A stretch of DNA of 64,000 nucleotides from Bacteroidota bacterium. GTDB lineage: Bacteria > Bacteroidota > Ignavibacteria > Ignavibacteriales > Ignavibacteriaceae. Shown in pieces: positions 1-64,000 of the stretch. Where the stretch lies: the NCBI GenBank assembly GCA_021824145.1, contig JAKALM010000014.1, forward strand, positions 1 to 64,000, written 5' to 3'. Below the pieces are notes generated by a model that was not told where the DNA came from, searched no databases, and saw nothing but the letters and a program-made list of their open reading frames with translations. Made by a program: the position numbers and the translations under genes. Position 1 is the stretch's first letter, and each line of letters begins with the position of its first letter.

Positions 1-20
1 TTCAAGTCCTGCCCCCGCTA
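1..20 (+). tRNA. 3' fragment of a tRNA gene (identity not determinable)
   Basis: The window opens inside a tRNA. A T-loop (TTCAAGT) is followed by the 3' T-stem strand CCTGC, the acceptor 3' strand CCCCGCT and a discriminator A. No CCA is encoded. The anticodon lies before the window, so the amino acid cannot be named. A rho-independent terminator follows immediately, which supports the reading. Confidence 0.7.
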
Positions 21-28
21 CTAAGAAA

Positions 29-60
29 AATCCCAATTTAAGATTGGGATTTTTTATTTT
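29..60 (+). terminator. Rho-independent terminator after the partial tRNA
   Basis: An 8-bp stem, ATCCCAAT/ATTGGGAT (30-37 with 43-50), has a 5-nt loop and is followed directly by a run of T residues. It lies just downstream of the tRNA 3' end on the plus strand. Confidence 0.85.
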
Positions 61-169
61 AAAATGCATTATAAATTGAATCGATAAGATTATTGCAATT
101 GTTTTTCAATTTGAATATGTTTTAATAACAGTAACAAAATTATTTAAATATTTTAAACGGGGAAACAGA

Positions 170-2632
170 ATGAAGAAATTCATTAATTCATTAATTATTG
201 TTTTTACATTAGACGGAATAATTTTTTTAGTCTGCATTTTAGGAATACTTCACGGCGCAGCAAAAGTTGACTTACCTATAAAATTTCAATCTTCTGGTTC
301 AGCCTTAATAATTAAAAGCTCCACAATAAATAAAGTTCAAGTTGGCGATACTGTTTATACAATTGACGGACAAAAATTTTCATCCCAAGATGAAATTGAA
401 GTTTATTTAGACGGTGTTAGAAAAGGTGATTCTGTAAATCTCATTTACTTAAAATCGGGAATAATGCACGAACTAAGTTTAGCACCTATTAGTTTTTATT
501 CTGATTTTTATCTAATAACAGATTCAATTTCATGTTTGCTATTTTTTTTAATAGGTATTTTTGTTTTAATTAAGAAACCAAAGGCTGAAGTTTCAAAAAT
601 TTTTCATTGGGTTGTTATTACAACTGCAGTTATCATGACAACAACTTGGGGAAATTATAAATTTGGTTCGTTTGGAATTGGATATCTGTTAAGATTTATA
701 TTTTCAATTGCATATACTATATCTCCAATTTTGTTCTTGCACTTTACATTAATATTCCCGCAAAGGAAAAAATTTAATAGAATATTTTTAATTAGTTTAT
801 ATTCTTTAGCATTTGCCTTAGGCGTAATTACTTATATAAACTTCGTGCCGGCTGCAGAATATAGAACTATACAATCTATTCATAATTATCTTTTCACTTT
901 TACATTATGTAGGGTTTTAATAGCTGCAAGCATTATTGTCGGAGTCATAATTTTTATACACTCATACAAAACCGCTCAAGTGGAATCGGAAAAGAAAAAA
1001 TTGAGATGGGTTCTGTTTGGATTAATTATAGGACCGCTTTTGTTTGCATTACTCTGGGTCGTCCCACAGGCAATTTATTCTTACGGATTGATTCCGGAAG
1101 AATCTATTGTAATCTTAATGCTTGCTGTTCCGGTTACATTTGCAATCGCAATTCTAAAATATCATATACTTGATATTGATTTAATTGTTAAGCGAAGTAT
1201 TATTTATTCTATTGTCATCAGCATTCTATTGGTTTGCTATGTTTCTATTATTTTTTTGATAACTAATTATATAAAAAATATCAGTGAATATACCGTAAGT
1301 TCTGTATCGGCAATAATAATTGCTATTCTTTTTCAGCCATTAAAATTAAAAGTACAAAGTTTTGTTGATAAAAAATTTTTCAGAGTTCAATATAATTTTA
1401 GGATTGCACTTAAAAATTTTATAAATGAAATAAAATATTCTCATACAAAAGTCGACCTTGCAAAAAAAATAATTGAAGAAATTAACAAACTTGTACCTGT
1501 CGAGAAAAGCGGTTTCTTTCTATTCGATTCCGAAAAAAGTAGAATTTATTTAGCAGCTCACAATAATTTCGAATTGCTTGAAAGCAGAAGCATTTATCTT
1601 AATCAAAAAGAAATTAAAACTGAACTGGATATGCCTATTGCACTTACTGACAAAGTTGAAACAGGAACAGAAATAGAAACGGCAGATAACCATGTTTTTA
1701 GAAAATGGGGAATTACCATGATTTTTCCGATGAAATCTTTAACAAAGAATATTTTAGGCTTTCTTGTATTAGGTGAAAAAAAATCTGGATTTAAATTTTC
1801 AATAGAAGATGTAGATCTATTTTTAGAAGTAACACTTCAAGCCGGTTTAGCACTTGATAGGATAATTACCCAGGAAGAATTGTTTCGTCAGCAGCTAATT
1901 AAAGAAAGGCTTGAAGAGTTAAACAAATTAAAATCATTTTTTATTTCATCTGTATCTCACGAATTAAAAACTCCTTTGACTTCTATTAAAATGTTTACAG
2001 AAATGCTGCAGGCAAATACTAAATTTAACAATGGTTCATCTAAAGAATATCTTGAAATAATTTCTAGCGAGTGCGATCGCCTTGGACGATTGATTGAGAA
2101 TGTTCTTGATCTTTCAAAAATTGAACGCGGAGTTAAAGAATATCATTTTTCTGAAATTAATATTAAAGCATTGTTATGCCGCTCGTTAGAATTGATGTCA
2201 TATCAATTTAAAATGGATCGCTGCCAAATTGAATATCATTTTTGTAATAGCGAATGTTCAATAATTGGTGATAGCGACTCAGTAATTAGCGCTGTATTGA
2301 ATTTACTTTCAAACGCAATCAAATATTCTTCAGCTCCAAAGAAGATAAAAATATCTTTCGAAATAATTGGAGATAAAGTTTTAATAGGATTTGAAAACAA
2401 TGGCACCACTCTTTCAGACGAAGAAATTAAATTTATCACCGAACCGTATTTCAGAACTGAAGAAGTAAAAAAACAAAACATTCAAGGGAGCGGAATCGGG
2501 TTAGCTCTTGTTAATCAAATTATGGAAGCTCACAATGGGAAATTAGAAATCCAAAGCATTCCCAATAAAGGCTGTAAATTTATTTTAATTTTTCCGATAG
2601 AGAAAAAACATGAAGCAGATTCTTATAATTGA
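170..2632 (+). CDS. Membrane sensor histidine kinase (PDZ-like, multi-TM, GAF, HisKA, HATPase)
   Basis: An 820-residue sensor kinase. An N-terminal membrane anchor (about 5-28) is followed by a PDZ-like segment (about 50-100, with the G-D-x-V-x-x-I-D-G signature). A multi-span membrane region (about 115-390) and a GAF-like domain (about 425-565) come next. The kinase core has an H-box with phosphoacceptor His597 in SHELKTP, an N-box near 711-720 and a GSGIGLAL G-box at 773-780. The start ATG has only a weak purine-rich site. It overlaps the downstream response regulator by 23 nt in another frame, so the two are almost certainly a cognate pair. The signal sensed is unknown; the PDZ-like part may bind a periplasmic peptide, which is inference. 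Confidence 0.9.
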   Translation: MKKFINSLIIVFTLDGIIFLVCILGILHGAAKVDLPIKFQSSGSALIIKSSTINKVQVGDTVYTIDGQKFSSQDEIEVYLDGVRKGDSVNLIYLKSGIMHELSLAPISFYSDFYLITDSISCLLFFLIGIFVLIKKPKAEVSKIFHWVVITTAVIMTTTWGNYKFGSFGIGYLLRFIFSIAYTISPILFLHFTLIFPQRKKFNRIFLISLYSLAFALGVITYINFVPAAEYRTIQSIHNYLFTFTLCRVLIAASIIVGVIIFIHSYKTAQVESEKKKLRWVLFGLIIGPLLFALLWVVPQAIYSYGLIPEESIVILMLAVPVTFAIAILKYHILDIDLIVKRSIIYSIVISILLVCYVSIIFLITNYIKNISEYTVSSVSAIIIAILFQPLKLKVQSFVDKKFFRVQYNFRIALKNFINEIKYSHTKVDLAKKIIEEINKLVPVEKSGFFLFDSEKSRIYLAAHNNFELLESRSIYLNQKEIKTELDMPIALTDKVETGTEIETADNHVFRKWGITMIFPMKSLTKNILGFLVLGEKKSGFKFSIEDVDLFLEVTLQAGLALDRIITQEELFRQQLIKERLEELNKLKSFFISSVSHELKTPLTSIKMFTEMLQANTKFNNGSSKEYLEIISSECDRLGRLIENVLDLSKIERGVKEYHFSEINIKALLCRSLELMSYQFKMDRCQIEYHFCNSECSIIGDSDSVISAVLNLLSNAIKYSSAPKKIKISFEIIGDKVLIGFENNGTTLSDEEIKFITEPYFRTEEVKKQNIQGSGIGLALVNQIMEAHNGKLEIQSIPNKGCKFILIFPIEKKHEADSYN

Positions 2633-3290
2633 AGACGATCCGGCAATACTAAGGGGATTAATAATTAGCTTAGAGGCTGAAAATTATGGCGTTCAATCGC
2701 AATCAGATGGCGAAAAAGGATATCAATTTGCAAAAACAAACAATATTGATTTGATAATTCTCGATATAATGCTTCCAAGTAAAAATGGCCTTGATATTTG
2801 CCGCGATCTTAGAAAAGATGGAATTTCTATTCCTATACTTATGCTTACAAGTAAAAAGGACGAAATAGATAAAGTGCTTGGATTAGAGATAGGCGCTGAT
2901 GATTATGTTACAAAACCGTTCAGCATTCGAGAATTGCTGGCAAGAATAAAAGCTATTCTTCGAAGAAAGAGTGAGATAACAAATGAATTATCAGAATACA
3001 CATTCGACAATATTCATTTGGATTTTGTAAAGCATGAAGCTGAAAAGCATGGCAACAAAATCAAACTTTCTGAAATGGAATTTAACATTTTAAAGTTTTT
3101 TATTCAGCATGAAGGAGAAGTAATTTCGCGTGATAAGTTTTTAGATAATGTTTGGGGTTATGATTCTTTTCCTACAACTCGAACTGTTGATAATTATATT
3201 CTTTCGTTAAGGAAAAAAATTGAGGATGATTTTTCAAATCCTAAGCATTTACTTACAATACATAAAGGGGGTTATAAATTTGTAAAGTAA
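2610..3290 (+). CDS. OmpR/PhoB-family response regulator
   Basis: A 226-residue regulator. The receiver domain (1-120) has acidic residues D9/D10, phosphoacceptor Asp52 in LDIMLP, Thr80 and Lys102 in TKPF. A winged-helix DNA-binding domain follows (about 130-226) and ends with the typical R-K-K-I and GGYKF signature. The start lies inside the 3' end of the preceding kinase gene (23-nt overlap), indicating translational coupling and partnership with it. Target promoters are not evident in the window. It ends 3 nt from a convergent gene, with no recognisable terminator between them. Confidence 0.95.
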   Translation: MKQILIIEDDPAILRGLIISLEAENYGVQSQSDGEKGYQFAKTNNIDLIILDIMLPSKNGLDICRDLRKDGISIPILMLTSKKDEIDKVLGLEIGADDYVTKPFSIRELLARIKAILRRKSEITNELSEYTFDNIHLDFVKHEAEKHGNKIKLSEMEFNILKFFIQHEGEVISRDKFLDNVWGYDSFPTTRTVDNYILSLRKKIEDDFSNPKHLLTIHKGGYKFVK

Positions 3291-3293
3291 TAA

Positions 3294-4733
3294 TTAAATT
3301 ATAACTTCTTTCTCTACTGTTAATTTGACCTCAGATTTAGAAATAGATTTTTCAAACGAACTTTCTTGAGGTTTGTTTTTTTTAAAAACTCTTTTCTTAG
3401 CATGATGCCTTTGAAATATTGAAAGTTTGAAATAAACGAAAGAAATCACCAAAAGTTTAAGAATAAATTGAGTGAATGATTCATTAATTGATTGCATTAA
3501 AATAATTTTTAACCATCGCTTAAATATTTTCTCCAAAGAATAAAAAATTTTATTCACATTTTTATATGCTTCATAAATTTCTTCTTCGGTTAAATTTTTA
3601 TGTTTGAATACCAAATGATCGCCTTCATAATGGGAAATATTAAAATCAGTAATTCTATCTTCATCTTTCAATTTAATGTAGAGAGGAGTTCCATAAATTG
3701 GGATTGTGATTGAGGGAAGGATTACTGACACTCCAACTTTATCTAAACACTCTGGCAGTGTTTTGTAATATTCTTTAGTATCATCTTCAAGTGCAAACAT
3801 TAAGCCGGTAAAAGTTAATATTCCTTTCCGGTGAAGCTTTTCAAATGCATTTTTATATTCTTCAACTTTATTTTGTTTTTTTTGAACACTTGCCAAACTA
3901 TTTTCATTCAGAGACTCCATTCCAATAAACGCCATTCTGCAATTTGCTTTTGAGAGTAATTCAATAAATTCATCATCGCGCAAACACTCAATGCCAAATT
4001 GAACTCCAATCGCCCAAAACTTGAGCTTTGCAATTTCTTTTAGGAGATTTTTTGCATTACTTAAATCGCCGCCAAAGTGATTATCATGAATCATTGCCAT
4101 TTTCTTCCGGTACCAAGGCAATTGCTTAGTGTTTTTTAAATCGGCAATAACATCAATAACCGGTCTCGTTCTATACGGAAGACGCTTAATATTTAACTGG
4201 CAATAAGTGCAAGTATGCGGACATCCCCGCGAGGCTTCTATAACGATTGGAACAGAAAATTTCTTTTCTACAAGATCAAACCTGGGCGATGGAATATTTT
4301 CTAAGCATGGAATAGGATTTGCATCATATCTTTTTTTAAGTGAGCCGAAAACTAAATCATATACCATTTCTTCCCAAACATTTTGCGCTTCTCCAACAAG
4401 AATAGAATCAAAATGTGGTTCAGCTTCTTCGGGAAAAGTAGAAACAAATTTGCCGCCGCCAATTACAATCTTTCCTTGCAAGTGAAATTTTTCTGCGACT
4501 TCATAAGCATGAAGTGAAAGATAATCCATAAAACTTATAGCAATAATATCTGCGTTCGTATTGTAATCGATTGGACGTACCATTTCATGAAGAACTTCAA
4601 CATCTACAATTGGGGGCGTCATTCCTGCTAATAATATTCCGGGTAATGGCGGAGCTGGCGTTAACGCATAATATGGTTCTTCATCAAGTAAATTCTGAAA
4701 TAGAACTATTATCAAAATCTTTGGCTTTTTCAT
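3294..4733 (-). CDS. B12-binding-type radical SAM enzyme, last gene of lipid-like cluster
   Basis: A 479-residue protein. A Rossmann-like cobalamin-binding-type N-terminus (about 1-140) is followed by a radical SAM core with the 4Fe-4S motif C171-x3-C175-x2-C178 (CPHTCTYC). I see no DxHxxG cobalamin-ligand motif, as is common in this class, so base-off B12 binding is uncertain. The C-terminus (about 400-479) is basic with one hydrophobic stretch and may touch the membrane. Relatives methylate unactivated carbons or build hopanoid, bacteriochlorophyll and antibiotic scaffolds. Here it sits 15 nt after an alpha-oxoamine synthase gene, behind a GGGAGAG ribosome binding site, suggesting it modifies that enzyme's product. 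The substrate is unknown. Confidence 0.85.
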   Translation of the reverse strand: MKKPKILIIVLFQNLLDEEPYYALTPAPPLPGILLAGMTPPIVDVEVLHEMVRPIDYNTNADIIAISFMDYLSLHAYEVAEKFHLQGKIVIGGGKFVSTFPEEAEPHFDSILVGEAQNVWEEMVYDLVFGSLKKRYDANPIPCLENIPSPRFDLVEKKFSVPIVIEASRGCPHTCTYCQLNIKRLPYRTRPVIDVIADLKNTKQLPWYRKKMAMIHDNHFGGDLSNAKNLLKEIAKLKFWAIGVQFGIECLRDDEFIELLSKANCRMAFIGMESLNENSLASVQKKQNKVEEYKNAFEKLHRKGILTFTGLMFALEDDTKEYYKTLPECLDKVGVSVILPSITIPIYGTPLYIKLKDEDRITDFNISHYEGDHLVFKHKNLTEEEIYEAYKNVNKIFYSLEKIFKRWLKIILMQSINESFTQFILKLLVISFVYFKLSIFQRHHAKKRVFKKNKPQESSFEKSISKSEVKLTVEKEVII

Positions 4734-4748
4734 TTTTTCTCTCCCAAA

Positions 4749-6062
4749 TTATGCAGCTTCAAACTGATATTTTGCTGCAGTTTGATTTTCATTTTTATAA
4801 AACTCTGTCCATATTTCATTTGTAACTTCTACAAGTTTATCTATATCTTCTTTTTTGTGAGTTGCCATCAAGCTAACTCTAAATCTTTGCTGAGAAATCG
4901 GAACCGCAGGATATTCAATTGAGTTTACAAAAATTCCATACTGATGAAATTTTAGCGCCGCTTTCCTTATATCCATTCCAACTGGAACTTTAAGCGGAAT
5001 AATTGGTGTTTGCAGATTTAAATCAATTCCAATTTTATGAAAAGAATCTTCTGCATATTTAATATTATTTCTAAGATTATCTAACAGTTGTGGTTCTTTC
5101 TCAAGAACATCAAGCCCAGCAAGAACAATTGCAATTGAAACTGGCGGTAGTGAAGCCGAAAACATATAAGACCTTGCAAAGAATCGGAGATAATTAATTA
5201 TTGGTTTTGATGCGGCTACAAATGCTCCGGTAGCTGCAAAAGTTTTGCTGAAAGTTCCCAAAGTAATATCAACTTGACCTTCAACGCCATAATGTTCTGC
5301 GGTTCCTTTGCCATGTTTACCTAGTACACCGGTTCCATGTGCATCATCTACAAGTAAAATTGCTCCTTTTGATTTACACAAAGGGACTATTTTATCAAGC
5401 GGTGCAGTATCACCATCCATTGAATATACGCCTTCAACGCCAACATAAACATCGTTGCTTGTATTAGTATTCTGATCTAATCTTAACTTAAACATGTTTA
5501 GGTTGTTGTGTGGAAAACGAAATGATTTTACATTTGACATTTTTATTCCATCGCAAAAAGAAGCGTGGCTGAAAGCATCATAAATAATAATATCATTTGG
5601 ATTTGTTAAACCAGAAACTAACCCAACATTTGCACTATAACCGCTTGAGAATATCAGCGCATCTTCTGCGCCTTTTAGTGCTGCAAGCCTTTCTTCCAAT
5701 TCTCTGTGTAAAATTGTATATCCATTTAATAACGGCGGACCGCCAATACCAGCTCCAAATTTTTTTAAAGCATCCAAAGCTTTATCTTTAACATAAGGAT
5801 GATTTGCTAATCCTAAATAATTATTTGACCCGAACATCAGCAATTTTTTTTCTTTGCCAGAAAATCGATCATAAATAATTACTTCCCTATCTGCGGCTGT
5901 TGTTATACATCTCCTATTCAACATTATATTATGTTGGCTAAGATCATCAATAAAATTTTCAAACAAACCGACCTTGTCATTTAATTTTAAATTTTTTCCT
6001 TTTAAAAGCATTTCTCGGAGATCAAAATTCTCTCCGCCGCGATATTCTAAATTATTTTCCAT
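4749..6062 (-). CDS. Alpha-oxoamine synthase, serine palmitoyltransferase-like (PLP-dependent)
   Basis: A PLP enzyme that condenses an amino acid with an acyl thioester. The motif GTFSKTF carries the PLP lysine (Lys273), VDDAHGTG provides the cofactor aspartate and histidine, and the later SYMFSASLPP stretch resembles serine palmitoyltransferase more than KBL or BioF. Residues 1-60 form an N-terminal extension. Two in-frame ATGs exist. The one at 6062 has AAAGG at a normal 8-nt spacing, whereas the upstream one at 6068 is too close, so I chose 6062 (437 residues). It has its own promoter and a palindrome upstream and is followed by the radical SAM gene. The likely product is a long-chain 3-keto amino lipid base. 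BioF, KBL or CqsA-type activities cannot be excluded. Confidence 0.85.
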   Translation of the reverse strand: MENNLEYRGGENFDLREMLLKGKNLKLNDKVGLFENFIDDLSQHNIMLNRRCITTAADREVIIYDRFSGKEKKLLMFGSNNYLGLANHPYVKDKALDALKKFGAGIGGPPLLNGYTILHRELEERLAALKGAEDALIFSSGYSANVGLVSGLTNPNDIIIYDAFSHASFCDGIKMSNVKSFRFPHNNLNMFKLRLDQNTNTSNDVYVGVEGVYSMDGDTAPLDKIVPLCKSKGAILLVDDAHGTGVLGKHGKGTAEHYGVEGQVDITLGTFSKTFAATGAFVAASKPIINYLRFFARSYMFSASLPPVSIAIVLAGLDVLEKEPQLLDNLRNNIKYAEDSFHKIGIDLNLQTPIIPLKVPVGMDIRKAALKFHQYGIFVNSIEYPAVPISQQRFRVSLMATHKKEDIDKLVEVTNEIWTEFYKNENQTAAKYQFEAA

Positions 6063-6080
6063 TTTCATTTCCTTTCAATA

Positions 6081-6097
6081 AAGTTGATAATCAACTT
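6081..6097. promoter_or_regulatory. Perfect 8-bp palindrome before the oxoamine synthase start
   Basis: AAGTTGAT-A-ATCAACTT is a perfect inverted repeat with a 1-nt centre. It lies between the predicted promoter and the ribosome binding site of the oxoamine synthase gene. It could be a repressor operator or a leader hairpin. No T-run follows, so it is not a terminator. Confidence 0.5.
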
Positions 6098-6144
6098 CTT
6101 ACAAAAGAAAAATACAGAAGTTAAATCCTCCAGGTGTCAGAATG

Positions 6145-6173
6145 AGATAAAAGACTTGTAAAAAAATTGTCAA
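6145..6173 (-). promoter_or_regulatory. Sigma-70-type promoter for oxoamine synthase and radical SAM genes
   Basis: On the minus strand, TTGACA (6173-6168) is followed after 17 nt by TTATCT (6150-6145). It lies in the 138-nt gap between the ThiL-like gene and the oxoamine synthase gene, so the last two genes of the cluster can be transcribed separately. Confidence 0.5.
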
Positions 6174-6200
6174 AGTGTATTGAGTATAAGTTTAAGAATT

Positions 6201-7226
6201 TTATCTCATATCTTTATCTATTTTTAATAACGCATTTAGATAAGAATCAATTCCACCACTTTGATTAAAAGATAGATTACGTATTTCCGTGCTATTTAGG
6301 GTTTGCAGCTTTCCATATATATTTATTTTAATTGCTGGTTCAGTTATTACTTTCCCAATTTTAATTGGCTGCCAATTTATTAATTCTGCTTCTGCTAAAA
6401 ATTTTTTTTCTTTGTCTGGATCAATAGTAAAAAGGAGTTCAAACTCGCCATGCTGACCAGCAAGCAGTAACCATAACGGAATTCCATTTTTTTCTGTAAT
6501 TGTTTTCGATTCATCATCAATTGTTGATTGCCAATCCTCATTAAGTTCAAATCCGCAATTATTTATTCTCATTAATTGATCGAGAGTTGAAATTACTCCA
6601 TCACTTGTATCCATACAAGCCGATGCAAATTTTTTAATAAACTTACTTTCTTTTAATCTTGCTATTGGTAAGTACTTAATTTTTTCTTTATTATTATTTA
6701 ACAGTTGAGTAATTGCAAAAGCATTTCCTCTTCCTAATTTGTTAGTTGAATAAAGTATTTGATTTGGACAACATCCTTTACGAGTGAGAAACTTTTTATC
6801 GTCAAAAAATCCAAGCGCCGTTCCTGTTAAGATTAGTTTTTCACCAAAGTTTGTGTCGCCGCCAAGCACATATGAATTTAATTTTTCACATGCATCTTTA
6901 ATTCCATTTTGCATTTTTTTTAGATCTTCTTCTTTAAATGATGATGGAATAATTTCAGAAATTAATATTCCAAGTAGATTTGCACCCGAAGCAGCAATGT
7001 CGCTAAAATTAACATTAACAATCATCCAACCGGTTAAATAAGGATCATTATATAATCCTGACTCAATTTCTTCAGCAATACTGTCAGTTGTTGCAGCCAG
7101 AATCATATTATTAGCTTTTATAATTTCAACATCGCTTTCAAAAGTTTTATTTAACTGATTTGGAGCGCGCAAAAATTTACTCGCTAACGATTTGATTAAA
7201 TTGTTTTCAAAAATTTGTTCTGTCAT
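6201..7226 (-). CDS. Divergent ThiL/AIR-synthase-family kinase
   Basis: A 341-residue member of the PurM/ThiL/SelD/HypE fold. It keeps the metal/ATP motifs NVNFSDIAASGA, GGDTN and DTSDG expected of ThiL. The ThiL substrate segment is not conserved: the usual E-G-V-H-F region reads EEIESGL, and the usual D-D-A-A-V is reduced to a single Asp. A different phosphoacceptor than thiamine phosphate is therefore likely, though plain ThiL remains possible. A GTG lies 6 nt upstream, but the ATG at 7226 has AAAGGTG at proper spacing and forms an ATGA overlap with the stop of the lipid kinase gene, so I use it. The tight coupling points to a shared pathway with the lipid kinase and prenyltransferase. Confidence 0.75.
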   Translation of the reverse strand: MTEQIFENNLIKSLASKFLRAPNQLNKTFESDVEIIKANNMILAATTDSIAEEIESGLYNDPYLTGWMIVNVNFSDIAASGANLLGILISEIIPSSFKEEDLKKMQNGIKDACEKLNSYVLGGDTNFGEKLILTGTALGFFDDKKFLTRKGCCPNQILYSTNKLGRGNAFAITQLLNNNKEKIKYLPIARLKESKFIKKFASACMDTSDGVISTLDQLMRINNCGFELNEDWQSTIDDESKTITEKNGIPLWLLLAGQHGEFELLFTIDPDKEKKFLAEAELINWQPIKIGKVITEPAIKINIYGKLQTLNSTEIRNLSFNQSGGIDSYLNALLKIDKDMR

Positions 7227-8152
7227 TTGCACACCTTTATAATTTTCTGCAATACAGAAAACTTAACAGATTTTGTTCTTACAATTTCACCGTCAAATTC
7301 AACTGCAAAATATTTTTCTGATGAGACAGCTAGATTATTCGTAGTCCAAGATTTTGTTTTTTTTATTTTGTTAAATCTACCAGATGAAAGTGCGACAAAT
7401 AATTTTAACCTTTCCTGCAAATTCATTTCATAGCAAAGATGAACGTTGAATAATCCATTTTCATATTCAGCTTTGTCACCATAATTCAAGTTCCCGGAGA
7501 AGTTTGGATTTTTTATAATACCAAGATTTGTAATTTTTGCAGAAAATTTCTCCGTTGAAGAACTGCTTATTTCTGCGATAAAATTTTTGTAATTAAATAT
7601 TTGATTTATTGCTGCATATATAATTGCTGCTGTAGTATTTTTTCTTTTTAATATATTTAAGATGCTGTCTGGATTATTAAAGAAATAGTTTGCTTCAGCA
7701 GTTATACCAATACTCGAATTGATTATGAAATATTTTGATTTGGTCGTCTCGTTTTCTATATAATCAATTTTACCGACATCCCGAAACTCGCTTTCATCAA
7801 AATTAATTGATGCTGAAATGTTTTGAATCATTTTATTGCCAGAAAATGGTTTATAAAAATCGTTACTCGATCCCAAACCAAGTGCACCAATTGTAATTTC
7901 TTTTAACTGTTTCGTATCGCAAGAATTTAATAATTCGTTTATCAATAAATTTAAAGTACCGTCTCCTCCTGCAGAAATAAAATTTCTTTCGCCATTGTTT
8001 ATAGCAATTTTAACATTTGTTTTTAATGAATTAACTCCATTTAGAAAGATATACTGCGGATAATTTAATTTGGGTAAAACTTGTTCTTGTATTGCTTCCC
8101 ATTTCTGCATAGCAATTCCGCCTGATGCTTTAGGGTTTATTAATAATAACAT
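7223..8152 (-). CDS. Diacylglycerol-kinase-like lipid kinase
   Basis: A 309-residue lipid kinase of the DAGK catalytic (YegS/ceramide/sphingosine kinase) superfamily. It starts with the LLLINPKASGG nucleotide-binding strand and has the GGDGT motif about 60 residues later. The family phosphorylates diacylglycerol, ceramide, sphingoid bases or related lipid alcohols at the membrane. The open frame extends upstream, but an ATG at 8152 follows an AGGTGATG ribosome binding site and coincides with the conserved N-terminus, so the extension is rejected. It starts 8 nt after the prenyltransferase gene and ends by an ATGA overlap with the ThiL-like gene. Given the serine-palmitoyltransferase-like gene downstream, a sphingoid-like acceptor is an attractive inference. 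Confidence 0.85.
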   Translation of the reverse strand: MLLLINPKASGGIAMQKWEAIQEQVLPKLNYPQYIFLNGVNSLKTNVKIAINNGERNFISAGGDGTLNLLINELLNSCDTKQLKEITIGALGLGSSNDFYKPFSGNKMIQNISASINFDESEFRDVGKIDYIENETTKSKYFIINSSIGITAEANYFFNNPDSILNILKRKNTTAAIIYAAINQIFNYKNFIAEISSSSTEKFSAKITNLGIIKNPNFSGNLNYGDKAEYENGLFNVHLCYEMNLQERLKLFVALSSGRFNKIKKTKSWTTNNLAVSSEKYFAVEFDGEIVRTKSVKFSVLQKIIKVCK

Positions 8153-8160
8153 ATCATCAC

Positions 8161-9144
8161 CTAAATTTGATTTTTTACAGGCCGAACTTTTAAAGTGAAA
8201 ATGTAACATGAATAAAAAATAATTAAAACTATACTCCACTCAGGTTTATTTGCTAAAGCAATTGCCGAAAGCAACAAAATGTATGAATGGACCACTAGTG
8301 AAATAGAATGATAAGCTTCCTCATCTTGAACAACTCGATGTAAACGAAATTGCGCAATAAACAGAATAATTAAGGTTATAATTAAAATTGATATTGGTAT
8401 AAACGAATTGCCGAAATTTTTAACAATTAAGATTAGATAAATTGTTATTGCCGAAAACGAAAACGAAAGAACAGCAAAAATATCGCTTATTAGTGAAGAA
8501 ACTTTTCTACCAAAAACTACCGGCAAAGTATTATAACCGGTTGCTTTATCGGCAGAAATATCTTTGAAATAGCCGCTTAAAACAAAGTTAGCATAACCAA
8601 AAAATATTGCGCCAATTGCGGTAAATAATTTTAAAGAATTTAAGTCCGATGAAGGATTTGAAGCTAAGAATGACATAATAAATAAAATTCCTACTATCCA
8701 CGAATTATAAAAGGGCCCTCCCCACCATTTCCTTTTAAATGGTGTGTAACTCGCTAATCCTATTCCAGAAATTATTCCAAGTAATAAATTCACTTTATTA
8801 AAAAAAGAAAAAACAATAACACAATAGCCAAGGCCAGCCAGACTTAAAAATAAAATCTGATATTTGGAAACTAATCCTTTGATCAATGGGCGGTATGGAG
8901 AAGAAATAGAATCGGTATCAATTTGAAAGCAATCGGTTAGTGCTTGTCCGAATCCATATGAAAGAAAAGCTGCAGAAAATAAAATGAATAAATTTAAAGA
9001 AAGTTCAATTGACCCAAATGAAAAACCAACCAACCCCGTTATTCCAGAAACAAACATCAAATATGGGCGCATTGTTATAATATAAGCTTTAATAAATTCT
9101 TTGCTTAATATTGGTAAACTATTTTTCATTACTGCAGATTTCAT
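8161..9144 (-). CDS. UbiA-family membrane prenyltransferase, first gene of cluster
   Basis: A 327-residue integral membrane protein with about eight or nine predicted spans. Both aspartate-rich motifs of the UbiA superfamily are visible: an N/D-x-x-x-D type motif in TDCFQIDTDSISSPYRP and a second, KDISADKATGYNTLP. Such enzymes move a prenyl chain from a diphosphate to an aromatic or glyceryl-phosphate acceptor. An ATG exists at 9159, but GGAGG with 6-nt spacing precedes the ATG at 9144, which I chose. It heads the operon with the lipid kinase gene 8 nt downstream. It could be a menaquinone-type (MenA), archaeal-lipid-like or novel enzyme. The lack of quinone genes and the presence of lipid genes argue against MenA. 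Confidence 0.85.
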   Translation of the reverse strand: MKSAVMKNSLPILSKEFIKAYIITMRPYLMFVSGITGLVGFSFGSIELSLNLFILFSAAFLSYGFGQALTDCFQIDTDSISSPYRPLIKGLVSKYQILFLSLAGLGYCVIVFSFFNKVNLLLGIISGIGLASYTPFKRKWWGGPFYNSWIVGILFIMSFLASNPSSDLNSLKLFTAIGAIFFGYANFVLSGYFKDISADKATGYNTLPVVFGRKVSSLISDIFAVLSFSFSAITIYLILIVKNFGNSFIPISILIITLIILFIAQFRLHRVVQDEEAYHSISLVVHSYILLLSAIALANKPEWSIVLIIFYSCYIFTLKVRPVKNQI

Positions 9145-9181
9145 AATTGACCTCCGCATTTAATATTCTTACATGTGAAAA

Positions 9182-9210
9182 GTAAAATTCGAAAAAGATG
9201 GAGTTGTCAA
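9182..9210 (-). promoter_or_regulatory. Probable sigma-70 promoter for the five-gene cluster
   Basis: On the minus strand, TTGACA (9210-9205) is followed after 17 nt by TTTTAC (9187-9182), a poor -10. It shares the TTTGACA core with the internal promoter at 6173 and lies about 40 nt upstream of the prenyltransferase start. Confidence 0.4.
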
Positions 9211-9364
9211 AGAATTGTAAAAGGTGAGTAAAAATTCAGTATGATCTAAATAGTAATTAAACTTAACATTTTCATAACATCAAGTTTATAGTTTGATAAT
9301 ATTCCCTTTTTATTTTTACAACTACTAAAGAGATATGTTTTACAAATATTTTTAGGATACTTTT

Positions 9365-9553
9365 TTGAAATCAGAGAAATTTAATTATTTATTATACAAC
9401 GCAATATTTTTATTTGCTGGAACCATTTCCCTAATTAGACAAGAAATTGTAGAAGCAATAATTTCATTTATATTTTGTGGATTTTTCTTTTCGCTTAGTC
9501 TTCTATTAAAAAAGAAAAATCCTAAATTATTGGAAGGAAATTTAAATTCTTAA
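9365..9553 (+). CDS. Small two-helix membrane protein, unknown function
   Basis: A 62-residue protein with two hydrophobic segments (about 8-27 and 30-47) and a lysine-rich C-terminal tail after the second. The start is TTG, preceded by AGGA at 7-nt spacing. I do not recognise a family. It is flanked by the divergent prenyltransferase operon and the convergent slyD gene. Support is a reasonable ribosome binding site and plausible membrane topology only. Confidence 0.5.
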   Translation: MKSEKFNYLLYNAIFLFAGTISLIRQEIVEAIISFIFCGFFFSLSLLLKKKNPKLLEGNLNS

Positions 9554-9561
9554 TAAAAATT

Positions 9562-10047
9562 TTAATGATGATGCCCTGTTGGCCCATGAACATGCCCATG
9601 AGACAATTCTTCATTTGAAGCAGCTCTTACATTTAATAGTTCTAAGTCAAAAGTCAGCGTTCGCCCAGCTAAAGGATGATTAAAATCCAAAGTGACATTT
9701 TCTCCATTAATTTCCTTAATTATAAATGGCATTTGTTGGCCATCTTCACTTTCAGAAACAAAACTCATTCCTGTTTCTAATTCAGTACCTTCAGGAAACT
9801 CTGATCGATTTATAATTTGTATAGCCTCGTCACTATAAATTCCGTAAGCATCTTCGGGAGATAAAGTAATTTTTTTCTTACTGCCAATTAGCATTCCATT
9901 TAAATTTTCTTCTAACTTTGGCAAAATTTGGTTTATTCCAGAAATAAAAGAAAATGGACTTTCTTTGTTAGTAACTTCTATAACGTTTCCATTTTCGTCA
10001 GTTAAAGTATAAATAATAGTATATACCTGGTTTATTTTTGAAGACAT
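9562..10047 (-). CDS. slyD: SlyD-type FKBP peptidyl-prolyl isomerase
   Basis: A 161-residue cytoplasmic prolyl isomerase/chaperone. It has the SlyD layout: an FKBP half (Y-x-L-T-D-E-x-G near 13-20 and the segment from PFSFISG), an insert-in-flap chaperone domain (about 70-125) with the N-H-P-L-A-G motif, and a return to FKBP. The C-terminus is His-rich (HGHVHGPTGHHH), as in metal-binding SlyD tails that deliver nickel. It is monocistronic or co-transcribed with the upstream membrane-protein gene, 60 nt away. Length is normal for the family. Confidence 0.92.
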   Translation of the reverse strand: MSSKINQVYTIIYTLTDENGNVIEVTNKESPFSFISGINQILPKLEENLNGMLIGSKKKITLSPEDAYGIYSDEAIQIINRSEFPEGTELETGMSFVSESEDGQQMPFIIKEINGENVTLDFNHPLAGRTLTFDLELLNVRAASNEELSHGHVHGPTGHHH

Positions 10048-10107
10048 AATAATCCTTTATGATTTTATCTAAATGAACATTCTAAATCTAAAAACAAATT
10101 GCATTAA

Positions 10108-10452
10108 CTACATTCGATAAAAGTCTTCGCTGTCAACGCTTGAAGATCTTGGTTCCCAATCCAAGCCATCGCATGGAAGGAAAATTTTAGTTGGATGTTT
10201 ATCATGAAGCATACATAAGACTGCGGATTCGTCAAAATTTTTACATGTTGAGCAAAGCGTAGATTCTAAAACTTCTTTGTTTTTGGTTTTAAATAATCTA
10301 TAGTGAATGAATGCAGGATGAAAAATTACGCCATAAATTGCAAGCGAACTAATTAGCCACCAAATTTGACTAGATATATAGCTCTCAGATATCCAAAGAA
10401 TTGGAATCATAATTACAATGCGAACAATGGTCCAAAAAATTATTTCACCCAT
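10108..10452 (-). CDS. Cys-containing membrane protein, unknown function
   Basis: A 114-residue protein with two hydrophobic spans (about 5-22 and 28-48) and a hydrophilic C-terminal domain carrying Cys-x2-Cys, then single Cys residues 11 and 14 residues further on, and His-Asp-Lys-His between them. The pattern suggests a small metal-binding knuckle, but I do not recognise the family. It lies upstream of slyD on the same strand, and its start MGEII begins right at the first helix. A possible function in membrane metal or redox handling is inference only. Confidence 0.65.
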   Translation of the reverse strand: MGEIIFWTIVRIVIMIPILWISESYISSQIWWLISSLAIYGVIFHPAFIHYRLFKTKNKEVLESTLCSTCKNFDESAVLCMLHDKHPTKIFLPCDGLDWEPRSSSVDSEDFYRM

Positions 10453-10814
10453 ATAACAACTTTTTGCTCAAAATACAAAAACTTAACAGCTAATACTTAG
10501 ATAATCGAAAATAAATAATATTTATTTATAAGTTAAAATATGAATCCCCAAATCATTATGAAAGTGATTTTTAATATCTCTTTAAAATCAAAAAAAAAGA
10601 GAGGTTGTAACAGTTGCTGTTATTTAAATAATATACTATTATAGAACATAATGTAAATTTTGATTTTTCTTCTTTTTCTAACCTTAATTTTAAACTAAAT
10701 GATCAAATATTTATTTGTTTCTAATTTTTAATATTTGATTTATTTTTGTATTTAGTAGTGAAATTTTTTAAAAATTTGACATTTATTGACTAGATCGAGT
10801 TACGAAGTAATTGA
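10453..10814. other. Non-coding interval with a small palindrome
   Basis: About 360 nt of very AT-rich sequence without a supported gene. It contains a perfect 6-bp inverted repeat, TAACAG-TTG-CTGTTA, at 10608-10622, which could be an operator for the leftward membrane-protein gene. No clear promoter or RNA gene is seen here. Confidence 0.5.
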
Positions 10815-10851
10815 AATAAAAAAGTCTGATGAAAAATATTTCCATCAGACT
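10815..10851 (-). terminator. Rho-independent terminator of tRNA-Lys
   Basis: On the minus strand a 9-bp stem, AGTCTGATG/CATCAGACT (10851-10843 with 10831-10823), is followed by a T-rich tract. It starts 4 nt after the tRNA 3' end. Confidence 0.88.
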
Positions 10852-10855
10852 AAAG

Positions 10856-10927
10856 TGAGCGCGGGTGGGCTCGAACCACCGACCCTCTGCTTAAAAGGCA
10901 GATGCTCTACCCCTGAGCTACGCGCCC
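10856..10927 (-). tRNA. tRNA-Lys (anticodon TTT)
   Basis: The minus-strand cloverleaf has acceptor GGGCGCG paired with CGCGCTC and discriminator A, a D-arm with TAGCTCAGGGGTAGAGC, anticodon stem TCTGC/GCAGA with loop CTTTTAA (anticodon TTT) and T-arm GGTGG-TTCGAGC-CCACC. CCA is not encoded. A promoter lies upstream and a terminator directly downstream, so it is a one-gene unit. Confidence 0.97.
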
Positions 10928-10944
10928 ATTTTTTTAAGATTTCA

Positions 10945-10973
10945 AATATAAATATTAATATTTTTTATTCCAA
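10945..10973 (-). promoter_or_regulatory. Sigma-70 promoter of tRNA-Lys
   Basis: On the minus strand TTGGAA (10973-10968) and TATATT (10950-10945) are separated by exactly 17 nt. The -10 element ends 17 nt before the mature tRNA 5' end. Confidence 0.6.
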
Positions 10974-11012
10974 ATTTACCAATTACAAAAACATTTTATT
11001 TTTTAACTGAAA

Positions 11013-12383
11013 ATGCAAAAAACCTCAAAAATATTAGTCTGCGATGATGATGAAACCTTATGCTATCTGCTAAAAGAGCAACTTTTAGAAGAAGGTTTTT
11101 CTGTTGATACTGTTTACGATGGAAGACTTGCCATTGAAGCAATTAAAAGGAAAAATTATGATCTGCTTCTCCTCGATTTGAATATGAGAGACGTTCAAGG
11201 AGACGAAGTTCTTAGATTTGTTGTAGATTATAACTCATCAATCCAAGTTGTTATTTTAACAGCCCAAACTGAAATAAGAAGCGCAATTGAATGTATTAAA
11301 ATTGGTGCATATGATTTTATTTCTAAACCTTATAATTTTGATGAACTTCTTCTCACAATAAACAGAGCATTAGAACATAAAGAACTTCTTGTTAAAACAG
11401 CAATTTTATCCGAGCAAGTAAATAAAAAACTTTCTACTAGAATTATTGGCGATAGCAAAGAGCTTCAAAGAGTAATAAATTTGGCCAATAAATCCGCAAT
11501 GTCAGATTCTAATATATTAATTGAGGGCGAGACCGGAACTGGAAAAGAATTATTAGCCGAATATATCCACAAACGATCTTCAAGAAGTGAAATGCCATTT
11601 GTTGTAATCAACTGTGCTTCCCTTCCAGATCAATTGATTGAGAGCGAACTTTTCGGACATGAAAAAGGTGCATTTACAGACGCAAAATCTACCAAACAAG
11701 GTTTAGTAGAAATTGCCCACGGTGGTACTTTGTTTCTTGATGAAATTGGTGAATTGAGCCTTGCACTTCAGCCAAAACTTTTACGTTTTTTGGAAAACGG
11801 AGAATATAGGAGAATAGGCGGCGTTACTAATTTAACTTCTAATGTTAGGGTTATTGGTGCAACAAACAGAAACTTGTTGGAGGAAGCTGATAATAAAAAT
11901 TTTAGGAGAGATCTTTTATTTAGGTTAAATGTTATTACTCTTACTATACCTCCTTTACGTGATAGAAAAGAAGATATTCTTTTGTTATCAAATCATTTTT
12001 TGGAAATGAAATCTCCTATTAGATCGCCTAAAAGATTGTCTTCAGAAGCAGAAAAAGTTTTACTTAATTATGATTTTCCAGGCAATATAAGGGAACTAGA
12101 ACATATTATTGAACGTGCTTTAATTTTTGCAGAAAATGATTTTATTGAAGCCGAAGATTTAAATCTTCCAACAAATAACATTAAAAATATTTCTCGAAAG
12201 TTTCATACTCAATTAGAAGAAAACCCAGACACAATTCTTAGTATCGATGAGATTGAAAAAATTCATATAGCAAAAGCTTTAAAAGCATTTAGCTGGGACA
12301 GAGCGCAAACTGCAAGCCATTTAGGAATCAGTCCTAAAACACTTTATACTAAAATTAAAAAATATGAACTTAAGCAAGAATAG
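11013..12383 (+). CDS. NtrC-family sigma-54-dependent response regulator
   Basis: A 456-residue enhancer-binding activator. Residues 1-125 are a receiver with Asp55. A sigma-54 AAA+ domain (about 143-380) has Walker A GETGTGKE (172-179), the sigma-54 contact loop GAFTDA (219-224) and Walker B FLDEIGEL (241-248). A Fis-type helix-turn-helix closes the protein (about 430-452). It hydrolyses ATP to open sigma-54 promoters when phosphorylated. The kinase gene begins 4 nt downstream, so they form a pair. The convergent neighbours are the pilus operon's signalling genes, and a sigma-54 promoter stands before the minor pilin genes. This regulator is therefore the prime candidate activator of the pilus locus (inference). 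Confidence 0.95.
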
Positions 12384-12386
12384 TTC

Positions 12387-14426
12387 ATGAATGAAAGATT
12401 AGTATCAAAATATTTTTTATCTGAATTTGCCAAATCCGAAGATGATTTTTATGCAATTGCGAATGAAAATCAGGAAATAATTTGGTTCAATAAAGGATTT
12501 AAAAAAAATGTAAGTGCAACACGCCTAAAAGGGCTTTTTATATCAGATCTCTTCTACAATTATCAGCTCCCAGATTTAAATAAAATTAAAGGTAAAGTAA
12601 TTGAAGTTGCTATTGACTCAACTAATTCAAAAATTTTACGCGGAAAAAATTCATTAAAAATTATTCCTATTAAAAAGGGAAAGAAGACGGATGGTTATTT
12701 TCTTAAATTAATTTCTCAACCATACAAAATATCAAAAGGAGAAAAGAGCGAAGTTAATAAAAAGACGACTTCAAATTTGTCTTTTAATAAAGCGAATAAT
12801 TTTCAAATTTTTCCCAAAACCCTTCAGCAAATCTTAACTCTTTTATTTAAAGAAAAACCACTTTTAGAAATTTCAGAAGAAATTTTAAAACAAAGTATAA
12901 GAGTAAGCAATAGTTATGCTGGTATTATTGTATTCATCAATAATGATAACAAAAGTCTGGACTTTCAATTTTCTAATCAGCTTTCAGAAATAAAGAATAA
13001 CGAAGAAATAAAAAAAGAAATCCAGGGCAGTTTTCCATTTATTAAAAAATGGCTTGCTATAAATAAACATACTTTTGTGGCGACAAATATTTCTGGAAAT
13101 ATAGGTTTTAATATTGCGCAAACTCTTCAATGTTCTTCTGTAATAATTTCACCATGTTTTTTTGATGAGAAACTTCTTGCGTTAATTGTTGCAGGCAAAA
13201 AAGATGAAACTTTTTCTGATCTTGATATAAATAATATAGAACAATTTGCGGTTCTGCTTTCTTTTGTTATTAGTAATGTGCGAACACGCGAACTAAATTC
13301 AGCGTTAGAAAGTCGTTTGCTTCAATCTCAAAAGCTTGAAACTATTGGTAAACTCAGCAGTGGAATGGCTCATGATTTCAGCAATCTTCTTTCCAGCATA
13401 TTCGGAAGTTTAAATCTTTTAAAAAAGAAAATTCCTCCAAAAGAAGATATCTATAGATTGTTAGATAACATTGAAAACTGCTCAATACGAGCAAAAGATT
13501 TAACAAAAGGACTTTTATCATTTGGTAAACCCACGCCAAAAAGAAAAGAATTAATAAAACCCAATATTCTTCTGTCAGAAATTTCGAAAGTAATTACACA
13601 AACTTTTCCGGCTAAGATTAATTATGAAGCTAAAATAGAAGAAAATCTTTATGATATTCTTGGGAATGGAACGGAGATTTACCAAGTACTTTTAAATCTC
13701 TGTGTAAATGCTAAAGAAGCAATTTCTAATAAAGGGAAAATTACATTAGCAGCAAAAAATATTATAGTTGATGAATCTAATTTGATAAATTTCCAACTGT
13801 TAAATAAAGGGAAATATGTTTGGTTTTCTGTAAGCGATACCGGAACAGGAATAAAAGAAGAAAATATTTCTAAAATTTTTGATCCATATTTTTCTACAAA
13901 GGATAAACAATCTGGATCCGGATCCGGTTTAGGATTATACGTAACCTATGGAATTATAAAAGCTCATCAAGGACATATTGAAGTATCAAGCAAGTTAAAT
14001 GAGGGGACTAAATTTGATGTGTTTATTCCAGCTTTTGAGCCTGCTGCTGTTGAAAAACATTTATCTACAGAAAAAATAATTTTGCTGGCTGATGATGAAA
14101 TTATGCTGCGGGATTTGCTGGCTGAATTACTTGAATCTTCTGGTTATAATGTAATAAAAGTTTCTACAGGCACCGAAGCTTTAAAAGTTCTAACTGAGGA
14201 AATAAAAGTTAATCTGGCAATTATAGATTACAACATGCCTCAAATGGATGGTTTAGAATGTATAAGACAAATAAGAGAATTAAAATTTAAAATGCCAATT
14301 ATTTTATCTTCTGGAAGTTTTGCATTGGGTGAAGATTTTGATTATAAAAAAATTGGTGTTACTACAACTTTATCAAAGCCCTATGAATTCGAAACTATGC
14401 TATCAACAATTCAAAAATTAATCTGA
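12387..14426 (+). CDS. Hybrid histidine kinase (PAS-GAF-HisKA-HATPase-REC), NtrB-like
   Basis: A 679-residue soluble kinase. A PAS-like segment (about 10-110) is followed by a GAF-like domain (about 140-300). The DHp domain has an NtrB-type H-box, AHDFSNLL, with His329. An ATPase domain follows with N-box NLCVNA and G-boxes DTGTGI and GSGLGLY, and the protein ends with a receiver with Asp614 (560-679). There are no membrane spans, so it senses a cytoplasmic signal. It is coupled to the NtrC-type activator (4-nt gap) and probably phosphorylates it, with the C-terminal receiver as a modulating site. Its 3' end overlaps the convergent REC gene by 9 nt. Confidence 0.93.
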   Translation: MNERLVSKYFLSEFAKSEDDFYAIANENQEIIWFNKGFKKNVSATRLKGLFISDLFYNYQLPDLNKIKGKVIEVAIDSTNSKILRGKNSLKIIPIKKGKKTDGYFLKLISQPYKISKGEKSEVNKKTTSNLSFNKANNFQIFPKTLQQILTLLFKEKPLLEISEEILKQSIRVSNSYAGIIVFINNDNKSLDFQFSNQLSEIKNNEEIKKEIQGSFPFIKKWLAINKHTFVATNISGNIGFNIAQTLQCSSVIISPCFFDEKLLALIVAGKKDETFSDLDINNIEQFAVLLSFVISNVRTRELNSALESRLLQSQKLETIGKLSSGMAHDFSNLLSSIFGSLNLLKKKIPPKEDIYRLLDNIENCSIRAKDLTKGLLSFGKPTPKRKELIKPNILLSEISKVITQTFPAKINYEAKIEENLYDILGNGTEIYQVLLNLCVNAKEAISNKGKITLAAKNIIVDESNLINFQLLNKGKYVWFSVSDTGTGIKEENISKIFDPYFSTKDKQSGSGSGLGLYVTYGIIKAHQGHIEVSSKLNEGTKFDVFIPAFEPAAVEKHLSTEKIILLADDEIMLRDLLAELLESSGYNVIKVSTGTEALKVLTEEIKVNLAIIDYNMPQMDGLECIRQIRELKFKMPIILSSGSFALGEDFDYKKIGVTTTLSKPYEFETMLSTIQKLI

Positions 14427-15110
14427 GGATTTAGCTGAAGATTCTGAATCTGAAGTATCCAATTCAACCATCTTAATGTTTTTAATATAATCAGAAAAAA
14501 TTGGCTTCTTGATTGAATTTAGATTGTTGAGAACGTCGGTAATTTCTTTAATTGCGGTTTCTATATATGTCAATCGTTTTAAAATTGCATCAATGGAAAG
14601 GTCGGGCTTTTTTAATTCTCTTTTAATAGCCGCAGTAGATAAGCTTATAAGAGTCAATGGCTGCTTTATTTTATGATTAGTTGTAACAACTGTTGCAGCA
14701 AAAGTATTTTTTTGTTCTGCTTCAAGTAAAAGTTTATGCGCTTCTGAAAGCTTAAGCGCGGACTTAACCCGTGCAATTAATTCAACTCTGTTAAACGGCT
14801 TTTTAATATAATCAAAAGCACCCGCTTCAAGACCAATTTTTGTGTCTTCGGCACTTGACTTTGCTGTTACAAGAATAACTGGAATATGAGAAGTTGTTGG
14901 TTCGGCGGTTAAAAATTTGAGAACTTCTATCCCCGACATTTCTGGCATCATTACATCAAGTAAAACTAAATCCGGAAGTTCGCTTAATGCTTTTTCAACT
15001 GCTGCCTTCCCGTCATAAGCTGTTATTATTTCATATCCTTCATTTTCTAAACGATCTTGAAGCATGAATACATTTTCTGGCAGATCGTCTACAACTAATA
15101 TTTTTTTCAT
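14418..15110 (-). CDS. Receiver protein with a DHp-like, ATPase-less C-terminus
   Basis: A 230-residue protein. Residues 1-120 are a canonical receiver with Asp52 in LDVMMPEMSG and a K-K-P-F lysine motif. The C-terminal half is helical, and the stretch NHKIKQPLTLIS strongly resembles an H-box (N-H-x-x-x-Q-P-L-x) of HisKA dimerisation domains, but no HATPase domain follows. It may act as a phosphotransfer or dimerising partner for the adjacent hybrid kinase, whose stop codon overlaps its start (ATGA, 4 nt). The C-terminal tail is Ser/Asp-rich. It is the last gene of the long pilus/signalling operon. Confidence 0.85.
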   Translation of the reverse strand: MKKILVVDDLPENVFMLQDRLENEGYEIITAYDGKAAVEKALSELPDLVLLDVMMPEMSGIEVLKFLTAEPTTSHIPVILVTAKSSAEDTKIGLEAGAFDYIKKPFNRVELIARVKSALKLSEAHKLLLEAEQKNTFAATVVTTNHKIKQPLTLISLSTAAIKRELKKPDLSIDAILKRLTYIETAIKEITDVLNNLNSIKKPIFSDYIKNIKMVELDTSDSESSAKSSD

Positions 15111-18100
15111 TTTATAATTTTCTGTTTTGTAAATAATCTTTCAATTTTAAAAGCAAGTACTCCGGAGTTTATAGGTTTAGCTACATAATCATTAAATCCA
15201 TGCTTTAAAATTACTTCTTTATCTTCCAACATTGCTTTTGCAGTAATTGCATAAACTGGAATGTGTAACCATTTTTCATTTTGTCTAATTTTATGTAAAA
15301 CCTGAAAACCATCCATCTCGGGCATCATAATATCCAGTAAAATCAAATCAGGAATTCTAGACTCTAATGTTTTTAAACACTCAAAACCATTTTTTGCAAG
15401 TATTGTTTTACATTCGCATGCTTCAACTATTTCTCTTATTGTATAAAGCGAATCTGGATCATCATCTACAATCAAGACTTCGCCTTGGTATGTTTGATTT
15501 CCACCAATGATAAAACTTCTCTCTCCTTCTGTCAAGGAATTATTCACGTTTTCGGTTTGATCGGAAATATTTGCTTCTTGAAGCTTAATTCTTTCTTTTA
15601 TAATCTTCAGTACATCCATAGGATGGCCTTGAGATTTAACAGCAATTTGCTCAACAATATTTTTTAACGAACTTCTTTCTTGTTCGGTTATTTCCTTGGC
15701 GGTACTTATAATAATTGGTATATGTTTCGTTTCTTTATTAGATTTTAATTTATGAGATAAACTTATTCCATCTAAATTAGGCATTAAAAGATCGAGCACT
15801 ATTAAATCTGGCTGAACTTCTAAAATTTTACTAAATGCAAGCTCACTATCCTTAATATATTCAATTCTTATGCTTTCATCTTTAAATGCTTCTTTGAATT
15901 TTTCAAATTCATTTTCATCATCGTCAACAATTACTATTTTTTCCAATTTCTTTTTTGCAAAACCTTCAAGTTTTTTAAATGTAGAAATTAATTTATCGGA
16001 TGTAATTGGTTTTACAAAATATTCAAATGCACCAAGTTCATATCCAACTTTCTTATCGCCAAGTATTGAAATTAAAATTACGGGAATGTCTTTTGTCAAT
16101 GGATCTTCTTTTAATTCCTTAAGCACCGACCATCCATCCTTTTCAGGCATCATAACATCTAAAGTAATGGCAAAAGGCTGAAGCTTTTTTGCTTTCATAA
16201 TTCCTTCATCACCGTTGCTTGCATAGGCAATTTCATATCCATTGGCTATTAAATACTGGCCAATTGTGTATCTAATTTCCTGATCATCATCAATTATAAG
16301 AATAGGATTTTTCCTATTCTTTAATAATGCATTAACATTTACTTTCAGCTGCTCAAAAGGTTCTCTAAATTTTACAATTTTTAGAGGAACAGAAAAAGTA
16401 AAAATTGATCCGTTTCCCAATTCACTTTTTACTGAAAGGCTTCCATTCATCAAATCTGCAATTTTTTTGCTGATTGCAAGACCAAGCCCAGTCCCAGCAT
16501 ATTTACGAGCGGTTGTGTTATCTATTTGGCGGAATTCTTCAAAAATTATTTTTTTATCTTTCTCCGAAATTCCAATTCCAGAATCAATAACTTCAAATTT
16601 CAATATTTTTTCTTCCAACGAATAAATATGCAGCTCAACAAAACCACTGCTTGTAAATTTAACTGCATTGCCAAGCAAGTTTATTAATACTTGAACAGTT
16701 TTTCCCTTATCAATGCTAATGATTACGTTAGTATTAAAATTTCTAATTATTTTAAATGGAAGTTCTTTTTGAATAGCCAATGGAGTGATTGAATTTTCAA
16801 CTTCTTTTATCAAATCCTCAAGCATAACTTCTTCTTCGTGAACAACCATCTTACCAGCTTCAATCTTTGATAAATCAAGAATATCGTTTATTAGATTCAT
16901 TAATCGTTTACCACTTTTTAATACAACTTCAATCCTTTCTCTATTTTTTGCTGGTAATGTTCTATCTTCTAATATCAACTCAGATAACCCGAGAATTGAG
17001 TTCATCGGTGTCCTAAGCTCGTGTGACATACTTGCAAGGAAATGAGATTTTAACTTTGTAGCTTCTTCTGCTTTTTGTTTTTGAACTTCAAGCTCACCAG
17101 CTTTTTCTTTTAGTTGGTTGTGAAGTTCGATCAGCACTTCGTTTTGTTTTCTTATTTGAATGTTTTGCTTTTGATAATCTTCGTTCAATTTCTTTAGCTC
17201 AGTAACTAAATTGGCAAGCTGTACAAAAGCTAATGCATTAGTCAGCCCAATTGCAAGTTGCTCTTTAATCTTTGATAAATATTCTCTTGCTTCGTTAGTT
17301 GGTTTATCAAAGGATCCTAGTTCTAAAATAGCCACAACTTTATTGTTGTACAAAATGGGCAATATTAAAATGTTTTTGATTTCTAAATTAAATACTCCAA
17401 CAGAAACAATTGGCAAGTTATCATTAGAATTAATCTCGATGGTTTCTTGATTTTTTATAACTGTTTCAAAAATGTCGGGTTTGTCTTTAAAAGAAATTTC
17501 TTTCCCAATTCCAAATGAACTTGTGAGTTTAACTTTATCATCTTCAACAACGTACAAAGCGCCGAGCGTAAAGCCACATGTAACAATAATTTTTTGAAGT
17601 GCAGCGTTTGAAATCTCACTTAGAGTTGGATTTTGATTAAGCATAGTAATGAATTCAGAATATTCATTTTTTGCTTTTTCATGTTTCTGGAGCTCATCAA
17701 GCATTGTATTAAATGCTTCGGCTAAACTTCCAAGTTCATCTTTGCTATGAACTTCAATCTTATTTTGAAAATTTCCTTCCTTAGTAATTTTTGTTGCTTC
17801 ATTAAGCTGAGTAATTTGCTTTCTGATTTTTTCAGTAAAAACAAACGTTAGAATTAATGAAAGGACAATTCCTACCAAGCCAATAATTATTAAAAGATAT
17901 CTAAAACTATTTCTTAAATCGGCAGCTTCGCTTAATGAAGTAAAAATTAAAAAGTGAAAATTATTTGCATTAATAAAATCTGACGGTGGTTTATAAATTG
18001 TAGCCAGAATATCCGAAGACTCAGCTGATTGAGATAAGACAGCAAAATTTTGCTTTGAAACAAGCTTTTTATAAACTTCATCGAGAGAAAATAAATATTT

Positions 18101-18643
18101 GAGATTTAACGATTCGTTTGAAATTCCTAAGACAGAATTATTTAAAACAACAGCTACATCAGAATTAATTTTGTTAGATAAAGCATTCAAGAAGTCATTT
18201 GAAACAACCCTGCCATAAAAATATAAATGCCCATCCGGAAGTTGTATGCTTTGAATAATTGCTAATGGGTTGTTTTTCTTAAAATCATCTATCGTTTGAA
18301 TTGAATTTGGAAATGAAACTGTTTCATTAAAGATTTTTCGTGAAATATAATTTGATGAATTATCTCGTGTATCAAAAATAAAATCCAAATTCTTCACATT
18401 GAGTTTGGTATTATTAAAAATTTTATCCACTCCACCATTAGAAATTATATGAAATTCATCTTCTGCATCTTGCTGCATGTTTCTAAAAGTGTAGATGAAA
18501 TCATTTGCGGAGTTAAGAAGATATTTAGATTGCTGCGAGGAGAGAACATTATACATTATTGAATAAAAAGCTATAGCAGAGCTTCCAAGTATTAAGGCAA
18601 CAATAACAAAATTTATTAGAAGAATTCTATAGTTTATTTTCAT
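15107..18643 (-). CDS. Large hybrid histidine kinase with three receivers
   Basis: A 1178-residue membrane kinase. TM1 (about 9-31) and TM2 (about 248-270) enclose a roughly 215-residue extracytoplasmic sensor. HAMP (about 272-325), GAF-like (about 330-475) and a coiled coil (about 475-535) follow. The DHp domain has His541 in SHELRTP, and the ATPase domain has LLGNAVKF and GTGLGL motifs. Three receivers close the protein, with Asp829, Asp951 and Asp1104. The domain order matches chemosensory-like or biofilm hybrid kinases. It lies between a stand-alone REC gene and the REC/DHp gene at the end of the pilus operon, so it probably couples an external cue to pilus function or expression. The cue is unknown. 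Confidence 0.93.
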   Translation of the reverse strand: MKINYRILLINFVIVALILGSSAIAFYSIMYNVLSSQQSKYLLNSANDFIYTFRNMQQDAEDEFHIISNGGVDKIFNNTKLNVKNLDFIFDTRDNSSNYISRKIFNETVSFPNSIQTIDDFKKNNPLAIIQSIQLPDGHLYFYGRVVSNDFLNALSNKINSDVAVVLNNSVLGISNESLNLKYLFSLDEVYKKLVSKQNFAVLSQSAESSDILATIYKPPSDFINANNFHFLIFTSLSEAADLRNSFRYLLIIIGLVGIVLSLILTFVFTEKIRKQITQLNEATKITKEGNFQNKIEVHSKDELGSLAEAFNTMLDELQKHEKAKNEYSEFITMLNQNPTLSEISNAALQKIIVTCGFTLGALYVVEDDKVKLTSSFGIGKEISFKDKPDIFETVIKNQETIEINSNDNLPIVSVGVFNLEIKNILILPILYNNKVVAILELGSFDKPTNEAREYLSKIKEQLAIGLTNALAFVQLANLVTELKKLNEDYQKQNIQIRKQNEVLIELHNQLKEKAGELEVQKQKAEEATKLKSHFLASMSHELRTPMNSILGLSELILEDRTLPAKNRERIEVVLKSGKRLMNLINDILDLSKIEAGKMVVHEEEVMLEDLIKEVENSITPLAIQKELPFKIIRNFNTNVIISIDKGKTVQVLINLLGNAVKFTSSGFVELHIYSLEEKILKFEVIDSGIGISEKDKKIIFEEFRQIDNTTARKYAGTGLGLAISKKIADLMNGSLSVKSELGNGSIFTFSVPLKIVKFREPFEQLKVNVNALLKNRKNPILIIDDDQEIRYTIGQYLIANGYEIAYASNGDEGIMKAKKLQPFAITLDVMMPEKDGWSVLKELKEDPLTKDIPVILISILGDKKVGYELGAFEYFVKPITSDKLISTFKKLEGFAKKKLEKIVIVDDDENEFEKFKEAFKDESIRIEYIKDSELAFSKILEVQPDLIVLDLLMPNLDGISLSHKLKSNKETKHIPIIISTAKEITEQERSSLKNIVEQIAVKSQGHPMDVLKIIKERIKLQEANISDQTENVNNSLTEGERSFIIGGNQTYQGEVLIVDDDPDSLYTIREIVEACECKTILAKNGFECLKTLESRIPDLILLDIMMPEMDGFQVLHKIRQNEKWLHIPVYAITAKAMLEDKEVILKHGFNDYVAKPINSGVLAFKIERLFTKQKIIK

Positions 18644-18646
18644 GTT

Positions 18647-19012
18647 TTAAGTGTCTCGTTGAAGTACTTTTCTAATTGTAATTAGTAATTCATCAAAATC
18701 ATATGGTTTGCTAATGAAATCGGTTGCTCCAAGTTTTGCGGAATCAATTGCGCTTTTTACGTCGGCATAAGCGGTAAGCACTATAACTTTAGATTCAATA
18801 TTCTTTTCTTTCATTTCTTTAAGAACATCAAAGCCATTTTTGCCAGGCATTTTAAGATCTAATAATAAAAGATCGACTGTATGATGAGCAAAATATTCAA
18901 AAGCTAAATCTCCGCTGTTAACGTAGTCTGCATTATAGCCCACTTCAGCAAGTTCTTCTTTAAGAGCTTTGCATAGATTTATGTCATCATCAACAATTAA
19001 AATTGATTCCAT
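18647..19012 (-). CDS. Stand-alone receiver (CheY-like) protein
   Basis: A single-domain receiver of 121 residues with DDD at 8-10, phosphoacceptor Asp52 in LDLKMPGKNG, a Thr in VLTAYAD and Lys in SKPYDF. The open frame extends upstream to 19135 inside the secretin gene, but the conserved domain begins at the ATG at 19012, which follows a GGAAAAAA purine site 7 nt after the secretin stop. It has no output domain, so it should act by protein contact or as a phosphorelay partner of the kinase that follows 3 nt later. Confidence 0.88.
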   Translation of the reverse strand: MESILIVDDDINLCKALKEELAEVGYNADYVNSGDLAFEYFAHHTVDLLLLDLKMPGKNGFDVLKEMKEKNIESKVIVLTAYADVKSAIDSAKLGATDFISKPYDFDELLITIRKVLQRDT

Positions 19013-19019
19013 TTTTTTC

Positions 19020-20300
19020 CTAATTATCTTTAGTTTGTTGTTGATTAAGCTGATAGTATTTGATTCTTTCTCTTTGGTGCTCAAGTTCATCCTTAAGCGG
19101 ATTAACCGATTGCGGCTTTGATAATCTACTTTCAAGTGTTGGCTCCAATGTGGCTCGTATTAAAATGACTAACTCTTTTTTTGTAACTGCATTATCATCG
19201 TAACCAAAAATGTATCTTAAACCAAAGAACCACCATGGAAGATCTTTTAAGAAGGGAACTCCCCTTCTTATCTTGGTTGTTTGATCGATATACATTCCAC
19301 CAATTACAGTTTCTTCGCCATTTAACATTGTTACTCTTGTATCGGCAGAAGTTTTATTAATAATTGTAGTTGTTGGATCTGGAACAAACGAACTTCTTTC
19401 AACATGAATTTTTAAGAGAATATATTTAATTCCATCTTCTGTTATAATATGCGGAGTAACTGTAACGATTGAACCTGTTGAATAAAAATTATCAATTATA
19501 TTTCCCGAAAAATCTCTTTGTTTAATAGAAATATCTTGACCGTCTTGCAATCTTGCTTCAGTGCCATTTAATACAGTTATGGTTGGACTGGAAATAATTT
19601 CACCCAAATTTTCATTTTCAAAAAATTTGAAAAGAGCTGCTACTTGGCCAGAGAAACCTCCTACACTATAATTTGCAGAGGCGCTAACATTAAAATCTGG
19701 AGTAATTTGTGCATTAGTTCCACCCGATGTCCCTGTACCGCCTGTCGAAGTCCCTCCTGTTGTGCTAGAAGATGTTGTTGGATTTGGTGCAAAACTATTT
19801 AGAGTGCCTCCAATACTTGAAGTCGCATTCTGGAAAACCGATTGCCAATTTATTCCAAGCTGCCTTTCTTTATTTACATCGGCTTCAAAAAATATTGCAG
19901 AAATTTTTACTTCTGGGGTGTTTGCCGGAACGTAATTCTCTTTTGTTCTTTCCTGCGCAACTGAAGAAGATCTTTTTATAATAATTACGTCGGGCTTTTC
20001 TTCGTACACTAATCCAGCCATTTTTACAAGAACCGTCATAGCCTTTAAGTAGTTCATATTTTTAATTTCTACACCGATTGCGGAATCTATTTCAACATTT
20101 GAAACAATTGGTTTGCCTGTTGTTTTTTCGCTTACTTTACTTAAAAGTTCAATTGCTTGGCTAAAGGGAACCGACGAAGAAAACGTAACTAATTCATCCG
20201 GGTTTTGATACGTCTGCAATGACTTTTGTAAATAATCTTGAGAGAAGATTTGAAATGCAAAAATAATTGTTAATACAAAAGTTAATAAAAATGTTTTCAT
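19020..20300 (-). CDS. Short secretin (PilQ/GspD-like outer-membrane pore)
   Basis: A 426-residue secretin with a signal peptide (about 1-20). An N1/KH-like domain covers about 40-105 and a secretin homology domain about 125-390. Diagnostic stretches are VTPHI, TMLNGEETVIGG and the G-V-P-F-L-K-D-L-P motif. It forms the outer-membrane channel for pilus or secretion substrate exit. It is shorter than most PilQ (about 600-700) because AMIN and extra N-domains are missing. A low-complexity Thr/Ser/Gly linker sits at about 185-205. ATGA overlap with the PilO-like gene places it in the operon. No pilotin gene is seen. Confidence 0.9.
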   Translation of the reverse strand: MKTFLLTFVLTIIFAFQIFSQDYLQKSLQTYQNPDELVTFSSSVPFSQAIELLSKVSEKTTGKPIVSNVEIDSAIGVEIKNMNYLKAMTVLVKMAGLVYEEKPDVIIIKRSSSVAQERTKENYVPANTPEVKISAIFFEADVNKERQLGINWQSVFQNATSSIGGTLNSFAPNPTTSSSTTGGTSTGGTGTSGGTNAQITPDFNVSASANYSVGGFSGQVAALFKFFENENLGEIISSPTITVLNGTEARLQDGQDISIKQRDFSGNIIDNFYSTGSIVTVTPHIITEDGIKYILLKIHVERSSFVPDPTTTIINKTSADTRVTMLNGEETVIGGMYIDQTTKIRRGVPFLKDLPWWFFGLRYIFGYDDNAVTKKELVILIRATLEPTLESRLSKPQSVNPLKDELEHQRERIKYYQLNQQQTKDN

Positions 20301-21205
20301 TTTATTTTCTCTCTTATGTTTTTCTTATTCGCAGATTCTTTTTCTAGTTCCAAATCAACTTTTTCAATTATACCGCCTTTGTTCAAAATAAAGCTAACTG
20401 TATTATGATCATAATCTATTTTGGTTAAATATCCCAAATAAACTTGTTGGCCTTCCCATAGTAAATATGTATTGCCTTTGCTATCAGCAATAAACGCACC
20501 TTCTGGAATAAGCGCAAGTAATTTTGCTCCTTGTACATCCAGCAAATTATTTACATTAGGCGGAATTTGATTTCTAATAAGCGGATAAAATACATCATAA
20601 ATAGGTGGTGTATTCAAATTATTTTCTACAAATTCAGTTGTTGAAAATCTATTATTAGTAGAAAAATAAACATCAACTAATATTGTATAGCTTACTAAAA
20701 AATTTGGTGTGCCGTCTTTATCAGTTGTTATGTAATTACTCAAAGTAACATTTTTAATTTTTTTAAGTTCTTTGCTTTGTTCAATTGCATAAATTAATTG
20801 ATAAAGGTCATTATAATCTCCGCCGCCGTTTATTTTGTATTCATAATATAAAAAATCTTTATCTGATTTTTGATCCAAATACTCGACATCAGTTTGAGTG
20901 TCTTGCGAAAAATTTTCACTAACCTTATTTAAGAAATTAAAAAAACTAATTGATGAAAGATTTTGTGGAATATTAAATTTTCTCTTTGCTAAGATTGAAT
21001 CGAGCACCGAAGCTTTTTTTTCTAACGCCAATAATTGAACCTTTAATTGTTCGGTATTATAATGATTTGCTTTCAGTTCTGCTAATTTTTTTTGATCAGA
21101 TTTTATTGTACCACGTTGAAAAATCAAAATATATGCCCCGCCAATCAATAAGATTAAAATTAATAAACCAACCAAGCCAAGAGTACTTTTTACTTTTCTA
21201 TTCAT
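20297..21205 (-). CDS. PilO-like inner-membrane alignment protein with PilP-like tail
   Basis: A 302-residue protein with one N-terminal membrane span (about 10-30), a coiled coil (about 35-75) and a ferredoxin-like periplasmic domain (about 80-185), as in PilO/GspM. The last 90 residues contain a beta-rich segment resembling the PilP/GspC homology region that contacts the secretin (the Y-L-L-W-E-G-Q-Q-V-Y-L-G-Y-L stretch). It would link the inner-membrane PilMN platform to the secretin. Its start and stop both form ATGA overlaps with neighbours (PilMN upstream, secretin downstream). PilO identity is by position and topology; sequence similarity is weak. Confidence 0.75.
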   Translation of the reverse strand: MNRKVKSTLGLVGLLILILLIGGAYILIFQRGTIKSDQKKLAELKANHYNTEQLKVQLLALEKKASVLDSILAKRKFNIPQNLSSISFFNFLNKVSENFSQDTQTDVEYLDQKSDKDFLYYEYKINGGGDYNDLYQLIYAIEQSKELKKIKNVTLSNYITTDKDGTPNFLVSYTILVDVYFSTNNRFSTTEFVENNLNTPPIYDVFYPLIRNQIPPNVNNLLDVQGAKLLALIPEGAFIADSKGNTYLLWEGQQVYLGYLTKIDYDHNTVSFILNKGGIIEKVDLELEKESANKKNIREKIK

Positions 21206-22746
21206 TGTGCACTCTTTCGAAAACTTGAAATATTAAAAACTAAATTAAATTTGTAAGCATTCTTATCACGAAGAGCCTCATAGGTTACACTTTTCAGTAT
21301 GGCAGATTTGATTGAATATGCAAACTCTGTTAGAACATTTCTATTTAAAGAATATCCTTCAAGCAGAATATTTCCCGTATCATCTTTAGATAATTTTGTT
21401 ATCCATAGACTTTTTTTCATCCCAATGAAATGAGAAATTTCATTTAAAACATTTGACCAAATTCCGGTGCCGGCAGAAGCTGAATCTAATATCGCTTGTG
21501 TTTGAGAGAATCCGCTTATATTTCCTTCAAGATTATTAATCTTATTTACTAATTCTTGATTTTGTCTCAACAATAAAGTTTGTTCGGCAATTTGACTATT
21601 AAGCTGTCTAATATCTTTTTGATTTATTAAAATCTTTAAAGTTAAAAAGAATGTAACAAAGAAGAGGATTGGCAGCATTGCAAAACCGTGCCATGCAAAT
21701 TGAAAGAATTTCTGATCTTCTTTAACATATCTTGGTAAAAGATTAATTCCGGTATAAGTTTCATCAAGCTCGTCAAAATATTCCTGAGCTACAGCAATTG
21801 GAATGCTGAATGCTGAAATTTTTTCTTTGGTATCAGAATTTACAGAAGAAATATCAATTTCATCAAATTGTAATCTTGATACATTTGCTTCTGGAAAAGT
21901 ACCGTAAAATGAAAGTATTAAATTTTCAGAATCATCCTCGCCGCAAACGATAATATTATCAAGAGAGTTTATTCCGCCGTTTTCCATTTCAAGAAGAATC
22001 TTAGAGAAATAAACATCATAAGTATGAAGATTTAAAGTGCCGATGTCTAATGTGGTTCCGATATGTTTAAGTTTTCTTCCGTGCAAGAAAATTAATTTGC
22101 TGTATTCTTTGCCAATATAAACAATAAGCGATTGATCATCGGGAAAGAATTTTTTTCTTTTAGCCACATAATAAGCAAGCGATAGCTCAGCACTTTTTAC
22201 AGTCGGAATTTTATAATATCTTTTGCCATTATAATGAGCTAAAGAATTGATCAACTTTATACAGGAAACTTCTCCGCTTAAAAATACCGATAGTAGAGAT
22301 TTATCGGCTAACTCAACATAGCCAAGATTTTCTTTATCAATAGTAACATTCTTTGATTCCTGAATATCGTCAATAATTTCCTGAGTTACTTTTGAAGCTT
22401 TACTAAGTTTGGAACCTTCGACTATGTGGTAATAAATAGAAGGCTCTGTAACTATTGGAATAAAAAAACTGTTTTTAAGATTAAAATCCTTCAGCATGTT
22501 GTTTATTATACCGATGCTGGAGATTGCAACATTTCTTTCAGAAGAAGATTTTGCGCCGGTTGTTCCTTCAAACGATAAATCATCTCCTTCAATCTTTAAT
22601 CCAGTAATTGAATCTTCCAATTCAATTGCCGGCTGCACAACATCGAAGGTTGATGCTTTATGAATTTTAATTTTGTTCTTTTCCCTAGAGATAACGGCTA
22701 TCTTTGTGTCATTACCTTCACAATATGTACATACAATATTTTTCAT
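21202..22746 (-). CDS. Fused PilM-PilN type IV pilus platform protein
   Basis: A 514-residue protein. Residues 1-330 look like a divergent PilM actin-like domain. At about 333-340 an I-N-L-L-P motif appears, which in PilN lies in the cytoplasmic tail that docks on PilM, followed by a membrane span (about 354-372), a coiled coil (375-410) and a PilN-like ferredoxin-fold domain. PilM and PilN are normally two proteins that bind each other through this motif, so this is a natural fusion of the pair. It abuts the PilT-like gene upstream and overlaps the PilO-like gene by ATGA. GspL, which has the same fused architecture, is the alternative name. Confidence 0.8.
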   Translation of the reverse strand: MKNIVCTYCEGNDTKIAVISREKNKIKIHKASTFDVVQPAIELEDSITGLKIEGDDLSFEGTTGAKSSSERNVAISSIGIINNMLKDFNLKNSFFIPIVTEPSIYYHIVEGSKLSKASKVTQEIIDDIQESKNVTIDKENLGYVELADKSLLSVFLSGEVSCIKLINSLAHYNGKRYYKIPTVKSAELSLAYYVAKRKKFFPDDQSLIVYIGKEYSKLIFLHGRKLKHIGTTLDIGTLNLHTYDVYFSKILLEMENGGINSLDNIIVCGEDDSENLILSFYGTFPEANVSRLQFDEIDISSVNSDTKEKISAFSIPIAVAQEYFDELDETYTGINLLPRYVKEDQKFFQFAWHGFAMLPILFFVTFFLTLKILINQKDIRQLNSQIAEQTLLLRQNQELVNKINNLEGNISGFSQTQAILDSASAGTGIWSNVLNEISHFIGMKKSLWITKLSKDDTGNILLEGYSLNRNVLTEFAYSIKSAILKSVTYEALRDKNAYKFNLVFNISSFRKSAQ

Positions 22747-23976
22747 TTAAATAGCTGCAAGTATTTGCTGAATTCTTGTTTTGTTATTAGCATAAGCAAT
22801 AGCATTTTCCAAAGAAATCTTTTTTTCTACATATAATCTTTTCAGATCTTGTTCCATAGTTATCATTCCTTGCTGCGCTCCTTGATTTATCATCATGTAA
22901 ATTTCGCTTGTATTGTTATTCTTTATTGCGGCTTTAACACTTGGTGTAACAATCAATATTTCTTTTGCAAGTACGCGCTTACCATCTAAGCTTGGAACTA
23001 ATTTTTGAGAAATAACAGCAACCAAAACATCTGCAAGTCTGTTGCGAACCCGTTCTTGTTCATTAGGATGTATCTCAGCAATAATTCTATCAATGGATTC
23101 GACAGCAGAGGATGTATGTAAAGTTGAAAATACTTTATGACCAGTATCTGTAACTTCAAGTGCTGCCATTATTGTATCTGGATCTCTCATTTCACCAATT
23201 ACTATTATATCAGGGTCTTGTCTTAACGATTGTATTACTCCATCTTTAAAAGTTAGTACATCCCTCCCCACTTCTCTATGTTTAATTAACGATACATTTG
23301 ACTTGTGAACATATTCAAGAGGTGAAGCAATAATTACAATATGTGCTGGATCGATTTTGTTATGTGTGTCAATAATGGCATCAAGCGTAGTTGATTTGCC
23401 AGAGCCCGTAATACCAGTAATTAATGTTAATCCAAATTTAATATAAGCATGGCTTAATGTTTTAGCAACGATAGGGTGAAAGCCGTAACTTTCAAAAGTT
23501 CTAATAGTAGAATTGATGGCTCTCATATTCATCGTTAATGTATCCAAATCAAAATATGCATCTGCTCTGAAACGGACATCAACATTTTTTCGTTCATAAA
23601 GAAATGAATAACTAAAATCCAAATTCTTTGTTACAGAAATGTACTTTCTTTGATTAGAGTTTAATAAATTTACAATCAAGGTTGCCGCTTCATCATATGA
23701 AAACTGTGGAAACTCTTTTATTCTTTCTTTCTTTCCAAAAATTCTCATCCAAATAAAACCGCCATTGCCATAACCGCCAATTTCGATATCAGAAGCATCT
23801 CGTTCAATCATACTAGTAAGCATTCTGTTTACTGCATTTCGCAAGGAATGTCTATCTTCGGGTTTTATATTCTCAATATTTTCCAAAATATATTTAACAC
23901 GATCAGGACCATTTAGATAAAGAGGAAAAGTCTTTATAAAATCGTTTAATATTTTTTTTGCTTCAGTAAATGGCAC
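22747..23976 (-). CDS. pilT: PilT-family pilus retraction ATPase
   Basis: A 409-residue hexameric ATPase. The PAS-like N-domain (about 55-160) is followed by Walker A GITGSGKS (188-195), an Asp box, Walker B IVIGEMRDPDT and a His box FSTLHTSSAVESIDRI. These match PilT/PilU more than PilB, and there is no N-terminal MshEN domain and no tetracysteine zinc motif. It powers pilus disassembly. It lies 60 nt downstream of pilB and directly before the PilMN fusion, so it is co-transcribed with the assembly machinery. A PilU-like accessory role is possible, but it is the only PilT-type gene here. Confidence 0.9.
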   Translation of the reverse strand: MPFTEAKKILNDFIKTFPLYLNGPDRVKYILENIENIKPEDRHSLRNAVNRMLTSMIERDASDIEIGGYGNGGFIWMRIFGKKERIKEFPQFSYDEAATLIVNLLNSNQRKYISVTKNLDFSYSFLYERKNVDVRFRADAYFDLDTLTMNMRAINSTIRTFESYGFHPIVAKTLSHAYIKFGLTLITGITGSGKSTTLDAIIDTHNKIDPAHIVIIASPLEYVHKSNVSLIKHREVGRDVLTFKDGVIQSLRQDPDIIVIGEMRDPDTIMAALEVTDTGHKVFSTLHTSSAVESIDRIIAEIHPNEQERVRNRLADVLVAVISQKLVPSLDGKRVLAKEILIVTPSVKAAIKNNNTSEIYMMINQGAQQGMITMEQDLKRLYVEKKISLENAIAYANNKTRIQQILAAI

Positions 23977-24036
23977 TATTTTACTTCCATTTTTATAAAA
24001 TATTAAAATCTTATTTAATTAAAACAGTAAACATTT

Positions 24037-25830
24037 TTATTCTTCGGAAGTAGCAGAAAGCACTTCTTCAATTGAAGTCAATCCTAGTTTTACTTTTTCT
24101 AACCCAGCATCTCGCAAGTTTAGGCTTCCATCTTTTTTTGCTTGGATACGAATTTTTTCTTCATCTACTTCAACTCCAGAACGAACGATTAACTGCCTAA
24201 TTTCTTTTGTAAAATACAGAGCTTCATGAATTGCAATTCGTCCTTTATATCCGGTTCCGTTGCATTTATCGCATCCTTTGGGCTCGAATATTTTAAAATT
24301 TCTCCATTCACCAATATTTAATTTTGCCGCACTCATAATAGTTTCATCAAAGTTTACAACTTTTTTCTTACAATCAGGGCATAGGCGTCTAACTAATCTT
24401 TGAGCTACTATAATATTTATTGCATAAGCAATTAAAAATGGTTCTATACCCATTTTGTAAAGACGAGAAATTGCACTTGGTGCATCATTTGTATGAAGTG
24501 TAGAAAATGTTAAGTGCCCGGTGTTGGCAAGTTTGATTGCAATTTCTGCAGTTTCTTTATCTCTCATCTCACCAACCAAAACTATATCAGGATCGTGCCT
24601 TAAAATAGATCGAATTGCCTGTTCAAAATTCATTTTGTATCCAATCTTCAATTGACGGGCACCCTCAATAACATATTCTACCGGGTCTTCAACTGTTAGT
24701 ACATTTACGGTTGGATCAATAACTTGATAAAGCGCTGCAACTAAGGTTGTGCTTTTACCGCTTCCAGTAGGCCCAGTTAAAATAATCATGCCCTGCGGCT
24801 GGTTTACTGCTTTCTGAAAAGCATCTTTTGCATAACCTGTTAATCCAAGCTTATCAAGATCTTTAATTACTTTTCTATCATCAAGTATTCTAATTACAAC
24901 AGATTCAAATTTGTTTTTTAATTCTGTACCAACCATTGGAAGAACAGAAACTCTAAAACGAATTATATGATTATCAATTTCTCTTTGAATAAATCCATCC
25001 TGCGCCTTCTCTCTTTCAAATCGATCCATTCCTTTTGATCTATCTTTAACAACCGCTATAACAGCTTCGGGCAAAGTATTTTCTTGAACATGCCAAAGCT
25101 GCAAATTACCATCTATTCTGAATAATATATTTGTCTTGTTGCCGGACATCGGAATAAAATGTACATCACTTGCACCACGGCGTACACCTTCAACTAATGC
25201 ACCTTCAACTAAATTTATTAAAGCACTTTTATTTATTTCAGCATCTAGCGCTTCTTCATCTAATGCATTCTCATCTTGTTTTTCAAGTTCTATTTCTGTT
25301 CCAGCTTCCTCCATCATCTTTAAATAAACATTTTCGGGGGGAAGAATAGTATGGATTAATTTTTCATAATCTTTTTTCCGGATATAAATTACTTCATACT
25401 TTTTCGCATTTAAACCAAATGCAATTTTAGGAATGTTTCTATCTGTTGGATCAATAGCAGCTAAAATTAATTTATCTTTAATTTTAGGATCATACATAAA
25501 TGGAATAATTTTATGTTCGAGCATCTGACTTTTGAGTTGTTCACCCGATCCATTTATGAGTTGTTTTATTACGTTTAATTTTTCTTGCGGTATTTCTTCA
25601 GTATTTAAATCTAGTTCTCGAAAGGCATAAAGGATTGCAACTTCACGAAAGATAGCATCATGATCATAATGAAAATCCTGTACTAAAATCTGAGCAAGAT
25701 TTCTTTTGATTTTGCTTTTATCATTTGTTTTTGCTGTTAATGCTTTTTCAAGCATAGTGGCATCAATTATCCCTTTTTTGAAAAGCAGATAACCAATTTT
25801 ATCAGTCATTTCAAGGTTTGTATCAATCAT
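24037..25830 (-). CDS. pilB: PilB/GspE-family pilus assembly ATPase
   Basis: A 597-residue ATPase. An MshEN-type N-domain (about 1-150), which in relatives can bind c-di-GMP, is joined by an acidic linker (about 175-200) to the N2 and motor domains. Walker A is GPTGSGKS (353-360), Walker B LVGEMRDKET and the His box FSTLHTNDAPSAI. A tetracysteine zinc motif (CPDC ... CDKC) marks it as extension-type. It drives pilin polymerisation through PilC. Its ATG overlaps the pilC stop (ATGA). The GspE alternative for type II secretion cannot be fully excluded, but the PilT neighbour argues for a pilus. Confidence 0.93.
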   Translation of the reverse strand: MIDTNLEMTDKIGYLLFKKGIIDATMLEKALTAKTNDKSKIKRNLAQILVQDFHYDHDAIFREVAILYAFRELDLNTEEIPQEKLNVIKQLINGSGEQLKSQMLEHKIIPFMYDPKIKDKLILAAIDPTDRNIPKIAFGLNAKKYEVIYIRKKDYEKLIHTILPPENVYLKMMEEAGTEIELEKQDENALDEEALDAEINKSALINLVEGALVEGVRRGASDVHFIPMSGNKTNILFRIDGNLQLWHVQENTLPEAVIAVVKDRSKGMDRFEREKAQDGFIQREIDNHIIRFRVSVLPMVGTELKNKFESVVIRILDDRKVIKDLDKLGLTGYAKDAFQKAVNQPQGMIILTGPTGSGKSTTLVAALYQVIDPTVNVLTVEDPVEYVIEGARQLKIGYKMNFEQAIRSILRHDPDIVLVGEMRDKETAEIAIKLANTGHLTFSTLHTNDAPSAISRLYKMGIEPFLIAYAINIIVAQRLVRRLCPDCKKKVVNFDETIMSAAKLNIGEWRNFKIFEPKGCDKCNGTGYKGRIAIHEALYFTKEIRQLIVRSGVEVDEEKIRIQAKKDGSLNLRDAGLEKVKLGLTSIEEVLSATSEE

Positions 25831-27212
25831 GCTCGTTGGTCAAAATATTGTTGTTCAATAATTATACTTCCTGTAACTCCAGGAGTTTTGGGATGTATTG
25901 TTGCGGTTTCTGCAGAAACTAAAGTTAACAAAATCATAATTACCATTATTATCATAGCAATTACAACTTGTATAAGTTCAATTAAGTTTTTTAATCTGTA
26001 AACTGTTTCACTTTCATAATAATTTGCAATTTGCAGTGAAGTGTTTTTAATAGTTCCCGTTTCTTCACCTGAATGCAAGCGCGATAAAGCTGTTTCTGTA
26101 AATACTCCGCTCGCTTCAAATGCATCTGTAATACCTGTACCTTTTTTTACCATAAGTGGAATTGCAACGTTTTTTATTCTTTCTTCAAAATATTTGTTAC
26201 CAGTTGCTTCGGCTGCAATTCTTATTGGTTCAATGCTTTCTGCCGAACCGCTGTAAAGTGTATAAAATACACGGCAATAAACTTCAATAATTGTTTTATG
26301 AATCAACGGGCCAAGCATCGGAATTTTCAAAAGATATTTATGAATTAAATACCCGCCTTTTTTTGTCTTAGAAAATCTCCAAAATATTATTGGGGGTATA
26401 ATAACCAATAATGAAATAAGCGCCAAGTTGTTCATTAAAAAATCACTCATCTTTAAAGTGAAAGCCGTCATTGGTGGAAGTGGTATATTAAACTTCACGA
26501 ACAACTTTGCTGTTTCAGGGAAAATATATCCGACATAAAAAAGAACCGCAATGAATAGAACAAAGAGCGTAACCAAAGGAGTTATTAAAGCACTGCGCAG
26601 ATTCTTTTTGAATTCTTGCTGCCTTTCTAAAAACTTTGCAGTAGCTTTATATATTTCTGTCATGTTACCGCTCTTAGAGGCTAAGCCCAACATATAAGCA
26701 GTAAACTTTCCAAAAACAGATTGATATTTTAAAAAAGTCGCTTCGCTGTCTGCTCCTTTTTTTAATTCGTTATTAATATCTTTTAAGGTTTCCTTTAAGG
26801 TTTTGTTTTGAGTATCGTTTATCAACAAAGTTAAAATTTCACTGTATGGTAATTTTTGATCAAGAAGTTCTGCACTTATTTTTACAAAAGTAACTATCTC
26901 TGCTGTGGGTGGATTTAAATTTAAGTCAAATAATTTTTTATTAATTGAAAGTACTTCATAACCAAGTCTGTTAAGTGCTATTTCAACTTCTTTTTTTGAA
27001 TATGCTTTTTGTTCGCCTCTTATAGGCTTCTCCCTTCCGCGCCTAACTTTATAAAGATAAGAAGATTTTTTTTCTATATTTTTTAACTTTAGCTGGTTCT
27101 TTTCGGCAAGGCTATGTATCCTTTTTTTCCCCTCGGTAATTGATTTTGCGGATAGCGTTCCGCTGATCAACTGACCGTTTAATTTTTCTGCCGTAAATTT
27201 AAATTCAACCAT
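25827..27212 (-). CDS. pilC: PilC/GspF-family inner-membrane platform protein
   Basis: A 461-residue platform protein. A basic N-terminal region (about 1-100) is followed by two GspF repeats with three membrane spans (about 213-235, 262-280 and 420-442), the standard topology. Motifs such as L-S-R-L-H-S-G-E-E-T-G of the second repeat and G-L-A-S-K-S-G of the first are visible. It couples the cytoplasmic motors to pilin extraction. It is the first gene after the major pilin hairpin and overlaps pilB by ATGA. Length is slightly above the usual 400, owing to the N-terminal extension. Confidence 0.92.
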   Translation of the reverse strand: MVEFKFTAEKLNGQLISGTLSAKSITEGKKRIHSLAEKNQLKLKNIEKKSSYLYKVRRGREKPIRGEQKAYSKKEVEIALNRLGYEVLSINKKLFDLNLNPPTAEIVTFVKISAELLDQKLPYSEILTLLINDTQNKTLKETLKDINNELKKGADSEATFLKYQSVFGKFTAYMLGLASKSGNMTEIYKATAKFLERQQEFKKNLRSALITPLVTLFVLFIAVLFYVGYIFPETAKLFVKFNIPLPPMTAFTLKMSDFLMNNLALISLLVIIPPIIFWRFSKTKKGGYLIHKYLLKIPMLGPLIHKTIIEVYCRVFYTLYSGSAESIEPIRIAAEATGNKYFEERIKNVAIPLMVKKGTGITDAFEASGVFTETALSRLHSGEETGTIKNTSLQIANYYESETVYRLKNLIELIQVVIAMIIMVIMILLTLVSAETATIHPKTPGVTGSIIIEQQYFDQRA

Positions 27213-27225
27213 ATTTTAAAAATAG

Positions 27226-27263
27226 ATTAGGCTGATAAAATATAATATTTTTATCAGCCTAAT
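27226..27263 (-). terminator. Strong hairpin between pilin and pilC (attenuator-like)
   Basis: A perfect 15-bp stem, ATTAGGCTGATAAAA with its complement (27226-27240 with 27249-27263), has an 8-nt loop. On the minus strand it follows the pilin stop and is succeeded by a short T-rich stretch before pilC. It probably trims or partly terminates the abundant pilin mRNA, giving lower pilC-operon expression. Confidence 0.7.
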
Positions 27264-27290
27264 GAAATAACATTTTAATTTTTACAAAAA

Positions 27291-27689
27291 TTAATGTACT
27301 ACAACCACAGTATCGGTAGCACTTGAGTTTGGTGCATAAACCGTTAAATCTACAGTGACTTTATCAGTATTATTCACACTTGCCGTTCCCACTCCCTGAA
27401 AAGTTACAGAAGTTGCTGAGGCTGTACCTACTATGCTATAAGTTCCATTTGGTGTAGTTGAAAAACCTGAAGGAATATTAAAGTTAGCAAAAGAATTGCC
27501 TCCTCCTCCCATGGAAGTTGGCTTCATGTAATATTGATGAGCCATAGCACCAATATTGTTTAAATCAGAAATTACCGCATCCCTGTTTGCAGATACTGAA
27601 TTTGCGTTAAATAAATTAATTCCTACTACGATTGCAATACCGACGATGATAACGCCGAGAACGATTAAAAGAAGTTGTTGTTGACCCAT
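27291..27689 (-). CDS. Probable major pilin subunit with minimal leader
   Basis: A 132-residue protein. M-G-Q-Q-Q is followed at once by a 22-residue hydrophobic helix (about 6-27), an amphipathic stretch and a beta-rich, Gly/Ser/Thr-rich globular part without cysteines. Topology and size fit a type IV pilin, but there is no basic prepilin leader, no G-F-T-L-x-E motif and no Glu5. If cleavage occurs it could only be after Gly2. An AGGAG ribosome site at good spacing precedes it. It is the gene immediately upstream of pilC on the same strand, with a strong hairpin between, as expected for an abundant structural subunit. Confidence 0.75.
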   Translation of the reverse strand: MGQQQLLLIVLGVIIVGIAIVVGINLFNANSVSANRDAVISDLNNIGAMAHQYYMKPTSMGGGGNSFANFNIPSGFSTTPNGTYSIVGTASATSVTFQGVGTASVNNTDKVTVDLTVYAPNSSATDTVVVVH

Positions 27690-28677
27690 AAGATCTCCTA
27701 AGTTTGTTGTTGTTTGTTAACTATTAAATTTATGAAAAATTTTTTCCCACACTAATATTCTTAAAAATATGACTGAACTAAAAAATTTTTTGCCAAATAT
27801 AAAAACCAATAAAAATAAGAACCTTTAATTTGTACTTCCTATATCATAAAAAGTGTGCCATCTCATTTATTATTATAATATATAATAATTTATTGTGGTT
27901 ATGAAATTTACTTAATAAAATGGTAAAAATGACAGGTAATTATTGCCGATATGGGTAATTTTTACTGATTGCTGCAAATTTTTAGATAAATTATGCTTAA
28001 TTTGAGCAAAAATCAGCTATTTGAGAAATTAACATAAAAGTATTTTTTACTAATCTGTTGCATTTTAATTTGTTCCGCCATATTACTAAGAATAAAGTTT
28101 ATAAAATCGTTCTAAGCATAAAAAATATATTTATATGTTTGTTTCACAATTGAAGTTACGCAAAGAAATGAATTTGTCATTCCGAACTTGATTCGAATTC
28201 TCTTTTTGCGCAGTTTTTAGATTCTGAACAAATTCAGCATAACATTTATAAGCCTAGCATAATTTTCAGTTATTTAAACCTTATATTTTATAACATGAAT
28301 ATTATCAAATTTTTTTGGGGAGATTTGCATTTCCCATAATTGAAGAAAGTTAAATATAAATTGAACCATAATTACTAAAAAATAATACAAGAAATTTTTT
28401 TATACATGTTTTAAATTTGAAATAGAAAAAAACCAATCCCGAACAGCAACCATTAAAGTTTATGTGATTAAAGATATTTGCAAAGTTCTTATGTTTTTTA
28501 AGTTTAATATATAAAACCAATTAAATTTTTCGATAATTACAAATGAGTACTGCAAAAACAAAGTTAATTAACTACTAAAATATGCTGATTCCTCAATTTT
28601 ATAATTATCCATTTGTGGCAAATACTCAATTTGAAACATTAAAATAATGATTTTATTTAGATTTCAGATTATTTTAC
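27690..28677. other. Gene-free AT-rich interval between the two pilin transcription units
   Basis: About 1 kb without a supported coding region. It must carry the promoters of the divergent pilin units. Seen here are a degenerate dispersed palindrome (28176-28243) and, on the minus strand, a half sigma-54 site (TGGCAC at 27860-27855, lacking a GC at -12) about 165 nt before the pilin start. A regulatory RNA cannot be excluded, but I see no clear structured candidate. Confidence 0.5.
28176..28243. repeat. Degenerate palindromic dispersed repeat (REP-like)
   Basis: GTCATTCCGAACTTGATTCG is followed about 20 nt later by an imperfect inverse copy ending GAACAAATTCAGCATAAC. The arms resemble the extragenic palindrome of the GTCATTCTGAA type that is common in Bacteroidota/Ignavibacteriota genomes. 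Only one copy is visible in this window, so dispersal is inferred from general knowledge of the element. Confidence 0.5.
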
Positions 28678-28694
28678 AAGGCACAATTCTTGCA
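28678..28694 (+). promoter_or_regulatory. Sigma-54 (RpoN) promoter of the minor pilin cluster
   Basis: GGCAC-N5-TTGCA has GG at 28680-28681 (-24) and GC at 28692-28693 (-12), the exact 12-nt register of sigma-54 promoters. The predicted start site is near 28705, with the first pilin-like ATG at 28732. The nearby NtrC-family activator gene is consistent with its use. Confidence 0.75.
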
Positions 28695-28731
28695 AAATAT
28701 TATGCTTTAATATATAAATAAATTTTTAGTT

Positions 28732-29214
28732 ATGAGTGGTTCGCAAATTTTATTGGTTATGGGCGGTCTGGTTTTGTTTTCATTGTTAGCAATCAATGTT
28801 AACAGATCAATAATTAATTCTGATATGCAAACAAGCAATTCAGAATATGTTGTAACCGCAACATCTTTGGGACAAAGTGTAATTAATAAGATAAGTACAA
28901 AAGCATTTGATCAGGGGACTGTTGGAAATCCTACATATAATGCTAATCTTTTAACTGCTGCAAACGCTTTGGGCCCTGAAGCCGGTGAAATTCCATCAAC
29001 CTATAATGATGTTGACGATTATAATAATTATACCGAAGCAGATTCTACCCCTCGTGCAGGCGTTTATAATATTTTAGTTACAGTAAATTATGTTGATGAC
29101 AACAATCCTAATACTATTCTATCCACAACATCCAGAACAAAAAGAATTCAAGTTGCAATATCAAATCAATTTATGAAGGATACTTTATTTATGTATTCTT
29201 ATAAAAGTTACTAG
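28732..29214 (+). CDS. Minor pilin/pseudopilin-like protein 1
   Basis: A 160-residue protein. M-S-G-S-Q precedes a hydrophobic helix (about 5-22), then an amphipathic region and a polar, Asn/Asp-rich domain. The family is not recognised by sequence, but the N-terminus closely resembles those of the two long pilin-like proteins downstream (a hydrophobic run, then I/L-N-x-N-R/Q-S). It is the first gene behind the sigma-54 promoter and is followed closely by the next pilin-like gene. It is likely a minor pilin priming assembly. No good Shine-Dalgarno site is visible. Confidence 0.65.
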   Translation: MSGSQILLVMGGLVLFSLLAINVNRSIINSDMQTSNSEYVVTATSLGQSVINKISTKAFDQGTVGNPTYNANLLTAANALGPEAGEIPSTYNDVDDYNNYTEADSTPRAGVYNILVTVNYVDDNNPNTILSTTSRTKRIQVAISNQFMKDTLFMYSYKSY

Positions 29215-29232
29215 TTGAGCAAGAGGCTAATA

Positions 29233-29754
29233 ATGAATCAATCATTAGATTTAATTGGATCATATTTACTTGGCGGCATTGTTATTCTAGCTCTGGTTGG
29301 GTTAACATTAAGTTATAATACTAAATCTCAAGAAACGAAACTAAGTGAAATAGCACAATACTCGACAGAAGAAGTTGGAAAAATTATTGAGAGCGATTTT
29401 GAAAAACTTGGGTATCGTGTCTCCGGCAATAAAATTATAAGTATTGACACTAGTTCAATAACATTTATGGCAGACTTAGACAATAATGGTACTGCAGATT
29501 CTGTAACTTATTCTACCAGCACGAAAAATAATAAATTATATTTAACCAGAAGAGTTGCAGGCACTCAAGCAACTTCATGGCAAATACCAGTAAAACGTTT
29601 TTCAATTTCAGGAATTGATTCGAGCGGTGCTGCTACTTTCAATATTTTAAATATTAAAGGAGTTTCAGTTTCACTTACAACCAACAAAGAGAGCAGCGCT
29701 AAATATGAAATTGGCGCATTTTGGCAAAGAAAATTTTACCCTAAAAACTTATAG
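29233..29754 (+). CDS. Minor pilin/pseudopilin-like protein 2
   Basis: A 173-residue protein with a hydrophobic N-terminal helix (about 6-29) and a C-terminal beta-rich domain. The open frame begins at a TTG at 29215, directly after the upstream stop, but AGAGG with 6-nt spacing precedes the ATG at 29233, which I chose. Position between other pilin-like genes and a single N-terminal helix followed by a globular domain suggest a minor pilin of the PilW/GspJ kind. A polar glutamate at the +5 position is again absent. Confidence 0.6.
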   Translation: MNQSLDLIGSYLLGGIVILALVGLTLSYNTKSQETKLSEIAQYSTEEVGKIIESDFEKLGYRVSGNKIISIDTSSITFMADLDNNGTADSVTYSTSTKNNKLYLTRRVAGTQATSWQIPVKRFSISGIDSSGAATFNILNIKGVSVSLTTNKESSAKYEIGAFWQRKFYPKNL

Positions 29755-29771
29755 AAGAATAATTATTTAAC

Positions 29772-30920
29772 ATGGGAAGAATGATTTTAATATTAATTAT
29801 TGGCGGAGGAATTCTGTTCACAATAACCACTTTGAACATGAACCAAAGCAATTCTTCTATGAGCAATAATTCAGTTCGGGCTCTTCAGGAAAAAGAAGCA
29901 AAAAATTATGCACAAAGCGGAATTGAGTTTGCAACCAAATATTTAGCTGACGATTCAACTTGGACGGGAACTACAAAACAATTAAATAATGGAAGCGTAA
30001 TAATTACAGCTCAAAACACTTCAAGCCAATATTACAATGGGCCAAACGTTGGTTTAACAAGCGCAAGGCTGGTAACATCTATCGGCATCTATGGAATAAA
30101 AACCGATACAGTTAGAGCTGTAATACAACTTCAAAATTCAAATGGACCAAAACTTCCTAGATTTATGAATTATGCTTCTGCCGCTGGGAATAATATAAAT
30201 TTAAGTGGGAATGACCAAATTATAGATGATAATAACTCTTCATGGAATTCCAACTGTCAAGCAAACGGAAATTTTTATATGGGCGGTTGGAATTTAATTA
30301 AAGGATTTGTAACCTACGCTGGAGAAATATCTGCTGATAAAAAATGGTCGCTTAACAATAATATTTTACCAAATCAAAACCCAAATAATTTACCAGCATA
30401 TAGTCAAACCTCAAGCGTTGCTATTCCAACTTTTAATCCAGATGATTTCAAAAGCTTAGCAACAACTGTTTACAATGGCAGCCAAACAATCAGTGGAAAT
30501 TTAGTTTTAGGATCTAAGACAAATCCCCAAATAATTTATGTCGGAGGAGATTTAACTTTAAGTGGTAATGTTACAGGTTACGGTGTTTTCATTGTTAAAG
30601 GAAATATCAACATAAAAGGGAATGTGACAATAAATTCACAAGATCCTTCTTGCAGTAATTTGGGTTTATATACTTCTGGAGATTTAAATACAAATGGCGG
30701 TGTAGTTATCAATGCCCAAGTATATACTGGCGGCAATGCAAATTTAAACAGTAATTGTAATATCCGCGGAAGTGTGACATCATTTGGCTCCGTTAATTTA
30801 AGTACAAATGTTAATATATATTATCGACCGGCAAATTCTTATTTAACTTCACCCTTTTGGACTGGCGATATTAATTTATCAACCACAACTAGACCTGTTG
30901 TAGTTTCTTATTTTGAATAG
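29772..30920 (+). CDS. Large pilin-like protein with beta-solenoid repeats (copy A)
   Basis: A 382-residue protein. M-G-R-M plus a hydrophobic helix (about 3-20) leads to a PilX-like helical region (about 38-60, with K-E-A-K-N-Y-A-Q-S-G). An Asn/Gly-rich tract of short repeats around G-N-V/I-N-I/L (about 250-350) resembles a right-handed beta-helix (bactofilin/DUF7305-like). It probably sits at the pilus tip or surface and may be adhesive. The next gene is a clear paralogue, sharing the N-terminus, the D-D-S-T-W-T-G stretch and the repeat block. It lies 17 nt after the previous pilin gene. Confidence 0.7.
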   Translation: MGRMILILIIGGGILFTITTLNMNQSNSSMSNNSVRALQEKEAKNYAQSGIEFATKYLADDSTWTGTTKQLNNGSVIITAQNTSSQYYNGPNVGLTSARLVTSIGIYGIKTDTVRAVIQLQNSNGPKLPRFMNYASAAGNNINLSGNDQIIDDNNSSWNSNCQANGNFYMGGWNLIKGFVTYAGEISADKKWSLNNNILPNQNPNNLPAYSQTSSVAIPTFNPDDFKSLATTVYNGSQTISGNLVLGSKTNPQIIYVGGDLTLSGNVTGYGVFIVKGNINIKGNVTINSQDPSCSNLGLYTSGDLNTNGGVVINAQVYTGGNANLNSNCNIRGSVTSFGSVNLSTNVNIYYRPANSYLTSPFWTGDINLSTTTRPVVVSYFE

Positions 30921-30985
30921 AGTTTTAATTCTTATATGAATTTTTATATAAAATTTATTAAAGTTTTTTTTAGAGGATTTACATT

Positions 30986-32188
30986 ATGGGCAGAATGCTT
31001 TTAATTTTGGTTTTGGGTGGCGGAATGCTGTTCTCAATTACAAACTTGAATATGAACCGCAGCAATTCTACTATGGCTAGCAATGCTGTAATCGAATATC
31101 AAACTAAGGAAGCAAAAAATTTTGCCAAAAGCGGAATTGAATTTGCCGCAAGATATTTATCTGATGACTCAACCTGGACTGGAATAACAAAAAATCTTAA
31201 TGGAGGAAGCGTAATTATTTCTGCTCAAAACACTAATAGTCAATATTTTAATGGGCCTAATGTTGGTTTAACAAGTGCTCGTTTGGTAACGTCTATTGGA
31301 ATTTGTGGAAGCCAATCTGATACTATTCGTGCTGTTCTTCAACTTCCAAATCCAAATAACAGCAATCCTCCTCCTCCAGATTTTATGAATTATGCAATAG
31401 CAACCGGAAATAATTTAGCTTTAAATGGAAATGTTACCATTCAGGATGATTATAATCAGCAATCAAATAGCGAAAATGAAAAAGATGATAATAATAGCAA
31501 TTCTCATTGGAATGCGGATTGCCGCACTAATGGTAACTTTAGCATGAATGGAAATAATACTATAAATGGATTTGTTAGTTATTGCGGTACTGCAACATCA
31601 AATCCAGCGTGGAGATTAAGTTCTAATATAATCCCAAATCAAAATCCAAATAATCAACCATCATGTAGTCAATCTTCTCCGTTAGATATTCCAACCTTTA
31701 ATGCAAAAAATTATATGAGTAAAGCTAATACTCAATATAGCGGCAATAAAACCTATAGCGGAAATATTTCATTAGGGACAAAAGATAATCCACAAGTAAT
31801 TTATATTGATGGCAATTTAACAATAAACGGTAATGTTTCGGGTTATGGTGTGTTTGTTGTAAATGGAAATATTAACGTTAATGGCAATGTTAATTTAACA
31901 GCTAGCGATCCATCTGTAAGCAACATCGGATTTTATTCAACTGGAGATTTAAACGCAAATGGAAATGTTACTATTAGCGCACAAATTCTTGCCGGAGGAA
32001 ATGTAAACTTAAACGGCAATTGTAAAATATATGGCAGTATTACAGCCGATGGAACAACAAATTTTAATGGCAATGAAAATATATATTATAAACCAGCCAA
32101 TGGAAATTTAACAAAACAATTTTGGACAAGTAATTCGAATAGCAATTCTTCAACAACACGCCCAAGTATTTTGTCTTACTACGAATAA
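30986..32188 (+). CDS. Large pilin-like protein with beta-solenoid repeats (copy B)
   Basis: A 400-residue tandem paralogue of the preceding gene, with the same M-G-R-M hydrophobic N-terminus and the same blocks (A-K-S-G-I-E-F-A-A-R-Y-L, F-N-G-P-N-V-G-L-T-S-A-R-L). The repeats are more regular, with many N-G-N-V units (about 265-365). A 15- to 20-residue acidic/Asn-rich insertion near 155-170 is absent from copy A. AGAGGA precedes the ATG. It is the last gene of the sigma-54-driven cluster, ending before a bidirectional terminator. Confidence 0.7.
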   Translation: MGRMLLILVLGGGMLFSITNLNMNRSNSTMASNAVIEYQTKEAKNFAKSGIEFAARYLSDDSTWTGITKNLNGGSVIISAQNTNSQYFNGPNVGLTSARLVTSIGICGSQSDTIRAVLQLPNPNNSNPPPPDFMNYAIATGNNLALNGNVTIQDDYNQQSNSENEKDDNNSNSHWNADCRTNGNFSMNGNNTINGFVSYCGTATSNPAWRLSSNIIPNQNPNNQPSCSQSSPLDIPTFNAKNYMSKANTQYSGNKTYSGNISLGTKDNPQVIYIDGNLTINGNVSGYGVFVVNGNINVNGNVNLTASDPSVSNIGFYSTGDLNANGNVTISAQILAGGNVNLNGNCKIYGSITADGTTNFNGNENIYYKPANGNLTKQFWTSNSNSNSSTTRPSILSYYE

Positions 32189-32205
32189 AAATCAGTTTAA
32201 ATTAA

Positions 32206-32232
32206 AAAAGCCGAGAACTTTGCCCGGCTTTT
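32206..32232. terminator. Bidirectional terminator between pilin cluster and aspS
   Basis: AAAAGCCG (32206-32213) pairs with CGGCTTTT (32225-32232). The flanking A- and T-runs suit both convergent transcription units, the minor pilin cluster on plus and aspS on minus. Confidence 0.8.
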
Positions 32233-32256
32233 GCTTTTTAAATCTGTATTAATTCT

Positions 32257-34023
32257 TTAACGAATCTTGATATGCAATTCTTTTAATTGCGCCTCATCCA
32301 CAGTTGAAGGCGAATCATCCATTAACGATACTGCACTTGCTGTTTTTGGAAATGCAATTACATCTCTAATTGAATTTTCATTTGCAAAGATCATTGCCAA
32401 TCTATCAAATCCAAAAGCAATACCTCCGTGAGGAGGTGCGCCGTACTTGAAAGCGTTCATTAAAAATCCAAATTTATGTTCTGCTTCTTCGTCAGAAATA
32501 CCAAGTGCTTTAAACATTTTTGCTTGGAGATCTGCGTTATGAATTCTAATACTGCCACCAGCAATTTCACTCCCATTTAATACTAGATCATACGCCCTGG
32601 CTCTTACCTTTGATGGGTCTGATTCCATAAGCTCAATATCTTCTAATCTTGGCGACGTGAATGGATGGTGCATTGCATAGTATCTTTTTGTTTGTTCGTC
32701 CCATTCAAGCAATGGAAAATCAGTTACCCAAAGAAGTTTTGGTTCACTATCTGATTTAATTAAATTCAACCTTCTTGCCATTTCCAATCTTAAAGATCCC
32801 ATGATTGAAAGGGCTTTTAATTTAGAACCGGAAACAATAAAAATTAAATCTCCAGCTTTTGCATTCATAGAATTAATTAAGTTCTTCTTCTCATCTTCAG
32901 TTAAGAACTTAGCAATTGGCGCTTCTAAATCGTTATCCTTAACTCGCATCCAAATTAATCCGCCGGCACCGAGTTTTTTCACATAATCAGTAATAACATC
33001 AAGCTGGTTTCTGGTATATTCACCACAGCCTGGTGCAAGCAAACCAGTTATTATTCCTTTATTATTAATATGATCTTGAAAAACCTTAAATGAAGTTTTT
33101 TCAAAAACATGATTAAGCGTTACCATCTCAAGGTCAAATCTTAAATCTGGTTTATCGCTGCCGTATTTTTCAAGAGCTTCATCAAATGTTAATCGCGGTA
33201 AGGGAGTTTTCAATTCTTTATTTAAAATTTCTTTAAAAAGAATTTTCATCAAACCCTCAACCATTTCAAAAATATTTTCTTGATCGATGAAAGACATTTC
33301 AACGTCAATCTGAGTAAATTCCGGCTGTCTATCGGCGCGCAAATCTTCATCGCGAAAACATTTTACAATTTGGAAATACCTATCTAATCCAGATACCATT
33401 AGCAGCTGTTTATATTGCTGGGGCGATTGCGGAAGCGCATAAAATTTTCCTTTATGAAGACGGCTTGGAACTAAATAATCTCTTGCGCCTTCCGGAGTAC
33501 TTTTCATAAGCACCGGAGTTTCAACTTCAACAAAATTATTTTGATCGAAATAACGCCTAACCAATTGATACATTTTGTGCCGCATCAAAATATTTTGCTG
33601 CATCTTTGGTCTTCTTAAATCGAGATAACGATACTTTAGCCTAACGTCTTCGCTTGTATCAATTTCATCTTTCACAGAAAACGGTGGAGTCTTGGCTTCA
33701 TTTAAAATTACTAGCTTACTAACCATTACATCAATTTGGCCTGTAGCTAAAGAAGAATTTTCAGTTCCTTCTGGTCTTTTACGAACTTTTCCTTCTACTG
33801 AAATGACAAATTCACCTCGAAGATTACCAGCATTTTCATGAGCTTCTTTATTAAAATTAGGTTCAAAAACTACTTGGGTTATTCCGTAGCGATCACGAAG
33901 ATCAATAAAAATTAATCCTCCTAAATCGCGCCTTGTATCAACCCAGCCGTTTAAAATAACATTTTCGCCAATATTAACTTCCCTTAATTCACCACACGTA
34001 TGCGTCCTAGATTTAAAAAACAT
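32257..34023 (-). CDS. aspS: Aspartyl-tRNA synthetase
   Basis: A 588-residue class II synthetase of the bacterial type. The OB-fold anticodon domain (about 1-110) is followed by a catalytic core with motif 2 (F-R-D-E-D-L-R-A-D-R-Q-P-E-F-T), a bacterial GAD insertion and motif 3 (G-I-A-F-G-F-D-R-L) near the end. An open extension to 34089 adds a hydrophobic stretch foreign to the family. The ATG at 34023 starts exactly at the conserved MFFKSRTHTCGEL, so it is chosen. It charges tRNA-Asp. Whether it is discriminating or non-discriminating (GatCAB partner) cannot be read here. Confidence 0.97.
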   Translation of the reverse strand: MFFKSRTHTCGELREVNIGENVILNGWVDTRRDLGGLIFIDLRDRYGITQVVFEPNFNKEAHENAGNLRGEFVISVEGKVRKRPEGTENSSLATGQIDVMVSKLVILNEAKTPPFSVKDEIDTSEDVRLKYRYLDLRRPKMQQNILMRHKMYQLVRRYFDQNNFVEVETPVLMKSTPEGARDYLVPSRLHKGKFYALPQSPQQYKQLLMVSGLDRYFQIVKCFRDEDLRADRQPEFTQIDVEMSFIDQENIFEMVEGLMKILFKEILNKELKTPLPRLTFDEALEKYGSDKPDLRFDLEMVTLNHVFEKTSFKVFQDHINNKGIITGLLAPGCGEYTRNQLDVITDYVKKLGAGGLIWMRVKDNDLEAPIAKFLTEDEKKNLINSMNAKAGDLIFIVSGSKLKALSIMGSLRLEMARRLNLIKSDSEPKLLWVTDFPLLEWDEQTKRYYAMHHPFTSPRLEDIELMESDPSKVRARAYDLVLNGSEIAGGSIRIHNADLQAKMFKALGISDEEAEHKFGFLMNAFKYGAPPHGGIAFGFDRLAMIFANENSIRDVIAFPKTASAVSLMDDSPSTVDEAQLKELHIKIR

Positions 34024-34277
34024 TTTTCTTTTCGAACTCCTAAAAAAAGATTGAGTTGCAAAAATAATTAAATAAGAAAGGGTAAACAAATTTATTAATC
34101 AGATGAAAATCACTAAATACACGATGTAGATTACAACTTTTTTCAATTATTTTGATATTCATTAGATCCTATTAAAAAGGGTAAAAATTAATTCTTTCAA
34201 ATAGAGTACTTTTTTTTACCGATTGAAGTATATAAGTTTATTTCCATTAAAAATTATTGTTAAGCAATAGGGAAAAA

Positions 34278-35582
34278 ATGAACACGATTGAATTAATCAG
34301 AAAGAAACGAGATGGAGAATCTCTCAACGGAAATGAAATAGATTTTCTAATTTCATCGTACACAAAAAATAAAATTCCAGATTACCAATTTTCTGCTTTT
34401 TTAATGGCGGCATTTCTAAAAGGAATGAACAAGGATGAAACATCGGCTTTAACCAAAGCTATGCTTTACAGCGGAAAAGTAATCGATTTAAAATCAATTC
34501 CTGGTATTAAGATAGACAAGCATTCCACTGGCGGAGTTGGCGACAAAACATCTTTAATTCTTGCACCGATAGCTGCAGCCGCGGGCCTAAACGTCCCGAT
34601 GATTTCCGGAAGGGGACTTGGGCATTCTGGTGGAACTCTCGATAAACTTGAATCAATTCCTGGTTTTAAAACTGATTTAAATTTAACCGAATATAAAAAA
34701 GTAATTAAAAAATGCGGCGCTGTTTTAATTGGACAAACAAAAGAAATTGCTCCGGCAGATAAATTAATTTATTCGCTCCGCGATGTTACTGCAACAGTTG
34801 AATCAATACCGCTAATAACCGCCAGCATAATGAGTAAAAAACTAGCCGAAGGAATTGACGGACTTGTTTTGGATGTTAAAACCGGCAGCGGCGCCTTCAT
34901 GAAAAATTTGAAAGATGCTGAAGCATTGGCTCAGTCGTTAATCAATACAGCAAAATCATTTGATAAAAAAGTTATCGCATTAATAACTGATATGAACCAA
35001 CCGCTCGGAAATTATATCGGAAACTGGCTGGAGATTTATGAATCAATTAAAGTTTTACAAGGCGAAGTGAAGGGAGATTTACTTGAACTTAGCAAAACTC
35101 TTTCTGGTGCAATGATATTTTTAGGCGGAAAAGCTTCTTCAATTGAAGAAGGAAAAGAAATTTCTCAAGAGTTGATAGATAATGGCAAAGCTTTCAAAAA
35201 GTTTTTGGAAATTGTAAAGCTTCAAGGCGGCAATATTAAATTGATGGAACATCCGGAAACGTATCCGAAATCAAAAGTAATTGAGAAAGTTATAAGTAAA
35301 GAAAATGGATATTTGAAATCAATCAACAATTTTGAAATTGGTATGGCGGCGCTTGAACTTGGAGCTGGAAGAAAAACCAAAGAAGATAAAATTGATTTCA
35401 AAGCTGGAATTATTTTTAATAAGAAACTTGGCAACTTTGTAAAAAAAGGTGAAACTATTGCAGAACTTCACACTTCTTCTGAAACTAAATGTAAGAATGT
35501 AAAAGCAAATTTTTATAATTTTTTAGAATTTAGTAATCATAAAACTTCTCAACCAGAATTGATTAAAAAAATTATATATTGA
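34278..35582 (+). CDS. deoA: Pyrimidine-nucleoside/thymidine phosphorylase
   Basis: A 434-residue enzyme that splits thymidine, uridine or deoxyuridine with phosphate in nucleoside salvage. It has the family signatures KHSTGGVGDK (phosphate site), SGRGLGHSGGTLDKLESIPG and the helical lid domain 1-80, plus the alpha/beta core. An upstream TTG at 34257 is in frame, but AGGG at 5-nt spacing precedes the ATG at 34278. Separating DeoA from Pdp needs phylogeny. It appears to be a single gene, with the haem operon starting 146 nt later. Confidence 0.93.
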   Translation: MNTIELIRKKRDGESLNGNEIDFLISSYTKNKIPDYQFSAFLMAAFLKGMNKDETSALTKAMLYSGKVIDLKSIPGIKIDKHSTGGVGDKTSLILAPIAAAAGLNVPMISGRGLGHSGGTLDKLESIPGFKTDLNLTEYKKVIKKCGAVLIGQTKEIAPADKLIYSLRDVTATVESIPLITASIMSKKLAEGIDGLVLDVKTGSGAFMKNLKDAEALAQSLINTAKSFDKKVIALITDMNQPLGNYIGNWLEIYESIKVLQGEVKGDLLELSKTLSGAMIFLGGKASSIEEGKEISQELIDNGKAFKKFLEIVKLQGGNIKLMEHPETYPKSKVIEKVISKENGYLKSINNFEIGMAALELGAGRKTKEDKIDFKAGIIFNKKLGNFVKKGETIAELHTSSETKCKNVKANFYNFLEFSNHKTSQPELIKKIIY

Positions 35583-35728
35583 AAATGTTTTGATTTTAGT
35601 CAATATTATTAAGATTTGTAAATAATTTTAAGATCACCACAAAAAAATTGACCGGCTGGTCTAAAATTTGTTGTTTTGGGACTATCGATTGGTTATTTTT
35701 GCACTGATAAGTCAATTAAGGAATTTAA

Positions 35729-36553
35729 ATGAAAGCGGTAATAGATTTTTCAAACTACATAATTCCATTTTTATATCTTCTTACATTCGGATTTTATTCT
35801 TACGATTTTATGAAGGGCGAGCAAAGGTTTGTAAATTCAAAACGGCTTTTTCTTTTTCTTACCTTAAGCTTTCATCTTTTTTATCTGATTATTCGTTCTA
35901 TTCATTTTGATCATCCGCCAATAACAAACGTATTTGAGATTTTTACATTACTTGCATTCTCGGTTAGCTTTTCATATTTCATCTTGGAACTTCTTACTGA
36001 TATTAGAGGCACGGGTCCTTTCATTATAATTTTTTCAATTATCTTTCAAATTATCTCAACTTTTTATATTTCGGATATATATCAAGTGAAAGAAGTTTTA
36101 CGAAGTCATTTGCTAGGCATTCATGTTTTTAATGCACTGCTTGGATATTCGGCAATTACAATTTCGGCAGTTTACGGATTTCTTTATTTAATTCTTTATA
36201 AAGATATTAAGCTTAATAAATTTGGATTAATTTTCGATCGCTTACCTAGCCTTGAAATTCTTGAGAAGATGAGTTTCTTTTCTGCAATTATCGGATTTTT
36301 TCTATTAACAATTGCAATTATAATAGGAATTATCTGGCTGCCTAAAGCTTTCCCTAATTTTTCCTACGCCGATCCCAAATTAATTGGAACTGCAATAGTT
36401 TGGATTCTTTACGGCATCGGAATTTCAACAAAACTTTTGGGTAAATGGCAAGGCAAAAAAGTTATTATGCTTTCAATTGTTGGATTTATTATCGCAATAT
36501 GCTCTACCATTGTTTCAAATTTTTTAGCAAGAAGTTTTCATTCATTTTATTAA
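35729..36553 (+). CDS. HemX/CcsA-like membrane protein, first gene of haem operon
   Basis: A 274-residue protein with about eight membrane spans, of the cytochrome c assembly (CcsA/CcmC/HemX) family. The conserved tryptophan-rich signature is poorly preserved (a single W-L-P near 220). HemX proteins lie beside hemA and modulate glutamyl-tRNA reductase levels, and the next gene here is hemA, 6 nt downstream. Haem handling or HemA control at the inner membrane is inferred from that context. The ORF begins at an ATG after the sequence TTAAGGAATTTAA, a usable ribosome site. Confidence 0.8.
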   Translation: MKAVIDFSNYIIPFLYLLTFGFYSYDFMKGEQRFVNSKRLFLFLTLSFHLFYLIIRSIHFDHPPITNVFEIFTLLAFSVSFSYFILELLTDIRGTGPFIIIFSIIFQIISTFYISDIYQVKEVLRSHLLGIHVFNALLGYSAITISAVYGFLYLILYKDIKLNKFGLIFDRLPSLEILEKMSFFSAIIGFFLLTIAIIIGIIWLPKAFPNFSYADPKLIGTAIVWILYGIGISTKLLGKWQGKKVIMLSIVGFIIAICSTIVSNFLARSFHSFY

Positions 36554-36559
36554 GATCTT

Positions 36560-37840
36560 ATGAATCTGTTTGCAACATCAATAAACCATAAAACAGCTTC
36601 TGTAGAACTTCGCGAAGCATTGTACCTGAATTCGGAAGAGATAAAAGAATATTTCAAGCTGGCACATGGTAAAATTTTCAGTGAAGGATTAGTTATTTCA
36701 ACTTGCAACCGAACTGAAATTTACGGCATTCCGGTTTCGAAAAATATTTCGCTTCAAGATATTCAAAACTCTCTCTTTCAGTTAAAATCAATATCTGGAT
36801 TAACAACAGAAAACTTCCAAAATTTTATTTCCGGAAACGCCATAAAACATTTGTTCAGTGTTGCATGTGGAATTGATTCACTGATGATTGGCGATAATCA
36901 AATATTTAAACAGGTTAAAGATTCATTTCAACTTGCAGAAGAAAATCATTACGCCGGATTTTTAATGAAGAGAGTTTTTGATTCAGCAATTAGAGCAGGC
37001 AAGCGCGCAATTACAGAAACAAGAATTAGTGAGGGTGCGGTAACAGTAAGTTACGCTGCTGTTCAATTGATTGAAAAAATATTTTCTAACTTGAGCCGTA
37101 AATCAGCACTTGTAATTGGTGCTGGAGAAACCGGCGAGCTTGCAGCAAAACATTTGAAAGAACGGGGAATCGGAAGCCTTACAATCACAAACCGAACTTA
37201 TGAGCGCGCAGAAAAGTTGGCGGAAAGTTTGAACGCAAAAATTCTTCCTTTCAACAACTTCAAAGAATCGCTGCATGAGTTTGATATAATTCTTAGTGCT
37301 ACTAGTGCTGAAAATTTGATTCTGACTAAGGACGACATAAAAATTTTGATGAAGAAAAGAAATTATAACCCTTGCGTACTGATGGATATTGCAATACCGC
37401 GCGATATTGACCCCGAAGCAAAAAGTATTGATTATGTTTTTTACAATGACATCGATTCGCTCAACATTATCGTTCAACAGAATCTTGCAAAACGTAAAGA
37501 AGAAATTCCTAAAGTTGAAAAGATAATTGATGAAGAACTTGCTGGATTTCTTTCATGGTTTAATTCTCTTGAAGCTGCACCGGCAATAAAAGATTTAAGA
37601 GATTTATTTGAATCTATAAGAGCAGAAGAGATTGAGAAAAATAAAAATAGATTTTCTCCGGAAGACCATGAGAAAATTGAAATTATTACAAAGAGAATAA
37701 TAAATAAAATTCTTCATCACCCTACGGTTGAGTTGAAAAAATTTGGAGAAAACGGAACTAACTCCGACGAAACAGCGCTGAAAATAAGCATTATTCGCGA
37801 ACTGTTTGGAGTTGACAAGAAAAACGAAAAGGAAAGTTAA
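36560..37840 (+). CDS. hemA: Glutamyl-tRNA reductase
   Basis: A 426-residue enzyme making glutamate-1-semialdehyde from Glu-tRNA, the first step of C5-pathway tetrapyrrole synthesis. The catalytic Cys49 sits in STCNRTEIYG. An NADPH-binding domain (G-A-G-E-T-G-E near 190) and the helical dimerisation domain follow. Length is normal. Glutamate-semialdehyde aminomutase (hemL) is not in this operon and must lie elsewhere. The gene is followed at once by hemC, whose TTG lies 2 nt beyond the stop. Confidence 0.96.
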   Translation: MNLFATSINHKTASVELREALYLNSEEIKEYFKLAHGKIFSEGLVISTCNRTEIYGIPVSKNISLQDIQNSLFQLKSISGLTTENFQNFISGNAIKHLFSVACGIDSLMIGDNQIFKQVKDSFQLAEENHYAGFLMKRVFDSAIRAGKRAITETRISEGAVTVSYAAVQLIEKIFSNLSRKSALVIGAGETGELAAKHLKERGIGSLTITNRTYERAEKLAESLNAKILPFNNFKESLHEFDIILSATSAENLILTKDDIKILMKKRNYNPCVLMDIAIPRDIDPEAKSIDYVFYNDIDSLNIIVQQNLAKRKEEIPKVEKIIDEELAGFLSWFNSLEAAPAIKDLRDLFESIRAEEIEKNKNRFSPEDHEKIEIITKRIINKILHHPTVELKKFGENGTNSDETALKISIIRELFGVDKKNEKES

Positions 37841-37841
37841 T

Positions 37842-38783
37842 TTGAAAAGAAAAATTGTTATTGGCTCTCGTGGAAGCGAACTTGCATTATGGCAGTCAAA
37901 TTTCATTAAGAAAGAACTCGAGAAAAAAAACAAAAGCATTTCTATTGAAATTAAAATTATAAAAACTACTGGTGACAAAATCCTTGATGTTGCGCTTTCG
38001 AAAATTGGCGACCGTAGTTTGTTCACCAAAGAGCTTGAAAGCGCCTTATTAAAAAAAGAAATTGATTTGGCTGTTCATAGTTTGAAAGATTTGCAGACCC
38101 AGCTTCCAAACGGATTGATTCTTGCTGCTGTTACCAAAAGGCATCCGGTTGAAGATGTTTTAATTTCAAAAAAGAAAGGAACTACTTTACAATCATTAAA
38201 AGAAAACGCTGTGGTTGCCACTGGCTCGCTGAGAAGAAAATGTCAGCTTCTTCACCTTCGCCCAGATATTAAAATTGAAGAGTTGCGCGGAAATGTTCCA
38301 ACGAGGATAAAAAGATTTCTGGAGTCTGATTGGGATGCAATTATTCTTGCACGCGCTGGAGTTGAAAGGCTAAAGATGCAAAAATATATTTCGTCTTTTA
38401 TCAGTACCGAAGAAATTCTTCCGGCAGTTGGCCAAGGCGCGCTTGGAATTGAAATAAATGAAGAGAATAAATTCGCTGAAGAAATTCTTTTCGAACTTCA
38501 TCATGAACCAACTTACAAAGCTGTTTTAGCCGAACGAGCTTTACTCAGGACTCTAGAAGGTGGTTGCCAAGTTCCAATTGGCGCATTTGCGGAAGTTAAA
38601 TCAAACGGGCTTTATCTCGATGCTATGGTTGGCTCTCTTGACGGCGCTTTAACTTTTCGCAAAAAAGTTAAAGGAACAAAAGCTGAACCTGAAAAGCTCG
38701 GTAAGAATCTTGCAAAAGATTTACTTAAAGCTGGCGCTAAAGAAATTCTTGCAGAAATTTATAAGACGACGAGATTAAAATAA
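37842..38783 (+). CDS. hemC: Hydroxymethylbilane synthase (porphobilinogen deaminase)
   Basis: A 313-residue enzyme polymerising four porphobilinogens. The N-terminus RKIVIGSRGSELALWQ and the dipyrromethane-cofactor Cys242 in EGGCQVPIGA are canonical. An in-frame upstream TTG at 37806 exists within hemA, but the TTG at 37842 follows GGAAAG at good spacing and matches the conserved start, so I use it. It is 2 nt after the hemA stop and 8 nt before the TetR-HemD fusion gene, so translation is coupled. Confidence 0.96.
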   Translation: MKRKIVIGSRGSELALWQSNFIKKELEKKNKSISIEIKIIKTTGDKILDVALSKIGDRSLFTKELESALLKKEIDLAVHSLKDLQTQLPNGLILAAVTKRHPVEDVLISKKKGTTLQSLKENAVVATGSLRRKCQLLHLRPDIKIEELRGNVPTRIKRFLESDWDAIILARAGVERLKMQKYISSFISTEEILPAVGQGALGIEINEENKFAEEILFELHHEPTYKAVLAERALLRTLEGGCQVPIGAFAEVKSNGLYLDAMVGSLDGALTFRKKVKGTKAEPEKLGKNLAKDLLKAGAKEILAEIYKTTRLK

Positions 38784-38791
38784 AATTTTTT

Positions 38792-40183
38792 ATGGAATCC
38801 GAAATTAAAATAGAGAATAAGAAAGAGCTGAAGCGGAAGAGAATAATTGAATCTGCAGCAAAGCTTTTTTCGCAAAAAAGCTACCACGAAGTTATGATGG
38901 AAGATGTTGCAAAGCTTTCGTTGATTGCTAAAGGAACGGTTTACAATTACTTCGAATCAAAAGAAGAATTATATTTTTCAATTATGAAGCAGCGTATGGA
39001 AAAACTTACGGCTTCACTTAAGGAAAAGATTAAAGATGAATTGAGCAGCATTGAATCGCTTCATTCTTTTGTAGTTCATCTTTATATGTTCATGATGAAA
39101 TATCAAAGTTTCTTTTTGATGTATCAGAAAGAATCCTTGAAAGCAGAGCACGAGCTTTGTTCTGAACTTGTAGGCTTGGAAAACGATTTGAAAAATATTT
39201 TGGAAGGAATTGTTGAGTCAGGTAAATCTGAAGGATTGTTTAGAAATATTGAAAGCGGCTTTGCAGTTGATCTAATTCTTGGCAGCATTTATGGCGCAAT
39301 TCAACGCGGTATTGAAAAAAATTTCGGCGAAGAGCGAATGGTTGCGGAACGTGAGAAAATTTTCGATTTTGTTCTGCATGGATTATTTTCGGCATACGAG
39401 GAAAACAAAATGTTTCCGTTAAGCGGCAAGACGATTGTAATTACACGGACTGTCGAGCAGTCAAAAGAATCTTCTGAAGTTTTCAGGCAGCTTGGCGCAA
39501 ATGTAATAATTTTTCCAACTCTTGATATTGTTCCGCCGGAAAGTTGGAATGAATTTGATTCAACAATTAAAGACAGTACTTCTATAAACTTCATAATTTT
39601 TACCTCGGCTCATGCTGTTAAAATGTTCATTCATAGGTGTAATGAACTTGGAGTAAATTTTGATTTCGGCCAGACAAAAGTTGTAGCAGTTGGAAACAAA
39701 ACAGCATTAGTCTGTGAAAGAAATAAAATACCTGTGCATATAATTCCCAAAAAGTTCAGCGGCGTTGGAGTTGTTGAAGAACTTACGAATTATGATCTGA
39801 AGAAGAAGCTGATTTTTATTCCACGTTCAGCAATTGGGCGTGAAGAGCTTCCCTATGAGCTCGAAGCTCTAGGTGCTAAAATTAAAACCGCACCAGTCTA
39901 TAATGTTTCACTTCCTTCTGACAACAAAGTAAAAGGTAATCTAGAAATTTTAAATCAAAGCAAACCAGATGTTTTCATTTTTACTAGTCCTTCAACTTTT
40001 GAAAATTTTATACAGATTTTGAAGATTGCCAATCCAGTGAAATATTTTGAAAACTATAAAGTAGCAGCAATTGGTCCAACAACAAGAACTGCAATTGAAA
40101 ATAGACATGTTCGTGTTGATATATTGCCGGAAGAATTTACGATTGATGGTTTGGCAAAAGCAATAATTGAATTTTATAAATAA
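38792..40183 (+). CDS. hemD: TetR-type regulator fused to uroporphyrinogen-III synthase
   Basis: A 463-residue single frame with two unrelated halves. Residues 12-200 are a complete TetR-family protein: the helix-turn-helix with M-E-D-V-A, A-K-G-T-V-Y-N-Y-F and K-E-E-L-Y-F, then a helical ligand/dimer domain. Residues 211-460 are a HemD domain starting SGKTIVITRT and including P-T-L-D-I-V-P, F-T-S-A-H-A-V and I-G-P-T-T-R-T-A-I. HemD closes hydroxymethylbilane to uroporphyrinogen III. The order hemC-hemD-hemE fits. A GAGGAAA site and ATG at 39410 lie exactly at the junction, so a free HemD may also be made. I know of no standard fusion of this kind; a frameshift is not needed to explain it. 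Confidence 0.9.
   Translation: MESEIKIENKKELKRKRIIESAAKLFSQKSYHEVMMEDVAKLSLIAKGTVYNYFESKEELYFSIMKQRMEKLTASLKEKIKDELSSIESLHSFVVHLYMFMMKYQSFFLMYQKESLKAEHELCSELVGLENDLKNILEGIVESGKSEGLFRNIESGFAVDLILGSIYGAIQRGIEKNFGEERMVAEREKIFDFVLHGLFSAYEENKMFPLSGKTIVITRTVEQSKESSEVFRQLGANVIIFPTLDIVPPESWNEFDSTIKDSTSINFIIFTSAHAVKMFIHRCNELGVNFDFGQTKVVAVGNKTALVCERNKIPVHIIPKKFSGVGVVEELTNYDLKKKLIFIPRSAIGREELPYELEALGAKIKTAPVYNVSLPSDNKVKGNLEILNQSKPDVFIFTSPSTFENFIQILKIANPVKYFENYKVAAIGPTTRTAIENRHVRVDILPEEFTIDGLAKAIIEFYK
39398..39412 (+). promoter_or_regulatory. Internal ribosome binding site and ATG at the TetR/HemD junction
   Basis: GAGGAAA is followed, 5 nt later, by an in-frame ATG (39410), residue 207 of the fusion and just before the conserved SGKTIVITRT. 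Initiation here would give a free HemD of 257 residues, the normal family length. Confidence 0.6.
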
Positions 40184-40237
40184 AAATTTAGTACAGACTT
40201 AAGTCCGCAAAAAGTTTTAAGAAAGATAGAGAAAAAT

Positions 40238-41302
40238 TTGAGCGAGTTAAAGAACGATTTATTTTTAAGAGCCTGCAAAAGGCTTCCGGTTGAGCGTACA
40301 CCAATTTGGATTATGCGCCAGGCAGGAAGATATTTGCCAGAGTATCGTGCAGTTCGGGAGAAAGCTGATTTTATAACGATGTGCCACACTCCGGAACTTG
40401 CCGCTGAAGTTACTATTCAACCGGTAAAAATTATTGGTGTTGATGCAGCAATTATTTTTTCGGATATCCTTGTTATTCCCGAGGCGATGGGAATGAAGTT
40501 CGATATGATTGAAAGCCGCGGTCCGGTTTTTCATCATCCCCTAAGAAACGAGGAAGATGGAAAACAGTTGAAGCGAATCGATCCTGGTAAAGATTTGAAA
40601 TACGTTCTCGATGCAATTTCACTTACAAAAAGAGAATTAAATGGAAGCGTACCGTTAATCGGTTTCAGCGGTTCTCCGTGGACGCTTTTTACTTACATGG
40701 TTGAAGGCAAAGGTTCAAAGAATTTTTCTTATATAAAAAAATTAATTTTTAATAATCCTAAACTTGCACACAAAGTTTTGGACCTGCTTTCTGATGCAGT
40801 TGCCGATTACCTTTCCGCCAAGATTGAAGCTGGTGTTAACGCTGTCCAGATTTTTGATACTTGGGGTGGAATTCTATCACAAAATGATTTTGAAGAATTT
40901 TCTCTCTACTACATATCGAAGGTTATTTCAAAAATTAAAAGAAATAATGAACCTATAATTGTCTTTTCTAAAGGAGTCCATTTTAAACTTGATAAAATTG
41001 CTGCTTCTGGTGCTGATGTAATCGGTCTTGACTGGACTATGGATCTCGGCGAAGCAAGAAAAAAGATCGGCGGTAAAGTTGCTCTTCAAGGAAATTTAGA
41101 TCCTACTGTTCTTTATGCAAAGCCTGATAAAATTAAAGAAGAAACAATAAAAATTTTAAACTCTTTTGGTGCAGGCAGTGGACACATTTTTAATTTAGGC
41201 CACGGAATTCTACCTGATGTAGATCCAGAAAACGCAAAATATCTGGTTCAGTTTGTGAAGGAAGAGAGCAAAGTCTTCCATAAAATAGACGCGAAGAAAT
41301 GA
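40238..41302 (+). CDS. hemE: Uroporphyrinogen decarboxylase
   Basis: A 354-residue enzyme converting uroporphyrinogen III to coproporphyrinogen III. The N-terminal signature R-T-P-I-W-I-M-R-Q-A-G-R-Y-L-P-E-Y-R, the Asp-bearing F-S-D-I-L-V-I-P and the G-F-S-G-S-P-W-T-L-F stretch are all present. The start is a TTG at 40238, the only candidate ahead of the conserved region. An AGAGAAAA purine tract precedes it. The 54-nt gap from the fusion gene contains no terminator. Confidence 0.95.
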   Translation: MSELKNDLFLRACKRLPVERTPIWIMRQAGRYLPEYRAVREKADFITMCHTPELAAEVTIQPVKIIGVDAAIIFSDILVIPEAMGMKFDMIESRGPVFHHPLRNEEDGKQLKRIDPGKDLKYVLDAISLTKRELNGSVPLIGFSGSPWTLFTYMVEGKGSKNFSYIKKLIFNNPKLAHKVLDLLSDAVADYLSAKIEAGVNAVQIFDTWGGILSQNDFEEFSLYYISKVISKIKRNNEPIIVFSKGVHFKLDKIAASGADVIGLDWTMDLGEARKKIGGKVALQGNLDPTVLYAKPDKIKEETIKILNSFGAGSGHIFNLGHGILPDVDPENAKYLVQFVKEESKVFHKIDAKK

Positions 41303-41314
41303 TAGGAGAAGAAT

Positions 41315-42691
41315 ATGTTTGAATTTGATTTAACGAAGTTCAAAAAATACGATAAACCAGGACCACGCTACACAAGCTATCCGACAGCTCCGCATTTTAG
41401 TGAGAGCTTTACACATGAGAATTATCTTGATGAAATATTAAAAACAAATTACGGCGAAGGTCTCCCTGATCTCTCGCTTTATTTTCATCTTCCATTCTGT
41501 GATACACTATGTTATTTCTGCGGCTGTAATATGATAATTACTCGTAACCGCGACCGTGTGAAAGATTACATCAAATATTTAAAAAAAGAAATTGACATGG
41601 TGCGCACATATATCCTTCCGGATAGAAAAGTTTCACAGCTTCACTGGGGTGGCGGAACACCAACACATCTTCATCCCGATGAAATTGATGAGCTTGCATC
41701 TTATATAAAAGAGTCTTTTCAATTTAAAGAAGATTCTGAAAACGGCTGCGAAATTGATCCGCGCGAATTATCGAGACGTCATCTAGAAATGCTTCGGAAG
41801 AACGGTTTCAACAGAATTAGTATGGGCGTACAGGATTTCAACGAAAAAGTACAGAAAGCAACAAACAGAATTCAACCTGAAGATATTACACGGCAAACTG
41901 TTCAGTGGGTGCGTGAGCTTGGTTTCAGCAGCATCAATCTTGATTTGATGTACGGGCTTCCATTTCAAACATTGGAAACTTTTTCGGAAACTTTAGACAA
42001 AACAATTGACATTTCGCCGGATAGAATTGCGGTCTTCAATTATGCTCATGTACCGTGGATGAAAAAACATATGTCGCTAATTCATACTGAAGATTTGCCC
42101 GCGGCAGAAGTTAAACTTCAAATTTTGAAAATGACGATAGAGAGATTGACAAACGCTGGTTATGTTTTCATAGGCATGGATCATTTTGCAAAACCAGACG
42201 ATGAACTTGCTATTGCATTGAATGAAAAAAAACTTTACAGAAATTTTCAAGGTTACAGTACACATTCGGGTACAGATTTGTATGCGATGGGGATTACAGC
42301 TATAAGTCAGCTTCAAAATGTCTATGCTCAAAACTACAAAACAGAAAAAGAATATTTTCAGACAATTGATAACGAAACAATTCCGGTTGCAAAGGGATAT
42401 CGATTAAACGAGGATGATATTTTACGCCGTGAAGTTGTAATGAAGTTGATGTGCAACTTCGAACTTGAATTTAAGCCAATTGAAGAAAAGTATAAAATTA
42501 ATTTCAACGAATATTTTGCTTGGGGTTTGAATAATTTAACCGAGATGGAAAAAGACGAACTCGTTACGATCGGAAAGGATAAAATTGAAGTTACTCCAAT
42601 GGGTAAACTTCTTATTCGTAACATCGCAATGAATTTTGATGGATACATTGAGCGGAAAGAAGACACAGCAAAATATTCAAGAACTGTATAA
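41315..42691 (+). CDS. hemN: Oxygen-independent coproporphyrinogen III oxidase (radical SAM)
   Basis: A 458-residue radical SAM enzyme. The Cys62-x3-Cys66-x2-Cys69-G-Cys71 motif is the HemN signature, with the extra fourth cysteine, distinguishing it from HemW. The N-terminal K-Y-D-K-P-G-P-R-Y-T-S-Y-P and the glycine-rich W-G-G-G-T-P stretch are also typical. It decarboxylates two propionates with SAM, anaerobically. AGGAG precedes the ATG. It lies in the haem operon between hemE and the protoporphyrinogen oxidase gene. Confidence 0.96.
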   Translation: MFEFDLTKFKKYDKPGPRYTSYPTAPHFSESFTHENYLDEILKTNYGEGLPDLSLYFHLPFCDTLCYFCGCNMIITRNRDRVKDYIKYLKKEIDMVRTYILPDRKVSQLHWGGGTPTHLHPDEIDELASYIKESFQFKEDSENGCEIDPRELSRRHLEMLRKNGFNRISMGVQDFNEKVQKATNRIQPEDITRQTVQWVRELGFSSINLDLMYGLPFQTLETFSETLDKTIDISPDRIAVFNYAHVPWMKKHMSLIHTEDLPAAEVKLQILKMTIERLTNAGYVFIGMDHFAKPDDELAIALNEKKLYRNFQGYSTHSGTDLYAMGITAISQLQNVYAQNYKTEKEYFQTIDNETIPVAKGYRLNEDDILRREVVMKLMCNFELEFKPIEEKYKINFNEYFAWGLNNLTEMEKDELVTIGKDKIEVTPMGKLLIRNIAMNFDGYIERKEDTAKYSRTV

Positions 42692-42707
42692 ATTTTTACA
42701 GAGAAGC

Positions 42708-44084
42708 ATGAACAAAAAGATTGTGATACTTGGGGCAGGAATTTCTGGTTTAACAACTGCTTATCTTTTAAATAAAAAAGGATATGATATAACTGTATTG
42801 GAAAAGAAAGATGAAGTTGGCGGCACGATGGAAAGCGTTTTCGAAAATGGTTACTTATTCGACCGAGGACCAAACAGCGGACTTGAAACAACACCGTTAA
42901 TAAGCCAGCTTGTTGAAGAGCTTGGACTTCAGAATGAAATTGTTTACGCAAACAAAATCGGAAATAAAAGATATATTCTTCGAGATAACCAACTTCATGC
43001 GATGCCAATGAGTCCGCCGGCATTTATCAAGACGAAACTTTTTTCCACCGGCGCAAAGCTAAGGTTGTTTGCCGAGCCAATTATTGGAAAATCTGATGAC
43101 GGATATTATCAAAGCATTGCTGATTTTGTTAAGAGAAGGCTTGGAAAAGAATTTTTAGATTATGCAATCAATCCTTTTGTTGCTGGAGTTTATGCCGGCA
43201 ATCCAGAAGAATTAAGTGTTAAGTCTGCCTTTCCGAAACTTTATGCGCTGGAAGAAAAGTACGGTGGGTTGATAGTTGGTTCTTTTAAAAGTATGAAGGA
43301 AAGAAGAAAACGTGCTGAAAAATCTAAGCAGAGTGCGCAGATGTTTTCTTTTTTAAATGGTATGCAAGTACTTCCTAAAGCTATTGCGAAAAATCTTGGC
43401 AAAAAGGTAATAAAATCTGCGGAAGTTAAATCCATTTCTAAAGAAATTAGCGGTTACAAAATTTCTTATTCGAAAAATGGAAAAGATGAAGATTTGATGT
43501 GTGATGTTTTGCTTTCTGCAATTCCCGCTTATTATGCTTCAGAATTGTTTAAATCGATAGATGAAAACTTATCAAAACATCTCGAACAGATTTATTATCC
43601 GCCGGTACTTGTTCTTTTGCTTGCTTATGAGAAAACCGCAATCAAGCAGCCGCTTGATGGATTTGGATTTTTAATTCCGGCAAAGGAAAAAAAATCTTTT
43701 CTTGGGGCAATCTGGAGTTCAATTTTATTTCCGAATCGTTCTGATGAAAGCAAAGCAATGTTCACAATATTTGTTGGCGGCGCCCGCAATCCAGAAATAG
43801 GAAACATCGACAAAGAAATTTTATTCAGAAAAGTTCGGAATGAGTTTGAAGAAATAATGGGAATTTCTAGCGAGCCAATTTTCACTTCATACCGATATTG
43901 GTCTAAATCAATTCCACAATACAACATCGGATATATTGAACACGAAAAATATTTTGAAGAATTTGAAAAAAGAAATCCCGGAATTATTATTGGTGGTAAT
44001 TATCGGGGGGGAATTTCTGTAGGTGATTGCATTAAGAATGCTGAACTGGTAAGCCAAAGAATTATTCAGCAAATTAACAATTGA
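42708..44084 (+). CDS. hemG: FAD-dependent protoporphyrinogen/coproporphyrinogen oxidase (HemY type)
   Basis: A 458-residue flavoprotein. The Rossmann motif is K-I-V-I-L-G-A-G-I-S-G-L, followed by V-L-E-K-K-D-E-V-G-G, and a C-terminal FAD-binding stretch, G-G-N-Y-R-G-G-I-S-V-G-D-C. This is the hemY/HemG(III) type, usually oxygen-linked, and can act on protoporphyrinogen IX or coproporphyrinogen III. An ORF extension begins inside hemN, but the ATG at 42708, 16 nt after the hemN stop and following the GAGAAG site, matches the family start. No ferrochelatase gene follows; hemB does. Confidence 0.92.
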   Translation: MNKKIVILGAGISGLTTAYLLNKKGYDITVLEKKDEVGGTMESVFENGYLFDRGPNSGLETTPLISQLVEELGLQNEIVYANKIGNKRYILRDNQLHAMPMSPPAFIKTKLFSTGAKLRLFAEPIIGKSDDGYYQSIADFVKRRLGKEFLDYAINPFVAGVYAGNPEELSVKSAFPKLYALEEKYGGLIVGSFKSMKERRKRAEKSKQSAQMFSFLNGMQVLPKAIAKNLGKKVIKSAEVKSISKEISGYKISYSKNGKDEDLMCDVLLSAIPAYYASELFKSIDENLSKHLEQIYYPPVLVLLLAYEKTAIKQPLDGFGFLIPAKEKKSFLGAIWSSILFPNRSDESKAMFTIFVGGARNPEIGNIDKEILFRKVRNEFEEIMGISSEPIFTSYRYWSKSIPQYNIGYIEHEKYFEEFEKRNPGIIIGGNYRGGISVGDCIKNAELVSQRIIQQINN

Positions 44085-44102
44085 AAATTTAAGGAGAAAA
44101 TT

Positions 44103-45089
44103 ATGGCAACATATCCAACCAAAAGATTGAGAAGACTTCGTTACAATCCACTTGTAAGAGACATGGTAAGAGAAACAGAGCTTTCTAAAAACGATTTGAT
44201 TTATCCACTGTTTGTGGTACCCGGAAGTAAGATTAGGAAGCCTGTGAAATCAATGCCTGGTGTGTTTCAGTTATCGGTGGACGAAGTTGTAAAAGAGTGC
44301 AAGGAAGTGGAAGCTCTTGGAATTCCTGCAATAATTTTATTTGGAATTCCCGAGCATAAAGATGAAGTTGGCTCAGAAGCATACGATCCTAATGGTATTG
44401 TTCAAAAAGCAATTAGAGCAATAAAGGAAGAAGTAAAAAATCTTCTTGTTATAACTGATGTTTGTATGTGCGAGTATACTTCTCATGGACATTGTGGAGT
44501 TTTGCGCGGAGAAGAAATCTTAAATGACGAAACAGTTGAACTACTTGTTAAAGAATCTCTCTCCCACGCAAAAGCCGGCGCTGATATTATCGCCCCTTCG
44601 GATATGATGGATGGAAGAATTGGTGCAATAAGAAAAGCACTTGATGAAAATGGATTTACTAAAATTCCTATTCTTAGTTATGCAGCTAAATTTTCATCGG
44701 GTTATTATGGCCCATTTAGAGACGCTGCAGAATCAGCACCAGCATTCGGAGATAGACGCTCGCACCAAATGGATATTGCCAATGGCGATGAAGCATTGCG
44801 CGAAGTTGAAACCGATATTGAAGAAGGTGCCGATATTGTAATGGTAAAACCAGCGGGAGCGTATCTTGATATTATCAGAAGAGTAAAAGATAAATTTGGA
44901 ATGCCGACTTGTGCATATCAAGTAAGCGGCGAATATGCAATGATTAAAGCTGCTGCTCAAAACGGCTGGATAGACGAGGAGCGGGTAATGATTGAATCGC
45001 TTATCGCAATTAAGCGTGCTGGGGCGGATATGTTCCTAACTTACTTTGCAAAAGATGCCGCAAAGTGGATAGATAAAAATAAAAAATAA
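44103..45089 (+). CDS. hemB: Porphobilinogen synthase (5-aminolevulinate dehydratase)
   Basis: A 328-residue enzyme condensing two 5-aminolevulinates. The zinc-site cysteines Cys121, Cys123 and Cys131 ([12 protein letters not shown]) and Schiff-base lysines Lys196 (A-A-K-F) and Lys249 (M-V-K-P-A) are in place. The Zn-dependent, octameric type is implied. AAGGAG precedes the ATG. It closes the haem operon, and an inverted repeat follows. Confidence 0.97.
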
Positions 45090-45101
45090 TCCTTCATTTA
45101 T

Positions 45102-45149
45102 TTGAACTTACATTTGAACAAATTTAAAAAGTTTCATTTGTAAGTTCAA
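45102..45149. repeat. Inverted repeat after hemB
   Basis: TTGAACTTACA at 45102-45112 is repeated inverted at 45139-45149 around a 26-nt AT-rich centre. It can form a long hairpin at the end of the haem operon, but no T-run follows, so termination is uncertain. It may also serve as a processing or operator site for the next gene. Confidence 0.6.
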
Positions 45150-45159
45150 AATATTTATT

Positions 45160-45507
45160 ATGGATTTAGAAACCATCCGAGAATATTGTCTTAAGAAAAA
45201 GGGAGTAACTGAAAGTCTACCATTTAACGAAGATTCTCCTGTTTATAAAGTTGTGAGTAAAATATTTCTCATTGCAAATTTAATTCATCCCATAAGCATA
45301 AATTTAAAATGCGATCCGGAGAAAGCTGCCGAACTTCGAGAAAAATATTCTGCAGTTACTCCAGGCTACCACATGAACAAACTTCATTGGAATACAATTT
45401 TGCTAGATAATTCAATCCCTGAAAAATTAATTTTTGAGTGGATTGATCATTCTTATACTCTTGCAGCAAATCATTTAACTAAAAAAGAAAAAGCGAAATT
45501 AGGCTAG
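45160..45507 (+). CDS. MmcQ/YjbR-family protein
   Basis: A 115-residue protein of the MmcQ/YjbR (DUF419) family, compact CyaY-like folds thought to bind DNA or small molecules. The signatures are L-E-T-I-R-E-Y-C-L-K-K-x-G-V-T-E-S, P-F, and Y-H-M-N-K-L-H-W-N-T-I near residue 70. Biological role is undefined in the family. It lies in the haem operon's 3' neighbourhood, downstream of the inverted repeat, and has no strong ribosome site. The context therefore says little. Confidence 0.85.
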   Translation: MDLETIREYCLKKKGVTESLPFNEDSPVYKVVSKIFLIANLIHPISINLKCDPEKAAELREKYSAVTPGYHMNKLHWNTILLDNSIPEKLIFEWIDHSYTLAANHLTKKEKAKLG

Positions 45508-45647
45508 ATATTCTAATATACCAATCATTATTGACTGTCCAGTCAAATATTAAATATTTATCATTCCTTTAATAACAGCCAATTACTGAATTATCCAAGG
45601 ATAATATTGATTTTTATCACCAATAATAGATGTAATTGCGAATGTTG

Positions 45648-45676
45648 TTGACACATTTAATGTTATAACTTATATT
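45648..45676 (+). promoter_or_regulatory. Near-consensus sigma-70 promoter for yceI-pirin-marR
   Basis: TTGACA (45648-45653) and TATATT (45671-45676) are separated by exactly 17 nt. The predicted start near 45683 lies about 34 nt before the YceI ATG, with a GGAGG ribosome site in between. Confidence 0.75.
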
Positions 45677-45716
45677 TGTTCTGTAAATAAGTTATTTTTA
45701 ATTATGGAGGTTTATT

Positions 45717-46280
45717 ATGGATTCTCAATCAAAAGTTTCGACAAATGTTGCTCAGAAAGAAGCATGGAGTTTAGACAAAGCTCATTCAAAAATTCAGTTC
45801 TCTGCAAGACACTTGATAATTTCAGAAGTTGCGGGGCATTTCAATAATTTCGATATAAATTTTTCTTCCACAGACGATTTGACTGAAAGCGAAATTGAAG
45901 CATCAATAGATGTAAAAAGCATTGATACTGGAATTTCTGACCGAGACAACCACTTAAGAAGCGCTGACTTCTTTGATGCGGAAAAGTTTCCACAAATTAA
46001 ATTTAAAAGCACCAAAATAGAGAAGGTTAATGATGAAAAATATAAACTCTTTGGTGAGCTTACAATTAAAAACATTACCAAACCTTTTGAGTTTGATGTT
46101 TTCTACGGAGGTCAAATAAAAGATCCTTGGGGATTGCAAAGATCCGGTTTTAAAGCGACCTCTAGTTTAAACCGCTTTGATTATGATTTGAAATGGAATG
46201 CCTTAATGGAAACCGGCGGTGCTGTTGTTGGAAAGAATATTAATATTACAATTGATGCTGAGTTTACAAAACAAGGGTAA
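45717..46280 (+). CDS. YceI-family lipid-binding-like protein
   Basis: A 187-residue protein of the YceI family, beta-barrel lipocalin-like folds that bind isoprenoid or fatty amphiphiles. The core W-S-L-D-K-A-H-S-K-I-Q-F-S-A-R-H-L and L-R-S-A-D-F-F-D-A-E-K-F-P are diagnostic. Most YceI proteins are secreted; I see no signal peptide in the first 20 residues, so this copy is predicted cytoplasmic. It heads a likely operon with pirin and MarR genes and has a near-consensus promoter and GGAGG site. Confidence 0.92.
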   Translation: MDSQSKVSTNVAQKEAWSLDKAHSKIQFSARHLIISEVAGHFNNFDINFSSTDDLTESEIEASIDVKSIDTGISDRDNHLRSADFFDAEKFPQIKFKSTKIEKVNDEKYKLFGELTIKNITKPFEFDVFYGGQIKDPWGLQRSGFKATSSLNRFDYDLKWNALMETGGAVVGKNINITIDAEFTKQG

Positions 46281-46307
46281 TTAAAATTTTGCAGAAAGCA
46301 GAATATA

Positions 46308-46365
46308 AATTATTTGTGTTGTTGGAGACGGCAAGGTGGGCGCCGCCTTCAACGAACAAATAATT
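46308..46365 (+). repeat. GC-rich imperfect stem-loop between yceI and pirin genes
   Basis: AATTATTTGT (46308-46317) pairs with ACAAATAATT (46356-46365). Within it, GGAG-ACGGC and GCCG-CCTTC continue an imperfect stem round a GGTGGGCGCC-type loop. The inner part is conspicuously GC-rich against an AT-rich background. It could be a terminator, an mRNA stabiliser or a mobile palindromic repeat. Confidence 0.6.
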
Positions 46366-46411
46366 AAAAAATTTTTTATGAAAATTATTTTTTGAAATAT
46401 GGTTTGGTTTT

Positions 46412-47122
46412 ATGAAAAAAATTATACACAAAGCAAATGAACGCGGGATAGCAGAACTCGGCTGGCTTCACAGCAGATTCAGTTTTAGCTTCGACCAATA
46501 TCTTGACCAAAATAAAATGGGATTTGGACTGCTAAGAGTTTTGAATGATGATATTATTGAAGAAGGAGAGGGCTTTGGACTTCATCCACACAATAACATG
46601 GAAATTATTACAATTCTTCTTGAAGGAGAGTTAGAGCATAAAGATACCACCGGAACCACAATGGTGTTGCACCCTGGCGAGGTTCAGGTAATGTCTGCTG
46701 GAAAAGGACTAATGCATTCAGAATTCAATCATTCAAAAGTTGAGCAAACTAAGTTCCTACAAATATGGATTTTCCCAAAGGAAAGAAATATTACCCCGCG
46801 GTATGATCAAAGATATTTTGGTTTCGAAAATTTTAAGAATGAAATAAGAGTAGTTGCTTCTGGTAATGGAACAGAATCTTCTCTTTACATTCACCAAGAT
46901 GCTGCAATATCTATTGGAAAGTTCGAAAAAGGAAAAGAAGTTATTTATAAGAATATTTTCAAAGGTAACGGTTCTTATTTGTTTGTATTGGATGGAAGCA
47001 TTAATTTTGATGATGTTAAATTAGAAAAACGAGATGCTGTTGGTTTGTTTGACTACGATGAATTAAAGTTTAATACCTCCTCTGATGCGAGCTTTTTAAT
47101 AATCGAAGTACCCATGAATTAA
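46412..47122 (+). CDS. Pirin-family bicupin protein
   Basis: A 236-residue pirin (YhhW-like). The N-terminal cupin carries F-G-L-H-P-H-N-N-M-E-I-I-T and later H-S-E, ligands of the iron site in YhhW, which has quercetin 2,3-dioxygenase activity in vitro. The second cupin (about 150-236) is degenerate, as usual. Lies in the YceI-pirin-MarR unit, 12 nt before the MarR gene. Pirin with a MarR regulator suggests a response to phenolic or oxidant stress, which is inference. Confidence 0.92.
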   Translation: MKKIIHKANERGIAELGWLHSRFSFSFDQYLDQNKMGFGLLRVLNDDIIEEGEGFGLHPHNNMEIITILLEGELEHKDTTGTTMVLHPGEVQVMSAGKGLMHSEFNHSKVEQTKFLQIWIFPKERNITPRYDQRYFGFENFKNEIRVVASGNGTESSLYIHQDAAISIGKFEKGKEVIYKNIFKGNGSYLFVLDGSINFDDVKLEKRDAVGLFDYDELKFNTSSDASFLIIEVPMN

Positions 47123-47134
47123 AATTAAAATAAA

Positions 47135-47584
47135 ATGAAATTAGAAGACGAAATATCACAAAAACATTTTAGAAATGAATACCATAAAGCGGCTGTAAAT
47201 ATTGTTTATACTTTTAACTGGCTTAACAACCAGAATGTAAGCTTTTTCAAACCGCTTGGAATTACGCCTCAGCAATTTAATATTCTTCGCATTCTGCGCG
47301 GACAACACCCCAAACCTGCAACAATTAAATTGATCAAAGAGCGCATGCTAGATAAGATGTCAGACGCTTCGCGAATTGTTGAAAAGCTAAGAATAAAAGG
47401 ATTGGTAGAAAGAAATATTTGTTCGCACGATAGAAGAAATGTTGATGTTTGCATTACTCAAAAAGGATTAGATCTTCTTGTTCAAATAGATGCTCTTGAT
47501 AATGAAATTGACGGAAGATTATTCGCACTAAACCAGGAAGAAATAAAGCAGCTTAACGATCTTCTCGATAAGCTGCGTGGATAA
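47135..47584 (+). CDS. MarR-family transcriptional regulator
   Basis: A 149-residue winged-helix dimer protein. The region L-G-I-T-P-Q-Q-F-N-I-L-R-I-L-R and the wing D-R-R-N-V-D-V-C-I-T-Q-K-G are characteristic. It follows the pirin gene by 12 nt and probably represses this YceI-pirin-MarR unit. A likely operator is the promoter at 45648-45676, but I see no clear palindrome overlapping it. Ligands of relatives are phenolic compounds or oxidants. Confidence 0.9.
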   Translation: MKLEDEISQKHFRNEYHKAAVNIVYTFNWLNNQNVSFFKPLGITPQQFNILRILRGQHPKPATIKLIKERMLDKMSDASRIVEKLRIKGLVERNICSHDRRNVDVCITQKGLDLLVQIDALDNEIDGRLFALNQEEIKQLNDLLDKLRG

Positions 47585-47591
47585 TTAAATT

Positions 47592-50069
47592 CTAATCGTC
47601 ATCTTTATCTTTTTTCTTAACAACCTTTACAAATGCGCTTCTTACTGGTGAAGGCATTACAGAATTTTTCCCTTTAATTGCTTTCCAAAGAATTTCATTG
47701 AATAAATCATCCGGAATTGCATCTTCTTTTGCGAAGTCCAAGTGCTCACATTCTTTTGATCCGTAAGCGCTTGCTAGGTTTTTTTCATTAAGATCTATAT
47801 TTGGTTCAACAACTTTATAAGGCTCTAAATCCGGCTTATCAGAAATTGAAAACAGAATTGGTGTTGCAGAGAGATCGAATTGTGTCATCGGTGGAAGGCC
47901 AAGAATTAATTCAATTGTCTTCAATACACTTGAGGTAGAATACATTTCATGATCGACAAAATGCCTTTTAACATAAGGACCAATTACAAGAAGAGTAGAG
48001 CGATGAGCATCTACATGGTCTGATCCATCTTGTGCATCATCTTCAACAATAAAGATGATAGAATTTTTCCAATATTTGCTGTGTGAAATTTCCTGAACAA
48101 CTAATCCCAAAGCATAATCATTTTGTGCAACATAAGCTTGCGGCGTAAAATGTCCTTTACTTGTTCCATAAGTGTGGTCGTTGGGTAAACGCATTATGCA
48201 GAAATCCGGAAGTGAATCGCCCTCTACATATTTTTCAAAATCGGCTTTCCATCTTTTATATCTATCAACATCGCTGAAGTTTAAATCCCAGCCTGGAAAA
48301 GTTTTGCAAACATAAGGCTTTAAGTCTTCGTCTCTTGCTTCATTCAAATTATTATTATTTTTAACTTCTTCCGTAAATTCACCATAATCTCTCAATGTTC
48401 TGCCATGGTTTATTACATTATTCCAAATGTAACCAGATGCCGGCGCAGCAAGAGGATAACCTCCTTCAAAATTATATTCTTGCCCGCGTCTGCCATAGTT
48501 TGTTGGCCAATCTTTTTCAACATAATCAGAAGCATAAGCTGCAGTGGACCAATTATGACCATCAGCGCTTACTTCAGCATCGGCATAAAAATTATCATAA
48601 AGTGTGTACTCTGAAACTAGTTTGTGTTCATTTGGAGTAATTTTTTCTGGGAAGAAGCAAAGCGAGGAATCTCCGTTTCCCTGAGGTAGGTCTCCAAATA
48701 CTTCATCATATGTTCTATTTTCTTTAATTATGTAAAAGATATGTTTGATTTTTTCGCTTCTTATTTCTGTGCTTTTGTCGGGAATTACATTTTGAATACC
48801 AACCCAATTTTTATTTTTATAAATGTAAGGAGTGTTATTGTATACTTGATTTGAATATTTTTTCAATTCATTATCATCTGGAAAGTTTATTATTGAAACT
48901 GTTCCTTTAAATAGCACGCCAATATATTGGGTTGCACGGTAATGTTTAATAAGCGGATGTGCGCCATCGGGATTTGGTAATGAAGTTAGGCCTTTTCCAT
49001 TTGCAACTAAAATCTGATTCGTTTCTTTTAAATATTGAACGGCGGTTGGATACCAGCCAACCGGAATGAATCCAAGGCTTTTTGATTTGCCTGGCTTACT
49101 AACATCAAACAATGCAAGATAGTTGTTATCCGCATTTGCAATGAGTAAAATATTTTCATCATTATTTAAGCATATCGCGTTTGGAGTGCTGCCATAGGGA
49201 ACATCTGGCGACAATGCAGAATTTAATCTTTCTATTTCTCTTTTCCGGATGAGATCTACTTCTGAAACTGAATTGTTATTAGCATTTGCTACAAATAATC
49301 TTGAATCATCTTTTGTAATAATTAATTGACATGGATGATTGCCAACTTTTATTTTGCTTGTAACTTCAAAATTGTTCAAATTAATTTCATCAATTGAGGT
49401 ATTTCCCCAGATAGAAACGTATGCAAATGTCCCGGTGTGATTTACTTTTACATCGTAACATTCGCCAACCAATTTAATTGTTTTAATTATTTTTTTTGTG
49501 GAAACATTGCAAACATAAAGTGAATTACTTTCCTTGGAAACGGCAAGAACATAATTTTTATTTTTTATAAAAGCGATACCTGTAACCGAAATATGTTCTT
49601 TAGGCGCGGGCTGCCCAAGAACTATAGAATCTTGAAGAACTAGTTTTCCTGAATTGAAATTAAATATGTAAATACAATTATTATTTCCTCCTGAAACAAA
49701 CAGTTCTGATTCATCATCATTAAAAGCTAAACCATACCAGGTTTTATTTATAATAAATCTTTGAACTTCCTTTTCTTCTTTTAAATCTACAACAGAAAGC
49801 GAATTATCAGCCATTCCGCTGTTTGAGGTAATTGCAAATTTACCGTCTCTTGTAACAATCATGTTCAGCGGAAGCTCATCAATTCCAATTTGGCTGCCGG
49901 CTGGAGAAAGACGCCATCCATTTGACAGCAGAGTGTATCCATTATATTTGCCTGGTAAGTTTGTTCCTGTTATTGAATTAGAAACTTCTTTTGAGCCTGA
50001 GCAGCCCAACAAAAACAAAAGTGTGAACAAAAAAATAAGTAGTTTCGGTAGTATAGTTTTAGTTTTCAT
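47592..50069 (-). CDS. Lipoprotein: YncE-like beta-propeller joined to phosphoesterase domain
   Basis: An 825-residue lipoprotein, with signal peptide and lipobox LLGC (Cys23). The first half (about 60-390) is a seven-bladed propeller with repeated I-T-x-D-D/S-R-L-F-V-A-N strands. The second half (about 430-770) is an alkaline phosphatase-like phosphoesterase, with I-I-K-E-N-R-T-Y-D-E-V-F-G-D, S-A-D-G-H-N-W and D-D-A-Q-D-G-S-D-H-V-D-A-H-R metal motifs. This bifunctional YncE/phosphatase architecture is widespread but its substrate is unknown. It sits alone, convergent with the MarR gene (8-nt gap). Confidence 0.9.
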   Translation of the reverse strand: MKTKTILPKLLIFLFTLLFLLGCSGSKEVSNSITGTNLPGKYNGYTLLSNGWRLSPAGSQIGIDELPLNMIVTRDGKFAITSNSGMADNSLSVVDLKEEKEVQRFIINKTWYGLAFNDDESELFVSGGNNNCIYIFNFNSGKLVLQDSIVLGQPAPKEHISVTGIAFIKNKNYVLAVSKESNSLYVCNVSTKKIIKTIKLVGECYDVKVNHTGTFAYVSIWGNTSIDEINLNNFEVTSKIKVGNHPCQLIITKDDSRLFVANANNNSVSEVDLIRKREIERLNSALSPDVPYGSTPNAICLNNDENILLIANADNNYLALFDVSKPGKSKSLGFIPVGWYPTAVQYLKETNQILVANGKGLTSLPNPDGAHPLIKHYRATQYIGVLFKGTVSIINFPDDNELKKYSNQVYNNTPYIYKNKNWVGIQNVIPDKSTEIRSEKIKHIFYIIKENRTYDEVFGDLPQGNGDSSLCFFPEKITPNEHKLVSEYTLYDNFYADAEVSADGHNWSTAAYASDYVEKDWPTNYGRRGQEYNFEGGYPLAAPASGYIWNNVINHGRTLRDYGEFTEEVKNNNNLNEARDEDLKPYVCKTFPGWDLNFSDVDRYKRWKADFEKYVEGDSLPDFCIMRLPNDHTYGTSKGHFTPQAYVAQNDYALGLVVQEISHSKYWKNSIIFIVEDDAQDGSDHVDAHRSTLLVIGPYVKRHFVDHEMYSTSSVLKTIELILGLPPMTQFDLSATPILFSISDKPDLEPYKVVEPNIDLNEKNLASAYGSKECEHLDFAKEDAIPDDLFNEILWKAIKGKNSVMPSPVRSAFVKVVKKKDKDDD

Positions 50070-50282
50070 TTTTTTGTGGTATTTATAAATTTTTAATTAT
50101 CAAAGATATAAAAATTATTTTATTTGCAAGATTTGATAATCATTTCTTTAGAATTTCGCTCAAAATTCAAATTTTTTATCAAAATATTAAACTTTTTTTA
50201 CTTTATTTTCGATAATAGGTTGGTAAGTTAACCTTAATGGTCTGACTTTGGAGTCAAACAACGAATTTATTTTAAGAGGCAC

Positions 50283-50603
50283 ATGGCAAAACTTATATCG
50301 ATTGATGAATTAAAAGAAGGTATGGAATTAGAGCTGCCTGTTAAGAATAAATTTGGCCAAATTTTATTATCGGCAAACTTAAAGCTGGAAGAAAAACATA
50401 AATTGATTTTTAAAATGTGGGGCATTGATAATTTTTACATAAAAGATACTGGCGCCAGTGACGAAAAAAATCAATATAGCGAAGAACAAATAATCCAAGC
50501 GAAAAATTCTCTTGAAAAGCGGATGGGTTGGACTCCGAAAAATATGATTGAGCGCGATCTTTATGAAATGGGTTTACAGGGAATTTTAGAAAAGTATTAT
50601 TAA
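50283..50603 (+). CDS. Small protein of HD-GYP N-terminal (DUF3391)-like type
   Basis: A 106-residue protein starting I-S-I-D-E-L-K-E-G-M-x-L, the first strand pattern of the small domains that precede HD-GYP/HDOD outputs. No catalytic motif is seen. It lies 6 nt upstream of an HDOD gene and forms a unit with it and a PAS kinase. It may act as the separately encoded accessory domain of the HDOD protein. A transcription unit start with a 5' hairpin lies at about 50230. Function is not known. Confidence 0.6.
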   Translation: MAKLISIDELKEGMELELPVKNKFGQILLSANLKLEEKHKLIFKMWGIDNFYIKDTGASDEKNQYSEEQIIQAKNSLEKRMGWTPKNMIERDLYEMGLQGILEKYY

Positions 50604-50609
50604 AGTTAA

Positions 50610-51458
50610 ATGAATGTTACAGAAAAAATAATGTCGGGGGTAAATAACTTACCAACATTGCCCACAGTTTATTCATCACTAACCGAAGCAATAGAAAATC
50701 CCAAAACTTCTTCAGATAAATTAGCTAATATTATTTCCAACGATCAAGTTTCTGTCTTTAAAATTTTAAAGCTGGTTAATTCACCTTTTTATGGTTTCCG
50801 CGGAAAGATTGATACAATTTCACAGGCAATTTTACACCTTGGATTTAATGAAGTTAAGAATACTGTTTTCGCACTTTCGGTAATCAATTTTTTTTCGAAA
50901 GATAAAATACTTTTAAACTTCCGTCCTGTAGATTTTTGGGCACACTCAATTGCTGTTGGAATTGTAACAAGAATTGTGGGTGCAGAAATTGGAGAAAAAA
51001 ATTTAGAAAACTATTTCCTCGCAGGCATTATTCACGATATAGGCAAGTTAATATTTTTAGAATATGCACATGACGAATATGTTAAAGTGCTTGAGTTGGT
51101 TGAATCAAAAAGATGTTTTATTAAAGATGCTGAAAGCGAGATAATGGGAATTGACCACAGCCACGCCGGACAATTGCTTGCCAATAAATGGAAACTGCCT
51201 CAGAGTATTCAGAATTCAATTCTTCATCATCATAAAGGAATTGTTGGAAACGAAACAGACTTGCTTGTTGCATCGGTACATGTTGGCGATATAGTTTCCA
51301 GGATGCTGGAGCTGGGTTATCCGGGAGACAATTTAGTTCCAGAACCTAATCATAAAGTTTGGGATATCTTAAAAATATCAAAAGGATTTTTCCCTCAGGT
51401 AAGGAAAAGATTAATAAATGATTTTTCACAAACAATAAGATTAATGCTTGTTGATTAA
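50610..51458 (+). CDS. HDOD-domain signalling protein
   Basis: A 282-residue HDOD protein. The N-terminal helices L-P-T-L-P-T-V and V-N-S-P-F-Y-G are followed by the hallmark A-G-I-I-H-D-I-G-K (142-146). H112 is also kept, so hydrolase activity is not ruled out, although most HDOD proteins are binding modules. It lies between the small DUF3391-like gene and a PAS sensor kinase, 6 nt from each. Roles known for relatives are in stress, biofilm and motility signalling. Confidence 0.92.
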   Translation: MNVTEKIMSGVNNLPTLPTVYSSLTEAIENPKTSSDKLANIISNDQVSVFKILKLVNSPFYGFRGKIDTISQAILHLGFNEVKNTVFALSVINFFSKDKILLNFRPVDFWAHSIAVGIVTRIVGAEIGEKNLENYFLAGIIHDIGKLIFLEYAHDEYVKVLELVESKRCFIKDAESEIMGIDHSHAGQLLANKWKLPQSIQNSILHHHKGIVGNETDLLVASVHVGDIVSRMLELGYPGDNLVPEPNHKVWDILKISKGFFPQVRKRLINDFSQTIRLMLVD

Positions 51459-51464
51459 AACAAA

Positions 51465-53591
51465 ATGAAGTCGGCTAATTCAAATATTGAAATTTCATCT
51501 TTTGCTGCTGCCATTGCAAGCTTTAATCCGCTCGCTTTAAAAGACAAGCCATCTTTTGAAATTTTTGATTATGGTTTAGAAATCTACAAAAAAATTCCAG
51601 GGTGTAATTCAGTTTCGTTATTTCTATTAAGTGAAACTGATTTTAATTTTGCCTATAAAACTTCGGTAGGGTATGTTATTCCATCAGAAATAAAAAATAT
51701 CTTTGATGAGTTGGTTCAATCTGGAAGTCTCGCGCAAGTATTAAATACTGGTGAATATTTAGAAAAAGAATTGGATACAAATTCTAATAAAGTTGAAAAT
51801 TATCTAATAATACCGCTGGCAATCCAAACTGGAATTATAGGGATTGTAATTCTCAATATAAAAACACGCGTTTCAAATCAAAATATGTTAATGAATTTGT
51901 GTAAAATATTTTCGAATTATTTTGCACAAACAATAAACTCTATTGAGTTAAAAAAGGAAATTGAATATTTAAAAGAAATTACCGAACAAAAAATTGCATA
52001 TAAAACAAATGATATTGTAAAAAGTACGAGAGAACTAAAAGCAATTCTTGATACTGTTCAGGTTGGAATAATAATAGTAGATAAATCAACAAATTTAATT
52101 GTTGATGCCAATCTTGTAGCAACAGAAATAATTGGAGAATCAAAAGAAAAGTTAATTGGAATAAACGAGGAAGTTCATTTTATATTTACCGATAGAAAAG
52201 TTTTTTCATCAGGCGAGAAAGCAATCGGCGAAGTTCTTTTAAAGAAAAATAATGGCTCACTCATTCCTATAATTTTAACTGTTGCAAATATTTTTTTAGA
52301 TGGCGAGGAGTTTAGAATTGAAAGTTTCATCGACATTACCGAAAGAAAAAGGATGGAGGACGAGCTTCAAAAAGCTCACTATGAATTAGAGCTAAAAGTT
52401 GAAGAACGTACTAAAGAGCTTTCAATAACTAATTTGGAACTTCAAAATCAAATTCGCGAAAGAATCCGGTTAGAAGAAGAAAAGCTTAAACTTTACTGGG
52501 CTGTTCAGCAAAGCCCAATTTCTGTAGCAATAACAGACTTGGATGGAAACATTGAATATGTGAATCCTCAATTCACAGAAATGAACGGTTATAGTTTTGA
52601 AGAAGTAAAGGGGAAAGACTCTTTCTTTTTAAAGAATGAAACTAACTCTCCAAAAGACCTTAAAATCTTGCGAACCAATGTTATGATGGGCAACAAATGG
52701 CATGGTGAACTGATAAACAAAAAAAATACTGGCGAAGAATTTTGGGTCTCTTCTTTTATTTCACCATTAGAAAATATAAACGGAACGATAACCAACTTCC
52801 TAGAAATTGAAGAAGATATAACAAGAAAAATAATAGCCAAACAAGAATTGCAAAGAGCAAAAAATAAAGCTGAAGAACAGGATAGGTTGAAATCTAGATT
52901 GCTCGCAAATATGAGCCATGAATTCAGAACTCCTTTAAGCGGCATCTTAGGATTTGCTCAAATTTTAACCAACGAGGTTAAAGACCACACACTATCTGAA
53001 ATGGCTCGCGATATTTATAATTCTGGCAGAAGATTGATGGATACATTAAATGGAGTTTTAAATTTGTCGCAGTTGGAAACTATGGATTTGTCGGTTAGTA
53101 CCGAAGTAATTAATTTGCCAGAAGTTTTAAATCAGCAAAAAGAAAGATTTGAAGCGGCCGCAACTGCAAAATCAATTGATTATAAAGTAGAAATTATTAG
53201 AAAGCAATTATATGCTCAAATTGATGTAAAATTGTTTTTACAAGCGATTGAATATATTATTCAAAATGCAATTAAGTTTACAAAAAAAGGCAGCGTTACA
53301 GTTATCGCAGATTCAATACAAGAGGATAGCAATAAATTTGCAGTTATAAAAGTACACGATACCGGCGTTGGAATTCACAAAAATAACCATCAAATAATTT
53401 TTGAAGCGTTCCGGCAAGTAAGTGAAGGTTACAATCGAGATTATGAAGGAATTGGATTGGGATTAACGCTAGCACAAAAAATTATTAGTTTAATGAATGG
53501 ATTTATTGCTGTAGAAAGTGAACCATCCAAAGGTTCAACCTTTGCAATTTACCTTCCTCTAGTTGAAAAATATAATCCAAAAGCTTCTTAA
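51465..53591 (+). CDS. Cytoplasmic PAS-containing sensor histidine kinase
   Basis: A 708-residue soluble kinase. A GAF-like domain (about 15-165) leads to a PAS domain (about 190-295), a long coiled coil (295-340) and a second PAS-PAC (about 340-455). The DHp domain has His485 in ANMSHEFRTPLSG, and the ATPase domain has YIIQNAIKFT, HDTGVGI and G-I-G-L-G-L-T boxes. There are no membrane spans. It lacks a receiver, and no response regulator lies next to it, so it may signal through the HDOD protein upstream (inference). Confidence 0.92.
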   Translation: MKSANSNIEISSFAAAIASFNPLALKDKPSFEIFDYGLEIYKKIPGCNSVSLFLLSETDFNFAYKTSVGYVIPSEIKNIFDELVQSGSLAQVLNTGEYLEKELDTNSNKVENYLIIPLAIQTGIIGIVILNIKTRVSNQNMLMNLCKIFSNYFAQTINSIELKKEIEYLKEITEQKIAYKTNDIVKSTRELKAILDTVQVGIIIVDKSTNLIVDANLVATEIIGESKEKLIGINEEVHFIFTDRKVFSSGEKAIGEVLLKKNNGSLIPIILTVANIFLDGEEFRIESFIDITERKRMEDELQKAHYELELKVEERTKELSITNLELQNQIRERIRLEEEKLKLYWAVQQSPISVAITDLDGNIEYVNPQFTEMNGYSFEEVKGKDSFFLKNETNSPKDLKILRTNVMMGNKWHGELINKKNTGEEFWVSSFISPLENINGTITNFLEIEEDITRKIIAKQELQRAKNKAEEQDRLKSRLLANMSHEFRTPLSGILGFAQILTNEVKDHTLSEMARDIYNSGRRLMDTLNGVLNLSQLETMDLSVSTEVINLPEVLNQQKERFEAAATAKSIDYKVEIIRKQLYAQIDVKLFLQAIEYIIQNAIKFTKKGSVTVIADSIQEDSNKFAVIKVHDTGVGIHKNNHQIIFEAFRQVSEGYNRDYEGIGLGLTLAQKIISLMNGFIAVESEPSKGSTFAIYLPLVEKYNPKAS

Positions 53592-53619
53592 TAATTTATT
53601 TATATTTTATTTCTACAAT

Positions 53620-56600
53620 TTACTCGTCATCATCATAATTTAAATTCGGTTTTAACCATCTTTTCATTTCTTCGTAACTCATTCCTTTTCTCTTATGATA
53701 ATCAAGTAATTGATCTTTTCCAATCTTTCCAACATTAAAATATTTTGCATTCGGATGAGCAAAGTATAAACCGCTTACCGAAGCTGCTGGATACATTGCC
53801 AAGCTTTCAGTCAAAATAATGTTTGTATTTTTTTCCACATCGAGTATATCAAAGATTATCCACTTTTCAGTATGATCCGGTTGAGCGGGATAGCCGGGTG
53901 CGGGACGAATTCCCTGATAGCTTTCTTTTATTAAATCTTCGTTAGATAATTTTTCATCTACGCCATAGCCCCAATATTTTTTTCTAACCAGCTCATGAAG
54001 ATGCTCTGCAAAAGCTTCTGCAAGTCGATCGGCAATAGCTTTAATCAATATGCTGTTGAAATCATCGTGATCGGCTTCAAACTTTTCTATCAATGGTTCA
54101 ATCCCGATTCCGGTTGTAACGGCGAAAGCACCAATATAATCTTCTATTCCGCTTTCTTTCGGTGCAATAAAATCTGCAAGTGCAAGGTTAGGGAGTCCAT
54201 CTGATTTTTTTGCCTGAGAACGAAGAGAATGCAAAGTTCTATTTACACCTTTGCGCGTTTCATCAGTATATATTTCAATATCGTCTCCCACTGAATTCGC
54301 TGGGAAAATTCCAACCACACCATTTGCAGTTAGAAGTTTTTCATTTACAATTTTATCCAAAAGCTCGTTTGCATCTTCATAAAGCTTTTTAGCGACACTT
54401 CCGTATTTTTCACTTTCAAAAATTGCTGGATATTTCCCTTTCAACTCCCAAGTTAAAAAGAATGGAGTCCAATCAATATAATTACGAAGTGTTGCCAGAG
54501 GATATTCCCTTAATACTGCAACGCCAAGCTTCTCTGGTTTTTTAATTGAATATTCATTCCAAGAAAATTTAAATTTATTTTCTCTAGCTTTTTCGATTGA
54601 AATATAGTTTTTATCTTCTCTTCTTTTAAGATGGTCTTCCCTTATTCTTTTATATTCAATCTTAATATTTTTTTCAAATTTTTCTTTTTCAGATTTATTT
54701 TCATTCAATAAACCGCTTACAATCGGCACGCTGCGAGAAGCATCCAGAACATGTACTACCGAGCCGCCGTAAGAAGGAGCGATTTTTACAGCAGTATGAA
54801 CTCTTGATGTTGTTGCACCTCCAATCAATAATGGAATTTTAAAACCTTGCCTTTCCATTTCTTTTGCTATATGAACCATTTCATCAAGTGAGGGAGTAAT
54901 CAATCCGCTTACTCCTATTACATCAACCTTTTCTTCAATTGCTGTTTGAAGAATTTTTTCTGAGCTTACCATTACACCAAGATCAATAACTTTATAATTG
55001 TTGCAGCCAAGTACCACTCCGACAATATTTTTACCAATGTCATGTACATCGCCTTTTACAGTTGCCAGCAAAATTTTACCGGACTCGCGTGTATTATTTG
55101 ATGCAGTTTTTTCTTCTTCTATAAAAGGAATTAAATGAGCAACCGATTTCTTCATCACTCTTGCGCTTTTTACAACTTGTGGAAGAAACATTTTACCTGC
55201 GCCAAATAAATCTCCAACAATGTTCATTCCATCCATCAAAGGGCCTTCAATTACATCAAGCGGCTTGTTATAATGCTTTCTTGCTTCTTCGGTATCTTCT
55301 TCAATATAATCGACAATTCCCTTTACCAAAGCATGCTTCAATCTTTCTTGAACACTTGCTTTGCGCCACTCATCTTTCTCTTCGCTTTTATCAGCTGATT
55401 TATCTTTTTGCTTAACGTGATCAGCAAATTCCACTAATCTTTCTGTAGCATCTTTTCTTCTATTGAAAATAACATCTTCAACCCGTGTTAATAAATCTTT
55501 TGGAATTTCTTCATAAACTTCAAGCTGGCCGGCATTCACAATTCCCATATCCATTCCAGCTTTAATTGCATGATAAAGAAATGATGAATGCATTGCTTCA
55601 CGCACTAAATTATTCCCCCTAAATGAAAATGAAAGATTGCTAACTCCGCCGCTAACTTTGGCATGCAGAAGATTTTGTTTAATCCATTTTACTGCATCTA
55701 TATAATCAATCGCAAAATTATTATGTTCTTCAATTCCCGTTGCAATCGTTAAAATGTTCGGATCAAAAATAATATCCTGCGGAGGAAAGCCCACTTCTTC
55801 AGTTAAAATTTTATAAGCACGTTTGCAAATATCTATTCTACGTTGATAAGTATCTGCTTGCCCATTTTCATCAAAAGCCATTACAATTGCTGCGGCACCG
55901 TATTGAAGAATTTTTTTTGCACGCTCTTTAAAAACTTCCTCGCCTTCTTTTAAGCTGATAGAATTTACAATACTTTTTCCTTGAAGACATTTTAATCCAG
56001 CTTCTATTACCGACCACTTTGATGAATCAATCATAATCGGAAGTTTTGCAATGTCAGGCTCTGCGGAAAGCAAATTCAAAAATTTTGTCATTGCTGCTTC
56101 CGAATCTAAAAGCCCTTCATCCATATTTACATCAAGAATCTGTGCGCCGCCTTCAACTTGGTCTCTTGCCACTGAAAGTGCTTCTTCATAATTGCCGGCA
56201 AGAATTAATTTTTCGAATTTTTTTGAGCCTGTTATATTCGTTCGTTCGCCAATGTTAACGAAATTTGTTTCAGGGCGAATGATTAGAGGTTCGAGTCCGC
56301 TTAATCTCAAATACGGCTCAATAACAGGAATTTCTCTCGGCTTAAACTTTGAAGAAATTTCCGAAATCATTTTAATATGTTCCGGGGTTGTTCCGCAGCA
56401 GCCACCAACAATATTATAAAATCCGCTTTCGGCATATTCTCTTAATATTGATGACATATATTCAGCTGTTTCATCATATTCACCCATTTCGTTTGGCAAG
56501 CCAGCATTTGGATAAAGACTTACAAAACAAGTTGCGACCTTGGAAAGCTCTTCGATGAAAGACCGCATCTGTTTTGCACCGAGTGCACAATTCAATCCAA

Positions 56601-57330
56601 CACTTAACAAATTTTTTGTGTGTGAAATTGAAATCCAAAATGCTTCGGTAGTTTGGCCGGATAAAGTTCTTCCGCTGAGATCTGTAATCGTTCCGGAAAT
56701 CATTACTGGAATTTGCTTGTTTATTTTTTCACAATAATCTTGAACAGCAAAGATTGCGGCTTTTGCATTGAGCGTGTCAAAAATCGTTTCAATTAAAAGT
56801 ATGTCAACACCGCCGTCTATCAATCCGCGGGCTTGTTCTTTATAAGCTTCAACAAGCTGATCAAAAGAAATTGCGCGGAAACCGGGATCGTTAACATCGG
56901 GCGATAAAGAAGCTGTTTTGTTTGTAGGTCCCAAAGCGCCAGCAACAAATCTTGGTTTATCGGCATTTTTCTTAGTGAACTCATCTGCAGCTTCGCGGGC
57001 AATTTTTGCAGCGGCAAAATTTAATTCATAAACAATTGATTCTAATTTATAATCAGCTTGCGATATAGAAGTTCCAGAAAAAGTATTTGTTTCAATAATA
57101 TCTGCGCCAGCTTTTAAATATTCACGATGAATATTTTTAATAATTTCCGGTTGGGTAATGCATAGAATATCGTTGTCACCTTTCAAGTCATGTACGTGGT
57201 CTTTAAATCTTTCTCCTCGAAAATCATTTTCGGTTAATTTGTGGCGCTGAATCATTGTACCCATTGCACCATCAAGGATTAGGATTCTTTTACTTAATAT
57301 TTTTTTTATGTTCTCGAACGAAGTTTCCAT
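53620..57330 (-). CDS. metH: Cobalamin-dependent methionine synthase
   Basis: A 1236-residue four-module enzyme. The homocysteine module (about 1-330) holds the zinc cysteines in [11 protein letters not shown]; the pterin module (about 350-620) binds methyl-tetrahydrofolate; the B12 module (about 640-900) carries D-V-H-D-I-G-K-N; and the activation domain (about 910-1220) carries [14 protein letters not shown]. Full length, so reactivation with SAM should work. The 105-nt divergent gap shared with hldD has no room for a cobalamin riboswitch, and I see none. The organism thus uses or takes up B12. Confidence 0.97.
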
Positions 57331-57435
57331 AAATCAATTTCTGTTTGTTAATTTGGCTGCTCCTTTGTAAAGGAATACAAATATAATTAAATTGTGTTGC
57401 AGTAAAAAGATAAACTATAAACATCAAGGATAATC

Positions 57436-58407
57436 ATGATAGTCATTACAGGCGGCGCGGGCTTTATCGGGAGCGCAATTGCTTGGCGATTAAATACACA
57501 GAATAAAAATGATTTAATTATTGTTGACGAATTGGGACACGATGAAAAATGGAAAAACCTTGTTGGATTGAACTTCCGTGATTTTATTAATAAAGATGAT
57601 TTTATAAATAAAATTGATTCCGGTTTTGATTTTAAAATTGAATCTATAATCCACATGGGCGCAAATTCTTCTACTACGGAAAAAGATGCAGATCATCTTC
57701 TGCGCAATAATTATGAATACACAAAAAAGCTGGCATTGTTTAGTATAGAAAAAGATATCAGATTCATTTATGCTTCGTCTGCGGCTACTTACGGAGACGG
57801 CTCGCTTGGCTTTAAAGATGATGAAAAAATTTGCCAAACTCTAAAACCGTTAAACATGTACGGCTATTCAAAAAATTTATTTGATACCTGGGCAATTAAA
57901 CAAGGAATTACTGATAAAATTGTCGGCGTAAAATATTTTAATGTTTTCGGACCAAATGAATATCATAAAGGTGACATGCGAAGCGTTGTTCACAAAGCTT
58001 ACGAACAGATTTTAAGCACAGGAATGGTGAAACTTTTCAAATCAAAAAATTCTAATTATAAAGACGGCGAACAAATGCGTGATTTTGTTTATGTGAAAGA
58101 TGCCGTTGATATGACGCTTTTCTTTCTTAATAATAAACAAGCAAATGGTATATATAATATTGGTTCTGGCAAAGCGAGAACTTGGAATGATTTGGTTAAA
58201 GCTTTATTCAATGCGCTTGGCAAGCTGGTTAATATTGAATACATAGAACTTCCTCCACATCTTGCTGATAAGTACCAATATTTTACTGAAGCTAATTTGG
58301 AGAAAATAAAAAAAGCCGGTTACTCAAATCCAATTTCTTCACTGGAAGATGGCGTAACCGACTATGTTAAAAATTTTCTATTAAAGGAAAAATATTTAGG
58401 TTTGTAA
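57436..58407 (+). CDS. hldD: ADP-L-glycero-D-manno-heptose 6-epimerase
   Basis: A 323-residue SDR epimerase for lipopolysaccharide heptose precursor. G-G-A-G-F-I-G-S is the NAD(P) site, Y-G-Y-S-K the catalytic Tyr/Lys, and the conserved H-M-G-A-N-S-S-T-T-E and F-N-V-F-G-P-N-E-Y-H-K motifs are HldD-like. It implies heptose-containing LPS in a Gram-negative cell. It is divergent from metH and appears monocistronic, ending 24 nt from the convergent acidic-protein gene. Confidence 0.95.
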   Translation: MIVITGGAGFIGSAIAWRLNTQNKNDLIIVDELGHDEKWKNLVGLNFRDFINKDDFINKIDSGFDFKIESIIHMGANSSTTEKDADHLLRNNYEYTKKLALFSIEKDIRFIYASSAATYGDGSLGFKDDEKICQTLKPLNMYGYSKNLFDTWAIKQGITDKIVGVKYFNVFGPNEYHKGDMRSVVHKAYEQILSTGMVKLFKSKNSNYKDGEQMRDFVYVKDAVDMTLFFLNNKQANGIYNIGSGKARTWNDLVKALFNALGKLVNIEYIELPPHLADKYQYFTEANLEKIKKAGYSNPISSLEDGVTDYVKNFLLKEKYLGL

Positions 58408-58431
58408 AGGACAAAGAAAATTCAGATTGTT

Positions 58432-58818
58432 TTAATTAAAAGGAACATCTTCATCGTCATCAAATAAATCTTCATCCTCATCTTCATCAAAGTCAAAATC
58501 TTCCTCGTAGAAATCCTCGTCTTCGGAAGGTTCATCATCTAGTTCTTCATCATCATCTTTAAATTCATCATCTTCATCATCGTCTTTATAATAATCATCA
58601 TCATCATCAAAATCATCTTCGTTTTCGTCCTCATCATCGAAGTCATCATCATCTTCTTCTTGTTTTTTCTTGCGCCCTAGGCTGCGGGGAACAAAATATT
58701 CTTCTTTGTTGCTTTCATTCAATTCTTGTTGTTCGCCAGAAATGTTGTTCAACAATTCTTCGAATTCGTTTCCCCATTCGTCTGCATATTCTGCTGACAT
58801 ATATAATTCGCTTTCCAT
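58432..58818 (-). CDS. Extremely acidic low-complexity protein
   Basis: A 128-residue protein whose last 75 residues are almost entirely Asp and Glu with scattered Phe, Tyr and Lys. The N-terminal 50 residues are less biased and include a small basic patch (R-S-L-G-R-K-K-K). Predicted disordered and strongly negative, perhaps a chaperone-like, DNA-mimic or ribosome-associated protein, but no family is recognised. The GGAG site lies about 10 nt before the ATG, and the start could instead be the second Met, MSAEYADEW. Confidence 0.7.
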   Translation of the reverse strand: MESELYMSAEYADEWGNEFEELLNNISGEQQELNESNKEEYFVPRSLGRKKKQEEDDDDFDDEDENEDDFDDDDDYYKDDDEDDEFKDDDEELDDEPSEDEDFYEEDFDFDEDEDEDLFDDDEDVPFN

Positions 58819-59021
58819 TAAAGTAAGTCTCCTATTACCAAATTTATTTTTTCATAAATAAAAGAAATTAACTACAATAATATTTCTAATTTTTTTTAAA
58901 GAGCAAAATTAATTTTTATTTATATTTCAAATTAATAAAACAATTTTCTATCACACTGTAAAACTTAAAATAGGTTTATAATAGTGTCAATACATTTGTT
59001 AATCATTAATAAAAATTAATT

Positions 59022-59486
59022 ATGAAACTTGCAACACTTTGTTATTTGATAGACAAAAAAGAAAATAAAACTTTGATGATACATCGGGTAAAAAAAATAA
59101 ATGATTATCACGAAGGAAAGTGGAATGGACTCGGCGGAAAGTTTGAACTTGGTGAAAGCCCGGAGGATTGTGCAATAAGAGAAGTTAAAGAAGAATCCGG
59201 TTTTACAATGATCGATCCTCGTATGCACGGGTTTATTACATTTCCAAAATTTGACGGAGTTGACGATTGGTATGTGTTTATTTTTACTTCACACAATTTT
59301 ACTGGGAAAATTATTGATTCCAAAGAAGGAAATTTGGCGTGGATACAAAATGAAAAAGTAACTGAGCTTAATCTTTGGGAAGGCGACAAAATTTTTATTG
59401 AGTGGCTTTACCAAGATAAATTTTTCTCAGCAAAGTTTAATTATGAAAACGGGAAATATATAGATCATCAGGTATTTTTTTATTAA
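59022..59486 (+). CDS. Nudix hydrolase, MutT/8-oxo-dGTPase-like
   Basis: A 154-residue Nudix protein. The box G-x5-E-x7-R-E-V-K-E-E-S-G-F is complete, preceded by G-K-W-N-G-L-G-G-K-F. It resembles 8-oxo-dGTP diphosphatase (MutT/MTH1) group members, cleansing oxidised nucleotides, though the substrate cannot be fixed by sequence. Its stop overlaps the start of the transporter gene by one base, so the two are translationally coupled. Confidence 0.93.
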   Translation: MKLATLCYLIDKKENKTLMIHRVKKINDYHEGKWNGLGGKFELGESPEDCAIREVKEESGFTMIDPRMHGFITFPKFDGVDDWYVFIFTSHNFTGKIIDSKEGNLAWIQNEKVTELNLWEGDKIFIEWLYQDKFFSAKFNYENGKYIDHQVFFY

Positions 59487-60724
59487 TGATTTCAATTTTA
59501 GTTCTCGCAATTGTTTTTCTATTAATCGCCGTTAGACAAGTCGGTAAATTCAGATTAGATATTTGGCAAATAATGCTCGGCGGTGCGGCAGTAGTTTTAA
59601 TTACCGGACAAATTTCTATTCCATACGCCATCCAATCAATAAACATTGATGTAATATTATTTTTATTCGGTATGTTTATCGTCGGCCGAGCGCTCGAAGA
59701 AAGTGGTTACTTATCTCACTTAGCCTATTTATTTTTTAGAAAAGCAAAAACTCTCGACTCACTAATTTTATTTATTCTTTTCGGAGGTGGAATTCTATCC
59801 GCTTTTTTAATGAATGATACTCTTGCAATAATTGGAACACCGGTTATACTTTTGCTTGCGGAGAAACATAAAATCTCAGCGAAGGTTCTTCTTATTACAT
59901 TGGCATTTGCCATTACAACCGGCAGTGTTATGAGTCCGATTGGTAATCCGCAAAATCTTTTAATTGCAATTCATGGAAACGTGAACAACTCTTTTGTTTC
60001 GTTCTTTGAATTTCTTGCGATTCCTACACTGATAAATTTAGTTCTCGCTTTTTTCATTATAAAAATATTTTTCCGGGAACATTTTCATAACGAAGATTTA
60101 AATCATTCTTCCGAACCGATTCTCGATTTTAAGCTTGCAAAAATTTCTCAAATATCTTTGTTGATACTTATTCTTCTCATCATCATAAAAATTGCGATGG
60201 TATATCTTGGAAAAGAAGAGCAATTAAAACTTACTTACATCGCTCTAATATCTGCATTACCAATAATTCTTTTTAGTAAACGAAGAATAGAAATAATAAA
60301 AAAGATTGATTGGCATACTCTCATATTTTTTGCCGCAATGTTTATTTTGATGCAAAGCGTTTGGGACAGCGGATATTTTCAAAAATTAATCAGCAGCATG
60401 GATTTAAACATTACTACAATCTTTATGATTTTAATTATCAGCGTTTTGCTGAGTCAATTAATATCTAACGTTCCGCTTGTTGCTTTGTATTTGCCTTTGC
60501 TTCTTCATCAGGGAACTTCAGCAAAAGGTATGATGGCGCTTGCGGCAGGCAGCACCATTGCGGGAAATCTTTTTATACTCGGAGCGGCAAGCAATATTAT
60601 TATTATTCAAAATGCGGAAAAAAGAAAAGGAGAGACTTTAACATTTCTTGAATTTGCAAAAGTTGGAATTCTATTAACAATTTTAAATTTGGCAATTTAT
60701 TATTTTTATTTTAAGCTATTCTGA
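59486..60724 (+). CDS. SLC13/ArsB-type (ion transporter superfamily) membrane transporter
   Basis: A 412-residue permease with about eleven membrane spans. Two pseudo-symmetric halves each have a family-like loop, S-P-I-G-N-P-Q-N near 155-162 and A-G-S-T-I-A-G-N near 350-360. This fits the IT superfamily (arsenite, citrate, sulfate/dicarboxylate or Na+/H+ antiporters of NhaD type). The specific ion is undetermined. No ars or cit regulatory genes lie nearby, so I refrain from a narrow name. TAATG coupling to the Nudix gene is odd functionally. Confidence 0.85.
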   Translation: MISILVLAIVFLLIAVRQVGKFRLDIWQIMLGGAAVVLITGQISIPYAIQSINIDVILFLFGMFIVGRALEESGYLSHLAYLFFRKAKTLDSLILFILFGGGILSAFLMNDTLAIIGTPVILLLAEKHKISAKVLLITLAFAITTGSVMSPIGNPQNLLIAIHGNVNNSFVSFFEFLAIPTLINLVLAFFIIKIFFREHFHNEDLNHSSEPILDFKLAKISQISLLILILLIIIKIAMVYLGKEEQLKLTYIALISALPIILFSKRRIEIIKKIDWHTLIFFAAMFILMQSVWDSGYFQKLISSMDLNITTIFMILIISVLLSQLISNVPLVALYLPLLLHQGTSAKGMMALAAGSTIAGNLFILGAASNIIIIQNAEKRKGETLTFLEFAKVGILLTILNLAIYYFYFKLF

Positions 60725-60819
60725 TTTCCTTCGGATTTTATTAATAATCTCTACAACTTTGAGAATTAATTATTTTGAATTAATTTTTCTCGTCTTTTTT
60801 AATAAGATTTTTAAATCAT

Positions 60820-61953
60820 TTGAAAGAAAAAGTTAGATTTATATTTGTTGATCTCCTCCGCGGCTGGGCGCTGCTGGTAATGATTGAAGTCCACATCTTC
60901 AATGTACTTCTGCTTCCCGCTATGAAAGAAACACCGTGGTTCAAAGCTTTAAATTTTGTAAACGGACTTGTTGCGCCATCATTTCTTTTTATTTCCGGAT
61001 TCGCTTTTGTTTTATCTACGCGCGGCAAAACCGAAGATTTAAGAAAATTTGATTATACCTTCTGGAAAAAATTAGGAAGAATTTTACTCATTATCATTGC
61101 CGGTTACTCACTTCATCTCCCCATTCTTTCACTAAGAAGATTGATGCACTTTTACAGCCAGGATGTTTTAATTAGCTTTTATAATGTTGATATTCTTCAA
61201 TGCATTGGATTTGGATTGTTGTTTTTATTCTTAACAAGATTACTTTTTAAAACTGATAAATCTTATAACATTTTTTTAATCGCTTTCACCGCTGCTATAA
61301 TATTATTTTCGCCGTTAGTTTGGCAAACTGACTTTTCTAAGTTCATGGCAATTCCGATTGCAAATTATTTCAATTCGGATAATGGTTCTTTCTTTCCGCT
61401 TTTTCCCTGGCTCGGATTTTTATTTGCTGGTGCTGTAGCATCAAAATATTATATAGAAGCGCGGGAAAAAAACCTTGAGAAAAAATTCATAGTTGTATTA
61501 ACTATAATTGGAATTTCATTAGCATTACTTGGGCATATTTTACTAACTTTTATTTTTGATTTTCCTTATCAAATAGTTCGTCCAAATCCTATTTTCTTTT
61601 TTCAAAGATTGGGATATGTTTTTTTCCTTCTTGGTTTGTGCTGGTATTATGCCGAGGCGAGGAAAACTAAAGCTTCTTTTGTTTTAGATGTCGGGCGCGA
61701 ATCACTTATAGTTTATTGGCTGCACCTACAATTAATTTACAGACGGCTTTGGAATGACCAAAGTTTTGCTTCGGTTTTTGGAGATAAAGCCGGCGTAATA
61801 GAAAGTCTTGCTGCCACTTTAATTCTTGCAGTTTTAATGATTGCAATTGCAAAGTTTTGGGGAAACTTTAAGAAAAACCATAGACCATTGGCGGCAAATC
61901 TTACTTTGGGTTTGGTTAGCGCATGTATAATTATTTTCTTGATCGGATTTTAG
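60820..61953 (+). CDS. DUF1624-like multi-pass membrane acyltransferase candidate
   Basis: A 377-residue integral membrane protein with about ten spans. The start F-V-D-L-L-R-G-W-A-L-L-V-M-I-E-V-H resembles heparan-alpha-glucosaminide N-acetyltransferase/DUF1624 and acyltransferase-3-like proteins, which move acyl groups to extracytoplasmic sugars. Catalytic residues are unproved. The start is a TTG. It is convergent with mgsA, with a 28-nt gap. Substrate unknown, possibly cell-envelope glycan. Confidence 0.8.
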   Translation: MKEKVRFIFVDLLRGWALLVMIEVHIFNVLLLPAMKETPWFKALNFVNGLVAPSFLFISGFAFVLSTRGKTEDLRKFDYTFWKKLGRILLIIIAGYSLHLPILSLRRLMHFYSQDVLISFYNVDILQCIGFGLLFLFLTRLLFKTDKSYNIFLIAFTAAIILFSPLVWQTDFSKFMAIPIANYFNSDNGSFFPLFPWLGFLFAGAVASKYYIEAREKNLEKKFIVVLTIIGISLALLGHILLTFIFDFPYQIVRPNPIFFFQRLGYVFFLLGLCWYYAEARKTKASFVLDVGRESLIVYWLHLQLIYRRLWNDQSFASVFGDKAGVIESLAATLILAVLMIAIAKFWGNFKKNHRPLAANLTLGLVSACIIIFLIGF

Positions 61954-61981
61954 TTTAGAATTAGAAAAAGCAAGTATCTTT

Positions 61982-62458
61982 TTAAGTTAAAATTAGATTT
62001 TTCCCTTCCGCTTTCATTATTCGGTCTTTGTAATTAACCAACTCTCTCGAATAATCTGAATTCATCAATGATGATGTGATAATAAAATCCGCTGTAGCAC
62101 GATTGTTTGCAATTGGAATATTATAAACAACTGCGATTCTTAAAAGCGCCTTTACATCGGGATCGTGCGGCATTGGCTCAAGCGGATCCCAAAAAAAAAT
62201 TAGAAAATCGATTTTACCTTCGGCTATTTTGGCCCCAACTTGCTGGTCGCCGCCAAGCGGACCGCTTTTAAATTTTTTTACTTTAATATTTAATTCGTTT
62301 TCAATTAATTGTCCTGTTGTTCCTGTTCCGAACAGTTCATGTTTAGCAAGAAGATCGCGGTTAAACTTTGCCCATTCAAGCAAATCAATTTTTCTGTTAT
62401 CATGCGCAATTAAAGCGATTCTCTTTTTCTTTTCCATTTTAATAATTGTTTTTCCCAT
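61982..62458 (-). CDS. mgsA: Methylglyoxal synthase
   Basis: A 158-residue enzyme converting dihydroxyacetone phosphate to methylglyoxal plus phosphate. The motifs I-A-L-I-A-H-D, G-T-G-T-T-G-Q-L, S-G-P-L-G-G-D-Q-Q-V-G-A and W-D-P-L-E-P-M-P-H-D-P-D-V-K-A-L-L-R are textbook, including the catalytic aspartates. Several upstream ATGs exist. The one at 62458 follows GGAG at 6-nt spacing and is preferred over the one at 62473. It is downstream of the WG-repeat gene on the same strand, 137 nt away, and probably transcribed alone. Confidence 0.95.
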   Translation of the reverse strand: MGKTIIKMEKKKRIALIAHDNRKIDLLEWAKFNRDLLAKHELFGTGTTGQLIENELNIKVKKFKSGPLGGDQQVGAKIAEGKIDFLIFFWDPLEPMPHDPDVKALLRIAVVYNIPIANNRATADFIITSSLMNSDYSRELVNYKDRIMKAEGKNLILT

Positions 62459-62595
62459 TAATTTCTCCATCATATATTTAATAAATTTTGAAATTCATAC
62501 ATAAAATATTTGAAATTGAAAATATCATTGCCAATTGACCCCTACAAACAACTTTGTGTTATGAAAATATTAATTTTAATACGGTTGTTTGATGA

Positions 62596-63771
62596 TTATT
62601 TGTCTTCCCAATATTCAATGCCATTTTTATTTATATAACCAAATTTTCCTTCGTACTCAACTAATGCGATCCCATTTTCAAATTTAGTTGCACCATCATA
62701 TTTAAAATTAATTTTAACCAATCCATCTTTATTTATAAATCCCCACTTGCTATTTCTCTTCACAGCCGCTAAACCTTCATGAAAATTGTCTTCGCCTTGG
62801 TAAATTAATGGAATTACAAGTTTGCCTGTCGTATCGATAAATCCAAATTCTCCGGCATAACCAACTCGGGCGCGTCCTTCACTGAATGAATTTGCGTCAG
62901 TATATTTAATTTCAGTTACAAAATTTCCTTTTCGATCGATGTATCCGGCTAATTTGTTTTTCCAAACACAGCAAAAATTTTCATGATATTCATACACATT
63001 ATCGAATTGCGGTTTGACGATAATGTCGCCACTCTTATCTATAAAACCAAATTTATTTCCGGATTCTATTCCTGCAATATTTTCTCTGAACGGAAAAGCA
63101 AAATCAAAAATTGCTGGAATAACAAGCCGCCCTTGCAAGTTTATAAATCCCCAGAAACCATTTAATCTTACGGCAGACAAACTATCTGAAAAAATATCCT
63201 CGTATCTCAAAGGAATTTGATCGTAAATAATTTTTATTTTTTCTTTTCCTGTTTTATCAATGAAACCGGATTTCTTATTAAGATAAACTCCAGCTATTCC
63301 AAACTTAAAACTAAACACTTTTGAAAAAATTAGAGGGATGATTTCTGTCCCATTCGAATCGATAAAGCCCCATTTATAGCCTTTACTAACAGCAGCAAAA
63401 CCTTCGCTGAAAGAAAAGACTTCGTCGTAGCGAGGCTTAACTATTTCTCTTCCGTTTAAATTAATAAATCCCCATTTGTTATTAATTTCAATTCCAGCAC
63501 GATTTTCAAAAACGTCGTAAATATTTTCATACTTCGGCTCCACAATGAGTTCACCAGATTCGTTGATCAATCCGTATTTGCCATTCTCTTCAACGCGAGC
63601 AAATCCGTTTAGAAATTTATCAACATTTTGAAACTTAGGTTGTATTACAATTTCTTTTTTAAAATTAGAAAAGCCCCAAAGATTACCTTTTCTAAAAGGA
63701 ATCAAATGGGGCTGTGCAAAATTTAATATTGAAAAGAATAAAACTAAGCTAGAAATAATTTTTATTCGCAT
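62596..63771 (-). CDS. Secreted WG-repeat protein
   Basis: A 391-residue protein with a signal peptide (about 1-19, F-F-S-I-L-N-F-A-Q) and about 14 WG-type repeats of the pattern G-x-x-N-x-x-G-x-x-V-I-x-P-x-Y/F-D, each near 23-27 residues. These form beta-propeller-like binding surfaces. Function in the family is unknown, often surface or envelope associated. Lies between mgsA and a GH3 glycosidase gene on the same strand. Confidence 0.92.
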   Translation of the reverse strand: MRIKIISSLVLFFSILNFAQPHLIPFRKGNLWGFSNFKKEIVIQPKFQNVDKFLNGFARVEENGKYGLINESGELIVEPKYENIYDVFENRAGIEINNKWGFINLNGREIVKPRYDEVFSFSEGFAAVSKGYKWGFIDSNGTEIIPLIFSKVFSFKFGIAGVYLNKKSGFIDKTGKEKIKIIYDQIPLRYEDIFSDSLSAVRLNGFWGFINLQGRLVIPAIFDFAFPFRENIAGIESGNKFGFIDKSGDIIVKPQFDNVYEYHENFCCVWKNKLAGYIDRKGNFVTEIKYTDANSFSEGRARVGYAGEFGFIDTTGKLVIPLIYQGEDNFHEGLAAVKRNSKWGFINKDGLVKINFKYDGATKFENGIALVEYEGKFGYINKNGIEYWEDK

Positions 63772-63835
63772 TGTATTTCCTAGTCGATTAAATGCCGCAA
63801 ATAAAAATTATACTTTCTTAAGAAGATTTCAAATT

Positions 63836-64000
63836 CTATTTAAGCAAAGTAAATTCCGAACTTAAATCTCCCACAAAAACTTTAAATTTTCCTGGCTCAA
63901 CAATTCTTTTATCTTGCCTTCCGATAAATGATAAATCATAATCATCAAGAGTAAACTCAACTGTTTTAGTTTCTCCCGGATTAAGTTCTATTTTTGAAAA
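63836..64000 (-). CDS. GH3 beta-glucosidase-like enzyme, C-terminal fragment
   Basis: A minus-strand frame runs off the window end and terminates at TAG 63836-63838. Its 54 residues (L-N-P-G-E-T-K-T-V-E-F-T-L near the start, then V-E-P-G-K-F-K-V-F-V-G-D near the end) match the fibronectin type III-like C-terminal domain of BglX-type family 3 beta-glucosidases. Only this domain lies in the window, so the catalytic part and identity are not verified. Confidence 0.8.
   Translation of the reverse strand, partial: FSKIELNPGETKTVEFTLDDYDLSFIGRQDKRIVEPGKFKVFVGDLSSEFTLLK

Follow-up and report, generated by a model that had tools for sequence, protein, structure and literature searches.

PutA, BirA and NadR are proteins in which one chain both catalyses a reaction and regulates the genes of its own pathway. 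The TetR-family haem sensors HrtR, HatR and FhtR are stand-alone proteins. They are described as repressing haem efflux systems, and not haem synthesis. Uroporphyrinogen-III synthase (HemD) has been found joined to a DNA-binding domain in NnaR of the actinobacteria, examples of which are Rv0260c and SCO2958. Here an N-terminal HemD is followed by a C-terminal winged helix of the OmpR/PhoB type, in a protein that regulates nitrate/nitrite genes. The HemD of NnaR is reported to be inactive in S. coelicolor and the role of the domain is described as unclear; M. smegmatis has a HemD that is separate from NnaR. Fusions of HemC and of CobA with HemD are also described, and HemD–HemX is the name of an NCBIfam model found among the profile matches of the protein studied here. 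In these the in-frame partner is a pathway enzyme or a membrane protein, and not a DNA-binding domain.

We have analyzed a protein in which HemD is joined to a TetR-type regulator. The window is the whole stretch of 64,000 nucleotides of contig JAKALM010000014.1 that was studied, from a member of the Ignavibacteriaceae (genome G000). At 38,792..40,183 on the + strand it carries a gene of 463 codons with an ATG start, encoding a 463 amino acid protein in a single frame without internal stop. The first-pass annotation knew of no described protein of this architecture. In its narrow form the statement stands, as searches of open-licence PMC papers turned up nothing on TetR fused to HemD. In a broader form it does not, since accounts of NnaR describe a fusion of HemD with a DNA-binding domain, albeit an unrelated one at the other end.

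The fusion resembles NnaR in that a HEM4 domain is covalently joined to a DNA-binding domain in a transcription factor, a function demonstrated for NnaR and predicted for the fusion. The two proteins differ in the order of their parts, with TetR N-terminal and HemD C-terminal in the fusion (HEM4 at residues 227–455 of 463). They differ also in the nature of the DNA-binding part, which in the fusion is the N-terminal TetR domain, with no C-terminal Pfam match of the OmpR type, and in setting, in that the fusion lies in a haem operon and is usually the sole detected HemD. The NCBIfam model PRK07239, which we take to be the NnaR model, matches the fusion far below its cut-off. The fusion is not a member of the NnaR family, as it lacks the three NnaR features tested; it may work like NnaR in outline. 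With HrtR, HatR and FhtR it shares the TetR family and putative haem-related targets. PutA, BirA and NadR have other folds, pathways and DNA-binding domains; the fusion, which has both domains together with matching putative sites, may be of the PutA/BirA kind.

Results

The fusion is encoded in one frame

The genomes of the order that were compared numbered 164, comprising 80 of family f1, 79 of f2 and 5 of f3. The first-pass annotation had proposed a search for TetR plus HemD proteins in related genomes, and both whole halves were indeed matched in 42 of the 80 f1 genomes. One of these, G317, has an in-frame TAA inside the TetR half and was left out of the set of fetched fusion loci used below, which comprises 44 loci from 40 f1 and 4 f3 genomes. 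Further f1 fusions are cut off at contig ends (e.g., G320, G329, G309 and G310).

Both halves lie in one stop-free frame at all 44 fusion loci, and the missed stop or frameshift between residues 200 and 210 that had been named as a possible refutation was not found. Because the loci share this in-frame read-through, assembly error is ruled out, and with an identical junction at every locus there is essentially no chance that an artefact of assembly or gene calling has joined two genes.

An AlphaFold2 model based on 21 aligned fusions shows both halves folded, with a mean pLDDT of 86.6 and values below 50 at residues 2–4 and 201–205. Helices extend from residue 2 to 199, followed by a hinge at 201–205 and the two-lobed HemD from residue 214 onward. 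The pTM of 0.51 means that the relative placement of the TetR and HemD halves is not fixed by the model. The hinge region (residues 201–208; 39,392..39,415, + strand) is partly of pLDDT < 50 and contains an internal ATG at codon 207 after the sequence GAGGA. Together these elements (39,398–39,415) provide a candidate start for HemD alone, from which a separate HemD product could be made in the window. ATG is present at this position in four of the 44 loci (the window and three close relatives) and one codon earlier in three more, all from g9; some other fusion loci have GTG or TTG nearby, so that a second product may be made there too. Dual translation from codon 207 was rejected as a general feature.

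Both halves are complete domains

A complete TetR-type DNA-binding and ligand domain and a complete HemD had been recognized in the first reading of the open frame. This is borne out by Pfam matches above the cut-off for each part, and by the folding of both halves in the model.

The TetR half (38,792..39,391, + strand) consists of a helix-turn-helix (HTH) at residues ~18–62 and a helical ligand/dimer domain extending to ~199. TetR_N matches residues 18–62 (E = 9.9e-13, 48.1 bits against a cut-off of 24) and TetR_C_24 matches residues 84–166 (E = 2.8e-6, 28.0 bits against 26.4). The N-terminal three-helix HTH of the TetR family is thus found both by profile and as helices in the model, and the all-helical C-terminal domain both by TetR_C_24 and by comparison with FadR in Foldseek (TMt ~0.8). 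Foldseek matched the fusion to structures of uroporphyrinogen-III synthase and of B. subtilis FadR. Among TetR families, Bacillus FadR comes closest; it is among the best solved structures, with a likeness in fold and sequence (20–22% in Foldseek alignments), although the score with the NCBIfam Bacillus FadR model (NF053878) is 76.5 bits against a cut-off of 200. This kinship suggests an acyl-CoA-like ligand. FadR itself, in contrast to the fusion, is a stand-alone protein that controls fatty-acid genes.

Cysteine C123 in the ligand domain is retained in 40 of the 44 fusions, and this residue may point to a signal of the haem or redox type. It is absent in three g9 genomes, which have also lost H96 and have some of the most diverged TetR halves, and in G301, which still has the sites before lpd and ccsB described below. 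Among the matches listed for the 164 genomes of the order, no stand-alone protein matching most of the TetR half exceeds ~31% identity, and stand-alone matches to the HTH only reach ~40%. The genome of the window has four weak matches to other TetR-like genes.

The HemD half (39,416..40,180, + strand) is defined by the HEM4 profile, the model and invariant residues. The HEM4 match (E = 2.7e-50, 171.1 bits) spans profile positions 3–230 of 231, and is thus the whole-length match expected of a uroporphyrinogen-III synthase. The equivalog HemD models of NCBIfam, which are narrow and lineage-specific, give at best 124 bits against 275. T304, Y370, S399, S401 and T431 are invariant in 44/44 fused and 17/17 stand-alone HemDs. 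In an alignment of marginal significance (E = 0.0034), T304, Y370, S399/S401 and T431 correspond to T103, Y168, the S197 region and T228 of human UROS; T103, Y168, S197 and T228 are presumably the residues implicated in UROS function. The fusion is the sole HEM4 match in 36 of the 40 f1 fusion genomes, that of the window among them; a second match occurs in G299, G326 and G353, and in G314 below the cut-off.

Both halves appear to be under constraint. For the TetR half dN/dS is 0.02–0.15, as estimated from 13 of 19 pairs, and for the HemD half it is 0.04–0.32, from 17 of 19; both are rough, as dS is mostly >1. The highest HemD value (0.32) is that of the g10 pair G263 and G346, the other pairs being low. 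Within the TetR half, 17 of 19 pairs have a lower dN in the HTH than in the ligand domain. Since the fused HemD is mostly the sole HEM4 match, retains the invariant residues and has low dN/dS, it is likely to be catalytic.

The HemD halves of four loci (L126 and L127 of g10, L128 of G359 and L129 of G351) have 35–41% identity to that of the window, where their TetR halves have 45–55%; fast evolution or replacement of these HemD halves would give this pattern. Tandem HEM4 domains (HemD–HemD) are present in one frame of 568–576 amino acids at L140 (G357) and on G358:C99. A HEM4 match is absent from 12 of the 80 f1 genomes, several of them incomplete (e.g., G132 and G334, each a single contig, and G331, G363, G364 and G349).

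The fusion lies within a conserved haem operon

All genes of the operon in the window lie on the + strand. The first, a ccsB-like cytochrome c assembly gene (35,729..36,553), scores 119.5 bits with the CcsB model, below the cut-off of 187.6. Profile matches identify the remainder as hemA, glutamyl-tRNA reductase (36,560..37,840); hemC, hydroxymethylbilane synthase (37,806..38,783, the TTG start being as called mechanically); and, after the fusion, hemE, uroporphyrinogen decarboxylase (40,238..41,302), hemN, oxygen-independent coproporphyrinogen III oxidase (41,315..42,691), and protoporphyrinogen oxidase (42,636..44,084). The order ccsB, hemA, hemC, fusion, hemE, hemN holds for the genes found at 44/44 fusion loci. 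All six are present at 36, the remainder being mostly cut at contig ends. At 17 non-fusion loci HemD precedes hemE in 16 and follows hemC in 14.

The gap between hemC and the fusion exceeds 500 nt in 25 of 43 fusion loci. We considered this gap as the home of a stand-alone TetR ancestor, and rejected the idea because the open reading frames observed in it are lipoprotein-like and not TetR (PepSY below cut-off). Many loci (e.g., L093 and L135), whether they carry the fusion or not, have a lipoprotein-like gene of ~200 amino acids downstream of hemC and ahead of the fusion or HemD; it is absent from the window. The immediate upstream neighbour of ccsB in several genera is a Band-7 (prohibitin-like) gene (L123–L125, L217 and L223, with a Band_7 match in L223). 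In G298, ccsB and a truncated hemA are distant from the fusion and a truncated hemC, reflecting a break or misassembly.

Palindromes flank the promoter of the operon

The region upstream of position 35,729 had been singled out by the first-pass annotation as the place where the fusion might bind, and an operator-like palindrome is found there that is associated with the fusion across genomes. Regulators of the TetR family bind palindromic operators, often at their own operon. The putative operator O1 (35,649..35,662, assigned to neither strand) has the sequence TGACCGGCTGGTCT, with one mismatch in the eight fixed bases of TGAC-N6-GTCA, and lies 80 nt before ccsB. A weaker putative copy, O2 (35,701..35,714, likewise without strand), has the sequence GCACTGATAAGTCA, with two mismatches, 52 bp from O1. 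Between them is a promoter (35,670..35,701, + strand) comprising GTTG (–33), 20 nt and TATTTTTG (–7), a form that we take to be of the Bacteroidota type. O2 in the window overlaps the last base of the –7 element.

Of 36 fusion genomes, 30 carry TGAC-N6-GTCA with at most one mismatch in the 260 nt before ccsB, counted from its BLAST-defined start, whereas all 11 fusion-less genomes lack it; the exact sequence is found in 20/36 and 0/11, respectively. The expectation from base-shuffled sequences for the 36 fusion promoters is 2.1 with at most one mismatch and 0.0 exact. Eight of the 44 fusion loci and six of the 17 non-fusion loci, which have no usable upstream sequence, were excluded from this comparison. 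Among 3,840 dyads (256 four-base dyads with gaps of 0–14) TGAC-N6-GTCA ranks first (20/36 against 0/11). Its own core, GACC-N4-GGTC, comes second with 13, and no unrelated dyad exceeds 9/36. In the 422 kb of the 44 fusion loci there are 23 exact occurrences, 20 of them 30–144 nt before ccsB, and in the 144 kb of the non-fusion loci there is one.

The position of the site is conserved. In 15 of the 36 fusion promoters 7–8 nt separate the end of O1 from a TTG, which is followed 20 nt later by TAnnTTTG, and in 20 the best O2 overlaps the end of the –7 element, the scripted search placing this element wrongly in several promoters. In 19/36, O1 and O2 are 49–53 bp (roughly five turns) apart, and 17 of these have an O2 with no more than two mismatches. 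GTCA occurs within the last 50 nt in 25 of the 36, and in none of the 11 others.

A site with at most one mismatch is missing from six of the 36 fusion genomes. By eye, the three g11 promoters have no O1, and an O2-like half-site right after TATTTTTG. The three g9 promoters have neither O1 nor O2, ccsB lying directly after a Band-7 gene; g9, with its diverged TetR half that has lost C123, lacks the sites before the haem operon and lpd alike. As genomes with the fusion mostly have a matching site before their haem genes, control of its own operon by the fusion is probable.

A second site precedes lpd in part of one family

The gene for dihydrolipoyl dehydrogenase, lpd (TIGR01350, 566.9 bits against a cut-off of 408.8), could be tested in 33 f1 fusion genomes, the others having no listed full orthologue or upstream sequence. 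A site with at most one mismatch was present in 28, all at –95 to –119 and 26 of them exact, against a shuffled expectation of 1.4. It was found in one of 18 f1 genomes without the fusion, with one mismatch and at –21, and in two of seven genomes without a detected HemD, both from genera that have the fusion. In G132 and G334, the single-contig genomes with no HEM4 match, it looks decayed by eye. No site was found within 260 nt of lpd in four f3 fusion genomes, in four f2 genomes or in the fusion-less f3 genome G431. Overall the site is present in 28 of 37 fusion genomes, and missing in those of g9 (three), g10 (two) and f3 (four). Because it is absent from the f3 and f2 genomes examined, lpd was probably recruited as a target within f1. 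Activation at lpd is possible, since the site is well upstream of TATATTTG and no companion to it was seen. In the genome of the window (L231) the site, at G000:C1:49733, lies between lpd and a divergent gene that we take to be MerR-like, with what is presumably a multi-haem cytochrome-like gene behind. At G306:C295 (L234) lpd is followed by a gene of the lipoate-ligase/LipB type.

Other candidate targets were examined. An exact site, TGACTGTCCAGTCA (45,532..45,545, no strand assigned), lies 185 nt before a YceI-domain gene (45,717–46,280) in the window, and is a weak candidate. Such a site is found in four of 20 fusion genomes, all of g1 (the window, G312 and G307, with G315 having one mismatch), and in 0/10 others, so that this gene is possibly a further, genus-level target, if a weak one. 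A site with at most one mismatch before ccmB occurs in seven of 35 fusion genomes (expected 2.35), in genus g1 only, in 0/16 genomes without the fusion (expected 1.5) and in 0/7 without a detected HemD; the set of 35 includes some fusions truncated at a contig end. This would make ccmB at best a weak, lineage-specific target. Twelve stretches that were too short were dropped from this comparison (six fusion, five non-fusion and one without HemD). Sites inside YbaB-family genes fall on the codons of a conserved stretch of IDPQVI type, and were dismissed as a coding coincidence. We also rejected a wide regulon: exact TGACYN4RGTCA occurs four times in the genome of the window compared with nine for the reversed control, and 15 of 20 further sites from fusion genomes fall inside open reading frames as called.

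Distribution and history of the fusion

Of the five f3 genomes, four have matches to the TetR half of the grade seen in the fusion; the 79 f2 genomes have none. In a sample of 296 genomes of the phylum, full-length matches among those listed are confined to f1 and f3. On a tree of five neighbouring proteins, calculated without one non-fusion locus, the fusion label needs eight changes, and the fusion-less G148, G344 and G337 lie beside carriers. One old fusion followed by repeated loss of the TetR half fits these data, and the label count is itself blind to gain versus loss. In the HemD tree some of the divergent fused HemDs are dispersed. A single clade of all 44 is not rejected (p-AU = 0.33), and as it stays acceptable we have set aside independent origins of the fusion.

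Phylogenetically independent pairs gave three concordant, none discordant and two without difference for the site before the haem operon (p = 0.25), and two, none and three, respectively, for that before lpd (p = 0.5). The direction is uniform, and the pairs are too few for significance. The raw contrasts between genomes with and without the fusion are therefore inflated by kinship; sturdier evidence is the constant position of the site where promoters otherwise diverge.

Discussion

The conclusion that emerges, drawn from comparative sequence analysis, is that the fusion is probably a bifunctional haem enzyme, an active HemD that is also the TetR repressor of its own operon. The HemD half would close hydroxymethylbilane to uroporphyrinogen III. 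The TetR half would dimerize and bind the TGAC-N6-GTCA palindromes that flank the operon promoter, and with O1 just upstream of –33 and O2 over the –7 end, the operon encoding the fusion would be repressed. Two dimers flanking and overlapping the promoter are what a repressor would need. Because enzyme and repressor would be one chain, every HemD made would add one repressor. Release from DNA might follow occupancy of the FadR-like pocket with its conserved C123, or alternatively occupancy of the HemD cleft, passed through the short hinge; lpd would have been gained as an extra target in part of f1. The first-pass annotation had raised the possibility that the fusion senses its own flux. A fuller version, which we put forward tentatively and with some doubt, has the HemD substrate or product, or a haem or redox signal at C123, reported to the TetR half. 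The protein would then be a one-protein haem homeostat, with the dose of repressor equal to that of HemD, that acts on the haem operon and also on lpd in part of one family.

The signal could also be sought outside the pathway. A FadR-type ligand, acyl-CoA or similar, would tie haem supply to carbon or respiratory state instead of to pathway flux. This is a serious possibility, if short of an even chance: the kinship of the TetR half with Bacillus FadR (below the NCBIfam cut-off, though among the best solved structures) and the nature of lpd as the second conserved target both favour it, whereas lpd is no target in f3 or g10, where the sites before the haem operon persist, and the conservation of C123 and H96 may indicate another chemistry.

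It is less easy to sustain the proposal that the fusion is a structural or co-translational tie, with the TetR half as a relic or folding partner and a stand-alone TetR regulator acting at the palindromes. FadR-type regulators do use palindromes of similar core; the operator of Thermus FadR is a palindrome with an ACY…RGT core (TTRNACYNRGTNYAA), with a different spacing of half-sites. The window's genome does have its four weak TetR-like matches, and a separate regulator sharing the palindrome motif is possible. Yet the HTH is more conserved than the ligand domain, the sites go with the fusion at two loci and are missing in g9 where the TetR half is most diverged, and the order contains, among the matches listed, no close stand-alone counterpart; we consider this proposal unlikely. 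More improbable still is that HemD is a dead sensor domain, as in NnaR, in a protein that is purely a transcription factor. Most f1 fusion genomes have no HEM4 match other than the fused HemD, which is encoded between hemC and hemE, retains the residues aligned with those of human UROS and shows a low dN/dS in most pairs. Such a reading could apply to the fast-diverging proteins of g10, G351 and G359.

To our knowledge, the control of haem synthesis in little-cultured phyla is poorly known, and the TetR–HemD fusion gives such a lineage a concrete and testable candidate regulator together with its putative operators. It is also a second, differently built fusion of HemD with a DNA-binding domain besides NnaR. 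The combination of HemD with DNA-binding domains in two unrelated arrangements suggests that sensing at the hydroxymethylbilane/uroporphyrinogen step is useful, and this would bear on the role of the HemD domain of NnaR.
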